Shown here in pieces: positions 1-64,000 of a stretch of 64,000 nucleotides of DNA. A program made the translations under genes and the position numbers. How positions within the stretch are numbered: position 1 is the stretch's first letter; the number at the start of each line of letters is the position of its first letter. The stretch lies in contig CADCHI010000001.1 in NCBI GenBank assembly GCA_902801165.1, positions 91,186-155,185 on the forward strand. The letters run 5' to 3'. The DNA is from an uncultured Eubacteriales bacterium (GTDB lineage: Bacteria > Bacillota > Clostridia > Christensenellales > Aristaeellaceae). The notes beneath the pieces are model-generated. The model had not been told where the DNA came from. It saw only the letters and a program-made list of their open reading frames with translations, and did not search any database.

Positions 1-2090
<2,090 letters not shown>

Positions 2091-2279
2091 TACAGAATTC
2101 TCCTTGTGGCGCGCCGAATGCAGGCAGGCCGGGGAAGGGGGCGCAGGGGAGGAAAAGGCGCCGGTCGGATCCGCCGGCGGCGCAGGAGGCGCGCGCTTCG
2201 GGACCGCCCGTCGCACGGACACTGTTCGAAGTCTGCGCATATGCCGCGACAGGCACAAATGTATACATACCCACTAAAC

Positions 2280-2308
2280 ATTATATATGAATTTGTAGAT
2301 TACCGCAA
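2280..2308 (-). promoter_or_regulatory. Putative sigma-A promoter of the hybrid kinase gene
   Basis: On the minus strand TTGCGG is followed after 17 bases by TATAAT. It would give an untranslated leader of about 180 bases before the ATG at 2090. The -35 box is weak, so this is a prediction from spacing and the -10 match only. Confidence 0.45.
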
Positions 2309-2328
2309 TAGGCAAATGCGCAATGGCG

Positions 2329-2389
2329 CGCGGCAGGGGCCGATCGGAAGCGGGCGTTGGATTCTTCCGATCGGGGCGCCCCTGCCGCG
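2329..2389. repeat. Long imperfect inverted repeat
   Basis: Arms at 2329-2350 and 2364-2389 pair over 22 bases with one 4-base bulge (2374-2377). The loop is 13 bases. It is the first of three hairpins in tandem in this gene-free stretch and may be part of a compound terminator for the surface-protein gene, or a remnant of a mobile repeat. Confidence 0.6.
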
Positions 2390-2390
2390 A

Positions 2391-2435
2391 AAAGGAAGCC
2401 CCCGAAGAGCGACGGTTTCGGCGCTTCTCGGGGGC
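2391..2435 (-). terminator. Probable rho-independent terminator
   Basis: Arms beginning GCCCCCGA (2398) and ending TCGGGGGC (2435) form a stem of about 14 bases with two mismatches. On the minus strand it is followed by TTCCTTTTCG, a moderately U-rich tail. It lies downstream of the large surface-protein gene that ends at 2507. Confidence 0.6.
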
Positions 2436-2462
2436 ACGATGGGTTGATCGATTCAGTGGATC

Positions 2463-2494
2463 GCGCGCTGCCCGCGCCAAAGCGGGCAGCGCGC
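2463..2494 (-). terminator. Perfect 13-bp hairpin after the surface-protein gene
   Basis: GCGCGCTGCCCGC and its complement are separated by a 6-base loop, 12 bases after the stop codon. No U-tract follows on the minus strand, so it may protect the mRNA 3' end or pause polymerase ahead of the next hairpin. Confidence 0.5.
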
Positions 2495-2506
2495 ACTGCG
2501 ATGATC

Positions 2507-5500
2507 TCAGTTCGCGGCCAGGTAGGTGCCGAGCGTTCTCAGGAAGAACGCGCCGGTCGCGTCCACGGCCTGGCGGAGGGAATGCTGGTCCTCCTCGGAG
2601 AACACGTTGAAGGTGTGGTCCATGCCCTCGATGAAGTACGCGCGGGACATCGGATTGCCGCTGGCATCCACGATCATGCGGCTCCAGCGGGGATCGACGG
2701 TGTCGTCCTCGGTCCCGGCGATGGCCAGCACCGGCCCCATGAAGCCTTCGGAGAATTCCCTGAGCACGTCGGTATTGGCCACGTCGTCGCACCACTGGAG
2801 GCTGACGTTCAGGCTCTCACGCCAGTCGAACTCCATGACAAAGTAGCCGTTCGCCCTGGCCTCGGCGTAGTCCGCTTCCGTGAAGAAGTCGTCCAGCATC
2901 ATGTCGGGAGCTCCGGCCCAGGTGACCAGCGCCTTGAAGGTTTCCGGCTCCCAGGCGCAGGCCAGCAGCGCGTCGGTGCCGCCCTGGCTCCAGCCCATGA
3001 CGCCGATGGCGTTGCCGTCGATGCAGTCGAGGGAGGCCATGTAGTCGGCGGCGGCCTTGGCATCCGCCACGGCGGAGTGGAAGTTGTACTGCATGTAATC
3101 CGCGGCGCTGTCGCCGTTGCCGGGGAAGTCGATGCGGATCGTGGCGATGCCGTACACTTCCGCCAGTACCGGCGCGGCAAACCTGTAGCCGTCGCCCGCC
3201 TCGTCGCGGGTGGAACCGGTGCCGTGCAGCATCACGACCGCCGGGAAGGGGCCGTCGCCCTGGGGCAGGCAGATCGTGGCAGGGATATCGTAGTCCGCGC
3301 CGGCGATGCTCACGACGGTCTCTGTGCAGGTCGACTCGGCGGCTTCAATCGCGTTGCCCTCGCCGCCCTCATCAGAGAATTCATCAATTTCGCCGCCCGC
3401 GCCGGACTCGGCGGGGGATTCTGTGGCTTCGCCGCCCGCGCCGGATTCGGCGGGGGATTCCGTGGCTTCGCCGCCTGCGCCGGACTCAGCGGGGGATTCC
3501 GTGGCTTCGCCGCCCGCGCCGGACTCTGCGGGGGATTCTACGGCCTCGCTTCCTGCGCCGGATTCGGCGGGGGATTCGACGGCCTCGCCGCCCGCGCCGG
3601 ACTCAGCGGGGGATTCGACGGCTTCGCCGCCCGCGCCGGACTCGGCGGGAGATTCAACGGCTTCGCCGCCCGCGCCGGACTCGGCGGGGGATTCGACGGC
3701 TTCGCCGCCCGAGCCGGACTCGGCAGGGGATTCGACGGCCTCGCCGCCCGCGCCGGACTCGGCGGGGGATTCCGTGGCCTCACCGCCCGCGCCGGACTCG
3801 GCGGGGGCTTCCGCGACCTCGCCGCCCGCGCCGGACTCGGCGGGAACTTCCGTGACCTCGCCACCTGCGCCGGATTCGGCGGGGGATTCCGTGGTTTCGT
3901 CCTCGCTTTCGCCCTGCGCCGCGATGGCTTCCGCCATCCAGGCCGGCGTGTGGCCGGTATCGATGTAAATGCTGTCCGGGTGGACGAAGGCGGGCAGCTC
4001 CTCCGCGTCCGTGCCCATGCCGCCGGCGCTCGGCCCATCGGCGTCCGGCCCGGTGCCGGTGGGACTCATCTCGAATATGAGCTGTGTGGAATTATCACAG
4101 GTGTAGATCCCCGATTCGCCTTCGCACACATAGGCTGCGATCGTATAGACGATCTTGTCGTTCACCGCGTCGTGGGAATCCAGATGCACAGTAAATTCAT
4201 CCGCAATTGTGTCGGCGTACCAAATTTCGCTGTGCGCGACGGCGGATTCGGTGTTGCCGGGGGCATATGCGCTGTAGTCTATCCTGCGCGGCGGCATCAC
4301 CGGGCCGTCGTAGCTGGCCTCCACGCGGACGAGCGCATTGTCGCCGGACCGCCACTTGCCGTCTTCGTTGGGGCATTCGGAGAGTATTGTCGCAGTCACG
4401 ACGACCTCGCCCTTGCCCTGAGGCGTGAAGTCAAATACCAGGGTATGGTTGGCCGTCATGTAATCCGTCGTGTCCGCGTCCTTCACGTTGGCCAATGCCC
4501 GGAAGACAAATGTTTGAGTTCCTCCCGTCATCTGACCTTTGTCCAGCGTCAGTTGCACGGTGTCCGAGACCTGGTCCGTATTCTCGGCGCTGAGCGTGAT
4601 GGGTTGTTTCCCGGTTGTGTCGGCGCCTTCGATGATCAGCCGTTTGGCCGGGCTGCTGCCCAGATAGTCAGCGCTGAGCTTCACGTCTACCACATCGTCC
4701 CCGCGCCAGATGCCGTCCTCATGGGGGCATATGCTGCGCAGTTCCACGTTCAGGGACAGCTCCGTCGCTTCATCGGATGTCTGCATGATCGGCAGCTGAA
4801 CCGTGGCCGTGTTGGAGCGGGCGCTGCGGTACTCGGCGGGATAATCGCCCTCGGCCACCCAGGAGGCGCGGAAGGCGTCGCCCGTGAAGTCCTCCGGGAT
4901 GGTGACGCCGATCAGCATCGTCTTGTACTTGTAATCAATGGGACCCATATCGCCGATCATGAAGCCCGACGCGCCGTGGCCAAAGTCGTGCCAGATCCTA
5001 TCGTTGAGAATGCCGGACTTCTGGTTATCACCCGTGGCGTAGATCCGGGTCCTGGTCAGCCGACGGTTGGTGGTATCGCTGAGGGTCAGCCTCACGGGTA
5101 CGGTCATGCCGGGGGTGTAGAGGGGCCGCTCCTCCTGTACCTGGGCGGTGAGGCTCAGGAACTCCGGCAGAATCTCCCGGCAGGGTATCGAGACGTGGAT
5201 GCTGGGCGTGATGATGGTCCTTCCATCTTTCAAAAGCATGCCGCGGACGTGGACATCCGCCTCCATGGAGGCAGCGTCGCAGTCCTCCTTTTGGATCGTG
5301 TAGCTCCAGCTCGCATCCGCCGTCGCACCGGTCGTGAGGATTGTTTGTGCCGGGACGTCCTGGATATCATCCAACTTGGAGAGGATTTCCTTGTTGGGCC
5401 CGATGAAGCGCATCCCGAAGATTTCCACCGGCTCCGGGCCGACGTTTTTCACGGTCATGTGGACAGTCACCCGGTCGCCGGGGCCGTAAAGGTTCTTCCA

Positions 5501-7663
5501 GGGGGTGACGTAGTAGTCCAGACTGATGCCCGGGCTCTCTTTATCCTTTATGGAGGGATTATAGGCCAGGGACACCACCTCGGATTCCACGACCTTTGAC
5601 TTGCCCTTCTTGTCGGTATAGGTGCCGGAGAGCTGCAGGCGCAGGGCGCGGGGCTCTATGTAAGTGGGCACGGGGATGGTGGCCATCACCTGGGCCAGGT
5701 AGCCGAAGTCCGCGTCCGTGCCCATGTATTTGTTCTTCAGCTTGAACTCATCCGTCTTGAAGACTTCGTTGTGATCCGTGTTGACCTGCTTGATCGTCAG
5801 CATCAGGTTTCGGACCTCGGCAAGCTCGGGCCCTTCGATGCCGACGCGAATGGGGATGTCGATCGTGTCTCCCGCATAGACGCGGCTCACATAGTCATTT
5901 TTGTCCACGGAAAGGATGAGGGTGGGCTTGCTGGTCCCGCTCTCGTGGCCCAGCGATATCTTCGCGGGACGCCAGGTCGGGCCAAACTCCACCGTCTCCT
6001 GCTCGAGCATCCCGGTTCGCTGGTTCCTGAGATACACCGTGGCTGCGCGTTTATTCCAGCTTTCCGGCGCCTCCTTGATGTGCATATGATAGGTAAAGTC
6101 ATAGCTTTCGCCGGCTGACAACGTCATGCCTATGAGCGACCATTCATTCGCGAATGCGTCGTCAGCGTAGCCCAGGCCAAATCCCTCAAGTCTGTAGCTG
6201 CTGTAATTGTCGATGGTCAGCCGCAGTTGCACCTTCACATCGGCGCCGTCGTAGAAGGCGCTGTCCCAATCGGGAATGTCGGTGACCACGAATCTGCGCG
6301 CCGAGAAGACCTCGCCCGCGTCCTCGAAGACCGGCACGGTCGGGTTCCCGCCGCCGAAGGTGCTGTTGATGTCGCCCGGCAGGGGATCGTCGCCGGGGCC
6401 CATGCCGCCGACCATGCCGAGCCACTTCTGAACGCCCGGCCAGGCGATGCCGTCCGGCTCAAAGTCGTGGGCCTGCTCCACCGCCTTCACCGCCGCCTCG
6501 GTCTTGTTGCCGAAGATGCCGTCGGCCGCGCCGCAGTTGAAGCCGCCGGCGTTCAGCGCTCCCTGCAAATCCTTCACGCCGTCGCCCCGGTCGCCCTTGC
6601 GGTAGGTGGGCTGGGGCTCCTGCTCCTGGCGCTCCAGCTCGCCGCAGCGCTCGCAGGCGCGCTCGCGCACGCCGATGGAGAAGTCGGTCATCTCGGCGAC
6701 CACGGTCCATTCACCGAACCGGTGGCCCTTCCGGGGAACCGCTTCGGTCTCCTCCAGGCCGCAGGCCGCGCAGGCGTGCGTCTGGCTGCCCTCCTCGGTG
6801 CAGGTGGGCTCGAGGGTGACGGTCCAGTCGCCAAAGTCATGGGGGGCCTTTTCGACGGCTTCCCCTTCTTCGAACCCGCAGATCTGGCAGGTGTGGGTGC
6901 GCGCGCCCTCCTGCGTGCAGGTGGGTTCAAGGGTGACGGTCCAGTCGCCGTAGGTGTGGGGCAGAGTGTCGATGGCCTGGACATCCACGTGCCCGCACTT
7001 TTCGCAGGTGCGCGTGCGCTCGCCCTTCTCGGAGCAGGTGCTCTCCCGGGTGACAGTCCAGTCGCCATAGGTGTGGGGGAGCCTGTCGATGTCGCGCGTC
7101 TTTTTCTTGCCGCAGACGGAGCACTTGCGCTCCTCCACGCCCTTCCGATCGCAGGTGGCCTTCCGCGTGGTCTTCCACTTCCCCCACGTATGATCGACCA
7201 TGGGCGTGGAGCGGGTCTCCTTCACGCCGCAGCGGGAGCAGGTGCGGACCTCCTCGCCATCGGCGGTGCAGGTGGCGGCCCTACTGGTGGACCAGGAGCC
7301 AAAGCTGTGGCCCAGCGCGGCGGTGGAGCGGGTCTCACTCGCGCCACAGCGGGAGCAGGTGCGAACCTCCTCGCCGCCGGCGGTGCAGGTGGCATTCTTG
7401 CTGGCTGTCCAGCCGCCGAAATTGTGGCCCAGCGCGCTGCCGTTCGGTTCCCGCTTCGTGGTGCCGCAGTAGATGCACGTGTAGTTCTTGTAGCCGGGGG
7501 CGGTGCAGGTCGGTTCGGTCGAACCGGTTTGCCGCCATCCGTGGTTGCCGCCGTTGGCGGCGGAATTGGGGCTGGGGCATTCTCCGGCCAGGGCGGATAC
7601 GGGAACGAGGCCCGCGAGCATCAGCACCGCCAGCAGGATCGCCAGGATTTTTCTCGGTTTCAT
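2507..7663 (-). CDS. Large secreted multidomain surface protein ending in an alpha/beta hydrolase
   Basis: The ATG at 7663 is chosen because AAAGGGGGAA precedes it and a clean signal peptide follows (MKPRKILAILLAV to SALAGE); the frame stays open further upstream but without a signal sequence. 1718 residues. Order: signal peptide; about eight Cys-rich repeats of the CxxCG type (about residues 45-345), each resembling TCTxxGxxxRTCxxCG; a PG_binding_1 domain (KGDRGDGVKDLQGALNAGGF); several beta-sandwich modules resembling CARDB-type domains; thirteen 13-residue repeats of the PAESGAGGE type; and a C-terminal alpha/beta hydrolase with oxyanion HGTGS, nucleophile elbow GWSQGG, acid in GTEDDTVD and catalytic His in GMDHTF. 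It is probably wall-anchored through the PG-binding domain, with an acyl esterase or dienelactone-hydrolase-like activity held away from the wall by the repeats. Substrate unknown. Confidence 0.85.
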   Translation of the reverse strand: MKPRKILAILLAVLMLAGLVPVSALAGECPSPNSAANGGNHGWRQTGSTEPTCTAPGYKNYTCIYCGTTKREPNGSALGHNFGGWTASKNATCTAGGEEVRTCSRCGASETRSTAALGHSFGSWSTSRAATCTADGEEVRTCSRCGVKETRSTPMVDHTWGKWKTTRKATCDRKGVEERKCSVCGKKKTRDIDRLPHTYGDWTVTRESTCSEKGERTRTCEKCGHVDVQAIDTLPHTYGDWTVTLEPTCTQEGARTHTCQICGFEEGEAVEKAPHDFGDWTVTLEPTCTEEGSQTHACAACGLEETEAVPRKGHRFGEWTVVAEMTDFSIGVRERACERCGELERQEQEPQPTYRKGDRGDGVKDLQGALNAGGFNCGAADGIFGNKTEAAVKAVEQAHDFEPDGIAWPGVQKWLGMVGGMGPGDDPLPGDINSTFGGGNPTVPVFEDAGEVFSARRFVVTDIPDWDSAFYDGADVKVQLRLTIDNYSSYRLEGFGLGYADDAFANEWSLIGMTLSAGESYDFTYHMHIKEAPESWNKRAATVYLRNQRTGMLEQETVEFGPTWRPAKISLGHESGTSKPTLILSVDKNDYVSRVYAGDTIDIPIRVGIEGPELAEVRNLMLTIKQVNTDHNEVFKTDEFKLKNKYMGTDADFGYLAQVMATIPVPTYIEPRALRLQLSGTYTDKKGKSKVVESEVVSLAYNPSIKDKESPGISLDYYVTPWKNLYGPGDRVTVHMTVKNVGPEPVEIFGMRFIGPNKEILSKLDDIQDVPAQTILTTGATADASWSYTIQKEDCDAASMEADVHVRGMLLKDGRTIITPSIHVSIPCREILPEFLSLTAQVQEERPLYTPGMTVPVRLTLSDTTNRRLTRTRIYATGDNQKSGILNDRIWHDFGHGASGFMIGDMGPIDYKYKTMLIGVTIPEDFTGDAFRASWVAEGDYPAEYRSARSNTATVQLPIMQTSDEATELSLNVELRSICPHEDGIWRGDDVVDVKLSADYLGSSPAKRLIIEGADTTGKQPITLSAENTDQVSDTVQLTLDKGQMTGGTQTFVFRALANVKDADTTDYMTANHTLVFDFTPQGKGEVVVTATILSECPNEDGKWRSGDNALVRVEASYDGPVMPPRRIDYSAYAPGNTESAVAHSEIWYADTIADEFTVHLDSHDAVNDKIVYTIAAYVCEGESGIYTCDNSTQLIFEMSPTGTGPDADGPSAGGMGTDAEELPAFVHPDSIYIDTGHTPAWMAEAIAAQGESEDETTESPAESGAGGEVTEVPAESGAGGEVAEAPAESGAGGEATESPAESGAGGEAVESPAESGSGGEAVESPAESGAGGEAVESPAESGAGGEAVESPAESGAGGEAVESPAESGAGSEAVESPAESGAGGEATESPAESGAGGEATESPAESGAGGEATESPAESGAGGEIDEFSDEGGEGNAIEAAESTCTETVVSIAGADYDIPATICLPQGDGPFPAVVMLHGTGSTRDEAGDGYRFAAPVLAEVYGIATIRIDFPGNGDSAADYMQYNFHSAVADAKAAADYMASLDCIDGNAIGVMGWSQGGTDALLACAWEPETFKALVTWAGAPDMMLDDFFTEADYAEARANGYFVMEFDWRESLNVSLQWCDDVANTDVLREFSEGFMGPVLAIAGTEDDTVDPRWSRMIVDASGNPMSRAYFIEGMDHTFNVFSEEDQHSLRQAVDATGAFFLRTLGTYLAAN
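3390..3896. repeat. Thirteen tandem 39-bp repeats inside the surface-protein gene
   Basis: Each 39-bp unit encodes one 13-residue repeat such as ESPAESGAGGEAV. The repeats form an acidic, Pro/Ala/Gly-rich linker between the beta-sandwich region and the hydrolase. Third-position variation lets both strands stay open in more than one frame. There are no spacers, so this is not a CRISPR array. Copy number is likely to vary between strains by slippage. Confidence 0.95.
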
Positions 7664-7882
7664 CAGGATTCCCCCTTTTGGTCTTGATCTGTACACAGGA
7701 TATATGACTGATGGGAACGGGCGCGTCATGCCGGCTGGAGCCAGCATGTTTTCCAATTGATTACTGATTCCATGGAGCGGGCGGCTGTGAGCGGCCCCTG
7801 CCGGGAATCGCTCCTGCTCTGCGCCATCGCCTGATGGTTCGGATTTTCTGAAAAGGAAACAGAAATTTACCAATCCATTATA

Positions 7883-7911
7883 ATTGTAGCATAAATGGTT
7901 TGAATTGTCTA
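7883..7911 (-). promoter_or_regulatory. Putative promoter of the surface-protein gene
   Basis: TAGACA, 17 bases, TACAAT on the minus strand. It predicts a 5' untranslated leader of a little over 200 bases before the ATG at 7663. Confidence 0.5.
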
Positions 7912-7977
7912 CTGTATAGAAACAATATTGGGACGAATGATGGCCGAGACAGGCCCGCGGCCATGGAAAAAGAAAGA

Positions 7978-8015
7978 GCCCCGAAGGGCGCTGTGATTCA
8001 GGCACCCTTCGGGGC
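7978..8015 (-). terminator. Rho-independent terminator (minus strand)
   Basis: Stem GCCCCGAAGGG / CCCTTCGGGGC (arms 7978-7988 and 8005-8015). On the minus strand it is followed by TCTTTCTTTTT. It probably stops transcripts from the ABC exporter that ends at 8330. Confidence 0.7.
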
Positions 8016-8045
8016 AAAAGGAAAGGGGGGATCATTCCCAAACAT

Positions 8046-8107
8046 TGATTAGGAAAACGGAACGTTTTCCGGGTCGGCGGCCCACTTGGTGAGGACGCCG
8101 ACAATCA
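8046..8107. repeat. Two-hairpin intergenic repeat, copy 1
   Basis: Begins TGATT, ends AATCA. Hairpin 1 is GGAAAACGGAACGTTTTCC. Hairpin 2 opens GTCGGCG and closes CGCCGAC, with an inner segment differing from the other copies. It lies between the ABC exporter and its apparent terminator. The same element occurs at 25473, 30151, 30221 and 30291. Confidence 0.9.
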
Positions 8108-8228
8108 TTCCCACTCGACAGGACTTAACTGATTCTGTTTAGGAAATGATGTTCGTCCTGTTCGTGGCTCCTCTGATTATTTGATATATCCATATGATCC
8201 AGCCTATCACCCCTCCTGTTATCATTTT

Positions 8229-8246
8229 GTTATCAGCGTTGATAAC
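8229..8246. promoter_or_regulatory. Operator-like palindrome, copy A
   Basis: GTTATCA-GCGT-TGATAAC, a perfect 7-base dyad with a 4-base centre. The same dyad with another centre (GCAC) lies at 10434-10451, so the two sites bracket the ABC exporter and the small XRE gene. Likely a binding site for a dimeric regulator; which one is unknown. Confidence 0.55.
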
Positions 8247-8329
8247 AGAGAAGGGGAACTGCTGCGGATAATAGCACTGTTATTATACCAAAACACAGTC
8301 CAATTTCAAGATGCCTTGAGGGAATATGG

Positions 8330-10054
8330 TTATCTCTGGGAGACGGTGAACAGCGAATAGAAATAGCCATTCTGTTCCATAAGTTCTCCGAAAGTCCCTT
8401 GTTCCGAAACCTCGCCATTTTTCAGTGCGAACAGACCGGTACAGCGGCGAAGAATGTTTTCATCCAGGTCGTGAGTGACGATGACGCGGGTGTAGCCGTC
8501 CAGCTTCAGAATGGCGTCCAGCACCTCAAAGGAGGTCTCCGCGTCCAGGGACGCCGTGGCCTCGTCCACAAGGAGTACCGGGGTCTTCCGCAGCAGCGCC
8601 CGGGCAATGGAAATCCGCTGCCGCTCGCCGCCGGAGAGGCCGGAGCCGTTCTCCCCGCAGAGATAGTCCGCGCCCTTTTCGTCGATGAGCTTTTTCAGCC
8701 CCGAAAGCCGCACGGCGCGGTCGATCTCCTCTTCTGGGAATTCGGAGAACATGGTGATGTTGTCGCGAATCGTGCTGTTGAATACAAACACGCTCTGCTG
8801 AATGATGGACACGAGGTCGTAGAGCGAACTGGCGGAAACGGTTTTGAGTTCTTTTCCGTCATAGAGAATCTCGCCCTGATAGTTTTTCGAGGACGCCATC
8901 AGCAGATTCAGGATCGTCGATTTGCCGCTGCCGGAGCCGCCCACCAGGGCGTAGCAGCCGCCGGCGCGCAGTTCCATGTCCACGTCACACAGCACAGGCT
9001 TTCCTTCTTCATAGGCAAACGCGAGATCCTTGACCGAGATCCCCTCGGTGAGCTGCGGCGGGATCTGCTCGCCCTCTTCGGAAACATGCTTGTTCAGCGC
9101 CTGCGCCAGCTTGTCGATCAGCGAGTTGGCGGACATCATGCCGGCGAAAAACGTCGGGAACGCCTGGATGGGGCCCAGTACGTAGTTCAGCAGCTGAACG
9201 AATACGATGGCGGTACCCGCCGTGATGCCCTTACCGGAAAGAGCCAGCGCGGCGGCCACAAAGAACACGCCGAACTGCAGGATCGCGCCTGCGAAGCCTG
9301 AGGAATAGCTTACCAGAACGTTCACCTTCGTGCGTTTTTTCGAGGCTTCCGCTACGTTAGCGTTGCTGTGATCATGCAATCTGGCAATGCTTTTCTCCGC
9401 CTTAAAGCTCTTAATCACAGAGAAACCCATGAGTGCGTCCTTCAGCATGCCGGTGTAGCGCTCTTTTTGATCGGAAACGCTCTTTTCCGCGATTGCCGCC
9501 TTGTTCCCCAAAACCACGGAGACGATGATGGGCAGCAGGGAGAAACCGATGGCGATCAGCGTCAGCAGCGGGCTGTACCACAGCATGAGGCCCAGCGCGC
9601 CGACAAACGCGATGCCGACCTGTATCGTGCTCTGCAGCCGTCCGATGAAGTCCGTTTCGATGGTGTTTACGTCGTTGGAGAGCGCAGAGATATAGAGCGA
9701 GCTGTCCTCGCCGGAGAAAGCCTGAATGCCTTTTTCCATAAGCCGGTCAAAAACGTATTCCCGATACTGCTTCATTGCCTTTGCGCGGAACTCAGAGAGG
9801 AACGTCCTGTCCAGAATCCATCCCAGACCAAACAGCGCAAACGCGCCTCCCGTGATGATCAGCAGCGTGGCGAAGCCGTAGGGGCATTCTCCGGAGATCA
9901 GGTCGGCGACCTCCTTGATGAGCCAGGAGATCACCAGCTCTGCCGCAGCGCCGAACAGGGATGCGATCACCGTCATCGCCAAATTGAACTTGTTATTCCG
10001 AAACAGTTCTTTGAGAAAAGGGCGCCGCAGCGCCTTGATTTCTTTCTTATTCAT
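8330..10054 (-). CDS. ABC exporter half-transporter (fused membrane and ATPase domains)
   Basis: 574 residues, starting at the ATG at 10054, which has AGGAGA six bases upstream; a longer in-frame ATG upstream would overlap the preceding gene. The N-terminal half carries six transmembrane segments of the type I exporter fold (about residues 20-300). The C-terminal half has Walker A GGSGSGKST (Lys378), signature LSGGERQR, Walker B VLLVDEAT and the switch His in VTHDL. These proteins dimerise and export peptides, lipids or drugs using ATP. No second half-transporter is adjacent, so a homodimer is likely. It follows a small XRE-type gene by 28 bases on the same strand. Substrate not inferable. 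Confidence 0.92.
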   Translation of the reverse strand: MNKKEIKALRRPFLKELFRNNKFNLAMTVIASLFGAAAELVISWLIKEVADLISGECPYGFATLLIITGGAFALFGLGWILDRTFLSEFRAKAMKQYREYVFDRLMEKGIQAFSGEDSSLYISALSNDVNTIETDFIGRLQSTIQVGIAFVGALGLMLWYSPLLTLIAIGFSLLPIIVSVVLGNKAAIAEKSVSDQKERYTGMLKDALMGFSVIKSFKAEKSIARLHDHSNANVAEASKKRTKVNVLVSYSSGFAGAILQFGVFFVAAALALSGKGITAGTAIVFVQLLNYVLGPIQAFPTFFAGMMSANSLIDKLAQALNKHVSEEGEQIPPQLTEGISVKDLAFAYEEGKPVLCDVDMELRAGGCYALVGGSGSGKSTILNLLMASSKNYQGEILYDGKELKTVSASSLYDLVSIIQQSVFVFNSTIRDNITMFSEFPEEEIDRAVRLSGLKKLIDEKGADYLCGENGSGLSGGERQRISIARALLRKTPVLLVDEATASLDAETSFEVLDAILKLDGYTRVIVTHDLDENILRRCTGLFALKNGEVSEQGTFGELMEQNGYFYSLFTVSQR

Positions 10055-10082
10055 GATGATTCTCCTGTTCAATGAGGGATTT

Positions 10083-10235
10083 TCAAAGAGCGGTAAGCTC
10101 TTCATTATCAAATTGGTTTATCGCATAATCGACACCGTCCATTGCCGTCACCCCCAGCGCTTCGGAAAGCTGCTCCTGGGTCAGCGACCGTTCCTTGCGG
10201 AAGGCGCGGATGTTTTCTGCCAGCATCATCTTCAT
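10083..10235 (-). pseudogene. Truncated XRE-type HTH regulator (probable deletion remnant)
   Basis: Fifty codons from an ATG at 10235 with a strong AAGGAGGTG site. Residues 1-30 (MKMMLAENIRAFRKERSLTQ, then EQLSEALGVT) are the start of a classical XRE helix-turn-helix. The recognition helix and everything normally following (AVSKWE and beyond) are absent. The frame passes directly into AMDGVDYAINQF and stops. The simplest reading is an in-frame internal deletion that leaves the first helices and a tail. It could still be translated and affect the downstream ABC exporter by translational coupling or as a dominant-negative fragment, but DNA binding is unlikely. Confidence 0.6.
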
Positions 10236-10433
10236 TTGCCCACCTCCTTTGTACTTCTGTAAATGATTATAAAGCATCGGAACCGGAAATTCAACGGACC
10301 AGTCGTATCAATCGGATTTTATTTTTCCTACTGGCAGTAAGATTTTCATGCTTTGCGGATAAAAGAAATAATAGAGCAGCCGTCTATCATGAACCTATGC
10401 ACATTTCGCAACACAATATATAGTTATCAAATT

Positions 10434-10451
10434 GTTATCAGCACTGATAAC
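10434..10451. promoter_or_regulatory. Operator-like palindrome, copy B
   Basis: GTTATCA-GCAC-TGATAAC, identical arms to the site at 8229-8246. It sits upstream of the truncated XRE gene/ABC exporter pair and just beyond the guaA terminator. Confidence 0.55.
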
Positions 10452-10455
10452 ATAA

Positions 10456-10489
10456 ATACAGCAGGCACTCCGAAGAATGCCTGCTGTAT
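10456..10489 (-). terminator. Terminator-like hairpin after guaA
   Basis: Twelve-base perfect stem ATACAGCAGGCA / TGCCTGCTGTAT, 46 bases beyond the guaA stop. On the minus strand the tail is only TTTATG, so efficiency is uncertain. Confidence 0.5.
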
Positions 10490-10534
10490 AAAGCTATTCA
10501 GGATAATTCAGCACATTTTAAGCCAAAACCTGCA

Positions 10535-11842
10535 TTATTCCCACTCGATGGTGGCGACGGGCTTCGGGGACAGGTCGTAGAGCACGCGGTTCACGCCCTT
10601 GACCTCGGCGAGGATGCGGTCGGTGATCTTGAGCAGCACGGGCCACTCGACCTGCTCGACGGTGGCGGTCATGGCGTCCACGGTGTTCACGGCGCGGAGG
10701 ATGACGGGCCACTCGAAGCAGCGGGCGTTGTCACGCACGCCGGTGGAGCGGAAGTCCGGCACGACGGTGAAGTACTGCCACACCTTGCCGCGCAGGCCGG
10801 CCTTGTCGAACTCGTCGCGCAGGATGGCGTCGGCCTCGCGCAGGGCCTCGAGGCGGTCGCGGGTGATGGCGCCGAGGCAGCGCACGCCCAGGCCGGGGCC
10901 GGGGAAGGGCTGACGGTAGACCATGCTGTCGGGCAGGCCCAGGGCCACGCCGCAGGCGCGGACCTCGTCCTTGAACAGCATCTTGAGGGGCTCGACCAGT
11001 TCAAACTTCAGGTCCTCGGGCAGGCCGCCGACGTTGTGGTGGGACTTGACCATCTTGGCGGTCTTGGTGCCGGACTCCACGATGTCGGGATAGATGGTGC
11101 CCTGGCCCAGGAACTCGACGCCGTCCAGCTTGCGGGCCTCCTCCTCGAACACGCGGATGAACTCCGCGCCGATGATCTTGCGCTTCTGCTCGGGGTCGGA
11201 GACGCCGGCCAGCTTGTCCAGGAAGCGGTCCACGGCGTCCACGTAGATCAGGTTCGCGCCCAGCTGGTTGCGGAAGACCTCCACCACCTGCTCGGGTTCG
11301 CCCTTGCGCAGCAGGCCGTGATTGACGTGCACGCAGGTCAGCTGCTTGCCGATGGCGCGGATCAGCAGGGCCGCCACCACGGAGGAATCGACGCCGCCGG
11401 ACAGGGCCAGCAGCACCTTCTTGTCGCCCACCTGCTGACGGATCAGCTCGATCTGGTCGGCGATGAAGTTGTCCATGTTCCAGTTGGCTTCGGCCTTGCA
11501 GGTGTCAAACGTGAAGGCGCGCAGGGCTTCCTTGCGGATCTCGTCGTCCTCGGGCCACTTGTCCAGGCAGACGTCGGCCTTCTGCGCCTTGTGGTCCACG
11601 GCCATCAGCGGCACGCCGCTGCCATACACCGCATCGCTGGCGTCAATCTCAACGCCGTCCACCACGCGGTTCACGCCGCCGTTCAGCACGATGCCCTTCA
11701 CGTTGGGCAGCGCCGCCAGCTGCTGCTCGGTGATGTCGTAGGGGTGAATCTCCGTGTACACGCCCAGCGCGCGAATCTCGCGGGCGATCTGAGCGCTCTG
11801 AGTGCTGCCGAGGTCCAGAATGACGATCATGTCCTGCTGCAT
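10535..11842 (-). CDS. guaA: GMP synthase with a degenerate, shortened glutaminase domain
   Basis: Makes GMP from XMP, ATP and an amide donor, the last step of guanine nucleotide synthesis. The synthetase part is intact: PP-loop LSGGVDSS (residues 147-154), KSHHNVGGLP, the PFPGPGLGVR motif and the C-terminal GMP-synthase dimerisation domain ending KPVATIEWE. The protein has 435 residues against about 510-525 usual for the family. The loss is in the N-terminal class I glutamine amidotransferase domain. At the position of the nucleophile motif GxCYGMQ the sequence reads AVDHKAQ (Asp83 in place of Cys). About 75 residues before the FHPE region are missing, and FHPE has become KWPE, losing the His. 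It should therefore depend on free ammonia or on a separate glutaminase. The ATG at 11842 has GGGGAGG upstream. Confidence 0.93.
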   Translation of the reverse strand: MQQDMIVILDLGSTQSAQIAREIRALGVYTEIHPYDITEQQLAALPNVKGIVLNGGVNRVVDGVEIDASDAVYGSGVPLMAVDHKAQKADVCLDKWPEDDEIRKEALRAFTFDTCKAEANWNMDNFIADQIELIRQQVGDKKVLLALSGGVDSSVVAALLIRAIGKQLTCVHVNHGLLRKGEPEQVVEVFRNQLGANLIYVDAVDRFLDKLAGVSDPEQKRKIIGAEFIRVFEEEARKLDGVEFLGQGTIYPDIVESGTKTAKMVKSHHNVGGLPEDLKFELVEPLKMLFKDEVRACGVALGLPDSMVYRQPFPGPGLGVRCLGAITRDRLEALREADAILRDEFDKAGLRGKVWQYFTVVPDFRSTGVRDNARCFEWPVILRAVNTVDAMTATVEQVEWPVLLKITDRILAEVKGVNRVLYDLSPKPVATIEWE

Positions 11843-11965
11843 AATGTGCCTCCCCGTATCATATTTTCATTGGTATGAAGGTATTTTAGCACCTTTGCCG
11901 CCTTCCCGTCATTAATGGAAGGTTATTTTGGGAAAATGTTTCTCACATGTTGTAATCGGAATTGA

Positions 11966-11994
11966 TTGACAAAGCATTGCAAATATAATATAAT
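11966..11994 (+). promoter_or_regulatory. Consensus promoter of the toxin-antitoxin operon
   Basis: Perfect TTGACA, 17 bases, perfect TATAAT, 32 bases before the antitoxin ATG. The GAGGAGG site is at 12012-12018. Such a strong promoter fits an autorepressed toxin-antitoxin operon. Confidence 0.85.
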
Positions 11995-12026
11995 AGTAAT
12001 GAATAAGAAATGAGGAGGCAGGAATT

Positions 12027-12290
12027 ATGGCAACCGTACAGATTCGCGTCGACGATGCTTTGAAGTCTCGCGTCGACGAATTATACAGCACCCTTGGTCT
12101 GGACACCACCACCGCCGTGCGCATGTTCTTCATGGCGTCGCTGGAGCATGACGGTATTCCCTTCGAGGTGCGGCACATGCCGGATTACAGTTTGCGTGCC
12201 GCCATCCGCGACAGTCGTGCCCGCCGCAACCTCTCCGGACCCTACGACACCGCCCAGGCTGCCGTCGCCGCCATGCTGGAGGACGATTGA
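12027..12290 (+). CDS. dinJ: RelB/DinJ-family antitoxin
   Basis: 87 residues. The N-terminal half (MATVQIRVDDALKSRVDELY) has the ribbon-helix-helix pattern of RelB/DinJ antitoxins, including the family signature LGLDTTTAVRMFF. The C-terminal part would wrap and neutralise the toxin. It forms an operon with the YafQ-like toxin starting two bases after its stop codon. It probably represses its own promoter as part of the toxin-antitoxin complex, as known for DinJ-YafQ. Confidence 0.85.
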   Translation: MATVQIRVDDALKSRVDELYSTLGLDTTTAVRMFFMASLEHDGIPFEVRHMPDYSLRAAIRDSRARRNLSGPYDTAQAAVAAMLEDD

Positions 12291-12292
12291 CG

Positions 12293-12571
12293 ATGCTGAA
12301 AATCATGTTCACCAACCGCATGAAGCGGGATGTGAAGCGCATGAAAAAGCGCGGCAAGGACATCGAAAAGCTCACCGCTGTGCTGGATGCCCTGGCCCGA
12401 CAGCAGCCCTTACCTGAACGCAATTGGGACCACGCGCTCACCGGCAGCCTGGCCGACTTCCGCGAATGCCACATCGAGCCGGACTGGCTGCTGATGTATC
12501 AGGTGTTTGAGGATGTGCTCATACTTTCCGCCACTGCCACCGGTACCCACGCGGATTTGTTTGACGAATGA
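12293..12571 (+). CDS. yafQ: YafQ-family mRNA interferase toxin
   Basis: 92 residues with the RelE/ParE fold pattern. The four residues important in E. coli YafQ are present: His47 (DHAL), His60 and Asp64 (CHIEPDW) and His86 (THADLF). The toxin would cut mRNA on the ribosome when free of antitoxin. I chose the ATG at 12293; an in-frame TTG at 12287 would overlap the antitoxin stop and is also possible given GGAGG at 12278-12282. Confidence 0.87.
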   Translation: MLKIMFTNRMKRDVKRMKKRGKDIEKLTAVLDALARQQPLPERNWDHALTGSLADFRECHIEPDWLLMYQVFEDVLILSATATGTHADLFDE

Positions 12572-12585
12572 ATCATAGACACGAA

Positions 12586-12636
12586 ATGGGGACGGCTCTC
12601 TTGACACGCAAGCTGTGTTTTGAGAACCGTCCCCAT
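12586..12636. terminator. Hairpin between convergent genes (first of two)
   Basis: Arms ATGGGGACGGCTCTC and GAGAACCGTCCCCAT pair with one mismatch around a 21-base loop. It lies 15 bases after the toxin stop. No clear U-tract, so it may be a repeat-derived terminator. Confidence 0.5.
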
Positions 12637-12643
12637 GACATAT

Positions 12644-12690
12644 GAACGGACAGGTGCGGTAAAATTAAAGATTTCCGGGCCTGTCCGTTC
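12644..12690. terminator. Hairpin between convergent genes (second of two)
   Basis: Arms GAACGGACAGG (12644-12654) and CCTGTCCGTTC (12680-12690) are perfect complements. It lies just beyond the minus-strand ligase gene that ends at 12708. Confidence 0.45.
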
Positions 12691-12707
12691 GCAGGTGGGG
12701 GAGGGGA

Positions 12708-14339
12708 TCAGCGGTTGGATTCTGCCGCCAGCGCCTCCAGGGTGCGGTAGTCGATCTTGCCGCTGGAGCGATAGGGGAGGGCATCGACAATCACAAAATG
12801 ATTGGTGGCTTCGCGGTCGCTCAATGGATTTCTGCTCTGCTGAATATCCTCGATGATCTGTTCGGGTGATATCCCCGCATTGCAGAATTCATCCTTGAGC
12901 GTGACGAATGCGACAGTCGTATCGTATATGTCGCCTTTCACGGAGATCACGCCAGCCTCCTTTACGAATTTGGACGCTCTGATCTTTTCTTCCATCTTGT
13001 CGAGCGAGACCTTCATGTCAAGGCGAATGATGATCCTCGAAGCGCGGCCCGTGATGAACAGGAAACCGTCGTCGTCGAGATAGCCCACGTCGTTCGTGTC
13101 GAACCAGGAATCACCGTTTTCATCGGTAATAAACGAGGCCTCCGTCCGCTCCGGCATATTTTCATAGCCGATGAACAGGCTTTCGGAGCGTTCGAGGATT
13201 TTTCCAACGGCATTTCGCGGCAGCGGCTTGAAGTCCTGCAGGTCCACCACCATCAAATCGGTTCCATCCACCGCGGTTCCGGCAGAGCCGCGGCGATTCC
13301 TGCCGATCTGGTTGAGCGTGACAGCGCCCGCCATTTCATTCTGGCCGTATCCGTTCATGACGGGAACCGTACAGCCCTTGGAGGCGAAGACGGCGTCAAG
13401 CACCTCGAGCTCCTCCTTGCCCATGGAAGAACCGCCCGCAAGCATGCAGCCCAGGAAAGACAGGTCGCTGACCTGGTCGATCAATTGATAGATTCCCCTG
13501 TAAAACATCGGGGACGCAAAGAGAAGCAGCTTTGTCGAGGCCGGAAGGCTGTGCTTTTGAAGGAAGGATGGAAAGGTGATGATCGTGCTGAGCACGCCGT
13601 CGATGGAACCCTTCGGACCGTATGCCACAAAATAGATGACGGGGATTCCGACGACCAGGCAGGTGTACAGCGTGGTGATCAATCCCATTCCCAGAAAAGA
13701 CGGGATGATCTTTAGAATCAGATTTTCCGGCACGAGCGGATAGTCTGTTTTCAGCATCTTTTCTACGGCCGCGTTAAGCGCTCGGTCGGACAACTCGATG
13801 GGCTTGGGTGTGCCGGTCGTGCCGCTGCTGTTGATGATGACCGCGCAAGCGCCTTCCCTGTACGGCGCTGGAGGACAGAGGGATCCCGCGTTCATTTTCA
13901 GTATGTCCGAATAGGCGCAATAGTGTGGGCGGGCTGACGGGATATCCCCGAGCACGATCACGGGCAGCATGGAGGGATTGATATACGGTTCCATTGGCAG
14001 GAACTCAGCACCGATCACCAACACATCGATCGAGGATTCCTCAATGCTCTCGCCGATCTCCGATATGTTCTTTGTGAAGTCGATGAACTTTGAAATCGCG
14101 CCGACTTTGCTGGCAGCGAGCAGGAAAACTGCTTCTTCATAGGAACTTGACGATAGCACGCCGATTTTGCATTGGCCCTCGCACAGGTGGGCGTGGAGCC
14201 ATGCGGCGGCTTTGTCGATCTCCTCAAGGAGCCTGCCGTGGGAGACCGTTTCGCCGTCCCGCGTGTATAGAGCGACCTTCTCAGAATTGTCCTTCTGCGC
14301 GTTGAAGTAGGCATTGTAGATTGTATCGTTGATATTCAC
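12708..14339 (-). CDS. Adenylate-forming acyl-CoA/acyl-AMP ligase (ANL superfamily)
   Basis: 543 residues if started at the GTG at 14339, which has GAGAGGAGAA at the right distance; an ATG at 14372 is in frame but lies upstream of that site. P-loop INSSGTTGTPKP, the GYGQNEMAG adenine-binding motif, FDTNDVGYLDDDGFLF with GR hinge, and a C-terminal SSGKIDYRTLE containing the catalytic Lys identify an AMP-forming ligase. It would activate a carboxylic acid as acyl-adenylate, then form a CoA or carrier-protein thioester. It faces the same way as a PlsC-like acyltransferase directly upstream, which suggests fatty-acyl activation for lipid or glycan modification. It is more A+T-rich than the core genes around it. 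Exact substrate unknown. Confidence 0.85.
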   Translation of the reverse strand: MNINDTIYNAYFNAQKDNSEKVALYTRDGETVSHGRLLEEIDKAAAWLHAHLCEGQCKIGVLSSSSYEEAVFLLAASKVGAISKFIDFTKNISEIGESIEESSIDVLVIGAEFLPMEPYINPSMLPVIVLGDIPSARPHYCAYSDILKMNAGSLCPPAPYREGACAVIINSSGTTGTPKPIELSDRALNAAVEKMLKTDYPLVPENLILKIIPSFLGMGLITTLYTCLVVGIPVIYFVAYGPKGSIDGVLSTIITFPSFLQKHSLPASTKLLLFASPMFYRGIYQLIDQVSDLSFLGCMLAGGSSMGKEELEVLDAVFASKGCTVPVMNGYGQNEMAGAVTLNQIGRNRRGSAGTAVDGTDLMVVDLQDFKPLPRNAVGKILERSESLFIGYENMPERTEASFITDENGDSWFDTNDVGYLDDDGFLFITGRASRIIIRLDMKVSLDKMEEKIRASKFVKEAGVISVKGDIYDTTVAFVTLKDEFCNAGISPEQIIEDIQQSRNPLSDREATNHFVIVDALPYRSSGKIDYRTLEALAAESNR

Positions 14340-14449
14340 GGGCTGTTCTCCTCTCAATTCAGTGCTTCGCAAACTTCTTTTAGGACTATCCGTTACACCT
14401 TTTCCTATAGCAAGTGTATTATAACTAAGTTTCCAGAGCAGCAGATAAG

Positions 14450-15328
14450 TCAGTTGAGGTTGCGCTTATTAAACAGAAAAGCGTTATTCCTGCACGGACA
14501 TAATTTATCCAAATGTGCAAATGCTTCTTTGGGTTCTGTAATGTCTTTATCAATGTAAAGAGATTTTCTTTCTGTTTCGAAGTCATATCGGTAGTCTATT
14601 TCAGCTACAAGATCGTCCTGATACTTCTCCCAATACTGTTGAGTGTCGTCATAATCCGATCTCTTGCCGACAGTATACTTTTCCATTAATTCATATTTCA
14701 TAGTGGCCATTCTATCTCTCAGAACAGTTAACCCCTCTTTGCGCTCATATTCGCAAATATCAAAAGCGTCGCCGAGCATAGCGTAAACAAACTTGTCGGT
14801 GCGTACAAGAGCAATCGGCATAATCAAGGCTCCTGTTGCCTGAGCTAAATTGTATACACCTGGAAATAGCTTGCCGATAAGAAGGTTCTCTGATGTATTC
14901 CATACACCTTCTGGATACATGATTATATCAGAACCAAGTTCCATTGCATATTCCATTTTTTTCTGAGCAGCTGTCCGACTTGCCTTATCATTGCGGTCGA
15001 CGATTATGACTCCACTCAACCATATTGCCCAGCCGTCCATAGATTCGTAAAACTCTGGAAGTGAGCCGCAAAGTATATAGGTTTGTCTCCCCACGATTTT
15101 TTGTGAAAAAGGAACGTCTTCTCTGAAACCGTGAGTTGGGGTAAATATGATTCGCTTGTTTTTGGGTATTTTTGCCTTGCTGACTATAATTAGTTTTCTC
15201 TTACACGCCAGCGTAACAATGACATGCCGATAAACAGGGTTGAACATTTTTCGCAATACTGTGCCCGGCTTTGACATGACTTTTCTGGGATCGTTGTTCA
15301 ATAAGTACCTTAGAGCTTTATTAATCAT
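14450..15328 (-). CDS. PlsC-like 1-acyl-glycerol-phosphate acyltransferase family protein
   Basis: 292 residues. The acyltransferase motif I is present as HGFRED (H-x4-D, about residue 65), and motif III as YPEGVW in place of the usual FPEGTR. The region between carries the hydrophobic stretch ILCGSLPEF. No extended membrane anchor is evident. Such enzymes transfer a fatty acyl group from CoA or ACP to an acceptor, in phospholipid synthesis or to an unusual acceptor. Strongly A+T-rich compared with its neighbours, which suggests acquisition from elsewhere. It probably works with the ligase 110 bases downstream. The ATG at 15328 follows AAGGATG. Confidence 0.75.
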   Translation of the reverse strand: MINKALRYLLNNDPRKVMSKPGTVLRKMFNPVYRHVIVTLACKRKLIIVSKAKIPKNKRIIFTPTHGFREDVPFSQKIVGRQTYILCGSLPEFYESMDGWAIWLSGVIIVDRNDKASRTAAQKKMEYAMELGSDIIMYPEGVWNTSENLLIGKLFPGVYNLAQATGALIMPIALVRTDKFVYAMLGDAFDICEYERKEGLTVLRDRMATMKYELMEKYTVGKRSDYDDTQQYWEKYQDDLVAEIDYRYDFETERKSLYIDKDITEPKEAFAHLDKLCPCRNNAFLFNKRNLN

Positions 15329-15833
15329 TAGAAAACATCCTTAACCCTGACACACTGACTGTCTTCGTTGCATAGCACTGTCAGTTCCCTGTCTGCCTGC
15401 CTATCCGTGTGTAGAAGCATAATTACCCGCCTCCTGCAAAATATACTAACCGTTTTACATGGATTCTTCCATGCGTTCCAAGGATTATTACCGCACGAAA
15501 CAAAGGATTGATCCATCTGCGGAGAATAATGCCAACGTTTGAAGTAAAGCTATCAACTGTGGTATGCTTGACCCATCCCAACCCTATATTTTTCCACATA
15601 TCGATTTTTCCCCTTTTCTTGGCTACCATCATTTTAAAAGCGTGGCAACCTCTATCGGGCAGTCGAATGAATTACTCTTTATACGCCACATGGGTTTAGT
15701 TCCATCTTGGCGTATGTACTGTCGCTGTTCGCAGCTTCCATCAACGCTTTTGCGTCATGGTGTTTCGCTCCTTTTGTGTGGTGTGTGAGTGCTTCAGAGA
15801 GTTTTTTCGCGGGGGAGGATGACGGTTAGCCGG
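15329..15833. other. Gene-poor A+T-rich stretch, probably decayed sequence
   Basis: No reading frame here has a convincing start or family match. A minus-strand frame of 69 codons (15423-15632) is low-complexity-free but unrecognised. An inverted repeat ATACGCCA / TGGCGTAT sits at 15681-15715. The composition matches the acyltransferase next door, so this may be the remains of the transferred segment. Confidence 0.4.
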
Positions 15834-16502
15834 TCAATCATATCGCGGAATGCCCGCGAAGGCCTCCTCCGGCAGACGATCGGCCTCGGTGATCTCCCGG
15901 ACGGGCTTGCAGGGCACACCGTAGGCCAGCGTATTGGCCGGGATGTCGTGGGTCACCACGCTGCCCGCACCGATAATGGCGTTGTCGCCGATGGTCACGC
16001 CGGGGCAGACCACGACGTTTGAGGCAATCCAGACGTTGTTACCGATGGTGATGGGGGCGATTACCTCGATCTCACCACGTCCATAGGGCTCAAATGTGTC
16101 CGGAAAGGGGCGCACTACCCTTTGATCCGCAAGCTTGGGATGTGCATGACTGGCAAGGGTTACATTCGGGCCGAGCATTGCGTTATCACCGATGTAAACC
16201 CCGCCATGATCGAGTATGACGAGATTCGGTCCGCCATAGAAGTTCCTGCCGACATGGGTATGATTCCCCTGTTGGAAACGGATGGGACCGGCGATAAAAA
16301 ATGGCTTTCCATCAATTTCCGCCACCAGCTTTTTAAACAGCCAGTTTCGTATCGGGTACATCCAGGGCGGTGTGTGATTGAAGCGATGCTGGATGGCCTC
16401 GGTACGGATCATCGTCCAAAACACGGACTTGGTGGTTGGCTGAAAGAGTGTGAGGGTTTTTTTCTCCTCTGTATGCTTTTCACCCGGGGTAAACTGCGAC
16501 AT
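15834..16502 (-). CDS. Sugar O-acetyltransferase (left-handed beta-helix, maltose acetyltransferase type)
   Basis: 222 residues. Hexapeptide repeats ([LIV]-G-x-x-x-x) run from about residue 80 to 200, with the catalytic His in LASHAHPK, the loop typical of maltose/galactoside acetyltransferases, and the late stretch GNNVWIASNVVVCPGV, then GAGSVVTHDIP. It would transfer acetyl from acetyl-CoA to a sugar hydroxyl. The N-terminal 55 residues are longer and less conserved than in the usual 185-200-residue members. The ATG at 16502 has GGGAGG upstream. It lies in the same A+T-richer island as the acyltransferase, on the same strand, so glycolipid decoration is one possibility. Confidence 0.85.
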   Translation of the reverse strand: MSQFTPGEKHTEEKKTLTLFQPTTKSVFWTMIRTEAIQHRFNHTPPWMYPIRNWLFKKLVAEIDGKPFFIAGPIRFQQGNHTHVGRNFYGGPNLVILDHGGVYIGDNAMLGPNVTLASHAHPKLADQRVVRPFPDTFEPYGRGEIEVIAPITIGNNVWIASNVVVCPGVTIGDNAIIGAGSVVTHDIPANTLAYGVPCKPVREITEADRLPEEAFAGIPRYD

Positions 16503-16647
16503 ATCGTAACCTCCCGGAAAGAACCTGCGATAGACCTTTGATACACCATTGAATATGTTATTCTACACTATTATACAATATATAATCTTGCATTTCAATC
16601 CCTTTTCCCTTTTTTGGAGGGCATAAGCATCGCTGGTGTCATATAGA

Positions 16648-16998
16648 ATGATGCATGAGGTGAAGGAGTTGGAAAATAAAGATGTGGTTTATGAAGAGGT
16701 TTTTGCGCTTCGGCTTTCCAAACTGAGAAATCAAAAAGGTGTTTCGGCGCGAGACATGAGCCTTTCCATTGGCCAGAATCAAAACTACATCAACAATATT
16801 GAAAGCGGGAGGTCACTTCCGTCCCTGACCGGGTTCTTCTATATCTGCGAATTCCTGAACATTACTCCCAGCGAGTTTTTCGACCTGGATTCCAATGATC
16901 CGGTGGCCCTGCGTGAGTTGACGGGGAAGCTGAAAAAGCTGCCGCCGGAGTATCTCAGCCATATCGAGGCCATCGTGGACGGCCTGGCGGAAAAGTAG
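16648..16998 (+). CDS. XRE-family transcriptional regulator
   Basis: About 116 residues. The HTH spans FALRLSKLRNQKGVSARDMS to IESGRSLPSLTGF, with the INNIESGRSLP recognition-helix end typical of XRE/Cro proteins. After LNITPSEFFDLD comes a short helical tail. The start is uncertain: GTG at 16636, or ATG at 16648 or 16651, none with a well-placed ribosome binding site (GGAGG is at 16616). It is divergent from the O-acetyltransferase, sharing its upstream region, so it may regulate that gene. Confidence 0.8.
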   Translation: MMHEVKELENKDVVYEEVFALRLSKLRNQKGVSARDMSLSIGQNQNYINNIESGRSLPSLTGFFYICEFLNITPSEFFDLDSNDPVALRELTGKLKKLPPEYLSHIEAIVDGLAEK

Positions 16999-17083
16999 GC
17001 CGCGCATGTGAAGCGGGGCGGGATTAAATCAATTCCGCTGCGATTCGCGGATTTCTTTATTGGGGAAAGGTTCATATTATCGG

Positions 17084-17117
17084 CAAACCCTGCGTTCAGG
17101 AGAGGACGCAGGGTTTG
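17084..17117 (+). terminator. Terminator-like hairpin after the XRE gene
   Basis: Perfect 12-base stem CAAACCCTGCGT / ACGCAGGGTTTG with a 10-base loop, 85 bases after the stop. The tail (TCTATG) is poor in U. Confidence 0.5.
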
Positions 17118-17162
17118 TCTATGGGCCGCGGCGGATTGCCTCAAGGCGAAGTGTTGAGATGA

Positions 17163-17220
17163 AATCATGGGATCGTGATTCAACATACGCCGTAGGGACG
17201 CCATAATTGGCGTCCGGGCG
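17163..17220. repeat. Double-hairpin repeat related to the core of the 60.6-kb MITE
   Basis: Starts AATCAT and continues to ACATACGCCGTAGGGACGCC, then GGCGTCC. It aligns with 60621-60679, and the second stem changes from GGGCGCC/GGCGCCC there to GGACGCC/GGCGTCC here, a compensatory change. The MITE's terminal inverted repeats are not seen here. Confidence 0.65.
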
Positions 17221-17312
17221 TGTTAACACAGTTTACGCCCCGGCGCTTGCAGGCTTTACGGAGGGCGGGGATAATGGGGGAGATCATTTGATAGTGTGAA
17301 AGAGGTGGAAGC

Positions 17313-18164
17313 ATGGCGGACGGGACGGGCGCGGGCCGGTTTGAGCTGGCGGCGCTGGACATGGACGGCACGCTGCTGAACACCGCCCACGAGACCACCG
17401 TGTACACCTGCGGGGTGCTGGCGCGGGCCTCGGCGGCGGGGAAGGTGATCGCCGTCTGCACCGGGCGGTGCCTGTCGGAGCTGTGGGCGCATCTGGAGGC
17501 GATCCCCGGCATAGGCTACGCCATCTGCGAAAACGGCGGCTGCCTCTACGACGTGAAGGCGAAGCGCATCCTCGAAAAGGCCGTCATCCCGGAGGCGGAC
17601 GCCGACCGGGTGCTGGACGCGGCCCGGGACCTGGACGTGTGCGTCCAGTGCTTCATCGGCGACCAGTCCTACATGCGCCTCGGGGAGGCGGAGGAGCTCA
17701 AGCGGTACCACATATATGACTTCTGGGAGGTCTTTCGCGCCGGGTCGGTCTTCGTCCGGGACATGGACGCCCTCCGGCGGGAGGTCGACAGGCCCGTGGA
17801 GAAGATCAACCTCTATTTCACCACCGCCGCAGAGCGGGACCGCTTCGCGGAGAAGGTGGGGGAAATCGACCTGAACATGAGCGCCTCCCTGGGCATCGGC
17901 TATGAGATCTCGCCGAGGGAGGCCGCCAAGGGGCTGGGGCTTCAGAAGCTGTGCCGCCACCTGGGCATCCCCGTGGAGCGGGCGATGGCCGTGGGGGACG
18001 GCGGCAACGACATCGACCTGATGAGCGCGGCGGGCTTCGCCGTAGCCATGGGCAACGCCATCGACGAGGTGCGGCGGCTGGCGGACGCTTTCACCGAGGA
18101 CTGCGACCACGACGGCGCGGCCCGGGCCGTAGAGCGCTGGCTGCTGGGCGGGGCAGAAGCGTGA
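17313..18164 (+). CDS. HAD-family hydrolase (Cof type sugar phosphatase)
   Basis: 283 residues. Motif I is DMDGT (Asp16 nucleophile, Asp18), motif II CTGR, and motif IV GDGGNDIDL (about residues 228-235) with Lys in AAKGLGL as motif III. The cap is of the C2 type typical of Cof-type phosphatases. These cytosolic Mg-dependent enzymes remove phosphate from sugar phosphates or related metabolites. ATG at 17313 follows AAAGAGGTGG. It stands alone between two repeat-bearing gaps. Substrate cannot be inferred. Confidence 0.88.
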   Translation: MADGTGAGRFELAALDMDGTLLNTAHETTVYTCGVLARASAAGKVIAVCTGRCLSELWAHLEAIPGIGYAICENGGCLYDVKAKRILEKAVIPEADADRVLDAARDLDVCVQCFIGDQSYMRLGEAEELKRYHIYDFWEVFRAGSVFVRDMDALRREVDRPVEKINLYFTTAAERDRFAEKVGEIDLNMSASLGIGYEISPREAAKGLGLQKLCRHLGIPVERAMAVGDGGNDIDLMSAAGFAVAMGNAIDEVRRLADAFTEDCDHDGAARAVERWLLGGAEA

Positions 18165-18201
18165 GGGGTAGGGATAGCGTTATTTGAGCCCGTTGCACGA
18201 G

Positions 18202-18438
18202 GCGACCTCATCCGTCGGCCCTGCGGGCCGCCACCTTCTCCAGGGGAGAAGGCTTTGGAGCGGGGTTGAAACTGTTTCTCGCTGGACGAATTGAGCGGCT
18301 GACAGACCGGCGGACCGCGTGAACGCGGTGTCGAGCGCGCTTTGACATTGTGGCGGCGATCCGGTTTGCCTTCTCCCCTGGAGAAGGTGGATTTCTGCAA
18401 AACAGCCGGCTGTTTTGCAGAAAGACGGATGAGGTCGC
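18202..18438. mobile_element. MITE-like element, 237 bp, with perfect 15-bp terminal inverted repeats
   Basis: Ends GCGACCTCATCCGTC (18202-18216) and its exact complement (18424-18438). Inside are a perfect 19-base inverted pair (18234-18252 with 18369-18387, containing CTTCTCCAGGGGAGAAG) and a perfect palindrome with a CAGCCGGCTG core (18397-18418). No coding capacity. It folds back almost end to end, as non-autonomous miniature elements do. Confidence 0.8.
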
Positions 18439-18481
18439 CATCCCGCAAGGCCAGTGCCACCGCCCATAATATGAAGATAAA

Positions 18482-18511
18482 TTGACATTAACCCTATGGA
18501 TATGCTATAAT
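18482..18511 (+). promoter_or_regulatory. Promoter of the beta-helix protein/glmM operon
   Basis: TTGACA, 18 bases, TATAAT, about 45 bases before the ATG at 18557, which has GGGAGGAAAG upstream. Confidence 0.75.
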
Positions 18512-18556
18512 CGCTGACAAACGCGCCGGCCCGACGTCGGCGCACGGGAGGAAAGC

Positions 18557-19231
18557 ATGGATACGAGGCTTGAAATCAAGGACCTTTTCGACCTGGAGCA
18601 CACCCGCGCCGCGAGCCTCTTCGAAGGCGCGCGCTATCCCTGGGAGGTTCTCGGGAAGATCAAGGGCTATATCCTCCAGCTCGGCGCGACGCTGAGCCCG
18701 GAGGAATTCGACCACCCGGCGGAGGACATCTGGATTGCGAAGGACGCGAAGGTCGCGCCTACCGCCTGCCTGAACGGCCCGCTGATCGTGGACAGCGGCG
18801 CGGAGATCCGCCACTGCGCCTTCGTGCGGGGCAGCGCCATCGTGGGCAAGGGTGCGGTGGTCGGCAATTCCGTGGAGCTGAAGAACTGCGTGCTGTTCGA
18901 CGGCGTGCAGGTGCCCCACTTCAACTACGTGGGGGATTCCGTGCTGGGCTGGAAGGCCCACATGGGCGCGGGCAGCGTGACCAGCAATGTGAAGTCCGAC
19001 AAGCGCAACATCGTCATCCACGCGGGCGAGGGCATCGAGACCGGCCTGCGGAAGATCGGCGCGATGCTGGGCGACCGGGTGGAGGTCGGCTGCAACAGCG
19101 TGCTGAACCCCGGCACGGTGATCGGCCGGGACTGCATCGTCTATCCCACCAGCTGCGTGCGGGGCGTGATTCCCGAGGCGCACATCTACAAGGACGCGGG
19201 GAACATCGTCCCGCGAAAGGAGAGAAATTAA
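18557..19231 (+). CDS. Left-handed beta-helix (GlmU C-terminal-like) protein next to glmM
   Basis: 224 residues. After a 60-residue helical lead (LEIKDLFDLEHTRAASLFEG) come hexapeptide repeats that continue to the C-terminus, including CAFVRGSAIVGKGAVVGNSV and LGWKAHMGAGSVTSNVKSDK. The last segment resembles the sugar-nucleotide acyltransferase region of GlmU-type proteins. There is no nucleotidyltransferase domain. It ends three bases before the phosphoglucosamine mutase start, so the two are almost certainly co-transcribed. A role in UDP-GlcNAc synthesis, as a separate GlcN-1-P acetyltransferase or a related transferase, is a reasonable inference but not proved. Confidence 0.78.
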   Translation: MDTRLEIKDLFDLEHTRAASLFEGARYPWEVLGKIKGYILQLGATLSPEEFDHPAEDIWIAKDAKVAPTACLNGPLIVDSGAEIRHCAFVRGSAIVGKGAVVGNSVELKNCVLFDGVQVPHFNYVGDSVLGWKAHMGAGSVTSNVKSDKRNIVIHAGEGIETGLRKIGAMLGDRVEVGCNSVLNPGTVIGRDCIVYPTSCVRGVIPEAHIYKDAGNIVPRKERN

Positions 19232-19234
19232 ACC

Positions 19235-20587
19235 ATGGGCAGATTGTTTGGAACCGACGGCGTGCGCGGCGTCGCCAATGAGAAGCTGACCTGCGAGCTG
19301 GCGCTGGAAATCGGCCGCGCGGCGGCCATGGTGCTGTCGGACAACTCCCGCCGTCGCCCGATATTCGTCGTGGGCATGGACACCCGCATCTCCTCCGGCA
19401 TGCTGTCCGGGGCGCTGACCGCGGGACTGTGCTCCGTGGGCGCGGACGTGTACCAGCTGGGCGTGGTGCCCACCCCCGCCGTGGCCTACCTGGTGGGCAA
19501 GTACAAGGCGGACGCGGGCGTGATGATCTCCGCCTCCCACAACAGCTATGAGTTCAACGGCATCAAGATCTTCTCCGGCGACGGCTACAAGCTGCCCGAC
19601 GACCTGGAGGAGCAGATCGAGAGCATCATACTGGACAAGGCCGCCGCGCCGCGCCTGGGCCTGGGCAACGACGTGGGCATGGTGGTGGACAAGCAAGCCA
19701 CCGCCGTGAAGGATTACATCGACCACCTGAAGAGCACGGTGCCCATCGCGCTGACCGGCGTCAGCCTGGCCGTGGACTGCGCCAACGGCTCCTCCGCCAT
19801 GACCGCCCGGCGGCTGTTCAGTGAGCTCGGCGCGGACTGCCACGTGCTGTTTGACGCCCCCGACGGTCGCAACATCAACGACGCCTGCGGCTCCACCCAC
19901 ATGGAGGCCCTGTCCCAGTACGTGAAGGACAACGGCCTGGACATCGGCATCGCCTTCGACGGCGACGCGGACCGCTGCCTGGCGGTGGACGGCGAGGGCA
20001 ACATGGTGGACGGCGACTTCATCATGGCCATCATCGCGCTGGACATGCAGAAGCGGGGCAAGCTGGAGAAGAACACCGTGGTGGGCACGATCATGACCAA
20101 CATGGGCTTCAGCAAGTTCTGCGAAGAAAACAACATGCGCTTCATCCCCACCAAGGTGGGCGACCGCTACGTGCTGGAGGAGATGCTGCTGCAGGAGTAC
20201 AGCTTCGGCGGCGAGCAGTCCGGCCACGTGATCTTCCGGGACTTCGCCACCACCGGCGACGGCCAGCTGACGGCGATCCAGCTGCTGAGCCTGTTGAAGC
20301 GGGAGAACACCACCCTGGCGGAGGCTGCGAAGGTCATGCGGCGCTATCCGCAGGTGATGGTGAACGTGAAGGTCAGCCACGAGGGCAAGATGCGCTTCTA
20401 CCTGGACAGCGAGGTCAAGGCCGCCGTGGACTGGGGCAAGAGCACCCTGGGCAAGGACGGTCGCGTGGTGGTGCGCGTGTCCGGCACCGAGCCGGTCATT
20501 CGCGTCATGGCCGAGGGCCTGGACTACGAGAAGATCGAGCAGGTCGTGAACCGCATCGCCGACGTGGTGCGCGAACGGCTGGCGTGA
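19235..20587 (+). CDS. glmM: Phosphoglucosamine mutase
   Basis: Converts glucosamine-6-phosphate to glucosamine-1-phosphate for UDP-GlcNAc, hence peptidoglycan. 450 residues, the family's normal length. FGTDGVRG near the start, the phosphoserine loop ISASHN with Ser101, the metal-binding loop DGDADR (Asp242, 244, 246), the sugar-specificity loop GGEQSGH and the phosphate-binding RVSGTEPVIRVM are all intact. It follows the beta-helix gene by three bases and ends at a strong terminator. Confidence 0.97.
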   Translation: MGRLFGTDGVRGVANEKLTCELALEIGRAAAMVLSDNSRRRPIFVVGMDTRISSGMLSGALTAGLCSVGADVYQLGVVPTPAVAYLVGKYKADAGVMISASHNSYEFNGIKIFSGDGYKLPDDLEEQIESIILDKAAAPRLGLGNDVGMVVDKQATAVKDYIDHLKSTVPIALTGVSLAVDCANGSSAMTARRLFSELGADCHVLFDAPDGRNINDACGSTHMEALSQYVKDNGLDIGIAFDGDADRCLAVDGEGNMVDGDFIMAIIALDMQKRGKLEKNTVVGTIMTNMGFSKFCEENNMRFIPTKVGDRYVLEEMLLQEYSFGGEQSGHVIFRDFATTGDGQLTAIQLLSLLKRENTTLAEAAKVMRRYPQVMVNVKVSHEGKMRFYLDSEVKAAVDWGKSTLGKDGRVVVRVSGTEPVIRVMAEGLDYEKIEQVVNRIADVVRERLA

Positions 20588-20623
20588 CCAGCGTGACATT
20601 TTAAGTGGCTTGAATGCTCATTC

Positions 20624-20661
20624 AGGGCGGCTTCCGGCGGCGTGCCGGGGCCGCCCTTTTG
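20624..20661 (+). terminator. Rho-independent terminator of the glmM operon
   Basis: AGGGCGGC pairs with GCCGCCCT, with an inner CCGGC/GCCGG pair, followed by TTTT. Confidence 0.8.
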
Positions 20662-20725
20662 CGCGCGCATGGCCAACACCCTTGCGATTCCATAGGTTTT
20701 TTTCGCCCGATTTGGGCCAATTGAC

Positions 20726-20754
20726 TTTACATATTCTGAATGTTGTGCTATACT
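20726..20754 (+). promoter_or_regulatory. Promoter of the first solute-binding protein
   Basis: TTTACA, 17 bases, TATACT, 39 bases before the ATG. The ribosome binding site GGGAGG lies at the usual distance. Confidence 0.7.
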
Positions 20755-20793
20755 TGGTACGTTGAAACTTAACATAAAAGGGAGGTTTTCCAA

Positions 20794-22008
20794 ATGAAGA
20801 AAGTTTTGACGTTCATCCTGGTGCTGGCCATGGCGCTGTCCCTGGTGGCGGTTTCCGCCTCTGCCGAGGACTATTCCGGCTACACCATCCGCATCTACTC
20901 CAACTCCAACTCCCCGGAGCGCACCACGTGGCTGATCGACGCGGCCGCGAAGGCGGGCTTCACCATCTCCATTGACGACAACTCCGTCATCTCCGGCGAC
21001 ACCGCCGCCGTGCAGGCCGCCAACGAGAACAAGGATGCCGACATCATCTTCGGCCTGAACGAGGTCCGCTGGTCCCAGCTGGTGAACGGCACCTACGAGA
21101 ACCTGTCCATCCTGGACTGGACTCCCTCCTGGGCCGACAAGGTGGGCGCCTACAAGTATGACGGCAAGGCCTACGGCCTGGTCATCCAGAACATCCTGAT
21201 GCTCTACCGCAACGACGAGCTGGGCACCAACGGCGAGGCGCTGCACTTCAGCCACTGGGCTGACATCGTGGACTGCGGCTACAACTGGTATCGCCAGGGC
21301 AAAGTCGGCGGCACCACCAACATGAACATCAACAACGCCATGCTGTACGCCTTCACCGATCCGGAGTCCCCGGCGGGCGGCATCAGCATCGACGGCTGGA
21401 AGACCCTGTGGGCCTACTGCGCCAACGGCAACAACACCGGCGACAAGTACGGCCTGGATCCGCTGATCCGCGGCGACGTGCAGGTTTCCACCTTCTACTC
21501 CTCCTCCCTGTACGGCAACATCGAGGCCGCCGAGGAGGCCGGCACCGAGGCGAACCCGCTGCGCGGCACCCTGGAGCCCGAGAACTGGGATCTGGTTGAC
21601 ATCGACGACGGCACCTACTACATCGCCGAGTACCTGGGCATCGTGGACAACCCCGCCCGCACCGAGGAGCAGACCGAGGCCGTGAAGGCCTTCGCCGAGT
21701 GGTTCGGCTCCGCCGAGACCCAGATCGCCTGGTCCGACGAGTTCGACAGCTATCCCTGCAACGAGGACGCCGTCGCCGAGCTGTTCGACGAGGTTCCCGC
21801 GATCTACGCGATCCCGAACTTCTCCCTGAACACCGTCGAGGGCACCGAGATGACCTACGCCGAGTACGTGGGCGCTCACTCCTCTGAGTGGACCAACATC
21901 ATGACCAACCTGGGCTTCTACTGGGCCGACAATGCCGACGCCCCCGCCGAGCCCGATTGGGACAACCTGGATTGGGCGACCCTGACCCAGGCTGCGCCGG
22001 AAGCGTAA
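20794..22008 (+). CDS. ABC importer extracellular solute-binding protein (locus 1)
   Basis: 404 residues with a signal peptide (MKKVLTFILVLAMALSLVAV, cleavage probably after SASA). There is no lipobox Cys. The mature part has the periplasmic-binding-protein type II pattern of iron(III), polyamine or phosphonate binders, with TIRIYSNSNSPE at the first strand and YGLVIQNILMLYRND at the hinge region. Next on the strand come an ATPase (22513) and a double permease (23522) of the Fbp/Afu group, so the three make one importer. A strong terminator directly after the gene would make this protein far more abundant than its membrane partners. Ligand uncertain. Confidence 0.85.
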   Translation: MKKVLTFILVLAMALSLVAVSASAEDYSGYTIRIYSNSNSPERTTWLIDAAAKAGFTISIDDNSVISGDTAAVQAANENKDADIIFGLNEVRWSQLVNGTYENLSILDWTPSWADKVGAYKYDGKAYGLVIQNILMLYRNDELGTNGEALHFSHWADIVDCGYNWYRQGKVGGTTNMNINNAMLYAFTDPESPAGGISIDGWKTLWAYCANGNNTGDKYGLDPLIRGDVQVSTFYSSSLYGNIEAAEEAGTEANPLRGTLEPENWDLVDIDDGTYYIAEYLGIVDNPARTEEQTEAVKAFAEWFGSAETQIAWSDEFDSYPCNEDAVAELFDEVPAIYAIPNFSLNTVEGTEMTYAEYVGAHSSEWTNIMTNLGFYWADNADAPAEPDWDNLDWATLTQAAPEA

Positions 22009-22031
22009 GCAATCATCGGGCAATGACCCGG

Positions 22032-22064
22032 AAAGGGCGGGCTCCAACGAGCTCGCCCTTTTGT
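22032..22064 (+). terminator. Terminator after the solute-binding protein gene
   Basis: AAAGGGCGGGCTC pairs with GAGCTCGCCCTTT (one G-U pair), then TTG. It separates the binding protein from its ATPase and permease genes. Confidence 0.8.
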
Positions 22065-22143
22065 CAAAGCCGACCCCGCACGAGGGGAAGGCTTTGAGAG
22101 AATTGAGAATTGGGAATTGAGAATTTTTAAGACAACAGGCATT

Positions 22144-22393
22144 AGGCAACAGTCAGAATGCCAGGGAAAAGGGAATAGGGAAAAGGGAAAAGGAATTGCT
22201 GAGGAATCAGCGCCCGACCGTAGGGAGGGCTGACGGCGCGAGCGCAGCCATGAGTGCCCGCAGGGCGGCATGGCAAGACGCGCCGGAAACCCGCGGGCAA
22301 GCGAGCGCAGCGAGTTGCGCAGGCCGCGGGGCGGTAAGGCAACAGGCAACAGTCAGAATGCCAGGGAAAAGGGAATAGGGAAAAGGGAAAAGG
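22144..22393. repeat. Two identical 50-bp direct repeats exactly 200 bp apart
   Basis: 22144-22193 and 22344-22393 are identical and rich in GGGAAAAGGGAA-type tracts. Further short similarities surround them: GAATTGAGAATTGGGAATTG at 22099, and CTGACGGCGCGAGCGC at 22230 echoed near 22450 as CTGACGGCGCAAGCGC. The 500-base gap holds no supported gene. Confidence 0.9.
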
Positions 22394-22512
22394 GATTGCC
22401 AGGGCAATGGAAGAGATTCTTAACTGATAACGCCAAATCGACAAATGGACTGACGGCGCAAGCGCGGCCCGAAGGGCGATCAAATTCGATGGGAAAAAGG
22501 GGAGCGGTACAT

Positions 22513-23505
<993 letters not shown>

Positions 23506-23521
23506 GAAGGGGGGAGAGCGG

Positions 23522-25417
23522 ATGCAGCGCACTGTGCGGCGCAAGGGAGGCCTTGATCCTTCGATGATCTACAAGGTCTTCGGCGCGGTATTGTTCATCT
23601 ATCTTTTCCTGGGCTTCATGGTGCTGCCCTGCCTGAATACGCTGACCTCGATCTTCACCACGCGGGACGCGGCGGGCAACCTGGACCCGATGGCGGTCAT
23701 ACGCTTCTTCTTCGCGGGCAACATGCCCTCCTTCGTCATCAACTCCCTGAAGCTGGCCGTGTGCCTGGTGATCACCGTCAACGTGGTGGGCATCTCCATC
23801 GTGCTGCTGACGGAGTACTTTGACATCAAGGGCGCGAAGATCCTGCGCCTGGGCTACATGACCACGCTGATCTATTCCGGCGTGGCGCTGGTCACGGGCT
23901 ACCAGTTCCTCTACGACAGCAACGGCATGCTCACCCAGTGGCTGGTGCGCTTGTTCCCCGCCATGAACCGGCAGTGGTTCTCCGGCTTCAACGCGGTGCT
24001 GTTCACCATGACCTTCGCCTGCACCAGCAACCACGCGTTGTTCTTGCGCAACGCCATCCGGGGCATCGACTACAACACCGTCGAGGCAGCCCGGAACATG
24101 GGCGCGAAGCCCTTCAAGGTGCTGTTCAAGGTGGTCATGCCCACGCTGCTGCCCACGCTGTTCAGCCTGACGGTCATGACCTTCATCACCGGCCTGTGCG
24201 CCATGTCCGCGCCGACCCTGCTGGGCTACAACTCCATCAACCCGGAGATCGTGCGCATGGCGGGCTCGTCCGTCGCGGACGAGGCCTTCCCCCAGGCCCG
24301 CGCGGCCCTGCTGTCCATGATCCTGGCCCTGTTCACCATCGTGCTGCTGACGGCGCTGAACCACTACGAGCGCAAGGGACATTACCTGTCCGTCAGCAAG
24401 ACCAAGGCCAAGCTGGTGAAGCAGAAGATCCAGAACCCGGTGTGGAACGTGGTGGCCCACGCCTATGCCTACATACTGTTCCTGATCTACATGACCCCCG
24501 TGGTGATGATCGTGCTGTTCTCCTTCCAGAACTGGCCGGCCATCCGCGCCAAGTCGCTGAACGTGTCCGACTGGACGCTGATCAACTTCTTCGGCACCCA
24601 GGACTACAGCTACACCACCTCCCGCGGCAAGCAGAGGATCCGCGAGGGCGTCATCTCCGGCGTGTTCTCCAACGCGGACACCGTCGGCGGCATCCGGCTG
24701 AGCTTCGTACTGTCGGCCCTGGCGGCGGCGCTGACCTGCGTGATCGTGGTGATCGCCGTGAACTACATCTTCAAGCACCGGGGCAAGAAGCGCGGCGGCC
24801 TCGTGGAGGCCTGCCTGCTGTTCCCCTGGCTGCTGCCCACGATCCTGATCTGCTACTCCTACCGCATCTTCTTCAACAGCGACGTGTGGTACGTGCTGGG
24901 GAAGAACCTGTACTACCGTGAAAACGTGCGATTCCTGATCGTGATGGCCTATACGGTGGTCAAGCTGCCATTCGCGCTGCGCATGGTGAAGGCGGCCTTC
25001 TATGCCATCGACGACGAACTGGAGGACGCGGCGCGGAACCTTGGCGCGAGCCAGCTGGTGACGTTCCTGCGGGTGAAGCTGCCAATCGTGCTGCCCAGCG
25101 TACTGGCGGTGTTCGCGCTGAACTTCAACGCGCTGTTCACCGAGTACGACATGTCGGCCACCTTCCACTCCAGCTACGGAAAGTCCTACGCCATGGTGAT
25201 CCAGTCCATGACCGCCGAGGAGGGCCGCGACGGCTACAACATGAACGGCTCCGGCCGCCGGTGCGCCTCCACGGTGTTCATCATGCTGGTCTCGGGCTTG
25301 ATCCTGTACCTGGTGTACGGCGTTGGAGCGCGGGATCTGGGCGAGCGCCTGGAGCGCCGCAAGAAGCGCAGGGAGTTCTTTGCCCGCCTGACCGGAAGAA
25401 AACAGAAAACCGCCTGA
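23522..25417 (+). CDS. ABC importer permease with two fused membrane domains (locus 1)
   Basis: 631 residues with about twelve transmembrane segments, an FbpB/AfuB-like tandem. Each half has an EAA loop that docks the ATPase: EAARNMGAKPFKVLFKV in the first and DAARNLGASQLVTFLRV in the second. The ATG at 23522 follows AAGGGGGGAG. It ends at a strong terminator. Together with the binding protein (20794) and ATPase (22513) it forms a complete importer for ferric iron, a polyamine or an organophosphonate. Confidence 0.92.
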   Translation: MQRTVRRKGGLDPSMIYKVFGAVLFIYLFLGFMVLPCLNTLTSIFTTRDAAGNLDPMAVIRFFFAGNMPSFVINSLKLAVCLVITVNVVGISIVLLTEYFDIKGAKILRLGYMTTLIYSGVALVTGYQFLYDSNGMLTQWLVRLFPAMNRQWFSGFNAVLFTMTFACTSNHALFLRNAIRGIDYNTVEAARNMGAKPFKVLFKVVMPTLLPTLFSLTVMTFITGLCAMSAPTLLGYNSINPEIVRMAGSSVADEAFPQARAALLSMILALFTIVLLTALNHYERKGHYLSVSKTKAKLVKQKIQNPVWNVVAHAYAYILFLIYMTPVVMIVLFSFQNWPAIRAKSLNVSDWTLINFFGTQDYSYTTSRGKQRIREGVISGVFSNADTVGGIRLSFVLSALAAALTCVIVVIAVNYIFKHRGKKRGGLVEACLLFPWLLPTILICYSYRIFFNSDVWYVLGKNLYYRENVRFLIVMAYTVVKLPFALRMVKAAFYAIDDELEDAARNLGASQLVTFLRVKLPIVLPSVLAVFALNFNALFTEYDMSATFHSSYGKSYAMVIQSMTAEEGRDGYNMNGSGRRCASTVFIMLVSGLILYLVYGVGARDLGERLERRKKRREFFARLTGRKQKTA

Positions 25418-25423
25418 CCTTTG

Positions 25424-25455
25424 AGGGCCGCGGGCACGCCATGCCCGCGGCCCTT
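25424..25455 (+). terminator. Terminator of importer locus 1
   Basis: Perfect 13-base stem AGGGCCGCGGGCA / TGCCCGCGGCCCT with loop CGCCA. The tail is weak (TGATATTG). Confidence 0.7.
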
Positions 25456-25472
25456 GATATTGGAATTGTACA

Positions 25473-25533
25473 TGATTAGGAAAACGGAACGTTTTCCGGG
25501 TCGGCGGGTTCTGAAGGAACACGCCGACAATCA
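25473..25533. repeat. Two-hairpin intergenic repeat, copy 2
   Basis: TGATT to AATCA, 61 bases, hairpin 1 GGAAAACGGAACGTTTTCC, hairpin 2 GTCGGCG/CGCCGAC with inner pair GTTC/GAAC. It ends 32 bases before the ATG at 25566, next to that gene's ribosome binding site. Confidence 0.92.
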
Positions 25534-25565
25534 TTGCGAAAAAAGCATACACGACGAGGAGGAAG

Positions 25566-28500
25566 ATGGACATGAGGAACACGCGAATCATCACGGCCCT
25601 GGCGCTGGTCCTGGCGATGCTCACCGCCCTTGCCGCGCCCTGCGCGCTGGCGGAGAAGGGCGTCGAGGGGCGCTATGACGATGCCCTCGCGCTGATGCAG
25701 ACCGGGGACTATGCCGGCGCGGCGTCCGCCTTTGCCGACCTGGGCAACTACGAGGAGGCCAGCCGCCTGGCCATGTACTGCCAGGCCATCGCGGCGGGCG
25801 AGGCCGGGCTTTACAGCGCGGCGGTGACCAACCTCAACACGCTGGGGGACTTCCGGGACGCCGCCCTGCGGGCGAAGTACTACGCGGCCCTCTCCTATGA
25901 GGCCGCGGAGAACTACGAGAAGGCGGCGGAGCTGCTCTCCGGCATGGAGTTCTTCGGGGACGTCGCCCAGCGCCTGATCGGCTATCCCGAAAAGATCAAC
26001 GCCCGGGACTACGCCGCGGCGGACGCCGACGAGCAGGCCGGCAGGCTGGAGGATGCCCTGGAGGGCTTCAAGGCGCTGGGAACCTATCGGGACAGCGCGG
26101 AGCGCGCCGAGGCGGTCCAGCAGAAGATCTATGCCCGGGACTATGCCGCGGCGGATGCCGCCGAGCAGGCTGACAGGCTGGAGGAAGCCCTGGAGGGCTT
26201 CAAGGCCCTCGGCAACTATGAGGACAGCGCGGAGCGCGCGGAGGCCGTACAGGAGAAGATCAACGCCCGGGATTACGCCGCCGCGGACGCCGCCGAGCAG
26301 AGAGGCGACTATGAGACGGCCCTCGCGGGCTTTACCGCCTTGGGCGATTATGCCGACAGCGCCCAGCGGGCCGCCGCCGTGCGGGACAAGGGCAACTATG
26401 CCCTGGGCCTGCGGCAGGCGATGGACGGCAGGTTTAAGGAGGCCTATAGGACCTTCAAGGCGCTGGGCGACTACGAGGACAGCGCCGAAAAGACCTACGT
26501 GCTGGGCGTGACGGACTTCGCGGATCGAATCAATGACAAGGGAAGCGGCGTTGCGGCCTTCCGGTTCCACGATCTCTGGGGCGTCATCAACGTCAGCGAC
26601 AATACCACCGCCTCGCCCTACTGGGAGTCGATAGGCAGCTACAACGGCCTGGGGCTGGCGCAGGTGGCGAAGGGCAGCTGGTTCGGCTATATTGACGCCA
26701 GAGGCGACGTGGTGGTGCCCTGTGAGTACGTTGCGGTGAGCGATTTCAGGGGCAAGCTGTGCACGGTGGCGAGAAAGAGCTATGATAATTTCGATAATTT
26801 CCTGTTTGGGCTGGTGGACAGCGACGGCAACGTCGTTTCAGAACCCCAGTGGCGCACCCTTGGCACCAGTTACAATGGTTATTGGGACTCGAAATACAAT
26901 AACGTGTGGATCTACGCCCCGGTCTTCAGCGACGGCAAGATCAAGGTGCAGGACGAGGACGGCCTGTGGGGTTTCATCGACGAGAGCGGCGAACTGGTGG
27001 GCGAGGTGCGCTGGACGGAGATCCAGGACTTCTCGGAGAACCTCGCCGTGGTCTGCGAGAACGGCCAGTACGGCTTCATCGACCGGAACGGCAAGGTCGT
27101 CATCGAGCCGCAGTACCTCGCGGCCCGCTCCTTCCACGAGGGCCTCGCGGCGGTGCAGACGAGCGACGGCTGGCAGTACATCGACCCGGAGAACCGCGTC
27201 GTCATCCAGCCGCTGTACCGGGAGGCGGAGGACTTCCACGGCGGCAGGGCGGACGTGTTCCTGCCCGGCACCGGCTGGCAGATCATCGACAAGACCGGGG
27301 GACTGGTCTACTTTATCACCAACGACATCAAAGCGGCCTATCGCGATGGCGTCAGCCTCATGGAATCCGGCGATTATGACGGGGCCATTGAAGTGCTGGC
27401 TGCTCTGAATGGATACGGCGACTCGGAAGAATTGATCCTGGAGTGCCGCTATCGCAAAGCCATGGCGATGTTGGATGCCGGGGAATTCGACGAGAGCCTG
27501 CAAATACTCGGCGAGCTTGGCGATTACAGGGACGCCGCCCAGCAGCTGACGGTCGGTCGGTACAGGAAGGCGACCGCCCTCATGGAGGCCGGCGATTACA
27601 GCGCGGCTGCCGAGGCGTTCAGTGAGATTCCTGACTACAGCGATGCCGCCGATTTGGCCCTCGAATGCCAGTATCGCAAGGCAGCCGCATTGAGGGACGA
27701 AGGCAACCTGGCGGCGGCCCTCGCGGTGTTCACGGCCCTGGGCGACTACAGGGATGCCGTTGACCAGGCTGCCGAAATCACGGAGCAGATTGGCGAGGCC
27801 GCGGCACAGGCGGAGCTGGAGTGGAACGCGAAGCTCGCCGGTCTGCAGCAGGGCGACAGCATCACCTTCGGCAGCTACGATCAGGATGGCACGGAGGACA
27901 ACGGCGCCGAGCCCATCGAGTGGATCGTGCTCTCCGCGGACGACAACAGCGCGCTGCTCATCAGCCGGTACGCGCTCGAGTGCAAGAAGTACAACGAAGA
28001 AAACACGAGCATCAATTGGGCGACCTGCACGCTGCGCAATTGGATGAACGGAGAATTCTATGGTTCGGCGTTTACGGAGGATGAAAAGGCGCGAATCCTT
28101 CGCGTGAAGGTCACGGCGGACAAAAACCCGGCGACGGATGTAGACCCAGGCAAGGATACTCAGGACAAGGTGTTCGCGCTGAGCGTGAACGAAGCGACGC
28201 GCTACTTCGCCTCCCAGGAGGAACGCATCGTAAAGCCGACCTTGAGGGCGGTGAACAACGGCGCTTACAAGAACGACGCGGGGAACGGCACCTGGTGGCT
28301 GCGAACGCCGGGACAGAGCAAGGCCTGCGCGGCAGGCGTGGCTTTGAGTGGCGACTTCTCAATAAACTGGGGCGTTCACGCCTACGACTGCGGCGTGCGT
28401 CCGGCCATCGTGCTGAGCAAGCTCGGTCCGGCGGAAGTCATGGCCGCGGCGCTTCCGGCCAACAGCTGGACGGAGCGCTCCGAGGCCGAACTGGTCGCCC

Positions 28501-28880
28501 TGGCGGCCGAGGCGCTGAAGGAGCCGGAATACTATTCCGGCTATGAGACGCTGCTGGCGGAGGGCCCCGTCAGCCAAGGCTCGAAGGGCGAGGCCGCCAA
28601 GGCCGTGCAGCGGCTGCTGATCGGCTTTGGCCAGAGCATCACCGCCGACGGCGACGCCGGAGCGAGGACGATGGCGGCGCTGAACGAAGTGCAGGCCAGC
28701 CTCGGCCTGGAGGAGACCGCCTCCATCGACGCGTCGATCTACGCCAGGCTGCTGCTCCAGCTGCTGGCCTGCAGCGACCCCGAATCGGCATCCGCCATGC
28801 AGGCGGACTGCCACGCCTACGGGACCGACGAGGAGTACCAGGCCACGCTGGAACGCGCCTCGGCGTTGCGGGGCATTTGA
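25566..28880 (+). CDS. Secreted TPR / WG-repeat / DUF6273 / peptidoglycan-binding protein
   Basis: 1104 residues. A signal peptide (cleavage near CALAEK) is followed by about six TPR-like units built on GxYxxAxxxFxxLGxYxDSA (residues 40-310). WG repeats come next, such as GLWGFIDESGELV and GQYGFIDRNGKVVIEPQY (about 340-590), then a second TPR block (595-740). A DUF6273 module holds GDSITFGSYDQDG, WATCTLRNWMNGEFY and TWWLRTPG (about 765-960). A C-terminal PG_binding_1 domain (GSKGEAAKAVQRLL) would hold it to the wall. It stands between two ABC importer loci but nothing shows that it works with them. A surface scaffold or sensor is plausible. The start ATG has GAGGAGGAAG upstream. Confidence 0.85.
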   Translation: MDMRNTRIITALALVLAMLTALAAPCALAEKGVEGRYDDALALMQTGDYAGAASAFADLGNYEEASRLAMYCQAIAAGEAGLYSAAVTNLNTLGDFRDAALRAKYYAALSYEAAENYEKAAELLSGMEFFGDVAQRLIGYPEKINARDYAAADADEQAGRLEDALEGFKALGTYRDSAERAEAVQQKIYARDYAAADAAEQADRLEEALEGFKALGNYEDSAERAEAVQEKINARDYAAADAAEQRGDYETALAGFTALGDYADSAQRAAAVRDKGNYALGLRQAMDGRFKEAYRTFKALGDYEDSAEKTYVLGVTDFADRINDKGSGVAAFRFHDLWGVINVSDNTTASPYWESIGSYNGLGLAQVAKGSWFGYIDARGDVVVPCEYVAVSDFRGKLCTVARKSYDNFDNFLFGLVDSDGNVVSEPQWRTLGTSYNGYWDSKYNNVWIYAPVFSDGKIKVQDEDGLWGFIDESGELVGEVRWTEIQDFSENLAVVCENGQYGFIDRNGKVVIEPQYLAARSFHEGLAAVQTSDGWQYIDPENRVVIQPLYREAEDFHGGRADVFLPGTGWQIIDKTGGLVYFITNDIKAAYRDGVSLMESGDYDGAIEVLAALNGYGDSEELILECRYRKAMAMLDAGEFDESLQILGELGDYRDAAQQLTVGRYRKATALMEAGDYSAAAEAFSEIPDYSDAADLALECQYRKAAALRDEGNLAAALAVFTALGDYRDAVDQAAEITEQIGEAAAQAELEWNAKLAGLQQGDSITFGSYDQDGTEDNGAEPIEWIVLSADDNSALLISRYALECKKYNEENTSINWATCTLRNWMNGEFYGSAFTEDEKARILRVKVTADKNPATDVDPGKDTQDKVFALSVNEATRYFASQEERIVKPTLRAVNNGAYKNDAGNGTWWLRTPGQSKACAAGVALSGDFSINWGVHAYDCGVRPAIVLSKLGPAEVMAAALPANSWTERSEAELVALAAEALKEPEYYSGYETLLAEGPVSQGSKGEAAKAVQRLLIGFGQSITADGDAGARTMAALNEVQASLGLEETASIDASIYARLLLQLLACSDPESASAMQADCHAYGTDEEYQATLERASALRGI

Positions 28881-28923
28881 CGACCGGAGCGGGGACGATT
28901 TGGACGCTTATGTTAATTCCATA

Positions 28924-28952
28924 TTGACAACGAGGTTAAATGCGGGTATAAT
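28924..28952 (+). promoter_or_regulatory. Consensus promoter of the second solute-binding protein
   Basis: Perfect TTGACA, 17 bases, perfect TATAAT, 39 bases before the ATG. It predicts very strong expression. Confidence 0.88.
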
Positions 28953-28991
28953 ATCAGTGGTTGAAAACCAATAGAAACGGAGGTAACATAC

Positions 28992-30074
28992 ATGAAGAAA
29001 CTGCTTGCTGTGCTGCTGGCCGCTCTGCTGGCGCTGGCCTGCTGCTCCGCCTTCGCGGAGGAGATCGACGCGGACCTGATCGCCGCCGCTCAGGAAGAGG
29101 GCGAGCTGGTCGTCTACGGTTCCTGCGAAGAGGACTACCTGGCCGCCGCGACCCGGCACTTTGAGGAGCTGTACGGCATCAAGACCCAGTATCAGCGCCT
29201 GTCCACCGGCGAGGTTCCCACCAAGATCGAAGAGGAAAACGGCAATCCCTCCGCTGACGTCTGGTTCGGCGGCACCAACAACCCCTATGACGAGGCCGCC
29301 GCGAAGGGCCTGCTGGACAACAGCTATGTGCCCGTCAACGCCGCGCACCTGACCAAGGACATCTACAAGAATCCCGACGGCTACTGGTACGGCATCTACA
29401 CCGGCATCCTGGGCTTCATGGCCAACAAGGATGAGCTGGACCGCCTGGGCCTCGAGGCTCCCCAGACCTGGGACGACCTGCTGAAGGAAGAGTACAAGGG
29501 CCTGATCTGGCTGTCCAACTACAACACCGCCGGCACCGCCAAGCTGGTCGTGAACACCATGCTGCAGATGAAGGGCCACGATGAGGGCATCCAGTACCTG
29601 GTGGACCTGGACAAGAACATCCAGGTGTACACCAAGTCCGGCTCCGGCCCCTCCAAGAACGTGGGCACCGGCGAGTGCACCATCGGCATCGGCTTCCTGC
29701 ACGATGGCGTCACCCAGATCGTGGACAACGGCTATGAGAACATCCAGCTGATCATCCCCGCGGACGGCACCACCTGCGAGATCGGGCCGGTGGCCATCTT
29801 CAAGGGCGCGAAGCATCCCAACGCCGCCAAGCTGTTCCTGGAGTACGCCCTGTCTCCCGAGTGCGTGGAGCTGGCCGCCCAGAACGGCTCCTATCAGTTC
29901 CTGGTGCTGGACAACGCCCAGCAGCCCCAGGCTGCCATCGACTTCGGCCTGGATCCCAACCTGGTTTGGGACGGCTATGACTTCGCGGAAGCCGCGGCCA
30001 GCACCACTGCCAACGTGGAGGCCGTCATCAACGCCCTGGGCGACGCCGCTGACGATCGCTTCCAGACTGAATAA
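28992..30074 (+). CDS. ABC importer extracellular solute-binding protein (locus 2, Fbp/Afu type)
   Basis: 360 residues. Signal peptide MKKLLAVLLAALLALACCSA with probable cleavage after AFA. Cysteines at 17 and 18 do not make a good lipobox (the -3 position is Ala rather than Leu). Mature sequence LVVYGSCEEDYLAAATRHFE, ENGNPSADVWFGGTNN and IPADGTTCEIGPVAIFKGAK is typical of the ferric-ion/phosphonate-binding FbpA family. Its permease and ATPase follow after a strong terminator and three repeat copies. It is paralogous in role to the 20794 gene. Confidence 0.88.
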   Translation: MKKLLAVLLAALLALACCSAFAEEIDADLIAAAQEEGELVVYGSCEEDYLAAATRHFEELYGIKTQYQRLSTGEVPTKIEEENGNPSADVWFGGTNNPYDEAAAKGLLDNSYVPVNAAHLTKDIYKNPDGYWYGIYTGILGFMANKDELDRLGLEAPQTWDDLLKEEYKGLIWLSNYNTAGTAKLVVNTMLQMKGHDEGIQYLVDLDKNIQVYTKSGSGPSKNVGTGECTIGIGFLHDGVTQIVDNGYENIQLIIPADGTTCEIGPVAIFKGAKHPNAAKLFLEYALSPECVELAAQNGSYQFLVLDNAQQPQAAIDFGLDPNLVWDGYDFAEAAASTTANVEAVINALGDAADDRFQTE

Positions 30075-30105
30075 CAGCCCCTCGGCGATAATCGCTCGCT
30101 GACCG

Positions 30106-30140
30106 CTATCCCCGCCCCGCCCGGGGCGGGGATAGTTTTA
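30106..30140 (+). terminator. Strong terminator after the second solute-binding protein
   Basis: Perfect 13-base stem CTATCCCCGCCCC / GGGGCGGGGATAG, loop GCCC, then TTTTAT. Read-through past it would supply the permease and ATPase. Confidence 0.92.
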
Positions 30141-30150
30141 TAAACTGAGT

Positions 30151-30351
30151 CAGATCAGGAAAACAGACTGTTTTCCGGGTCGGCGGGTTTATAAAACACG
30201 CCGACAATCAAGAAAGAATCTGATTAGGAAAACGGGACGTTTTACGGGTCGGCGGATTCCCTGGAATACGCTGACAATCAAGAAAGAATCTGATTAGGAA
30301 AACGGAACGTTTTCCGGGTCGGCGGATTCCGAAGGGATACGCCGACAATCA
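30151..30351. repeat. Triple tandem array of the two-hairpin repeat (copies 3-5)
   Basis: Copies at 30151-30210, 30221-30280 and 30291-30351 have a 70-base period and share the 10-base linker AGAAAGAATC. Copy 3 changes hairpin 1 to GGAAAACAGACTGTTTTCC (compensatory). Inner stems of hairpin 2 are GTTT/AAAC, ATTCC/GGAAT and ATTCC/GGGAT. The array ends 19 bases before the permease ATG, immediately before its ribosome binding site AAAGGAAG. Confidence 0.95.
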
Positions 30352-30370
30352 AGAAAGGAAGTGACTGCTG

Positions 30371-32089
30371 ATGGCACGTGGCCAAAGCGCGGCGCTGGAT
30401 CGGAAGAAGCTGATGGCGGACCCCATTATGATGACCACCATCGTGGTTCTGATTGCCTTTCTGACGCTGTTCATACTCTATCCGCTGGCGATTCTGCTGG
30501 TGGACAGCCTTTACGGCACCAACGGGCTGTCTCTGGAAACCTTCCAGCGCGTCTTTCAGATGCGCACCTTCCGAAAGGCCATCACCAACACGCTGAAGGT
30601 GGGCTTCGTGGTGGGCATACTCTCCACGCTCATCGGTCTGCTGTTCGCGTATGTGGAGGTCTATGTGAAGATGCGCAAGGCGGTGGGCGGGCTGTTCAAG
30701 GTGGTCTCCATGCTGCCCGTGGTATCCCCGCCCTTTGTGCTGTCCCTGTCCATGATCATGCTGTTCGGCAAGGCGGGCCTGATCACCCGCTTCCTGCTGC
30801 ACATCTACGACAACAACATTTACGGCTACTGGGGCATCGTCATCGTGCAGACGCTGACCTTCTTCCCGGTCTGCTACATGATGCTGAAGGGCCTGTTGAA
30901 GAACATCGACCCCTCCATGGAGGAGGCCTCCCGGGACATGGGCGCTTCCCGCTGGAGGGTGTTCACCACGGTGACGTTCCCACTGCTGCTGCCCGGCCTG
31001 GGCAACGCCTTCCTGGTGACGTTCATCGAGTCCATCGCCGACTTCGCCAACCCGATGATCATCGGCGGCAGCTATGACACGCTGGCCACCACCATCTACC
31101 TGCAGATCACCGGCGCGATGGACAAGCAGGGCGCGGCGGCGATGGCCGTGGTGCTGCTGTGCATCACCCTGGCGATGTTCGCGGTGCAGAAGTACTACCT
31201 CGAGCGCAAGACGGCCGCGACCCTGACCGGCAAGGCCAGCCGCGCCCGCATGCTGATCGAGGACAAGTCCGTCACCGTGCCGCTGACGATCCTCTGCTCG
31301 CTGGCGGCCTGCTTCGTCATCATGATGTACATCTGCGTGCCCATCGGCGCGCTGTTCCCCACCTGGGGCTACAAGTTTACCCCGCTGACCTTCAAGTGGT
31401 TCAGCCAGGTGTTCACCAAGTACAGGGGCCTCAAGGCCTTCAAGGACTCCTTCGTGCTGTCCCTGATTGCCTCGCCCATCACGGCGCTCCTGTCCATGAT
31501 CATCTCCTACCTGGTGGTCAAGCGCAAGTTCAAGGCCAAGGGCTTCATTGAGGCGGTCTCGATACTGGCCATGGCCGTGCCCGGCACGGTGCTGGGCGTG
31601 GGCTACATCCGCGGCTTCGCCAACGGCCTGTTCCACACCGGCGTGCTCAGCGGCATCTACGGCACGGGGCTGATCCTGGTCATCGTGTTCGTGGTGCGCT
31701 CTCTGCCCACCGGCACCCGCAGCGGCATCTCCGCCCTGCGGCAGATCGACAAGTCCATCGAGGAATCCGCCTACGACATGGGCGCGGACAGCCTGAAGGT
31801 GTTCACCTCCGTCACGCTGCCGCTGATCAAGGATTCCTTCCTGTCCGGCCTGGTCACCGCCTTCGTGCGCTCCATCACGGCCATTTCCGCCATCATACTG
31901 CTGGTGACGCCCAGCTACCTGCTGATCACCGTGCAGATCAATGAGTTCGCGGAGAAGGGCGCCTACAGCATCGCCTGCGCCTTCGCCACCATACTGATTC
32001 TGATCACCTACGGTTCGGTGGTGCTGATGAACGTGGTCATCAAGTACTTCGGCACCAGCAGAAAGCTAAAGATAAAGGAGGCTAAGTGA
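30371..32089 (+). CDS. ABC importer permease with two fused membrane domains (locus 2)
   Basis: 572 residues, about twelve transmembrane segments, FbpB-like. EAA loops: EEASRDMGASRWRVFTTV in the first half and EESAYDMGADSLKVFTSV in the second. The next gene's ATG lies two bases past its stop. The ribosome binding site AAGGAAG is close to the end of the three-copy repeat array, so access to it may depend on how the repeats fold. Confidence 0.93.
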   Translation: MARGQSAALDRKKLMADPIMMTTIVVLIAFLTLFILYPLAILLVDSLYGTNGLSLETFQRVFQMRTFRKAITNTLKVGFVVGILSTLIGLLFAYVEVYVKMRKAVGGLFKVVSMLPVVSPPFVLSLSMIMLFGKAGLITRFLLHIYDNNIYGYWGIVIVQTLTFFPVCYMMLKGLLKNIDPSMEEASRDMGASRWRVFTTVTFPLLLPGLGNAFLVTFIESIADFANPMIIGGSYDTLATTIYLQITGAMDKQGAAAMAVVLLCITLAMFAVQKYYLERKTAATLTGKASRARMLIEDKSVTVPLTILCSLAACFVIMMYICVPIGALFPTWGYKFTPLTFKWFSQVFTKYRGLKAFKDSFVLSLIASPITALLSMIISYLVVKRKFKAKGFIEAVSILAMAVPGTVLGVGYIRGFANGLFHTGVLSGIYGTGLILVIVFVVRSLPTGTRSGISALRQIDKSIEESAYDMGADSLKVFTSVTLPLIKDSFLSGLVTAFVRSITAISAIILLVTPSYLLITVQINEFAEKGAYSIACAFATILILITYGSVVLMNVVIKYFGTSRKLKIKEAK

Positions 32090-32091
32090 TC

Positions 32092-33180
32092 ATGGCCGAT
32101 ACGCGCGTTAAACAGCCCAAGGGCGTCAAACTGGATCACATTTCCAAAATCTACAAGGACCCCAAGACCGGCAAGGACTTCTACGCCGTCCACGACGTGG
32201 ACCTGACCATCGAGCCGGGCACCTTCGTGACGCTGCTGGGCCCCTCCGGCTGCGGCAAGACCACCACGCTGCGCATGATCGCCGGCTTCGAGTCGCCGGA
32301 CGAGGGCGAGATCTACCTGGGCGGCGAGCCCATCAACGCCCTGACCCCCAACAAGCGCGATACCGCCATGGTGTTCCAGAGCTACGCGCTGTTCCCGCAC
32401 TACAACGTGTTTGACAACGTGGCCTACGGCCTGCGGCTGCGCAAGGTGCCGAAGGACGAGATCAAGCGCCGCGTGACGGACATCCTGGCGCTGGTGGAGC
32501 TCTCCGGCATGGAGCAGCGCATGACCAACCAGCTCTCCGGCGGCCAGCAGCAGCGCGTGGCCCTGGCCCGCGCGCTGGTGGTGGAGCCGGGCGTGCTGCT
32601 GTTCGACGAGCCGCTATCCAACCTGGACGCCAAGCTGCGCGTGCAGATGCGCACGGAGATTCGCCGTATCCAACAGAAGCTGGGCATCACCGCCATCTAC
32701 GTGACCCACGACCAGTCCGAGGCCATGTCCATCTCCGACAACATCATCCTGATGAAGGGCGGCGTCATCGCCCAGATGGGCAGCCCCATGGAGATCTACT
32801 ATCATCCCAACAGCGAGTTCGTGGCCGACTTCATCGGCGAGTGCAACTTCCTGAAGGGCCCCGTGTCCAGCGTCGGCGCGGGCGAGGCCACCGTGAAGAT
32901 CGCGGGCGTGGACGTGCCCGTGGCGACGGACAAGCGCGTGAGCTTGGGCGAGGAGGGCGAGATCGTCCTCCGTCCCGAGGCCATCACCATCGCGGACAGG
33001 GGCATGCTGCCCTGCCGGGTTGAGCTGAGCTGCTTCATGGGCAGCTACCAGAACTACCACGTCCGCGTGGGCGACACGCTGGTGAAGATCACCGACAACT
33101 GCCCGATCAACAAGGAGATCTTCGACGTGGGCGACAACGCCTATATCTCCTTCGACAAGAACTGCGCGCACCTGCTGTAA
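32092..33180 (+). CDS. ABC importer ATPase (locus 2, Fbp/Pot type)
   Basis: 362 residues from ATG 32092; a GTG six bases earlier is in frame and overlaps the permease stop. Walker [47 protein letters not shown] and a TOBE region (EIVLRPEAITIADRG) are present. It powers the permease encoded directly upstream. It ends at a strong terminator. Confidence 0.94.
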   Translation: MADTRVKQPKGVKLDHISKIYKDPKTGKDFYAVHDVDLTIEPGTFVTLLGPSGCGKTTTLRMIAGFESPDEGEIYLGGEPINALTPNKRDTAMVFQSYALFPHYNVFDNVAYGLRLRKVPKDEIKRRVTDILALVELSGMEQRMTNQLSGGQQQRVALARALVVEPGVLLFDEPLSNLDAKLRVQMRTEIRRIQQKLGITAIYVTHDQSEAMSISDNIILMKGGVIAQMGSPMEIYYHPNSEFVADFIGECNFLKGPVSSVGAGEATVKIAGVDVPVATDKRVSLGEEGEIVLRPEAITIADRGMLPCRVELSCFMGSYQNYHVRVGDTLVKITDNCPINKEIFDVGDNAYISFDKNCAHLL

Positions 33181-33194
33181 GCAAGACCGCGCCG

Positions 33195-33228
33195 CGCCCC
33201 GGAGGCTCTGCCTCCGGGGCGTTTCTGT
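33195..33228 (+). terminator. Terminator of importer locus 2
   Basis: CGCCCCGGAGG / CCTCCGGGGCG around CTCTG, followed by TTTCTGT. Confidence 0.85.
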
Positions 33229-33255
33229 CGCTACGCGTGTTGTTTTTTCGCGCCG

Positions 33256-33286
33256 GGTAACCTTTTGGCCTTGGAATCGGTCTTAT
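33256..33286 (+). promoter_or_regulatory. Candidate ECF-type (autoregulated) promoter
   Basis: GGTAACCTTTT, then CGGTCTTAT with 15 bases between TAACC and CGGTC, 46 bases before the ECF sigma gene. AAC-containing -35 and CGTC-like -10 elements are a hallmark of ECF promoters, which often precede their own sigma gene. No sigma-A promoter is evident here. Confidence 0.45.
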
Positions 33287-33331
33287 AGATGGAGCCTTTT
33301 TGGGGTCATTACTGCGAAGGAGCATGGAGAA

Positions 33332-33805
33332 ATGACGAGCGATGAATTTGCCCGCAGGGTGGAGGCGCTGCGCCCGGTGCTGTACCGGGTGTGCCGGGTG
33401 CAGCTTCCCATTCCCGCGGATCGGGAGGATGCCGTGCAGGAGGCGATCTTTCGCGCCTGGCAGAAGCGGGACTCCCTGAGGGACGCCCGCCGCTTCGACA
33501 CCTGGATGATCCGCATACTGGTCAACCAATGCCGCGACATCCTGCGCAGGCACCGATATTTTGTGGTGACGGACGCGCTTCCCGAGCCGCCGTCGGAGGG
33601 TGGCCATGGCGGCGAGCTGCGGGACGCGCTGCTCAGGCTGGACGAGCGGCAGCGGCTGTGCCTGCTGCTGCACTACATCGAGGGTTACAGCGTCAAGGAG
33701 GTGGCGCGGATGCTGGGACTGGGCGAGAGCGCCGTGAAGGCCCGGCTGATGCGGGGCAGGCAGAAGCTGAAGGAAATGCTGTTGGAGGAGGCGTTTGAGA
33801 AGTGA
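33332..33805 (+). CDS. ECF-family RNA polymerase sigma factor
   Basis: 157 residues. Region 2 is DREDAVQEAIFRAWQKRDSL with RFDTWMIRILVNQCRDI (residues about 30-75). Region 4 is LDERQRLCLLLHYIEGYSVK with a helix-turn-helix GLGESAVKARLMRGRQKL (about 105-150). It directs RNA polymerase to stress or envelope promoters. The next gene overlaps by four bases (GTGA) and encodes a single-pass membrane protein, the typical place for an anti-sigma factor. Confidence 0.93.
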   Translation: MTSDEFARRVEALRPVLYRVCRVQLPIPADREDAVQEAIFRAWQKRDSLRDARRFDTWMIRILVNQCRDILRRHRYFVVTDALPEPPSEGGHGGELRDALLRLDERQRLCLLLHYIEGYSVKEVARMLGLGESAVKARLMRGRQKLKEMLLEEAFEK

Positions 33806-34977
33806 TTCGGGGAGAGGATTTCAAGGCGGCCCTCGGCGCGCCGGACGCGGACTTCAACGTCGCCGTGGACGAGGCGCTCCGCCGCGTGCGCGCGGGTGAG
33901 GTTAGGCGCGCGGCCCGTCGAGGGATGCGATATGGCCTGGCGATCGCGGCCGCGGTGCTGGCGCTGACCGGCGTCGCCCTGGCGGTGGCGGCGCGGCTGG
34001 AGCTGTTCGAGGCGTTCCGCGGATTTGACCGCCGGTTCGCCAGGATCCCCGACGGGAACGGCCTGGCGCAGGAGGCTTTGATCTGCCTGCGCACGCCCGA
34101 GCTGGGGAACACCTGGGTGCGGGTCGGCGACGCCTATTACGACGGGCAGTCGGTCATGGTGGGTTACACCCTGGAAAACAACGCGGGGTGCGCGCCATTC
34201 GCGCCTTCCGATGAAGAGCTTGCAGGGATGGAGCGCCTCGAAGAGGGCATGCCCCTGAACCTGCAGGAAATGATGACCGGCGAATCCCAGCGCTGGGAGG
34301 AAGCACTCTTCGTGGCGAAGGCCCGGGGAGAGGCCTTCGGCTTCGCGGAGCACGTCGTCCTTCTGTCGCACTTTGAATTGGAGGACGGGACGGCAGTCAT
34401 GCAGGGCAGGGGAGAGGGCCTGGTCAACTCGCGGGGCGAGGTATACTGGCTGGACGAGATGATGGAGCCGCTGCCCGAACAGGCCCAGGATCAGGATGAG
34501 ATTGTTTTTCGACTGTGCATGCAGCTGCAAACCAGCCATTTCTATACCGAGAATGGGATCGTCTATCAGGACAACGAGGCGCGGGAGCTCGACGGGCTGG
34601 CGGTAAAGGTGCTGCGGACCGCAGGCACGACGGCGCGCTACGCCGGGACCGGTGAATTCGGCGGCGCGACGTTTGAAGCCGAGGCCCGGGTTTCGTTGGT
34701 TACGGCCTCCCTGGAGATCACCGCCGTGGAAGATGCCTTTGCCGCCGACAAGGGCAAGAGGCTCTTTGCCGTGCTGGCAGACGGTGAAACGGGGGAGTGC
34801 TTTTCCAGCGGGAGCGGCATCGTCTGGGACAACACCATATCCTACGACTATAGCGGCATCGGCCACGTGCCCGAGCGCCTCGCCCTGTACCTGGTCACCG
34901 ATGCCGGGGACATGTGGGAGGCCGAGCGGCGCGTTAAAGGCATGGAGCCGACAGTGACTTTGCGGAAAGAGGAATGA
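33802..34977 (+). CDS. Membrane partner of the ECF sigma factor (probable anti-sigma, DUF4179-like)
   Basis: 391 residues from a GTG that overlaps the sigma gene stop. A cytosolic head of about 45 residues (DFNVAVDEALRRVRAGEVRR) precedes one transmembrane helix (GLAIAAAVLALTGVALAVAA). A large extracellular beta-rich domain follows. The head lacks the ZAS zinc motif, as in DUF4179-type partners of clostridial ECF factors. Likely it binds the sigma factor at the membrane and releases it on an external signal; that signal is unknown. Confidence 0.72.
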   Translation: MIRGEDFKAALGAPDADFNVAVDEALRRVRAGEVRRAARRGMRYGLAIAAAVLALTGVALAVAARLELFEAFRGFDRRFARIPDGNGLAQEALICLRTPELGNTWVRVGDAYYDGQSVMVGYTLENNAGCAPFAPSDEELAGMERLEEGMPLNLQEMMTGESQRWEEALFVAKARGEAFGFAEHVVLLSHFELEDGTAVMQGRGEGLVNSRGEVYWLDEMMEPLPEQAQDQDEIVFRLCMQLQTSHFYTENGIVYQDNEARELDGLAVKVLRTAGTTARYAGTGEFGGATFEAEARVSLVTASLEITAVEDAFAADKGKRLFAVLADGETGECFSSGSGIVWDNTISYDYSGIGHVPERLALYLVTDAGDMWEAERRVKGMEPTVTLRKEE

Positions 34978-34990
34978 TCTCTTAAACACA

Positions 34991-35022
34991 AACGCGGGAG
35001 TGCCATAAGGCGCTCCCGCGTT
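34991..35022. terminator. Bidirectional terminator between convergent genes
   Basis: AACGCGGGAG / CTCCCGCGTT stem. It can serve both the sigma operon and the ABC-F gene that ends at 35038. Confidence 0.75.
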
Positions 35023-35037
35023 CAAATTCCTTCCGTT

Positions 35038-36960
35038 TTATTCCCCGGCCGCAGCCTCGCTGAGCTCCTCCCAGAGCTCGTACAGCCCGTCCAAACGCTC
35101 CTGCGCCTCCCGGTGCTCCCGGGCGACCCGGGCGGACTCCTCCGGGTTGGCGTAGACCTCGGGAAGGCCCATCCGGGCCTCCAGGTCAGAGATGGCCTGC
35201 TCGGTGGCGGCGATGTCCGCCTCGGCCTTGGCGAGCCTCGCCTGCAACGCCTTGGCGGACTCCTTCGCCAGGCGCAGGCGGCGCTTCTCCTTGTCCTGCT
35301 GGGTGCGGGTCATGCCGCCCAGCGCGGCCTCCTCCTCGCCGGCCTCCTGGATGCGTTTCTTTTCCAGGTAGTCGTCGTAGTTGCCCAGGTATTCCACCGC
35401 GCCCTCCGGGGACATCTCAATGACCTTCGTGGCCACCTTGTTGATGAAGTAGCGGTCGTGGCTGACGGTCAGAAGCGTGCCCTCGAAGTCGTCCAGGGCC
35501 GCCTCGAGGACCTCCCGGCTGTCCATGTCCAGGTGGTTGGTGGGCTCGTCCAGCAGCAGCAGGTTGTCCTGCCGCAGCATCAGCTTCGCCAGGGCCACGC
35601 GGCCGCGCTCGCCGCCGGAGAGGGTGCCCACCCGCTGGAACACGTCATCGCCGGTGAGCAGGAACAGCGCCAGCACGCCCCGGATGCGGTCCACCTCCAG
35701 ACGGGGGAAGTCGTCCCACAGCTCGTTCAGAACGTCCTTGTCGGGGTGCAGCTGGGCCTGCTGCTGGTCGTAGTAGCCCAGGTCCACGTTGCTGCCGAAG
35801 GCGACGGTGCCGCGATCGGCGGCCAGCTTGCCCGCGATGATGTTCAGAAGGGTGGTCTTGCCTACGCCGTTGGGGCCGATGATGGCCACGCGGTCCCCGG
35901 CCCGCAGGTGCAGGTCGAAGTGCTCGAACAGCGTGCGGCCCTCAAAGCCCTTGGCCAGGTCCCGTGCGATGAGCACGTCGTCGCCGGTGCGGCGGCGGGC
36001 GGTGAAGTTGAAGCGCACCTTCTGCTCGCTGACGGGCTTCTCCAGCCGCTCCAGCTTCTCCAGGCGCTTCTCCCGGCTCTCCGCCAGCTTGATGGACTTC
36101 TCCCGGTTGTACATGCGGTACCGGGCGATAATGGCCTCCTGCCGGGCGATCTCCGCCTGCTGGAGCTTGTACTCCTTCAGCTGGCGCTCCAGATTCGCCT
36201 GTCGCTGGACGGCGAAGCGGTCGTAATTGCCCGTGTACTGGGTCAGGCGCTTCATAGAGAGCTCCGCCATGCAGTCGCAGACGGAATTGAGGAAGTAGCG
36301 GTCGTGGCTGATGACCAGCACCGTGCCGCGGTACTTCTTCAGCGTGTCCTCCAGCCACTGGGTGGAGGCGAGGTCCAGGTGGTTGGTGGGCTCGTCCAGC
36401 ATCAGCAGATCCGGCTGGGTCAGCAGCAGGCGGGCCAGGCACAGGCGGGTCTTCTCGCCGCCGGAGAGCAGGTTGGCCGGCTGGGTCTCCCGGCCCCGGG
36501 CGAAGCCCAGGCCCGCCAGCACGCCCTGTATGCGGCTGGGCCACTCGTAGCCGCCGGCGTCCTCGAAGCGGTCCACCAGGCGGGCGTAGGCGTTGGACAG
36601 CTGGGCGAAGGCGGCGTGGTCGCCGTGCTTCTCCGCCATATCGGCCTCCATCTGGCGCATGCGGGCCTCCATCTGGCGCACCGGCTCGAACACCCGCTCC
36701 AGCTCCTGCTGGATGGTCAGCTCACTCTGGATGTCGGCGTCCTGAGTCAGCACGCCCACGGTCGTGCCCTTCACCAGCGAAATCGTGCCGGAGTCCGGCT
36801 CCATCGCGCCGCTGATCAGCTTGAACAGCGTGGACTTGCCGCTGCCGTTCACGCCCACCAGGCCCATGCGCGAACCGGCCTGAAGGGTGAGACTCACGTC
36901 CTTCAGAACCTCGTTCATCACAAAGGCCTTGTTCACGTTTTGCAGGGTCAGTAGTATCAT
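35038..36960 (-). CDS. ABC-F family ATPase (Uup/YdiF-like)
   Basis: 640 residues, two ABC ATPase domains without membrane segments. Walker A motifs VNGSGKST and PNGVGKTT, signatures LLSGGEKTR and LSGGERGR, Walker B LLMLDEPTNHLD and LLLLDEPTNHLD. The interdomain linker is rich in charged helices (about residues 240-320), and the C-terminal tail is a coiled coil (about 560-640). ABC-F proteins act on ribosomes, easing stalled translation or giving antibiotic protection. Sequence alone does not decide which. Its ATG overlaps the stop of the DUF3267 gene. Confidence 0.92.
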   Translation of the reverse strand: MILLTLQNVNKAFVMNEVLKDVSLTLQAGSRMGLVGVNGSGKSTLFKLISGAMEPDSGTISLVKGTTVGVLTQDADIQSELTIQQELERVFEPVRQMEARMRQMEADMAEKHGDHAAFAQLSNAYARLVDRFEDAGGYEWPSRIQGVLAGLGFARGRETQPANLLSGGEKTRLCLARLLLTQPDLLMLDEPTNHLDLASTQWLEDTLKKYRGTVLVISHDRYFLNSVCDCMAELSMKRLTQYTGNYDRFAVQRQANLERQLKEYKLQQAEIARQEAIIARYRMYNREKSIKLAESREKRLEKLERLEKPVSEQKVRFNFTARRRTGDDVLIARDLAKGFEGRTLFEHFDLHLRAGDRVAIIGPNGVGKTTLLNIIAGKLAADRGTVAFGSNVDLGYYDQQQAQLHPDKDVLNELWDDFPRLEVDRIRGVLALFLLTGDDVFQRVGTLSGGERGRVALAKLMLRQDNLLLLDEPTNHLDMDSREVLEAALDDFEGTLLTVSHDRYFINKVATKVIEMSPEGAVEYLGNYDDYLEKKRIQEAGEEEAALGGMTRTQQDKEKRRLRLAKESAKALQARLAKAEADIAATEQAISDLEARMGLPEVYANPEESARVAREHREAQERLDGLYELWEELSEAAAGE

Positions 36961-37544
36961 GAATGGTTTTCCTCAGTCACATATCGCTTGACGATGCGCA
37001 TGCGCACGCCGGTGTCCTGGATCAGCAGGTCGCCGTCCATCTTCAACAGGGCCCACGCGCAGTAGATGTCGCCCGCCGAGCCGGAGAGGTTCGAGATCTG
37101 AATGATCCACAGGGGCCAGAACCACTTCTCCGGCAGCGCGAATATCAGGATTTGCAGTATGACGCCCCAGAGGACCACCGGCGCGAGGGCCGTGATCACG
37201 TGGGAGCGCCGGTCAAACCACACCGTGCTGCCCGCCCAGGCGTAGGGGAGCTTGAACCCGTAGGTGGGCGGAACGTCGCTGAGCGCGTACATCACCGCGC
37301 CGTGGGTCAACTCGTGCAGCGGGATGTAGGCGATCAGCATCAGCGCCATCCACAGCCACATCCGCCAGTCGCGGGCAAAGACCATGACCTGCGGTCTCAA
37401 GAAGCTCACGGCGACGCCGAGGACGGCGGGGATCGCCGTCAGCGCGACGCCGACCTTGAGCAGCGCCACGACCTGCTTTTTGTTCCGCGTGAAGTCCATC
37501 GTCCCGGCGTAGCGATAGCCCTTGGGCAATTCCCTGTAGTTCAT
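36957..37544 (-). CDS. DUF3267 membrane zinc metalloprotease-like protein
   Basis: 195 residues from ATG 37544. HELTHG (HExxH type) sits inside a transmembrane helix, with further hydrophobic segments on both sides (four or five in all). This is the DUF3267 architecture, a putative zinc metallopeptidase of the membrane. No substrate is known. It starts one base after the methyltransferase stop, and its own stop overlaps the ABC-F start, so the three genes form one operon on the minus strand. Confidence 0.85.
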   Translation of the reverse strand: MNYRELPKGYRYAGTMDFTRNKKQVVALLKVGVALTAIPAVLGVAVSFLRPQVMVFARDWRMWLWMALMLIAYIPLHELTHGAVMYALSDVPPTYGFKLPYAWAGSTVWFDRRSHVITALAPVVLWGVILQILIFALPEKWFWPLWIIQISNLSGSAGDIYCAWALLKMDGDLLIQDTGVRMRIVKRYVTEENHS

Positions 37545-37545
37545 A

Positions 37546-38412
37546 TCACGCGAGGCTGCCCGTGTACCGGCCCGACGCGCCGCAGGGCAGCACGCCGCCC
37601 TCGGTGACCGGCAGCACGATCTCGTCCGCCTCCACATGGCCGCCGCGCTTCCGCGCCGCCGTCATGGTCAGCATGTTGTTCAGCACCGCGGGCTGCAGAC
37701 CCGTGGTGTAGCTGTTGATCAGCATGAACAGGGCGTCCTCGGCCAGCACCTTCTCGCAGGCCTCCACCAGGCCGAACAGCTCGTTCTCCAGCTTCCAGAC
37801 CTCGCCGCCGGGGCCGCGCCCGTAGCTGGGCGGGTCCATCAGGATGCCCTCGTAGGTGTTGCCCCTGCGGGCCTCCCGCTGGACGAACTTCAGCGCGTCG
37901 TCGATGATCCAGCGCACGGCGGTCTCGTCGATGTTCGACAGCTTGCGGTTCTCGCCGGCCCACTGCACCATGCCCTTGGCGGCGTCCACGTGGGTCACCT
38001 TCGCCCCGGCCAGCGCGCAGGCGCAGGTTGCCCCGCCGGTGTAGCCGAACAGGTTCAGCACCTTCACGGGCCGGTGGGCCTTGCGGATCAGCCCGGTCAT
38101 CCAGTCCCAGTTCACCGCCTGCTCCGGAAACAGGCCGGTGTGCTTGAAGCCGGTGGGCCGCACGTAGAACTCCAGGTCGCCGTAGCGCACCGTCCAGCGG
38201 TCCGGCAGCTTTTTGAAGAACTCCCACTCGCCGCCGCCCTTGCTGGAGCGGTGGTACCAGGCGTCGGCCTTGTCCCACAGCTTCGGGCTCTGCTTCGGCC
38301 AGATGGCCTGGGGGTCCGGCCGGCGCAGGATGATGTCCTTCCAGCGCTCCAGCTTTTCGCCGTCGCCGGTGTCGATGACCTCATAGTCCCGCCATTGGGA
38401 TGCGATATACAT
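37546..38412 (-). CDS. Class I SAM-dependent methyltransferase (RlmI/RlmL-like)
   Basis: 288 residues from ATG 38412, which has GAGGTG seven bases upstream. SAM-binding motif I is VLNLFGYTGGATCACALAGA, followed by VDAAKGMVQW and the catalytic-loop signature MDPPSYGRG (DPPxYG type), as in 23S rRNA cytosine methyltransferases and related COG1092 proteins. No PUA domain is present at the N-terminus, unlike E. coli RlmI. It is first gene of the operon with DUF3267 and ABC-F. An rRNA target is likely but the position is not predictable. Confidence 0.85.
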   Translation of the reverse strand: MYIASQWRDYEVIDTGDGEKLERWKDIILRRPDPQAIWPKQSPKLWDKADAWYHRSSKGGGEWEFFKKLPDRWTVRYGDLEFYVRPTGFKHTGLFPEQAVNWDWMTGLIRKAHRPVKVLNLFGYTGGATCACALAGAKVTHVDAAKGMVQWAGENRKLSNIDETAVRWIIDDALKFVQREARRGNTYEGILMDPPSYGRGPGGEVWKLENELFGLVEACEKVLAEDALFMLINSYTTGLQPAVLNNMLTMTAARKRGGHVEADEIVLPVTEGGVLPCGASGRYTGSLA

Positions 38413-38585
38413 AGCTAAACACCTCACTATTCTACATTATAGCGTTTGCGGCGGGGATGTTCAATCAAATTTGTATGAAATAGGGGCCGGAATCCCGCGC
38501 GTTTTTTCGCGGGCCTATTGACGGGCGCGGGCGATCCATTATAGAATGCAGACAGAGGGAAAAATACAGAAACGGAGGATTGACC

Positions 38586-40616
38586 ATGATATACTATGTT
38601 TCCGCCAGCGCCCCCAGGGGCGGCGACGGCAGCGAGCGGGCCCCCTTCCAGACCATCCAGGCGGCGGCGGAGCTGGCCCGGCCCGGCGACGAGGTGCGGG
38701 TGCTGCCTGGCCTGTACCGGGAGTACGTGAACCCCATCCACGCGGGCACCGAGGACGCCCGGATCACCTACCGCTCCGTGGAGCCCCGCAAGGCGGTCAT
38801 CACCGGCGCGGAGTCGGTCAAAACCTGGCAGCCCTACCAGGGCGACACCTGGCTGGCTCGGATCCCCAACGGCCTGTTCGGCGGCTACAACCCCTATACC
38901 ACCCGGGTGGAGGGGGACTGGTACATCGCCCACTACATCGCCCACACCGGCGAGGTGTACCTGAACGGCAAGTCCCTCTACGAGGTGACCGAGCTTTCCA
39001 AGGTGCTGTCCCCCGAGGTGTACGCCAAGTCCTGGGACCCGGAATTCTCCGTGTACACCTGGTACACCGAGCAGGACGAGGCGAAAAACGAGACGCTGAT
39101 CTACGCCAACTTCCACGGCGCGGACCCCAACGCGGAGAACGTGGAGATCAACGTGCGCCGCAACGGCTTCTATCCGTCCCGGGAGGGCGTGGGCTACATC
39201 ACGCTGTCCGGCTTCGTGGTGAAGCAGGCCGCCACCCAGTGGGCCCCGCCCACGGCCTACCAGGAGGGCATGGTCGGCCCGCACTGGTCCAAGGGCTGGA
39301 TCATCGAGGACTGCGAGATCTCCGACTCCAAGTGCTCCGGCATCTCCCTGGGCAAGTACCGCCAGCCCAACAACGACAACCGCTGGCTGTTCCACAAGCT
39401 GAAGCACGGCACCCAGACCGAGCGCGACTGCATCATCCAGGCCCAGCGTGAGGGCTGGACCAAGGAGAACATCGGCAGCCACATCGTGCGGCGCTGCGAC
39501 ATCCACGACTGCGGCCAGACCGGCATCGTCGGCCACCTGGGCGGCGTGTTCTCCATCATCGAGGACAACCACATCCACCACATCAACAACAAGCAGAACC
39601 TGGCCGGCGCGGAGATCGGCGGCATCAAGATGCACGCGGCCATCGACGTGATCTACCGCCGCAACCACATCCACCACTGCACCCGCGGCCTGTGGCTGGA
39701 CTGGCAGGCCCAGGGCACCCGCGTGACCCAGAACCTGTTCCACGACAACACGCTGCCATTCGACGCCAACGCCAACACGAACTGCACGGACGGCCTGGGC
39801 GAGGACATCTTCATCGAGGTCTCCCACGGCCCGACGCTGGTGGACAACAACATCCTGCTGTCCGACCACGCGCTGAAGCTGCCCACCCAGGGCGTGGCGG
39901 TGGTGCACAACCTGATCGCCGGTTCCATGACCGCCGTGGGCCTGGGCGTAGACAACGGCTCCGGCAAGATCCCGTGCCCGCGCTACACGCCCTACCACAT
40001 GCCGCACCGCACCGAGGTGGAGGGCTTTATGTCCATCCTCCACGGCGACATGCGCTTCTACAACAACATCTTCGTCCAGCGGCCGATCCGCCCCGGCATG
40101 GAGGCCATCCACCAGGCGATGCTGGGCAATCCCTGGAGCGACTGCAACCCGGTGGTGGGCACGATTCCCTACGAGGGCTATCCCAGTTGGGAGGAGTACA
40201 TCGCCATGTTCGAGGGCTATTGCGGCATGGGCGCCATGGGAGATCGGGACAAGTACTACTACAAGCTGCCCGTGTGGACCGGCGGCAACGCCTTCCTGAA
40301 CGGCGCGAAGGCCATGTCCACCGAAAAGGACGGCTTCGTGGATGACGCCACCGCCATTTCCATCGCCCTCAGGGAAAAGGACGGCGCCTGGCGGCTGGAG
40401 ACCAACCTCTACGATGTGCTGGCGGGCTTCACCGGCGGCGTGATCTCCACCGAGACCCTGGGCGAGGCCTTCGAGCCGGAGGAGAAGTTCGAGAACCCGG
40501 ACGGCACGCCCATCGTGTTCAACGAGGACTACTTCGGCGCACATCGGCCCATCAACCCGATCCCCGGCCCCTTTGTGGACGCCGAGGCGGCGGGGAAGGC
40601 CCTCTGGCAGGACTGA
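38586..40616 (+). CDS. GH120 beta-xylosidase (right-handed beta-helix)
   Basis: 676 residues from ATG 38586 (GGAGG seven bases upstream). The whole chain follows the pattern of Thermoanaerobacterium saccharolyticum XylC: a start like YYVSASAPRGGDGSERAPFQ with PGDEVRVLPGLYREYV, then VEINVRRNGFYPSREG, WAPPTAYQEG and WSKGWIIEDCEI, and parallel beta-helix coils. The two catalytic acids are Asp372 in LWLDWQAQGTRV and Glu411 in FIEVSHGP; the spacing exceeds XylC's because of about 16 extra residues between them. No signal peptide, so it would act in the cytosol on imported xylo-oligosaccharides. It stands alone with no sugar transporter beside it. Confidence 0.88.
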   Translation: MIYYVSASAPRGGDGSERAPFQTIQAAAELARPGDEVRVLPGLYREYVNPIHAGTEDARITYRSVEPRKAVITGAESVKTWQPYQGDTWLARIPNGLFGGYNPYTTRVEGDWYIAHYIAHTGEVYLNGKSLYEVTELSKVLSPEVYAKSWDPEFSVYTWYTEQDEAKNETLIYANFHGADPNAENVEINVRRNGFYPSREGVGYITLSGFVVKQAATQWAPPTAYQEGMVGPHWSKGWIIEDCEISDSKCSGISLGKYRQPNNDNRWLFHKLKHGTQTERDCIIQAQREGWTKENIGSHIVRRCDIHDCGQTGIVGHLGGVFSIIEDNHIHHINNKQNLAGAEIGGIKMHAAIDVIYRRNHIHHCTRGLWLDWQAQGTRVTQNLFHDNTLPFDANANTNCTDGLGEDIFIEVSHGPTLVDNNILLSDHALKLPTQGVAVVHNLIAGSMTAVGLGVDNGSGKIPCPRYTPYHMPHRTEVEGFMSILHGDMRFYNNIFVQRPIRPGMEAIHQAMLGNPWSDCNPVVGTIPYEGYPSWEEYIAMFEGYCGMGAMGDRDKYYYKLPVWTGGNAFLNGAKAMSTEKDGFVDDATAISIALREKDGAWRLETNLYDVLAGFTGGVISTETLGEAFEPEEKFENPDGTPIVFNEDYFGAHRPINPIPGPFVDAEAAGKALWQD

Positions 40617-40773
40617 TCGGATTGAACGATTGCGGGCATGTCAAGGCTTGGTGAGAATTGCCTGACATGCTTCCGGGGAAACACGTCTGCGCTGATAGCA
40701 TTCCGTTTCTCCGACCTTGCACAATACCTGGAAGATTCTTTGACTTCGTTTTGCCTTCGGCTCAACTTCGCTT

Positions 40774-40972
40774 GGAATGACCGTGTATCGCACCGCGTGT
40801 CATCCTTCGGTTCCGCTCGGAATGACCGTGTATCGCACCGCGTGTCATCCTTCGGTTCCGCTCGGAATGACCCCGTATCGCGTCGCGTGTCATCCATTGA
40901 CTCTGTTTAGAATGACAGCGCATCGCGTTTCGTGTCATCCTGAGCGGAGCGTCAGCGGAGTCGAAGGATCTT
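40774..40972. repeat. 45-bp tandem repeats and a TCATCCTGAGCG-type repeat
   Basis: Units 40774-40818 and 40819-40863 are identical and centre on CGTGTCATCC; diverged units follow to about 40935. Then TCATCCTGAGCGGAGCG and GTCGAAGGATCTTG end the array, a motif seen again at 46848-46918. The 555-base gap 40617-41171 holds no supported gene. A TATAAT box lies near 41124, upstream of nadD. Confidence 0.85.
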
Positions 40973-41171
40973 GACGCGGCGTTTATGCAAGACGCTCGTT
41001 TCTCAGTCAAACAAATCAATGACATTGGCATCGGGGGGAGGCGGGCTGCGTCCGCCTCCCTCCGCCGTTCTTTCTCCGGCAGAAAAAAATCCGCTGAAGT
41101 AGTGGAATGCGGCGGAATATTATGTTATAATACACTATATCAATCTTTACAGAGCACATGGAGGCACGCCC

Positions 41172-42329
41172 ATGAAGATCGGCATCCTGGGAGGCACGCT
41201 TGACCCGGTTCACAACGGCCATATCGCCATCGCCATGGCGGCGATGGAGGAGCTGAAGCTGGACCAGGTGATGCTGCTGCCCTCGGGGGACCCGCCCTAC
41301 AAGCGCGTGCGCACCGACAAGCGGGACCGGCTGGCCATGGCGAAGCTGGCGGCAGCGGGCCGGGAGGGCCTCTTCGCCAGCGACCTGGAGGTGCAGCGGG
41401 ACGGCGCGACCTACACGGTGGAGACGCTGACGGACCTCTCCGTGGCCTATCCCGGCGTGGAGTGGATCTACATCGTCGGTGCGGACACGCTGGTGAAGCT
41501 GGACACCTGGCGGGAGTTTCCCCGCATCGCCCGCCTGTGCGGCTTCGCCGCGGTGAGCCGACCGGGCTGCGACCGGAGCCTGACGGCGCTGCGGGCCCAG
41601 GCCATCAGCGCCTGCTACGGCACCCGGGTGGACATCCTGGCGGTGGACGGCCCGGAGATCTCCTCCACGGCCATCCGCAAGCGGGTGGCGGCGGGGGAGT
41701 CCATCGATGGTCTGGTGCCGCCGACCATCGCGGAGTACATCCGCAAGAAGGGCCTCTACCTGTGCGACTACAACGAGGCGCAGATCCTGGACCGACTGAA
41801 GGGCATGCTGACCTTCCACCGCTTCACCCACACCCTGGGCGTAGCCAACACCGCCCAGCGGCTGGCGCCGAAGTGCGGCGTCGATCCCATGCGTGCGCGG
41901 CTGGCGGGGCTGCTGCACGACTGCGCCAAGTCCATGCCCCTGGATGAGATGCGGGCCCTGGTGGAGGCGAACCTGACGGACCTGGACGCGGAGGAGCTGG
42001 ACAGCCGCGCCATACTCCACGCCCCCGCGGGCATGATCGTGGCCCGGGACGTGTTTGGCGTGCGGGACCCGCAGATCCTCAGCGCCATCCGCAAGCACAC
42101 CGTGGGCGACGGGCACATGTCCCCGATGGACGCGCTGATCTACGTTTCGGACTTCATCGAGCCGGGCCGGGAGGACTTCCTGGGGCTGGAGAAGGCCCGC
42201 AAGCTGGCCGAGAAGGACATCACCCAGGCCATGCGCTGCTGCGCGGAGCTGACCGCGAAGCACCTGCGCTCCCGGGGACAGAGCATGCATCCCCGCACGC
42301 AGCAGCTTTTGAATTCACTGAAGGCATGA
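41172..42329 (+). CDS. nadD: Fused nicotinate-nucleotide adenylyltransferase and YqeK-type HD hydrolase
   Basis: 385 residues, two enzymes in one chain. Residues 1-196 are NadD (GGTLDPVHNGH, then ISSTAIR), which makes deamido-NAD from nicotinate mononucleotide and ATP. Residues about 200-385 are YqeK, an HD-domain hydrolase that splits diadenosine tetraphosphate symmetrically: HRFTHTLGV (His216), LLHDCAK (His249, Asp250) and SDFIEPGR. In most Firmicutes these are adjacent genes, nadD-yqeK-rsfS, and rsfS follows here by 50 bases, so the order is preserved and the first two are joined. ATG 41172 follows GGAGG. Confidence 0.93.
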   Translation: MKIGILGGTLDPVHNGHIAIAMAAMEELKLDQVMLLPSGDPPYKRVRTDKRDRLAMAKLAAAGREGLFASDLEVQRDGATYTVETLTDLSVAYPGVEWIYIVGADTLVKLDTWREFPRIARLCGFAAVSRPGCDRSLTALRAQAISACYGTRVDILAVDGPEISSTAIRKRVAAGESIDGLVPPTIAEYIRKKGLYLCDYNEAQILDRLKGMLTFHRFTHTLGVANTAQRLAPKCGVDPMRARLAGLLHDCAKSMPLDEMRALVEANLTDLDAEELDSRAILHAPAGMIVARDVFGVRDPQILSAIRKHTVGDGHMSPMDALIYVSDFIEPGREDFLGLEKARKLAEKDITQAMRCCAELTAKHLRSRGQSMHPRTQQLLNSLKA

Positions 42330-42379
42330 GGAACCATCCACCGACGACAGACCCATAGGAAAATGAAGGAGGCGCAACC

Positions 42380-42736
42380 ATGATAGACTCCAAGCAGCTT
42401 GCCACGAGGATCGCAGAGGTTCTGGACAAGAAGGGCGCGACGGACATCCAGATTCTGGAGGTCGGCCACATGACCTCCATCACCGATTACTTCGTCGTTT
42501 GCAGCGGCCGCAACGTGCAGTTCGTGCACACCCTGGCCGAGGACCTGGAGGAGCACCTGGCCGAGGAGGGCATCGAGCCCCGCCGCAAGGAGGGCAAGAA
42601 CGGCGCGCGCTGGATCGTGCTGGACTTCGCTCACGTGATCGTGCACATCTTCCATCCCGAGGAGCGGCAGTACTACAACATCGAACGCCTGTGGCAGGAC
42701 GGCACCAACGAGGAGCACTTCGAAAGCAAGGAATAA
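42380..42736 (+). CDS. rsfS: Ribosomal silencing factor RsfS
   Basis: 118 residues, normal length. VLDKKGATDIQILEVGHMTS and ITDYFVVCSGRN are the family signature, followed by the HVIVHIF strand. RsfS binds ribosomal protein L14 and blocks subunit joining when nutrients are short. A GGAGG site precedes the ATG. It sits after nadD-yqeK as in most bacteria. Confidence 0.95.
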   Translation: MIDSKQLATRIAEVLDKKGATDIQILEVGHMTSITDYFVVCSGRNVQFVHTLAEDLEEHLAEEGIEPRRKEGKNGARWIVLDFAHVIVHIFHPEERQYYNIERLWQDGTNEEHFESKE

Positions 42737-42770
42737 CCGCTCGACAGACGCAAGTCAACGCAGATTTAAC

Positions 42771-42799
42771 TTGCGATCGGCCGCATATAAGATTATAAT
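42771..42799 (+). promoter_or_regulatory. Promoter of the T-box leader
   Basis: TTGCGA, 17 bases, TATAAT. It places the transcript start near 42806, just ahead of the T-box Stem I. Confidence 0.65.
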
Positions 42800-42807
42800 T
42801 TGTTTAA

Positions 42808-43096
42808 CGCGATGAAGGAAAGAAGTAGGCCATCCTCTCCGCATCAGAGAGCCGCCGGTAGGTGCGAGGTGGTTGCGCGGATCGGCTGAATACATTCCGG
42901 AGCGGCGCACCGAAGGGACGGCGCGGATATTTCCGCATGATGTCGGTCCTTGTAGGCTGCGACGGGTTCGCCCGATAGCGCGAGGGAGCCGGACAGGGCT
43001 CCGTGAGGGCGCGCGCCGAGAGGCGGCGTCAAACTGAGGTGGTACCACGGGTTTATATTGGCCCGTCCTCTGCAATGCGCGGAGGACGGGCTTTTT
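42808..43096 (+). promoter_or_regulatory. T-box riboswitch leader, specifier UAC (tyrosine)
   Basis: All the T-box landmarks are present. Stem I starts GATGAAGGAAAGAAGTA and carries the distal AGAGAG and GGTAGGTGCGA segments. On the 3' side GAA-TAC-A (specifier at 42891-42893) is held between helix GGCC/GGCT and helix GGAA/TTCC. The conserved T-box GAGGTGGTACCACGG is at 43036-43050, with UGGU facing an ACCA tRNA end, as in tRNA-Tyr. A terminator stem GCCCGTCCTC / GAGGACGGGC (43061-43091) is followed by TTTTT. Uncharged tRNA-Tyr should favour antitermination and expression of the acyl-CoA ligase at 43174. Confidence 0.92.
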
Positions 43097-43173
43097 GCAT
43101 GCCAAGGAGGCAGCTCAATCGCCGTAGCGCCTGCGGGCGGGACGGCGGAAAATGAGAACGGAGGACGACGACC

Positions 43174-44808
43174 ATGCCAATTACCGAGATTCTGGAGCAA
43201 AACGCGAAGCTGTACGGCGGCGAGACCGCCCTGGTGGAGATCAACCCCGAGGTGCGCGAGGATCGCCGCGTGACCTGGAAGGAGTACGAGCTGATCGAGC
43301 GCGGCACTTCCGAGGAGTTCCGGCGGGAGATCACCTGGAGCGTGTTCAACGAGAAGGCGAACCGCTGCGCCAACCTGCTGATGAGCAGGGGCATCAAGAA
43401 GGGCGACAAGGTCGCCATCCTTCTGATGAACTGCCTGGAGTGGCTGCCGGTGTACTTCGGCATCCTCAAGACCGGTGCGCTGGCCGTTCCGATGAACTAT
43501 CGCTACTCCGCCGACGAGATTCGCTACTGCGCGGACTTGGCGGACGTGGACGCGCTGTTCTTCGGGCCGGAGTTCATCGGCCGCGTGGAGGAGATCATCG
43601 ACCGGATTCCCAGGGTCAAGCTGCTGTTCTACGTGGGCGACAACTGCCCGACCTTTGCGGAGAACTTCCTGCACCTGGCCTCCAACCAGCCCAGCAATTC
43701 CCCGGACGTGGCGCTGACCGACGCGGACGATGCGGCGATCTACTTCTCCTCCGGCACCACCGGCTTCCCCAAGGCGATCCTGCACAACCATGAGAGCCTG
43801 ATGCACGCCGCCCGCACCGAGCAGAAGCACCACAGCCAGACCCACGAGGATGTGTTCCTGTGCATCCCGCCGCTGTACCACACCGGCGCGAAGATGCACT
43901 GGTTCGGCAGCTTCCTGGTGGGCGGCCGCGCCGTGCTGCTGAAGGGCGTGAAGCCGCTGACCATCATCAAGACCGCCGCCGAGGAGCACTGCTCCATCGT
44001 GTGGCTGCTGGTGCCCTGGGCCCAGGACATCCTGGACGCCATCGACCGGGGCGAGATCGACCTGGCCCAGTACGACCTGTCTCACTGGCGGCTGATGCAC
44101 ATCGGCGCGCAGCCGGTGCCCAGGAGCCTGATCAAGCGCTGGAAGGAGAAGTTCCCGAACCACCAGTACGACACGAACTACGGCCTGTCCGAGTCCATCG
44201 GACCCGGCTGCGTGCACCTGGGCGTGGAGAACATCGAGAAGGTCGGCGCCATCGGCGTGCCCGGCTATGGCTGGCAGGCCCGCATCATCGACGAGCAGGG
44301 CAACGACGTGAAGCAGGGCGAGGTCGGCGAGCTGGCCGTGAAGGGCCCCGGCGTCATGACCTGCTACTACAAGGACCCCAAGGCCACCGCCGAGGTGCTC
44401 CACGGCGACTGGCTGTGGACCGGCGACATGGCCATGCAGGACGAGGACGGCTTCATCTATCTGGTGGACCGCAAGAAGGACGTCATCATCACCGGCGGCG
44501 AAAACCTGTATCCCGTCCAGATCGAGGACTTCCTGCGGGCCCATCCCGCCATCAAGGACGTGGCGGTCATCGGCATTCCCCACGCGCGCCTGGGCGAGAT
44601 CGCCGCGGCGATCATCGAGCTGAAGCCCGGCGCGACGGCCACCGAGGCGGACATCGAGGCCTTCTGCCAGGGCATGCCCCGCTACAAGCGGCCCCGGAAG
44701 ATCATCTTCGCCGACGTGCCCCGCAACCCCACCGGCAAGATCGAAAAGCCGAAGTTGCGCCAGATCTACGGCGCGCAGTACCTGGTCGCCGAGCAGGTTG
44801 GCCGCTGA
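43174..44808 (+). CDS. T-box-controlled acyl-CoA ligase (AMP-forming, ANL superfamily)
   Basis: 544 residues. P-loop YFSSGTTGFPKA (residues 190-201), IPPLYHTGAK, the NYGLSES adenine motif, WLWTGDMAMQDEDGFIYLVD, RKKDVIITGGENLYP and the catalytic Lys in PRNPTGKIEK. It would make an acyl-CoA from a carboxylic acid, ATP and CoA. Its place behind a tyrosine-type T-box, and ahead of paaK and an ACT-domain gene, suggests an aromatic acid made from amino acid breakdown as substrate; the sequence itself would also fit a medium or long fatty acid. The ATG has AACGGAGGACG upstream. Confidence 0.88.
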   Translation: MPITEILEQNAKLYGGETALVEINPEVREDRRVTWKEYELIERGTSEEFRREITWSVFNEKANRCANLLMSRGIKKGDKVAILLMNCLEWLPVYFGILKTGALAVPMNYRYSADEIRYCADLADVDALFFGPEFIGRVEEIIDRIPRVKLLFYVGDNCPTFAENFLHLASNQPSNSPDVALTDADDAAIYFSSGTTGFPKAILHNHESLMHAARTEQKHHSQTHEDVFLCIPPLYHTGAKMHWFGSFLVGGRAVLLKGVKPLTIIKTAAEEHCSIVWLLVPWAQDILDAIDRGEIDLAQYDLSHWRLMHIGAQPVPRSLIKRWKEKFPNHQYDTNYGLSESIGPGCVHLGVENIEKVGAIGVPGYGWQARIIDEQGNDVKQGEVGELAVKGPGVMTCYYKDPKATAEVLHGDWLWTGDMAMQDEDGFIYLVDRKKDVIITGGENLYPVQIEDFLRAHPAIKDVAVIGIPHARLGEIAAAIIELKPGATATEADIEAFCQGMPRYKRPRKIIFADVPRNPTGKIEKPKLRQIYGAQYLVAEQVGR

Positions 44809-44906
44809 TCGGCCAGTACTCTTTACCACTTTAACATAGAAAACCAAAGAAGCCGAAATGAAACTATGGTATAAGTGGGCTTGATGAGATTACACGAAAG
44901 GGTCTG

Positions 44907-46235
44907 ATGGAAATGAGCCAGAGAGAACACAGGATATACAATCCCGCCATGGAGTGCATCAGCCGGGACGAGCTGCACAAGATTCAGGGCGAGCGGCTGG
45001 TCGCCACTGTGAAGCGGGAATATGAAAATGTGCCCATGTACCGGGCCCGCATGGACGCCGCCGGCATCAAGCCGGAGGATATCCACGGCGTGGAGGACCT
45101 GAAATACCTGCCATTCATGGAAAAGACGGACCTGCGCGACTACTATCCCTTCGACCTTTTTGCCTCCCCCAAGAGCGAGATCGTTCGCATCCAAGGCTCC
45201 TCGGGCACCACGGGCAAGCCCATCGTGTCCGGCTATACCCGCAACGACATCGAGATCTGGAGCGAGATGATGGCCCGCACGCTGACCGCCGCGGGCGCCA
45301 CCAAGGACGACGTGGTGCAGGTCACCTACGGCCTGGGCCTGTTCACCGGCGGCTTCGGCGCCTACCAGGGCGCGGACAGGATTGGCGCGATGGTCATTCC
45401 CATGTCCAGCGGCAACACCAACCGCCAGATCATGATGATGAAGGACCTGGGCACGACGCTGCTGTGCTGCACGCCCTCCTACGCCACCTACCTGGGCGAG
45501 ACCATCCGCGAGATGGGCATCGACCCCAACAAGGACCTGAAGCTGAAGGCGGGCTGCTTCGGCGCGGAGCCCTGGACCGAGGAGATGCGCAAGCGCATCG
45601 AGGAGCTGCTGGGCATTGACGCCTGCGACATCTACGGCCTGACCGAGATATCCGGCCCCGGCGTGGCCTTCGAGTGCCTCGAAAAGCACGGCATGCACAT
45701 CAACGAGGACCACGTCATCGCTGAGATCATCAACCCCGCCACCGGCGAGCAGCTGCCCTACGGCAAGCCCGGCGAGCTGGTGTTCACCACCATCACCAAG
45801 ACTGGCATGCCCATGCTGCGCTACCGCACCCACGACATCTGCACCCTCACCGACGAGAAGTGCGGATGCGGCCGCACGCTGGCCCGCATGGGACGCATCA
45901 CGGGCCGCACCGACGACATGCTGGTCATCCGCGGCGTGAACGTGTTCCCGAGCCAGATCGAGTCCGTGCTGGTGCGCGCCGACGGCGTGGCCCCGCACTA
46001 CATGCTGATCGTGGACCGCATCAACTCCTCCGACACGCTGGAGGTGCAGGTGGAGATGACCGAGGACATGTTCGGCGACACCATTTCCCACATCGAGAAC
46101 GTTCGCAAGTACATCATCGACCAGATCAAGTCCGTGGTGGGCATCGCCTCCAAGGTGACGCTGGTCGCGCCGAAGTCCATACCGCGCAGCGAAGGCAAGG
46201 CCAAGCGCGTGATCGACAACCGCAATTTGCACTGA
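44907..46235 (+). CDS. paaK: Phenylacetate-CoA ligase family protein
   Basis: 442 residues, PaaK length. GSSGTTGKP (from residue 97), YGLTEISGPGVAFEC, the YRTHDICTL linker and GRTDDMLVIRGVNVFPSQIE are family signatures. PaaK activates phenylacetate or related aryl acids to CoA thioesters. In fermenting anaerobes a paaK-ACT pair often accompanies indolepyruvate ferredoxin oxidoreductase in aromatic amino acid oxidation. That oxidoreductase is not in this window. The ACT gene follows 12 bases later. Confidence 0.9.
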   Translation: MEMSQREHRIYNPAMECISRDELHKIQGERLVATVKREYENVPMYRARMDAAGIKPEDIHGVEDLKYLPFMEKTDLRDYYPFDLFASPKSEIVRIQGSSGTTGKPIVSGYTRNDIEIWSEMMARTLTAAGATKDDVVQVTYGLGLFTGGFGAYQGADRIGAMVIPMSSGNTNRQIMMMKDLGTTLLCCTPSYATYLGETIREMGIDPNKDLKLKAGCFGAEPWTEEMRKRIEELLGIDACDIYGLTEISGPGVAFECLEKHGMHINEDHVIAEIINPATGEQLPYGKPGELVFTTITKTGMPMLRYRTHDICTLTDEKCGCGRTLARMGRITGRTDDMLVIRGVNVFPSQIESVLVRADGVAPHYMLIVDRINSSDTLEVQVEMTEDMFGDTISHIENVRKYIIDQIKSVVGIASKVTLVAPKSIPRSEGKAKRVIDNRNLH

Positions 46236-46247
46236 GGAGGGTGAGCG

Positions 46248-46691
46248 ATGTTTATCAAGCAGATTTCCGTGTTTCTTGAGAACAAGCGTGGCGCTCTGCG
46301 GGAGATGACCGAGCTGCTGGGCAAGAGCGGCGTGGACCTGCTGGCCCTGTCCGTGGCGGACACCCAGAACTTCGGCATCATTCGCATCATCGTCAGCTCC
46401 GTGGCCACCGAGCCCGCGCTGAAGCTGCTGCGGGACAACGGCTACACCGCGAAGGTCAACCACGTCATCTGCGCCGAGGTGCCGGACCGGCCCCTGGGCC
46501 TGTGCGAGCTGCTGTCGCTGATCGAGCAGGCGAATCTGTCCGTGGAGTACATGTACTCCTTCCTCCGCGCCTCCCGGGGCTCCGAGGGCGCCCACATGAT
46601 CCTCCGCCTGTCCGACGGCGAGAAGGCCATGCAGGTGTTCCAGATGCACGAGGTGAACCTGTTCAGCCAGGAGGACGTGGACGCGCTGTGA
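46248..46691 (+). CDS. Tandem ACT-domain protein
   Basis: 147 residues, two ACT domains (about 1-70: QISVFLENKRGALREMTELL; 71-145: CAEVPDRPLGLCELLSLIEQ). ACT domains bind amino acids and control a partner protein. This stand-alone form commonly follows paaK in Clostridia, and here lies 12 bases after it, so it probably senses an aromatic amino acid for the ligases upstream. Ligand not proved. Confidence 0.9.
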   Translation: MFIKQISVFLENKRGALREMTELLGKSGVDLLALSVADTQNFGIIRIIVSSVATEPALKLLRDNGYTAKVNHVICAEVPDRPLGLCELLSLIEQANLSVEYMYSFLRASRGSEGAHMILRLSDGEKAMQVFQMHEVNLFSQEDVDAL

Positions 46692-46738
46692 TTCGCGCCT
46701 CCGGCATGCGGAAGTTCCTGAATGACATATGAAAGACG

Positions 46739-46796
46739 CCGGCGCGGTGCCTGCGGGAATTGGATTTAAGTAGCCAATCCGTGGACGCCGCGCCGG
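46739..46796 (+). terminator. Long hairpin after the paaK-ACT operon
   Basis: CCGGCGCGG / CCGCGCCGG arms with an inner ATTGG/CCAAT pair. It lies 48 bases past the ACT stop. No U-tract, so it may be a repeat rather than a terminator. Confidence 0.4.
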
Positions 46797-46847
46797 TATT
46801 CTGTCTGGTTCAGCGTTCATACGGTGTTCAGATCCGAGATACATGCG

Positions 46848-46918
46848 AAGATCCTTCGCGTTGCTCAGGATGACCATGTTTTGTCGGCGCGGTCATCCTG
46901 AGCGCAGCGAAGGATCTT
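46848..46918. repeat. Inverted pair of the TCATCCTGAGCG-GAAGGATCT repeat
   Basis: 28-base arms 46848-46875 and 46891-46918 pair with two or three mismatches. The arms are the same repeat seen once at 40936-40972. Located between the converging ACT and M50 genes. Confidence 0.8.
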
Positions 46919-46957
46919 TAGCATATGTTGCAAAGGGGAATCGCTGTAAAAAGACTT

Positions 46958-47818
46958 CTACGACACCGCCGTAGCGACGGCCCCTTCCTCCCGGCGGAGG
47001 GCGGCCTCCAAGAGTGTCCGGTCGTCGGTGAAGCGGAGCAGCCGATTGCCCCGGTAGACGGCGAAGAGCGTCGCGGCCCCGGGCTCCGCGCAGCGCAGGG
47101 CGGATTGCAGGCTGCAATCGTCGCCGATCGCCCACAGCCGCGCCTCCACGGGTCCGGACACCGGCCTCAGGGCGTCCAGCAGCGCGGAGACCTTCGCGGA
47201 ACTCAAAGCGCCCTGCTCGTCCCTCCCGGAGGCCAGCAGGAACACGGCGGCAAAGACAGGGGAGAGGTTCAGCCGGCCCAGGGCCAGCCAGGCCCAGACG
47301 GCGAAGGCCAGCAGCAGCCCGGCGGCGATCCGGCCCAGCGCGACGCCCAGCCTGGCAGCGCGGGGTCGCCCCAGCTTGGAAAACAGCAGCGCGTAGAGCA
47401 TGCGCCCGCCGTCCAGGGGCAGGGCGGGGAGCAGGTTGAACAGCATCAGGAGCAGGTTCGTTTTCAGCAGCGCCAGGGCGAAGCCGGGGGAGAGCAGCCG
47501 CCAGTGGGCCAGGGCCGCGCCGCAGAGCAGCGCCAGCAGATTGGCCGCGGGCCCCGCCGCGGAGATGGCGAACAGCCGGGAGGCCGGCAGGGCATAGGGG
47601 TTTTCCAGTGCGAGGGCCCCGCCGAAGGGCATCAGCCGGAGCTCGCTGACGCCGACGTTCAGCGCCCGCGCCGCCAGCAGGTGGGCGGCCTCGTGGACCG
47701 CCAGGGCGATCATCAGGGCGACGGCGTCGCCGCCCATGCCCAGCCGGGACGCCATCAGCGGGAACATCAGCATCAGCGGGTGGACGCGCAGGCGGGTCCT
47801 TCCGAGCTGCACCGTCAT
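46958..47818 (-). CDS. M50 site-2 protease (SpoIVFB-like)
   Basis: 286 residues with about six membrane helices. Zinc ligands HEAAH (His42, His46) and the second motif LLPALPLDGGRM fit the M50B/SpoIVFB group. A C-terminal cytosolic CBS-like region is shorter than in some relatives. In spore formers SpoIVFB cuts pro-sigma-K in the mother cell. Its position straight after a SpoIVFA-like gene and downstream of mreBCD matches the Bacillus subtilis order, so the assignment is probable. It abuts the preceding gene with no gap. Confidence 0.82.
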   Translation of the reverse strand: MTVQLGRTRLRVHPLMLMFPLMASRLGMGGDAVALMIALAVHEAAHLLAARALNVGVSELRLMPFGGALALENPYALPASRLFAISAAGPAANLLALLCGAALAHWRLLSPGFALALLKTNLLLMLFNLLPALPLDGGRMLYALLFSKLGRPRAARLGVALGRIAAGLLLAFAVWAWLALGRLNLSPVFAAVFLLASGRDEQGALSSAKVSALLDALRPVSGPVEARLWAIGDDCSLQSALRCAEPGAATLFAVYRGNRLLRFTDDRTLLEAALRREEGAVATAVS

Positions 47819-48550
47819 CTACAGGCCCAGCCTTTCCGTGGGATCGACGGGCTCGCCGTTGACTCGCAGCTCAAAGTAGACCCGCTCCCCGGCAGTTCCC
47901 AGCGCCTGTCCCCGGGCGACCGCGTCGCCGGCCTCGACAGAGGCCTGACCGAGGCCGGCATAGACGCTCTCCGTGCCCTCGCCGTGGTCGATGAGCAGGC
48001 CGTACCCGCCGGTGGAGAGGGGGCTCACCGCCGTAACGGTGCCCGCCTCCGCCGCCATGACCGACGCGCCTTCGGCAGGCTCAAACAGCAGCCAGGGCTG
48101 TACACTGCTCCAGGGGTGGCTGACAACGCCCTCCACCGGCAGGGCCAGCTCCGTTTCCGGCGCGACGTTCAGGAACACCAGCGCCGATTCGGGCATCAAC
48201 CCCTGCACGAAGGAGAGGCGGCCCAGGGAGTTATCCAGGTCGATGCGCATGGTCAAGGCCTGCTCGATGCCCTCCGCCGCCTTGGTGGCCCAGGGCTGGT
48301 CGATGTTGCCCAGCGCCAGCACGCCCAGCAGCACGGCGCAGGCGATGGCACTGTTGCGCATCAGGCGGTCGCTCCAGGTGAGGCGCTTCGGCAGGGTGCG
48401 GCGCGGGGCCGCCGGGCTTCGTCCCACGGCTTTCAGCCTGTCCCTTCGCCTCCGGTGAAGCCGCGGCCTCTTGCGTGCCTCGGCCGGAACGGCCTGCGGC
48501 GCGTCCGGCGTCATTCGGGTGTGTATGCGCAGCGTGGTGCCCTCAGACAT
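47819..48550 (-). CDS. SpoIVFA-like degenerate M23 (LytM) membrane protein
   Basis: 243 residues. A basic cytosolic N-terminus, one membrane helix (about 65-85), then a LytM-type fold. The two zinc-binding motifs of active M23 peptidases are lost: the HxxxD position reads PWSSVQ, and HLHFE reads RVYFEL. SpoIVFA is likewise a catalytically dead LytM protein that holds SpoIVFB inactive. It ends exactly where the M50 gene begins, which fits a regulator-protease pair. Confidence 0.78.
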   Translation of the reverse strand: MSEGTTLRIHTRMTPDAPQAVPAEARKRPRLHRRRRDRLKAVGRSPAAPRRTLPKRLTWSDRLMRNSAIACAVLLGVLALGNIDQPWATKAAEGIEQALTMRIDLDNSLGRLSFVQGLMPESALVFLNVAPETELALPVEGVVSHPWSSVQPWLLFEPAEGASVMAAEAGTVTAVSPLSTGGYGLLIDHGEGTESVYAGLGQASVEAGDAVARGQALGTAGERVYFELRVNGEPVDPTERLGL

Positions 48551-48613
48551 AAAGACATCCCTCCCGTCGAGTAAAGACTATGCGGGAGGGATGTCGTTTA
48601 ATCAGGCCAATGA

Positions 48614-49861
48614 TCAGTCGCGCTTGAGCTGGATCGTCTTGTCGTTGTCCACGCGCTGGGCCTGCTCATGCTGGCGGGAGCGCATCACCACGTTCATCAC
48701 CAGGCCGATGCCCATCATGTTGGTCAGCATGTTGGAGCCGCCGTAGCTGACGAAGGGCAATGGGATGCCCGTGACGGGCAGCAGGCCGATGACCATGCAG
48801 ATGTTTTCCACGATGTGGAACAGGAACATGGCCAGCACGCCCACGATCAGGTAGGAGCCGTAGGGGTCCTTGGTGCGCATGGCCAGGATGATCAGCCGGG
48901 CCACCAGCAGCATGTAGGCGAAGATCAGCGCCATGCCGCCCACCAGGCCGAAGGACTCGCAGACGATGGCGAAGATGAAGTCGGTGTGGTCGTCGGAGAT
49001 GTAGCCCAGGGAGGCGAAGCTGCCGGGGGAGACGATGCCCTTGCCCCAGATGCCGCCGGAGCCGATGGCGATCTGTCCGTTGATGATCTGTCGGGCCTCG
49101 TCGGGGTAGGATTCCGGGTCCAGCCACATCAGTATGCGGGTGAAGCGGAAGTTGCCCGAGGCGGAGTTGTTCATGAAGTACCACAGCGGGATCAGCAGCA
49201 GCACCATCATGCCGATGACGCCCCAGATCAGCTTGCTGTTGGTGCCCGACACGAACACCATCACGCAGAACACCGCCAGGTACACCAGCGCCGTGCCCAC
49301 GTCCGGCTGGGCGACGATCAGCACCAGCGGGATGCCGATGTAGATGGCCAGGGGGATGATGTCGTGCATGGTCATGATGGGCTTCGTGCGCACGCAGAAG
49401 GCCTTCGCCAGCGCGATGATGATGGCGATCTTGCCGACCTCCGAGGGCTGGAAACCGCGGTCGCTGCCCCAGTTGAAGAAGGCCGTCATGCCGCCGCGGC
49501 CAGCCTGGGCGATCAGCAGCGTCAGGCTCAGCAGCACAATGTTTCCGGCGTAAAATACGTTGGCATAGCGCTCGTACAGCTGGTATGGGAAGAATATGAC
49601 GGCGGCCATGGCCACCATGCCCGCGCCGATCCAGAGCAGCTGCAGGCGGGGATAGAGCACGGACTGGGTCTCCAGCATCTCGATGACATTGGCGGGCGTC
49701 TCGGTGACCTGGCTGGACGTGGCGCTGAATATGCAGACCACGCCGAACAGGGAAATGGCGAGCACGTTGATCAACAGAGGCCAGTCGAAGTACTTCATCA
49801 GGCTTCTGTCGAACTTGTTATCCCGGATGTATTTGATAAATGCCTTGATTCTGGATAGCAT
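48614..49861 (-). CDS. rodA: Rod-shape glycosyltransferase RodA (SEDS family)
   Basis: 415 residues, about ten membrane helices. SEDS motifs ATSSQ, NWGSDRGFQPSEVGKI, QPDVGTALVY and the C-terminal PFVSYGGSNM. It polymerises lipid II into peptidoglycan during side-wall growth, with PBP2 encoded directly upstream as its transpeptidase partner. The RodA/FtsW split is decided by the mre context. Confidence 0.93.
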   Translation of the reverse strand: MLSRIKAFIKYIRDNKFDRSLMKYFDWPLLINVLAISLFGVVCIFSATSSQVTETPANVIEMLETQSVLYPRLQLLWIGAGMVAMAAVIFFPYQLYERYANVFYAGNIVLLSLTLLIAQAGRGGMTAFFNWGSDRGFQPSEVGKIAIIIALAKAFCVRTKPIMTMHDIIPLAIYIGIPLVLIVAQPDVGTALVYLAVFCVMVFVSGTNSKLIWGVIGMMVLLLIPLWYFMNNSASGNFRFTRILMWLDPESYPDEARQIINGQIAIGSGGIWGKGIVSPGSFASLGYISDDHTDFIFAIVCESFGLVGGMALIFAYMLLVARLIILAMRTKDPYGSYLIVGVLAMFLFHIVENICMVIGLLPVTGIPLPFVSYGGSNMLTNMMGIGLVMNVVMRSRQHEQAQRVDNDKTIQLKRD

Positions 49862-49917
49862 GGCTCAATGTCCTTTGTGGTATGGAATGGGGAAGCGGCT
49901 TCCCTGCGGGGGGCGGA

Positions 49918-49988
49918 GTGTGTTTCCAAATGCTGGGAGATGCAGCCCAAATCGCCGAAAACGCGCTTCAGGCATTTTGGAAACACAC
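49918..49988 (-). other. Inverted repeat between mrdA and rodA
   Basis: GTGTGTTTCCAAA (49918-49930) and its exact complement (49976-49988) bracket a 45-base loop one base past the mrdA stop codon. It may dampen read-through from mrdA to rodA or stabilise the mRNA. Confidence 0.6.
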
Positions 49989-49989
49989 A

Positions 49990-52455
49990 CTAATCCGCCA
50001 GCGTGAACTCGCTGGGCATCGACACGTCCTCGGAATACTGGAGGCTGTCGAGGTAGTATTCGATGACGGGGCGCACGCCGTAGGCGGAGTAGGCGCCGGC
50101 GTAGCCGTTCTGGACGTAGCAGACCACCACGATCTTCGGGTCCTCGGCGGGGGCGTAGGCGACCATCCAGCTGTTGTTCTCCACGTCCAGCTCCGTTCTC
50201 TGGGAGGTTCCCGTCTTGGCGGCGATCTTGTACTTGCCGTTGGCGAAGTATTCGGACGCGGTACCGCCGGCGGTCTCGTCGGTAACGTCCTCCATGCCCG
50301 CGCGTATGGCGGCGTAGTAGCTGCCGTCGGTGTAGATCTGGTTGGCGACGGTGGGCTGCTTCTCCAGCACCACGCTGCCGTCCGGCGCGATGATCTTGTC
50401 CACGATCTGGGCGTCGTACACGGTGCCGCCGTTGACGATGGCGCTGACGTAGCGGGCGACGGCCACCGGGGTCACCTGGGTGATGGACTGGCCGATGGCG
50501 CACATGATGGTCTCATTGGGGGTCCAGTAGATGTCCGCCAGGTAGGTGACGAAGGTGTTGACCATGTAGTGGCCGGAGATGTAGTCCCGGGGCAGGCCGA
50601 TGTCGTACTGCAGGATCTCGCGGATGGGCAGGTACCACTGCTCCTTGGTGTTGTAGGTGACGGTCAGGGCCATCAGGTCGGACAGGGCCTTCTCCAGCAC
50701 CTCGTTGCTGACGTTCATGCGCCGCTCCTCGAAGATCTGAAGCAGCGTGGTCTTCATGGCGTTGTAGGTCAGCAGGGGCTTGGCGGTGTTCTGCCAGTTC
50801 GGCGGGTTCTCCGGGTCGTACAGCATGTGCTGGTTGCCCACGAAGCTGGTGGCCTCGCCGGGCAGCTCGATGTTGGTCTTGGAGGTGAGGCCCAGGGCCG
50901 CGCCCCACTGGTAGAGGCGCTCGATGCCCAGGCGGTAGCCCACCGTGTAGAAGTACATGTTGCAGGAGTTCTTCAGGGCGGCCTCCAGGTTCTGGTTCTG
51001 GTGCTGCTCGGGGTGGGAGGTCCAGCACTTGGCGGGGCGCTCGGAGTTGGTCTCCACGAAGCCCTCCGCGCGGTCGTTGATGATCTCGTCCGTGGTGATC
51101 ACGCCCTCGGTCAGCCCGCCCAGGGCGGTGACCATCTTGAAGATGGAGCCGGGGGCGTCCTTGGTGCCGATGGCGCGGTTCAGCAGGGGGTTGTTGCCCT
51201 CCAGCACCTGGTTCCACAGGGTGGGGTCCACCTTGCCGTCGTTGAACATGCTCAGGTCAAAGCTGGGCTCGCTGACCATGCCCAGGATCCTGCCGGTGTA
51301 GGGGTCCATGGCCACCATGGCGCCGGTCTGGGCCAGCTGGATCTCCCGGCCCTCCTCGGCATACTGCTTGAGGATGTCATCGTTCTCGCGCAGCCAGTGG
51401 CCCCAGTGCAGGGCGCGGTCCTGTTGCTCGCGCATGGCGGAGATGGCGGTGCGCAGCGAACTGGCCATGTAGTTCTGCAGGTCCACGTCGATGGTCAGCA
51501 CCACGGAGTTGCCGTCCTGGGGCGCGGTGTAGGAGAGCTCCCGCACGGCCTTGCCGCGGGTGTCCACCTCCACGGTGCGGATGCCCTGGCGGTACTGTAT
51601 GTAGGGGGACAGCTGATCCTCCAGCGAGCGCTCGATGCCGTCGGAGCCGATGTAGGCGTCGTTGGGATAGCCTTGGTTCTGGTAGCTCTCCAGCTGGGAG
51701 GCGGAGATCTTGCTGGTGTAGCCGGTGACGTGGCAGGCGGTCTCACCCTGGGGATAGACCCGGGAGGAGCTCTCCTCCACGTCTACGCCCAGCAGGTCCA
51801 TGGAGCGAACCTCGATCTCGGAGACGGTCTCGTAGCCCACGTCGTAGGCGATGGTCACCGGGGTGGGCTTGAAGGCGTTCATGCGGGACTCCTGCCACAG
51901 GGCCAGCACCTTGACGATGCTCTCCTCGTCGGCGTCGTTGCCCAGCACCTCCAGCACCCGGTATTTCTGGAGCAGCGTCTTCCACAGGTCCTCCTCGGCG
52001 ACGCGGGTCAGGTAGAAGTTGCTGCGCCACTGGTTTTCACGGGTGGTCTCCACGGCGGCGCTGCCGGAGCCGCTGTCGAAGCGCCACACGCCGTCCTCGT
52101 CCTTCTTCAGCCAGAAGTCGTTGACGGTGGACTTGCCGTTGGACTCCACCAGCCGGATGACCTCCGCCAGCGTTTTGGTGTAGGCCAGTCGGTCGGCGTC
52201 GCTGTTGCGCAGCGGGTCTCGGTAGAAGGTGACGTTGAAGCTGCGGCGGTCGTAGGCCAGGGGCACCATGTTGTTGTCGTAGATGGTGCCGCGCATGCCG
52301 TAGAGGGTGATGGTCTTGGTGGAGCGGGTGGAGGCCCGCTCGGCGTAGGCCTCACCCCGGGAGCGGACCATAAAGCTCAGCCGGATGAACATGGCGGCAA
52401 AGGTGAACAGCAGTATGCCGGAGAGTATCAGCATGCGCTTGGTATAGGGCTTCAA
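49990..52455 (-). CDS. mrdA: Penicillin-binding protein 2 (elongasome transpeptidase)
   Basis: 821 residues, longer than the usual 630-720 because of insertions in both the pedestal and the region between SxN and KTG. One N-terminal membrane anchor (LILSGILLFTFAAMFIRLSF), a pedestal domain, then the transpeptidase: SxxK as SIFK (Ser437, Lys440), SxN as SCN (Ser497) and KTG at 747-749. It cross-links the glycan made by RodA. The mreD stop overlaps its start by four bases (ATGA). Confidence 0.93.
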   Translation of the reverse strand: MKPYTKRMLILSGILLFTFAAMFIRLSFMVRSRGEAYAERASTRSTKTITLYGMRGTIYDNNMVPLAYDRRSFNVTFYRDPLRNSDADRLAYTKTLAEVIRLVESNGKSTVNDFWLKKDEDGVWRFDSGSGSAAVETTRENQWRSNFYLTRVAEEDLWKTLLQKYRVLEVLGNDADEESIVKVLALWQESRMNAFKPTPVTIAYDVGYETVSEIEVRSMDLLGVDVEESSSRVYPQGETACHVTGYTSKISASQLESYQNQGYPNDAYIGSDGIERSLEDQLSPYIQYRQGIRTVEVDTRGKAVRELSYTAPQDGNSVVLTIDVDLQNYMASSLRTAISAMREQQDRALHWGHWLRENDDILKQYAEEGREIQLAQTGAMVAMDPYTGRILGMVSEPSFDLSMFNDGKVDPTLWNQVLEGNNPLLNRAIGTKDAPGSIFKMVTALGGLTEGVITTDEIINDRAEGFVETNSERPAKCWTSHPEQHQNQNLEAALKNSCNMYFYTVGYRLGIERLYQWGAALGLTSKTNIELPGEATSFVGNQHMLYDPENPPNWQNTAKPLLTYNAMKTTLLQIFEERRMNVSNEVLEKALSDLMALTVTYNTKEQWYLPIREILQYDIGLPRDYISGHYMVNTFVTYLADIYWTPNETIMCAIGQSITQVTPVAVARYVSAIVNGGTVYDAQIVDKIIAPDGSVVLEKQPTVANQIYTDGSYYAAIRAGMEDVTDETAGGTASEYFANGKYKIAAKTGTSQRTELDVENNSWMVAYAPAEDPKIVVVCYVQNGYAGAYSAYGVRPVIEYYLDSLQYSEDVSMPSEFTLAD

Positions 52456-53000
52456 AAGGACTTCACCTCCCGGTCGCGGACAGGCCTGCGCCTGCGGTCA
52501 TCGCCCAACAGCAGCCGGTAGGCCGCCGGGCGGAGCAGGATCGTCAGCGCCGTGCAGATCAGGGCCCTGACGCCCATGTTCAGGAAATAGACCCACTGGA
52601 GGGTCGCGGTGTTGAAATACTGGATGATGAACAGCACGATTTCGCCCATCATGGTCAGCGCAAACACCCACACGCCCCGCTGGATGCGGCGCTTGCGGGC
52701 GTTGCGGCGGGCCATGCGCAGGTGCTCGCCGGGATTGTACAGGATCAGGCCGATCAAAAAGCCGACGGCCATGAAGAAGAAGGCCATCATGCCCAGCGTG
52801 CCGGAGGTGATGTCGATCAACAGGCCGCCAATGGTGCCGTACAGCAGGCCCTGCATGCGGCCCATCAGCATGCCGATCAGGAACACCGCCACCAGCGTCA
52901 GCGGCACGGTGTAGACGCCGCCATAGACGATGGGCATCAGCGTGGTGTCCAGTATGAAGGTAGCCAGTATCAACAGCGCTGGCGCGATTCTGCGAAGCAA
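52452..53000 (-). CDS. mreD: Rod-shape-determining membrane protein MreD
   Basis: 182 residues, five hydrophobic segments, with the MreD pattern GRMQGLLYGTIGGLLIDITS. It links MreC and MreB to the wall-synthesis enzymes. A basic C-terminal tail (DDRRRRPVRDREVK) is unusual in length. Translationally coupled to mrdA. Confidence 0.9.
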   Translation of the reverse strand: MLRRIAPALLILATFILDTTLMPIVYGGVYTVPLTLVAVFLIGMLMGRMQGLLYGTIGGLLIDITSGTLGMMAFFFMAVGFLIGLILYNPGEHLRMARRNARKRRIQRGVWVFALTMMGEIVLFIIQYFNTATLQWVYFLNMGVRALICTALTILLRPAAYRLLLGDDRRRRPVRDREVKSF

Positions 53001-53083
53001 ATTCTAATCCTCCGGGTGGATTGCGCCGCCCCGGGCCGCGCTGCGCGGCGGGGCGGGCTTCAAGTCGATGAGGGAGAGGGGGC

Positions 53084-54184
53084 TTACTGGTCCCGGACCC
53101 AATCGTCCTCGGGCAGGGATTCCAGAATCTGGGCCGTCGTGCCGGCGGAGGGATAGCTCCAGGTCTCCTCGGCGGGGGTGGGCGACGGCGTGGGCGTGGC
53201 CTCCGGTCCGGGCGTGCTGGACGGGCCGACGGTGTGCATGCCTGCATTGACCGCGGGCAGCATCTCGTCGGAGTCGGTCTCGATGACCTCGCGCAGCACG
53301 AAGACCTCCTCGATGTGGCGGAAGTCCACCGACGGCGTGACCACGGCATAGCTGCCGTCGCTGCCGGCGTCCATTGACACGGCGGTGATGGTGCCGATGC
53401 GCAGGCCCTTGGGGAACAGCGAGTCGGTGCCCGAGGTGATGACCACGTCGCCGGGCATGACGCTGTTCAGGTTGGGCAGGTAGTAGACGTAGCAGGCCGC
53501 GTCGTTGGAGGTGGCGGCCACCCGACCGCGCATGATGCCGTTGTCGCGGGTGCTCTGCACCATGCAGGCCACGGCGCTGCGGGAGTCGATGATGCAGATG
53601 ACCTTGGCGTAGTTCATGCCCGCCTCGTACACGCGGCCGATCAGGCCGTCGCCGTCGACCACGGACATGCCCGCGGTGACGCCGTCGTTCTTGCCGCGGT
53701 TGATGGAAAAGGTCTCAAACCACTGGCCGGGGTCCCGGGCAATGACCTTGGCGTAGATCGGGTCCAGAGCCTCGTAGCGGCTCTTGGCGTCCAGCGCCTC
53801 CTTGAGGCGCTCGTTCTCGAGGATCGCCTCCTGGGCGCTGTTCAATTGCAGGCTGAGCCGCTGGTTCTCCAGGGCCACGGCGGCATAGTCGTCCTCCAGC
53901 CGGTCGTAGTCCCGCCAGCGCTGGGTGAAGTGCTTGACGCCGTTGGCCGCGCTGGTGAAAACGCTTTGGACGCGGCTGAACAGCGAGCCGATGCCGTTCT
54001 CGGCGACGGAGATCTCGCTGCTGTTGCGCAGGATCAGAAAGAATACGATGGCGGCAACCACCAGCAGCACCAGTATCGAGAACAGCACGCGGTTGCGCCT
54101 GAGGCGTATCCGCCGCTGCTCCTGCATCGAACGGCGCGCCGGGCGCTTGGGCGTTCGCTTGGTTGTGGTCTTCTTCTTCGGCAT
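53084..54184 (-). CDS. mreC: Rod-shape-determining protein MreC
   Basis: 366 residues. A basic N-terminus of about 32 residues (many Arg/Lys), one membrane helix, coiled coil (about 70-115), then the two beta-barrel domains of MreC, including DPGQWFETFSINRGKNDGV and GDVVITSGTDSLFPKGLRIG. The C-terminus is a low-complexity Pro/Thr/Ser tail (PGPEATPTPSPTPAEE). It forms the extracytoplasmic scaffold that activates PBP2. Confidence 0.93.
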   Translation of the reverse strand: MPKKKTTTKRTPKRPARRSMQEQRRIRLRRNRVLFSILVLLVVAAIVFFLILRNSSEISVAENGIGSLFSRVQSVFTSAANGVKHFTQRWRDYDRLEDDYAAVALENQRLSLQLNSAQEAILENERLKEALDAKSRYEALDPIYAKVIARDPGQWFETFSINRGKNDGVTAGMSVVDGDGLIGRVYEAGMNYAKVICIIDSRSAVACMVQSTRDNGIMRGRVAATSNDAACYVYYLPNLNSVMPGDVVITSGTDSLFPKGLRIGTITAVSMDAGSDGSYAVVTPSVDFRHIEEVFVLREVIETDSDEMLPAVNAGMHTVGPSSTPGPEATPTPSPTPAEETWSYPSAGTTAQILESLPEDDWVRDQ

Positions 54185-54240
54185 GGGCTATCTGTGCTCC
54201 CCCTTGAGGGTATTCGTTTCGTAGGGCGGCGGGCCGCCGG

Positions 54241-55281
54241 TCAGATCTCCACCAGGCAGCCGCTCTGGGCCAGCTTCTGCATCAGCCGGTCGCTGGAGGC
54301 GATCATGCAGCAGCCCAGCGCGACGTCGTCCTGGGGGTTTTCGCCCAGGGACACCCGCAGGCCCAGCATTTCGCCCAGTCGGTCGGCAAAGCCCTCCAGC
54401 AGCGCGCCGCCGCCGGACAGGTACAGGCCCTGGGGCAGTATGTCCTCGGCCAGCTCCGGCGGGATGTTTTCAAAGGCGTCGCGGATGTTCTCTGCCAGGG
54501 CCTCCAGCGGGGGCTGGATGGCGTTGTGGATGTCCGCGGCGGTGATCTCCACGGTGGAGGGCTTGCCGCTGGCGGCGTCGCGCCCGCGCAGGGTGACCTT
54601 CTGGCGCATCAACGTGGGCGTGCGCAGGGCGTTGCCCAGGTCGATCTTGAGGTCCTCCGCCGTGCGCTGGCCGATCACCAGGCCCTTTTCCCGGCGGATG
54701 TAGCGGGTGATGGCCTCGTCCAGGCTCAACGAGCCGGTGCGCAGCGTGCGCGCGGCCACGACGCCGTTCATGGAGAGGATGGTGATGTCGGTGGTGGAGC
54801 CACCGACGCAGACCAGCAGCGAGCCCCGGGGCTCCTCGATGGGCACGCCCGCGCCGATGGCGGCGGCCACGCTGGAGCGCACCAGCGCGCTGCGCCGGGC
54901 TCCGGCGGTGCGCACGGCGTCCTCCAGGGCGGTGCGCTCCACGCGGGTGCAGCCCTGGGACATGGAGACCACCAGCCGGTTCTTCTCCAGCGCGCGGCGC
55001 TTGCCCAGCGCCTTGTCGGACAGCTGCTGGATCAGCGCGGTGGCCAGGGTGATGTTCCCCACGGCGCCGTCGGCGATGGGGGAGACCAGCACCACGTCCT
55101 TGGGGGTGCGACCCAGCATCAGCCGGGCGTCCCGGCCCACGGCCAGGATCTCGTCGGTGTCCTCGCGCAGCGTCAGCACGTAGCTGGGCTCGCGCAGCAC
55201 GATGCCCTCGTTTTCAAGGCATATGGTCACGTTGGCGGAGCCCAGGTCGATGCCCACGCCGCCGGATGAAAAAACGCCCAT
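54241..55281 (-). CDS. mreB: Actin-like cell-shape protein MreB
   Basis: 346 residues. Actin fold motifs: phosphate 1 GIDLGSANVTI, phosphate 2 VCVGGSTTDITIL, adenosine LYLSGGGALLEG, plus connector motifs. The usual MreB sequence MVxxEPS reads IVLREPS. It polymerises on the membrane and guides the RodA-PBP2 complex. First of the morphogenesis genes after maf. Confidence 0.93.
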   Translation of the reverse strand: MGVFSSGGVGIDLGSANVTICLENEGIVLREPSYVLTLREDTDEILAVGRDARLMLGRTPKDVVLVSPIADGAVGNITLATALIQQLSDKALGKRRALEKNRLVVSMSQGCTRVERTALEDAVRTAGARRSALVRSSVAAAIGAGVPIEEPRGSLLVCVGGSTTDITILSMNGVVAARTLRTGSLSLDEAITRYIRREKGLVIGQRTAEDLKIDLGNALRTPTLMRQKVTLRGRDAASGKPSTVEITAADIHNAIQPPLEALAENIRDAFENIPPELAEDILPQGLYLSGGGALLEGFADRLGEMLGLRVSLGENPQDDVALGCCMIASSDRLMQKLAQSGCLVEI

Positions 55282-55333
55282 AGCAAACCTCCGGAACTTT
55301 GAGAGTCAAGAGTTTAGAGTTGGTTTTGCCGGA

Positions 55334-55909
55334 TCACAGGCCGAAGTGGGAGAGCATCTCCCGGACCTCGACCACCGGGAAGCCGATCACGTTCTCCAGC
55401 TCGCCGTCCAGCGCCGAGACGAAGGCCCCCGCGCCGCCCTGTATGGCGTAGGCCCCGGCCTTGTCCATGGGCTCGCCGGTGGTGATGTAGGCGTCGATCT
55501 CCTCCGGGGCGATCTCCCGGAAGGTGACGCCGGTGCGCACGGAGCGGGTCTCGCTCTCGCCGGTTTCGGCGTCCAGCACGCACACGCCGGTGAACACCTC
55601 GTGTTCCCGGCCGGAGAGCGCCGCCAGCATGCGGTGGGCCTCCGCCGCGTCGGCGGGCTTGCCCAGTGGCACGCCATCCAGGGACACCAGCGTGTCCGAG
55701 GCGACGATGACGCCCCGCGCGACGTGCTCCGCCGCGGCGTGGGCCTTGCGCTGGGCCAGGGTATAGACGATGTCCCTGGCGTGGCCGGTCACGTGCTCGT
55801 CCACGTCGGGGGCGCAGATTTCAAAGGTATAGCCCATCTTCGCCAGCAGTTCCCGCCGCCTGGGGGAGCCGGAGGCCAGGATCAGGGGCCGATTCGCTCT
55901 GTCGGTCAT
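55334..55909 (-). CDS. maf: Maf-family nucleoside triphosphate pyrophosphatase
   Basis: 191 residues from ATG 55909, which has GAGGT six bases upstream; an earlier in-frame ATG at 55930 lacks a site. LASGSPRRRELL, VASDTLV and the QGGAGAFV motif are those of Maf proteins, which hydrolyse dTTP, UTP and modified nucleotides to monophosphates. It heads the mre cluster as in Bacillus. Confidence 0.92.
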   Translation of the reverse strand: MTDRANRPLILASGSPRRRELLAKMGYTFEICAPDVDEHVTGHARDIVYTLAQRKAHAAAEHVARGVIVASDTLVSLDGVPLGKPADAAEAHRMLAALSGREHEVFTGVCVLDAETGESETRSVRTGVTFREIAPEEIDAYITTGEPMDKAGAYAIQGGAGAFVSALDGELENVIGFPVVEVREMLSHFGL

Positions 55910-55979
55910 GTTCAAACCTCGTTTACGCATACTTCACTACATTATATACCATCAAACATTATAGCACAGATCAACAGAG

Positions 55980-56013
55980 AAAAAAAGCAATTCCCGGCTT
56001 TGACCGGGAATTG
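55980..56013 (-). terminator. Strong terminator after the HTH/DUF2975 operon
   Basis: AATTCCCGG / CCGGGAATT, six-base loop, followed on the minus strand by GCTTTTTTTC. Textbook form. Confidence 0.92.
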
Positions 56014-56066
56014 TCACGAACATATTACACACAAAAAACAAAGCGGGGCGGGGCCGGGTATTTCCA

Positions 56067-56285
56067 TCAGGGCTCCGCCTTCCGGTATTCCATCAGGTCC
56101 CCGGGCTGGCAGTCGAGGATCTCGCACAGCTTTGCCATCGTGGACACCTTGACGGCCTTGGCCTTGCCGTTCTTGAGGATGGAGACGTTGGCCAGGGTGA
56201 TGCCCAGCCTTTCCGACAACTCCGTGACGCTCATCTTGCGCCTGGCCAGCATGACGTCAATGTTGAAGATGATTTCGCCTTCCAT
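56067..56285 (-). CDS. Small XRE-type HTH regulator (YozG-like)
   Basis: 72 residues, almost all helix-turn-helix: NIDVMLARRKMSVTELSERL, then ITLANVSILKNGKAKAVKVS and CEILDCQPGDLMEYR. This compact type is usually found behind a DUF2975 membrane gene, as here (12 bases). It may repress the operon at the dyad over the promoter at 56786-56812. Confidence 0.88.
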   Translation of the reverse strand: MEGEIIFNIDVMLARRKMSVTELSERLGITLANVSILKNGKAKAVKVSTMAKLCEILDCQPGDLMEYRKAEP

Positions 56286-56297
56286 GCCGTCACCTCC

Positions 56298-56777
56298 TCA
56301 GATGGTCAGGTCGCTCTGCTCCTGGAGCGCGGCGGCCTTTTGCACGAGGTGGGACAGGCAGGCGGCAGCGACGGCCACGGCCACGCCCGCAAACACCACC
56401 AGCAGCATGCCCAGGAACACGCCCGGATGGCTCATGCTCAGCAGCATCAGCACCGCGTTGCCGACGAAGAAGAACGCGGCGTCCCCGGCGGCGAGGCGGG
56501 AGATCACCGTCAGGCGACGGGCGTTTTCGTTGGTGAAGGTGCGGTCCTGGCCGATGCTCGACGCGATCTGCCACCCAAAGATGAGCGCGGCATAGCAGGG
56601 GATGCCGGTGGCCAGCAGGAACAGCAGCCACGGCCAGTAGCGCCCCGAGAACTCCGGGTAGCTGGCGACGAGGGACGCCCCGTAGGAGGGAATCACCACG
56701 CCGTAGACGACGAGGCCGCAGAGGCCCACGCCGATGATTATGACCTTCAGCCACTTGGAAAGGGAAACCTGATTCAT
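56298..56777 (-). CDS. DUF2975 membrane protein
   Basis: 159 residues with four membrane helices and the DUF2975 stretch RRLTVISRLAAGDAAFFFVG. It forms an operon with the small HTH gene. The pair is widespread in Firmicutes and of unknown function; a membrane sensor with a DNA-binding partner is the usual guess. Confidence 0.85.
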   Translation of the reverse strand: MNQVSLSKWLKVIIIGVGLCGLVVYGVVIPSYGASLVASYPEFSGRYWPWLLFLLATGIPCYAALIFGWQIASSIGQDRTFTNENARRLTVISRLAAGDAAFFFVGNAVLMLLSMSHPGVFLGMLLVVFAGVAVAVAAACLSHLVQKAAALQEQSDLTI

Positions 56778-56785
56778 ACTAAAAC

Positions 56786-56839
56786 CTCCCCTTGGATCGT
56801 TTCCAAGGGGAGTATAGCACGGTATGATCTGAAAGTCAA
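56786..56839 (-). promoter_or_regulatory. Promoter with overlapping dyad operator for the DUF2975/HTH operon
   Basis: Minus strand: TTGACT (56834-56839), 17 bases, TATACT (56811-56816). A dyad CTCCCCTTGG-N7-CCAAGGGGAG (56786-56812) runs from the -10 box into the ribosome binding site. Since transcription should begin inside the dyad, it is better read as a DNA operator than as an RNA hairpin. Confidence 0.6.
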
Positions 56840-56864
56840 TAGAAATATATTGAATTACGATAAA

Positions 56865-58730
56865 TTATTTTTGGTTCTCGATCAACTGGGTCAACAGGGC
56901 GTTGCTGCGCCTGAGGAAGTCCACCATCCGGTCGGCCACCAGGGGCTGGCGGGCCATCTCGGCCAGGTCGGCCACCTGGGCGCAGACGGTCTCGGTGCGC
57001 TCGTTCTCCTCGGCGGCCTGCAGCCACTTGACCAGCGGGTGCTTGTCGTTGAGCACCAGGGTGCGCTTCTCGGGCAGCTTCATGTCCATGCCGCCCCAGC
57101 GGCTGGACATCTCGGTGAAGCGGCGGTTCTGCTCGTCCACGGTGATCATGGCGATCAGGCCGTCGTCCTTGAAGGGCTTCAGCTGCACGTCCACGGTGTC
57201 GTCCGCCATGGCCTTGCGGAACAGGCCCTCCAGCTTCTTCCGGGCCTCCTCGCTGACCTCGCCGGACTCGGTCAGGCTGTCGGCGGCGGCGTCCACGCGC
57301 TTGAAGCTGACCTTGCCGTCCCGCTCGGTGTACTCCAGGAAGCTGATGAAGTTGTTGTCGATCAGCGTGTTCAGCAGGATGACGTCCTTGCCCTGGTCGT
57401 TGTACAGCTTGATCATCTGGGCCTGGCGCTTCTCGTCGCTGGCGTAGTAGACGGTCTTTTCTTCCTCGTCGCCGCAGTTTTTGTTCAGGTACTCGTCCAG
57501 CGTCACGTACTCGCCGCCGGTGGTCTTGTAGATCAGGGCCTTCTTCACGCGATCGTAGAACTTGTCGTCCTTGATGCAGCCGTACTTCACGAAGGGATGG
57601 ATGTCGTCCCAGTAGCGCTGGTAGTCCTCGCGCTTGGTGTTGAACTCGGTCACCAGGCGGTCGGCCACCTTGCGGGTGATGTAGGCGGCCATCTTCTTCA
57701 CGTAGCCGTCATTCTGCAGGAAGGAGCGGGACACGTTCAGCGGCAGGTCGGGGCAGTCGATGACGCCCTTGAGCAGCAGCAGGAACTCGGGAATGACCTC
57801 CTTGATGTTGTCCGCCACGAACACCTGGTTGTTGTACAGCTTGATGACGCCCTCGCTGGCGCTGAACTCATTCTTGATCTTGGGGAAGTAGAGGATGCCC
57901 TTCAGGTTGAAGGGGTACTCCGCGTTCAGGTGGATCCAGAACAGCGGCTCGTCGTAGTCGTTGAAGACCTTGCGGTAGAACTCCTTGTATTCCTCGTCGG
58001 TGCACTCGTTGGGCCGCTTCATCCACAGCGGGTGGGTATCATTGATCTGCTGGGGCTCCTCCGGCTTCTTCGGCTCCTCGCCCTCCTTGGGCTCCTCGGG
58101 CTTCTTCACCTCGGACACAAAGATCGGCACGGGCATGAAGGCGCAGTGCTTCTCCAGGGTGCTGCGCAGCGTCCACAGGTTCAGGAAGTCCTTGTCGGCC
58201 TCGTCGATGTACAGCGTGATGGCCGTGCCGCGCTCCGTGCGGTCGGAGGGCTCTATCTCGTACTCCATGCCGTCCTCGCTGGTCCAGCGCACGGCAGGAG
58301 CGTCGGTGTAGCTCTTGGAGTCGATGACCACCTTGTCGGACACCATGAACGCGCTGTAGAAGCCCAGGCCGAAGTGACCGATGATGCCGGCGTCCTCGCC
58401 CTTGTTATCTTCGGTGTACTTGGTGATGAAGTCCGTGGCGCCGGAGAAGGCGACCTGGGCGATGTACTTGACGATCTCCTCTTCCGTCATGCCGATGCCG
58501 TTGTCGACGAAGGTGAGGGTGCCCTTCTCCTTGTCGGCGATGACGTCGATGCGCTCCGGCGCGTCGTCAACCTGGGCCTGGCCGTTGCTCACCAGCCAGC
58601 GCAGCTTGCGAATGGCGTCGCAGCCGTTGGAGACCAGCTCGCGCATGAAGATGTCCTTATCGGAATACAGCCACTGCTTGATGACCGGCATGATGTTCTC
58701 TGCATTTATGGAAACGGTTCCCTTGGACAT
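56865..58730 (-). CDS. htpG: Hsp90-family chaperone HtpG
   Basis: 621 residues. N-terminal GHKL ATPase (ELVSNGCDAIRKL, TFVDNGIGM, GHFGLGFYSAF), a middle domain, and a C-terminal dimerisation domain. An acidic Glu/Pro/Lys-rich insert (KKPEEPKEGEEPKKPEEP) about residue 210 acts as a charged linker. HtpG refolds or matures client proteins under stress. A perfect CIRCE element and a consensus-like promoter lie upstream, so HrcA should control it. Confidence 0.95.
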   Translation of the reverse strand: MSKGTVSINAENIMPVIKQWLYSDKDIFMRELVSNGCDAIRKLRWLVSNGQAQVDDAPERIDVIADKEKGTLTFVDNGIGMTEEEIVKYIAQVAFSGATDFITKYTEDNKGEDAGIIGHFGLGFYSAFMVSDKVVIDSKSYTDAPAVRWTSEDGMEYEIEPSDRTERGTAITLYIDEADKDFLNLWTLRSTLEKHCAFMPVPIFVSEVKKPEEPKEGEEPKKPEEPQQINDTHPLWMKRPNECTDEEYKEFYRKVFNDYDEPLFWIHLNAEYPFNLKGILYFPKIKNEFSASEGVIKLYNNQVFVADNIKEVIPEFLLLLKGVIDCPDLPLNVSRSFLQNDGYVKKMAAYITRKVADRLVTEFNTKREDYQRYWDDIHPFVKYGCIKDDKFYDRVKKALIYKTTGGEYVTLDEYLNKNCGDEEEKTVYYASDEKRQAQMIKLYNDQGKDVILLNTLIDNNFISFLEYTERDGKVSFKRVDAAADSLTESGEVSEEARKKLEGLFRKAMADDTVDVQLKPFKDDGLIAMITVDEQNRRFTEMSSRWGGMDMKLPEKRTLVLNDKHPLVKWLQAAEENERTETVCAQVADLAEMARQPLVADRMVDFLRRSNALLTQLIENQK

Positions 58731-58766
58731 GATTGATTACCTCCGAAAGTGTCTTTTGATAGTCCT

Positions 58767-58794
58767 ATTATAGTCCGATTTCGGGCATTGTCAA
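58767..58794 (-). promoter_or_regulatory. Promoter of htpG
   Basis: TTGACA, 16 bases, TATAAT on the minus strand, 37 bases before the ATG at 58730. Confidence 0.8.
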
Positions 58795-58801
58795 GCAAAA
58801 T

Positions 58802-58828
58802 TTAGCACTCATTACAAACGAGTGCTAA
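58802..58828. promoter_or_regulatory. CIRCE element (HrcA operator)
   Basis: TTAGCACTC-N9-GAGTGCTAA, a perfect match to CIRCE. It lies seven bases upstream of the htpG -35 box. It is also about 50 bases from the divergent promoter of the 58960 gene, so it could affect both. Confidence 0.95.
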
Positions 58829-58877
58829 TAAAATGGGCGTTTCAACCGACATTCTATGAAATTCTACTGTGGGTTGC

Positions 58878-58906
58878 TTGCAAATAGAAGTAGAAAATGG
58901 TATAGT
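58878..58906 (+). promoter_or_regulatory. Promoter of the HTH-helical protein gene
   Basis: TTGCAA, 17 bases, TATAGT, 54 bases before the ATG at 58960. Confidence 0.6.
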
Positions 58907-58959
58907 GTATGCAGGCAAGAGCCTGAATACAAATTGACGCTTTGAAGGAGGCGGAAGAT

Positions 58960-60558
58960 ATGATTGACAACATCGCAGTGGGAAAGACCATCGCAAAGCT
59001 CAGGCAGAACAAGAACATGACCCAGCAGCAGCTGGCGGCGGCGTTGAACGTATCGCATCAGGCCGTTTCCAAGTGGGAAACCGGCGCGGCCCTTCCGGAC
59101 GTACAGACGCTGATGGCCCTGACCCGCCTGTTCGGCATCACCATGGAGCAGCTGCTCAACGGCGAGGTGCCGGAGGATCGGGTGGAACCGGCCAGGCAGC
59201 CCTCGCCCTTCGAGGAGCCGATACAGAATATAGGAAATTTCGTCAACAACATCGTCACCGGCATCTTCCGCCCGCAGAAGGGCCCCTCCGAACCGGAGGA
59301 GGACACCTCGGACGACGGCGCGACGGACGCCGAGATGCCCCAGTCCGACGCCGAATACGAGGACGCGCCGCAGGCGGAGCCCGAGGCGGCGGACGGCGAC
59401 AGGGAAGAGGCTTCGGAGGAGGCCGAATTTGACGTGCAGCGCCTGCTGCAGATGGCGCCCTTCATGAGCAAGGCGGCCGTGGACGAGCTGCTGCTGGAGA
59501 ACAAGGACAAGCTGAACGCGGCGGACATCGCGCGCTTTGCGCCCTTCGCCAGCCAGGAGTGCCTGGAAAAGCTGATCCAGAGCCACCGGGAGGAGATCGG
59601 CTGGGATAACCTGCGCAAGGTCGCGCCGTTCCTGAAGCGGGAGATGGTGGACCAGCTGGCCAAGAGCGCCGCCAAGGGCGGTCGCTGCGTCAAACGCGCC
59701 GCGGAGCAGACTGGCATCAACACCGAGGAAATCGGCCGCGCCATGCAGGACATGGGCCAGAAGATCGGCGCGGGCGTGGAGAAGGCCATCCGCAAGGCGG
59801 CCAAGCTGGGCGAGGGCGTCGCCACCGAAGTGACCAATGCCTACAACAGCATCGTGGACGGCGCCCGCCAGAAGGAGAGCCGCGCCGCGGCGCTGCGCCG
59901 GGCGGCTTGCGAGCGCGCCTTGCAGGACGAGAAATGGGAGTGGCTGGCGGACCACGTGCCGGAGATCAAGGACGAGGAGCTGCTGCGGGAGATCGCCCAG
60001 AAGGCCAACGGCCTGGGCATGCACGACTGGGTGCTGGAGCACCTGAACGGCTACGCGGACACCCGCACCATCGACGCCGCCATCGAAGCGGGCAACTGGG
60101 GCTGGCTGGGGGACCACGTCTGGCAGTTCGAGGACGAGCTCCAGGAGAAGATCGCCCGGGCCGCCGCCCAGCAGGAGAACTGGCAGTGGCTGTCCACCTA
60201 TGCCGAGCAGATCACCCTGGAGCACTGCGCCGACGAGATCGGCATTGCCGCCTACAAGGCCGAGGCCCGGGTGCTGGCCAGCCAGATCGCGCGGCACTGC
60301 ATGAACGACGCCCAGCGGGAAAAACTGGCGAGCGTCGTGGCCGAAGCGGGGGACTTCGAGTACCTCCAGCAGATGGTGGACATCCTGAACCCCGAGTACA
60401 TCGGCAGGATGCTGGTGGCCGCCGCCCAGGCCAAGGACTGGGACCGCGTGCGGATGTTCGTGGGCAGCGCCGACCAGGACAGCATCGAGCAGATGATGGA
60501 GCTGGCCATCGCCGAGGGCAACTTCGACGCGGTGGACCTGCTGGACGAATACCTGTAA
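58960..60558 (+). CDS. XRE HTH fused to a long helical region, function unknown
   Basis: 532 residues from ATG 58960, with AAGGAGG at the right distance. Residues 5-62 are an XRE helix-turn-helix (LRQNKNMTQQQLAAALNVSH, then AVSKWETGAALPDVQTL). Residues about 85-160 are an acidic, disordered linker. From 165 on the chain is alpha-helical with repeat-like units such as EWLADHVPEIKDEELLREIA and GWLGDHVWQFEDELQEKI, each about 30 residues with a conserved W. No catalytic motif was recognised. The location opposite CIRCE-controlled htpG hints at a link to stress. Could be a regulator with a helical-repeat sensor domain. Confidence 0.8.
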   Translation: MIDNIAVGKTIAKLRQNKNMTQQQLAAALNVSHQAVSKWETGAALPDVQTLMALTRLFGITMEQLLNGEVPEDRVEPARQPSPFEEPIQNIGNFVNNIVTGIFRPQKGPSEPEEDTSDDGATDAEMPQSDAEYEDAPQAEPEAADGDREEASEEAEFDVQRLLQMAPFMSKAAVDELLLENKDKLNAADIARFAPFASQECLEKLIQSHREEIGWDNLRKVAPFLKREMVDQLAKSAAKGGRCVKRAAEQTGINTEEIGRAMQDMGQKIGAGVEKAIRKAAKLGEGVATEVTNAYNSIVDGARQKESRAAALRRAACERALQDEKWEWLADHVPEIKDEELLREIAQKANGLGMHDWVLEHLNGYADTRTIDAAIEAGNWGWLGDHVWQFEDELQEKIARAAAQQENWQWLSTYAEQITLEHCADEIGIAAYKAEARVLASQIARHCMNDAQREKLASVVAEAGDFEYLQQMVDILNPEYIGRMLVAAAQAKDWDRVRMFVGSADQDSIEQMMELAIAEGNFDAVDLLDEYL

Positions 60559-60586
60559 GCTGATAGAACTGACCGCGGAATACCCT

Positions 60587-60751
60587 GGGACTGTCTCAAA
60601 TAAACAGCGCATTGTGAAGGAATCATCGGCGATGATTCAGAACATACCGTAGGGGCGCCATACTTGGCGCCCACGGCGGAACGTCCGCTCCCAGCGGCAT
60701 TTCTGCCGTCCCTGCGAAGATGGCGCAATGTTGTTGTTTTGAGACAGTCCC
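60587..60751. mobile_element. MITE-like element, 165 bp, with perfect 14-bp terminal inverted repeats
   Basis: Ends GGGACTGTCTCAAA (60587-60600) and its exact complement (60738-60751). The core holds a perfect palindrome AATCATCGGCGATGATT and a stem GGGGCGCC/GGCGCCC. No reading frame. The right end with TTTTT may also terminate the 58960 transcript. The core recurs in part at 17163-17220. Confidence 0.8.
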
Positions 60752-60793
60752 TTTTTGCCGTGGGGGAGTTCCTCTCTGTGCTCAGAATTTGGC

Positions 60794-60822
60794 TTGCAGG
60801 GGCGGGCGGATCATGCTATAAT
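60794..60822 (+). promoter_or_regulatory. Promoter of the yybS-rplI-dnaB operon
   Basis: TTGCAG, 17 bases, TATAAT, 33 bases before the TTG start at 60856. Confidence 0.65.
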
Positions 60823-60855
60823 ATATAATGAATTAATATTATCGGAGGACGGAAC

Positions 60856-61959
60856 TTGGACTCTAATCGTGAAATCCGCGTGCCTGCGGGCCGGACGGCG
60901 GGGCTTGTGATCCTCGCCATCCTCGTCGGCGCGCTGCTGCCGGTGGTTGCGATCCTCCAGCTGGAGCTGGCGGTGACGCTGCCGGTGCTGATGCTCGGGG
61001 GCGTCTATGCGGTGTTCCTGTACGCCCGGGCGGGCTGGATACCGGCGGGCGCGCTGGTGGCGTCGGCGCTGGCCTCGACGGCGTGGCTGATGGGCTTCGA
61101 GCCGATGCTGATGCTTGCCGCCGCGGCGGTGCTGCCCGCGCTGGTCGTGATGCGGGGCGTGGTGCAAAAGCAGCCCTTCTTCCGGCAGCTGCGGCAGGGG
61201 CTGGTCGCCTTCGTGCTGGGACTGCTGGCGGCGATGCTCGTCGCCTACGCGACCTTCGGCGGCAGCATGATCTCCAGGTTCATGGACGTGGTGCGCCAGA
61301 TCGTCGGCCGCATCCCGGACGCCTCGCTGCAGACCATGCTGGACGCCCTGCGCGCGGCGCTGCCGGCGGAGGGCGCGGAGATGGCCGAGACCCTGACGGT
61401 GGAAAACTACCGCGGAATGATGATGGGCGCGCTGGACATGCTCGAGCAATACTACGCGCAGATGCTGCCTGGGGCGCTGTTCAGCGGCGCGCTGTTCAGC
61501 GGTACGCTGGCGGTGCTCTGGGGCAACTGGACCCTGGCCCGGCGCGGCATGGCCACCAACGAGAGCTTCGTGGGCCTGAGTCGATGGTTCCTGCCCTCGA
61601 ACGTCGCCATCGGTGCGATCGGTCTTTGGCTGGCGGGCTTCATACTGCTGAACGCAGGTTATGGCTCCGGCGAGACCGTCTACGCCGCCACCAGCCAGAT
61701 CGCGGGCACGGCGTTCTACATCCAGGCCCTCGCGGCGCTGGATCGGCGGCTGATACGGGGCGACAGGCCCCTGCGACGGCGCAGGCTGGCGATCGTGCTG
61801 CTGATCATCGCCTCGATGGTGCTGCGCACGGTGGCGTCCGTCATGACGTTCATCGGCCTGGCCTCCGCACTGTTTGGCACGCGGGGAGCCATCAAACTGT
61901 GGGCGCAGCGCCGCCAGGGACAAGACGACCATTCGGATCGGGACGATCCAGACAAATAG
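60856..61959 (+). CDS. yybS: YybS-like DUF2232 membrane protein
   Basis: 367 residues starting with TTG, chosen for the GGAGGA seven bases upstream. About eight membrane helices with the DUF2232 layout. In many Firmicutes this gene is followed by gdpP (yybT), then rplI and dnaB. Here rplI comes 12 bases after it and gdpP is missing. Function unknown; it may be an S-component-like membrane protein. Confidence 0.8.
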   Translation: MDSNREIRVPAGRTAGLVILAILVGALLPVVAILQLELAVTLPVLMLGGVYAVFLYARAGWIPAGALVASALASTAWLMGFEPMLMLAAAAVLPALVVMRGVVQKQPFFRQLRQGLVAFVLGLLAAMLVAYATFGGSMISRFMDVVRQIVGRIPDASLQTMLDALRAALPAEGAEMAETLTVENYRGMMMGALDMLEQYYAQMLPGALFSGALFSGTLAVLWGNWTLARRGMATNESFVGLSRWFLPSNVAIGAIGLWLAGFILLNAGYGSGETVYAATSQIAGTAFYIQALAALDRRLIRGDRPLRRRRLAIVLLIIASMVLRTVASVMTFIGLASALFGTRGAIKLWAQRRQGQDDHSDRDDPDK

Positions 61960-61971
61960 GAGGCAATTGAC

Positions 61972-62424
61972 ATGAAAGTTATCCTGCTTCAGGACATCAA
62001 GGGCACCGGCAAAAAGGACCAGATTCTGGAGATCTCCGACGGCTACGCCCGCAATTACCTGCTGCCCCGCAAGCTGGCCAAGGAGGCCACCGCGGAGGCG
62101 CTGAATTCCCTGGAGAAGGCCCGCAGCGCGGACCGGCACCGCGAGGAGGTGCGCAAGCAGGAGGCAGAGCAGCGCTCCCGCGAGCTGAAGGGCAAGGTGG
62201 TGCAGCTGGAGGTCAAGGGCGGCGAGAACGGCAAGCTCTACGGCTCCGTCACCAACGAGCAGATCGCCGCAGCCCTGAAGGCCCAGCACGGCATCGAGGT
62301 GGACAAGCGCAAGCTGGAGCAGGAGGAGCCGATCAAGAGCGCCGGCCAGTCCTTCGTGACGCTGAAGCTGTATCCCGGCATCTCCACCCGCATGATCGTC
62401 AACGTGAAGATCCAGGGGAAGTAA
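61972..62424 (+). CDS. rplI: 50S ribosomal protein L9
   Basis: 150 residues, normal length. MKVILLQDIKGTGKKDQIL, GYARNYLLPRKLA and the long central helix, then the C-terminal rRNA-binding domain with GSVTNEQIAAAL. It stabilises the L1-stalk region of 23S rRNA and helps keep frame. GGAGG precedes the ATG. Confidence 0.97.
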   Translation: MKVILLQDIKGTGKKDQILEISDGYARNYLLPRKLAKEATAEALNSLEKARSADRHREEVRKQEAEQRSRELKGKVVQLEVKGGENGKLYGSVTNEQIAAALKAQHGIEVDKRKLEQEEPIKSAGQSFVTLKLYPGISTRMIVNVKIQGK

Positions 62425-62442
62425 CGGACGCGAGGAGCAGCC

Positions 62443-63813
62443 ATGGAGCAGTACAATACACAGCCGGACGTCGCGCGGACGCCGCCCAACCACCCCAAGT
62501 CGGAGCGGGGCGTGCTCGGCGCGATGCTCAGGTCGCCGCGGGCGGCCCAGACCGCGCTGGAGAGCCTGCGCGCCGAGGATTTCTATGACCCGGCCAACCG
62601 GGAGATCTTCGATGCCATGCAGGCCATCGGTTCGGAGTCCCGGCCCATAGACCTCGTCACCGTGGACGAGGAGCTGACCCGCCGGGGCAGGCTGGACGCC
62701 GTGGGCGGGTCCGGCTACCTGGTGGAGCTGAGCACGAGCGTGCCCGCCACGGAGAACGTGTCGGCCTACATACGCATCGTGGACGAGAACGCCACGCTGC
62801 GCAGGCTGATCGCCGCCGCCGAGCAGATCATGCAGGACAGCTATTCCGGCGAAAAGGAGAACCAGGAGATCCTGGAATCCGCCGAGAAGGCCATCTACGA
62901 CATCACCATGCGCAAGGGCGGCGAGGAGCTGCAGAGGATCCAGCCGGTGCTGCTGAGCACCTTCGAGAAGATCGAGCTGCTGGTGAAGAACCACGGTCGC
63001 ATCGAGGGCGTGCCCACCGGCTACACCGAGCTGGACGAGCTGCTGACGGGCCTGCACCCCGGCGAGCTGGTGCTGGTGGCCGGGCGTCCCGCCATGGGCA
63101 AGACCAGCATCGGCATGAACTTCATCGAAAATGCCGCTATTCGGGCGGGCAAGAAGGCCGCGGTATTCTCGCTGGAGATGCCCGCGGAGCAGCTGGCCAT
63201 GCGCATGCTGTGTACCGAGGCCCGCGTGGACATGCAGCGGGTGCGCCGCGGCATGATCGAGGACGACGAGTGGGCCCGCCTCAGCGACGCGCTGATCAGC
63301 ATCGGCCCGGCCTCGATCTACGTGGATTGTACGCCGGGCATCACCGTGCCGGAGGTGCGCTCGAAGGCGCGCAGGCTCCAGCTGGAGCACGGCCTGGACG
63401 TGATCATGATCGACTACCTCTCCCTGATGACCGCCACGGGCAAGACCGGCAGCCGCCAGGAGGAGGTCTCCCAGATTTCCCGCACGCTGAAGGGCATGGC
63501 ACTGGAGTTGGGCGTGCCCGTCATCGCGCTGCAGCAGCTCTCCCGCGCCCCGGCAGGGCGCTCGAACCACCGGCCGCTGCTGTCGGACATCCGCGAATCC
63601 GGCGCCATCGAGCAGGACGCGGACGTGGTCATGTTCATCCACCGTGAGGACTACTACGATCCGGAGACCCCGGACAAGAACATCGCGGAGCTGATCATCG
63701 CCAAGCAGCGCAACGGTTCCCTGGGGACGGTCAAGCTGGGCTGGAAGGGCGAGTACACCTGGTTTACGGACATGTCGCCCCGGGCCAAGGAGGCCGTGCC
63801 GCCCAGCCTGTAG
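62443..63813 (+). CDS. dnaB: Replicative DNA helicase DnaB
   Basis: 456 residues. N-terminal helical DnaB domain (residues about 12-115), linker, and RecA-like helicase domain with Walker A GRPAMGKTS (Lys220), Walker B VIMIDYLSLM and the ALQQLSR and DADVVMFIHRE motifs. It unwinds DNA at the fork as a hexamer (called DnaC in Bacillus subtilis). ATG 62443 has GAGGAG upstream; 18 bases after rplI. Confidence 0.96.
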   Translation: MEQYNTQPDVARTPPNHPKSERGVLGAMLRSPRAAQTALESLRAEDFYDPANREIFDAMQAIGSESRPIDLVTVDEELTRRGRLDAVGGSGYLVELSTSVPATENVSAYIRIVDENATLRRLIAAAEQIMQDSYSGEKENQEILESAEKAIYDITMRKGGEELQRIQPVLLSTFEKIELLVKNHGRIEGVPTGYTELDELLTGLHPGELVLVAGRPAMGKTSIGMNFIENAAIRAGKKAAVFSLEMPAEQLAMRMLCTEARVDMQRVRRGMIEDDEWARLSDALISIGPASIYVDCTPGITVPEVRSKARRLQLEHGLDVIMIDYLSLMTATGKTGSRQEEVSQISRTLKGMALELGVPVIALQQLSRAPAGRSNHRPLLSDIRESGAIEQDADVVMFIHREDYYDPETPDKNIAELIIAKQRNGSLGTVKLGWKGEYTWFTDMSPRAKEAVPPSL

Positions 63814-63830
63814 AGCGGGCGGAGATGGCT

Positions 63831-63878
63831 TTCGGCGTGCACCGCCGGAACCCGCCGAACGGGGGAACGTTCCGTTTC
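63831..63878 (-). repeat. Decayed reverse copy of the two-hairpin repeat
   Basis: On the minus strand it reads AAACGGAACGTT, then TTCGGCG and CGCCGAA around GGTTCCGGCGGTGCA. The outer pair of hairpin 2 has changed from G-C to T-A on both sides, keeping the stem. The TGATT/AATCA ends are lost. The rest of the gap to 64000 holds no supported gene. Confidence 0.6.
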
Positions 63879-64000
63879 AAGAATACAAACAATTACAAAC
63901 GGGCTCTTCACGGAAAGTTGTGGGATTCAAGCCAAGCAAGAGGCAGAGCAAGATAGCGAACGAGGGTAAAGAAATACTCATCGTCTCTATAGCCGTAGCC

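Follow-up and report, generated by a model that had tools for sequence, protein, structure and literature searches.

A tyrosine-type T-box leader 5' of an AMP-forming acyl-CoA ligase, and a proposed role in tyrosine synthesis from arylacetate

In Firmicutes, tyrosine-type T-box leaders are found with tyrS and with genes of tyrosine biosynthesis or transport, and the parts of PMC2494555 covered place them before synthetase, chorismate-route or transporter genes. The leader described here shares their RNA architecture, Tyr specifier and transcription antitermination, but the gene that follows encodes an AMP-forming acyl-CoA ligase. Why should such a ligase stand under a tyrosine switch? The reading favoured here, at a probability of roughly 0.7, is that the ligase serves tyrosine synthesis from an arylacetate by way of indolepyruvate:ferredoxin oxidoreductase (IOR).

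The window (the whole 64,000-nucleotide stretch analysed) corresponds to C1:91186-155185 of a draft genome that is 88.6% complete and spans 3.55 Mb in 98 contigs; nearly all the data used are draft genomes or metagenome-assembled genomes (MAGs). Table 1 lists the features.

Table 1. Features of the leader, the ligase and their surroundings, in window coordinates.
Feature	Position	Strand	Basis or remark
Tandem repeat	40769-40941		unit 45 bp, 2.8 copies, 93% matches; 3' of a gene whose product has a GH120 insertion domain
rsfS	42380-42736		TIGR00090; 5' neighbour of leader
Sigma-70-like promoter, TTGCGA-N17-TATAAT	42771-42799	+	consensus scan, 10/12 matches; ends just 5' of leader
T-box leader (RF00230), tyrosine type	42803-43073	+	Rfam 101.1 bits, E 4e-21, model 1-219
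Specifier codon UAC (Tyr)	42891-42893	+	register, conservation and covarying flanking helices
Antiterminator, bulge UGGUACC (UGGU 43040-43043)	43036-43070	+	fold -13.6 kcal/mol
Intrinsic terminator	43060-43092	+	14 pairs, 10 GC, then T run; fold -29.6 kcal/mol
AMP-forming acyl-CoA ligase, 544 aa, predicted arylacetate-CoA ligase	43174-44808	+	PF00501 and PF13193
PaaK-like phenylacetate-CoA ligase, 442 aa	44907-46235	+	TIGR02155 542.9 bits, under cut-off 646.3; PF14535
Tandem ACT-domain protein, 147 aa	46248-46691	+	PF19571 ACT_8, 84.9 bits over 23.5

The leader RNA and its specifier codon

The T-box is genuine. The full RF00230 model is covered at a score above the gathering value of 93, and the 5' strand of the terminator is also a strand of the antiterminator, with CCCGUCCUC common to both, making the two folds mutually exclusive. 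The landmarks, coordinates and pairings of the preliminary description, made from the letters of the sequence, are thus confirmed. No further Rfam match reached gathering across the 64-kb window, the T-box excepted. The source genome holds 17 T-box matches at E<=0.001, of which four, the window leader among them, lie above the Rfam cut-off. The promoter scan covered 4.7 kb and found one match against 1.1 expected in shuffles, so the promoter in Table 1 is not evidence by itself.

The specifier loop reads GAA-UAC-A-UUCC and pairs to GGAA, with one spacer base after the codon. This register (codon, one base, 3' strand of lower stem I) was good in 8 of 11 same-genome leaders tried: those of pheS, valS, alaS, metS, cysS, ileS, trpB and one Trp-type ABC gene. 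Stem checks place the leuS leader off register with two spacer bases and the hisS leader with none; a second Trp-type ABC leader is unscored because the stems entered for it were unequal, and the proS leader was left out of the count. The genes 3' of these T-boxes are presumably those named, the names being given from a reading of the protein starts. Read in the same register, UAC also appears in the leaders of an aminotransferase gene on contig C9 and a sodium:solute symporter (SSS) gene on contig C2. The default frame of TBDB is this register, with UAC in 99% of Tyr leaders according to the sections of PMC7778990 covered.

Comparison with relatives points the same way. UAC stands in 31 of 32 leaders preceding orthologous ligases and UUC (Phe) in one, and the base 3' of the codon and the stem vary among the 32 while the codon is near-constant. 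The tyrosine specifier first read by pairing alone is upheld by these leaders and by the same-genome register. Leu (UUA) and Thr (ACN) frames for the symporter and ligase leaders were set aside because the register fits 8 of 11 leaders and the stem pair adjoining the spacer covaries (AU in 17, GC in 6 of 23 aligned leaders).

The T-box sequence UGGU fits the discriminator A of tRNA-Tyr(GUA), as had been proposed. ARAGORN placed tRNA-Tyr(GUA) in one locus each of six same-genus genomes, and hand reading of all six sequences shows discriminator A followed by CCA at the end; two typed tRNA-Tyr patterns gave no match in the window's own MAG. Separately, the Phe-type (UUC) leader 5' of a ligase orthologue (L094:4672-4929) carries the T-box UGGC, which would be unable to pair with an A discriminator.

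Helix conservation was assessed in 23 of the 32 leaders. Pairs of stem I and the antiterminator are intact in 97.0% of cells (88.3% shuffled; 37-58% slid), and 14 of 25 pairs have changed on both sides somewhere, against 6.2 in shuffles, a control whose pair counts kin sequences without structure can exceed and from whose fault the slid controls are free. The outer antiterminator helix is invariant and hence uninformative; in the inner helix, three of five pairs have changed on both sides. Terminator pairs are intact in 86.6% of cells (81.9% shuffled; 49-58% slid), and the doubly changed pairs, 5 against 3.5, are unexceptional, since 80 of 500 shuffles were equally high. Compensatory changes thus back stem I and the antiterminator and, more weakly, the terminator.

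Spread and origin of the leader-ligase pairing

Of 100 related genomes, 48 encode an orthologue of the ligase (E<=1e-100). A scan of a contig collection added the best 80 of 587 loci; most of these come from gut and rumen MAGs, and their titles include Ruminococcus and Lachnospiraceae. Leaders were sought on the same strand within 1.5 kb 5' of the ligase, using a search profile for which 16 T-boxes of the source genome served as the basis. They were found in 20 of 26 genus genomes (28 minus one without a ligase match and one with only its 3' part), in 6 of 21 other related genomes and in 6 of 75 named loci (the 80 minus duplicates L096-L100; three of the 75 have <500 nt upstream). In 30 of the 31 cases outside the window the leader lies 43-201 nt from the ligase, and in one 1,259 nt. 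The conservation that the preliminary description put forward for checking therefore holds in most of the genus, and fails in the other 6 of 26 and in 69 of 75 named loci outside it, where no leader was found and all Ruminococcus-titled loci are included.

The six leaderless genus genomes were also blank by Rfam at E 0.01; rsfS is still 5' of the ligase there, the order unchanged. Pieces of 11-12 kb from 10 of the 15 leaderless other related genomes held no T-box at gathering. On the ligase tree, a quick one with a long-branch warning that leaves out 26 hand-picked named loci (mostly Ruminococcus), the five duplicates and matches of <480 residues, T-box presence takes nine changes, eight forced by well-supported branches. 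Leaders have been gained or lost repeatedly.

One possibility would be that the leader is a stray copy, for example from the aminotransferase-tyrS leader, brought beside the ligase by rearrangement and having little function. The six genomes that lack it at the same rsfS-ligase order imply that it is dispensable to the cell. However, it is retained in other genera and other gene orders, with a near-invariant codon and compensatory helix changes, and through eight to nine changes of presence on the tree the codon remained Tyr or Phe. The absence of tyrS from the fetched ligase loci also speaks against a stray copy, which we judge highly improbable.

A tyrS deletion junction as the origin of the leader is rejected: it is unlikely because a search of 121 ligase loci, as fetched (96 outside the genus and 25 inside, with the five duplicates and two 5'-truncated loci, L182 and L183, left out), revealed no tyrS, and the codon is almost always UAC. 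The two outcomes named beforehand as telling against the preliminary description, a different specifier on comparison and tyrS between leader and ligase in relatives, thus both came out negative.

The ligase, its partner genes and the likely direction of the proposed pathway

As first described, the ligase lies directly 3' of the leader and is followed by the PaaK-like and tandem-ACT genes. GGAGGA precedes its ATG, and the frame contains SSGTTGFPK, YGLSE and PTGKIEK, which we take to be core motifs of AMP-forming (ANL) acyl-CoA ligases. Arylacetate specificity is predicted from the genomic context. PaaK starts 98 nt 3' of the ligase; it is possibly part of the ligase operon and might have a promoter of its own. 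Within the genus, PaaK adjoins the ligase at 23 of 25 loci and the ACT gene at 22 of 25.

At six relatives' loci, IOR and the ligase share one T-box-headed operon, in the orders ligase-IorA-IorB (L082 and L111, the former continuing with an aminotransferase), MFS-type gene and then ligase-IorA-IorB (L081), ligase-IorA (L114), ligase-SSS-IorA (L094) and ligase-SSS-IorA-IorB (L095); another T-box locus has ligase-SSS (L083). Leaderless loci show ligase-IorA-IorB-PaaK-ACT (L087, L088, L090, L091, L138) or a ligase divergent from IorA-IorB-PaaK (L113, L116, L117, L146). Outside the genus, the fetched piece included IorA at 24 of 96 ligase loci; within it, at 0 of 25. With pieces of 3.8-13.6 kb, both counts are lower bounds. 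The source genome encodes IorAB (IorA 691 bits over the cut-off of 650.9, IorB 282 over 230) away from the ligase, and the T-box profile had no match in the 19 kb surrounding iorAB (L185). Uncorrected for kinship, 47 of 48 ligase-bearing genomes encode IorA (E<=1e-120), versus 22 of 52 that lack the ligase. All 10 further genomes with the ligase that were tried had IorA as well; seven are Ruminococcus, with R. flavefaciens and R. albus, species without this leader, among them. The T-box operons with IOR support the earlier suggestion that aromatic amino acid supply is tied to acid activation.

Two further genes of the source genome have Tyr T-boxes of their own. The symporter gene on C2 (L187:7539-9098, minus strand) is one; its orthologues have an upstream T-box at 28 of 30 loci, with UAC in each by hand reading. 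On C9 (L186:6964-9789), a Tyr T-box is followed by an aminotransferase-fold gene and then by tyrS, 366 nt on. The best NCBIfam match of that aminotransferase, under cut-off, is to MocR-type regulators, and the protein starts past their DNA-binding part.

The ligase may instead activate another acid (a fatty acid, phenylpropionate or hydroxybenzoate) for some other use at tyrosine shortage. Its best NCBIfam match, PRK06187, is a broad long-chain acyl-CoA ligase subfamily reached at 410 bits, under the cut-off of 476, and its PDB matches extend from FadD13 to feruloyl- and 4-coumarate-CoA ligases, a breadth that leaves room for such a substrate. Against this, the ligase shares operons with IOR, whose 2-oxoacids are arylpyruvates; one leader is keyed to Phe instead of Tyr; and a separate MbcS-like ligase with Ile and Val leaders could cover the branched acids. 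Another acid is therefore an unlikely substrate, though the least unlikely of the alternatives weighed here.

Tyrosine synthesis from an arylacetate would involve: binding of tRNA-Tyr by the leader, a transcription-terminating T-box; formation of the antiterminator with uncharged tRNA-Tyr, allowing transcription of the ligase and perhaps of PaaK-ACT; formation by the ligase of the CoA thioester of an arylacetate, 4-hydroxyphenylacetate being the likeliest; reductive carboxylation of the arylacetyl-CoA to the 2-oxoacid by IOR; conversion of the 2-oxoacid to tyrosine by the aminotransferase encoded just 5' of tyrS; and import of the acid or the amino acid by the symporter under the third Tyr T-box. 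The tRNA response is predicted from features of the RNA, and the ligase substrate, the direction of flux and the transport substrate are likewise put forward as probable.

Regulation bears on the direction. It is established, as passages of PMC11477304 state, that a T-box passes transcription when its tRNA is uncharged; therefore the ligase would be wanted at tyrosine shortage. The preliminary description had mentioned ligase use at tyrosine shortage, which comes close to salvage, although it named no pathway. AMP-forming ligases typically favour acyl-CoA synthesis (PMC13285125, sections covered). A switch that works under starvation and an enzyme class that favours activation together make the anabolic reading the best.

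The same enzymes could in principle run oxidatively, with ligase and IOR yielding ATP in a Stickland-like tyrosine fermentation of the kind the preliminary description gave as its example. In favour of this, the 2-oxoacid step can run both ways, and Clostridia are known to carry clusters for tyrosine fermentation that include oxidoreductases of this kind (sections of PMC13285125). Induction at tyrosine shortage, however, has the wrong sign for fermentation, and the enzyme is AMP-forming, whereas the routes described in those sections use a kinase with a phosphotransacylase, or an ADP-forming ligase. Among the ORFs in the 19 kb surrounding iorAB, each judged by its first 60 residues, two resembled sugar kinases and none was recognised as resembling an acetate kinase or a phosphotransacylase. 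With the starvation switch, the AMP-forming ligase and the relatives' operons with IOR and symporter all pointing to synthesis, fermentation is disfavoured and appears quite improbable.

Several observations count against salvage: the leader is missing from 6 of 26 genus genomes, the IOR genes of the source genome lie apart from the ligase and outside T-box control, and tyrA is present. TyrA is encoded on contig C3, which carries none of the 17 T-boxes; salvage would therefore supplement de novo tyrosine synthesis in this organism. Loss of TyrA as a motive for salvage is unsupported, PF02153 being absent in 8 of 48 genomes with the ligase and 12 of 52 without.

Related routes have been described elsewhere. 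The aryl-acid route of Methanococcus maripaludis leads from aryl acid to aromatic amino acid via IOR, as proposed here (cited in PMC4162585, sections covered); in contrast, the window system belongs to a bacterium and has its AMP-forming ligase downstream of a Tyr T-box. In Bacteroides, an AMP-forming arylacetate-CoA ligase beside IOR may serve biosynthesis, a role suggested by the authors of PMC13285125 as it is here; the sections covered mention no T-box. The sections covered of PMC2494555, PMC3766115, PMC7778990 and PMC11477304 contain no acyl-CoA ligase under a T-box. A literature search joining T-box and reductive carboxylation, with subscription journals mostly outside its scope, returned among the matches listed titles on CAR T cells and DiGeorge syndrome. 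Further matches concerned mycobacterium nitrogen stress, by title, and Geobacter metallireducens, where the T-box passages covered concern leuA.

A parallel, possibly branched-chain set and its implications

A second ligase of the source genome has a comparable setting. On contig C57 (L184:2180-4450, minus strand), a T-box of 67.3 bits (E 2.6e-14, under gathering) lies 5' of a 756-aa fusion of a cupin domain and an AMP-forming ligase, with an HTH-like start under the Pfam cut-off. The best NCBIfam match of the fusion is MbcS, at 421 bits well below the cut-off of 850. The gene is divergent from a VOR-type operon comprising a ferredoxin-like ORF, a VorB-type subunit (472 bits over the cut-off of 399), a KorB/PorB-type subunit under cut-off and one more ORF that looks subunit-like.

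By profile, 27 of 30 fusion loci, the own locus included, have an upstream leader; 26 of these leaders carry AUC (Ile) and the remaining one GUC (Val). Four more leaders, located further 3', read GUA (Val) in three and CUC (Leu) in one, some leaders being weak; by coordinates, the three GUA leaders precede a second ligase copy. Fusion and symporter codons were read by hand (for the fusion, at a GAAG/CUUC stem), and automatic extraction, which had taken other stems in most symporter and nearly all fusion leaders, was discarded. Weak T-box matches with a CUC-like codon also occur at L137:1817-3973 and L175:1594-1821; the one in L137 precedes an ORF in which a TIM barrel resembling xylose isomerase is fused to an incomplete AMP-binding domain.

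This set would fit the use of branched-chain acids as sources of branched-chain amino acids. Taken with the aryl set, it allows a wider proposal, for and against which we see about even odds: a general T-box regulon of acid salvage in which the T-box of each carboxylic-acid CoA ligase is keyed to the amino acid that results once a 2-oxoacid:ferredoxin oxidoreductase has reductively carboxylated its acid. The aryl ligase would answer to Tyr and once to Phe; the MbcS-like fusion to Ile, Val and perhaps Leu.

If the proposal is true, the specifier codon reveals the metabolic direction and the end product of ligase and IOR in anaerobes, in which these enzymes are commonly interpreted as fermenting amino acids. 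Salvage of acids by reductive carboxylation would be an added class of T-box target. Observations of the 1960s, cited in the sections of PMC7356843 covered, describe the formation in the rumen of phenylalanine from phenylacetate, in cultures, and of leucine from isovalerate, for which these loci would supply candidate genes. A general regulon would provide genes, control and direction for the long-established conversion of rumen arylacetate and branched volatile acids to amino acids, and the tyrosine switch would explain when and why aromatic acids are recaptured.
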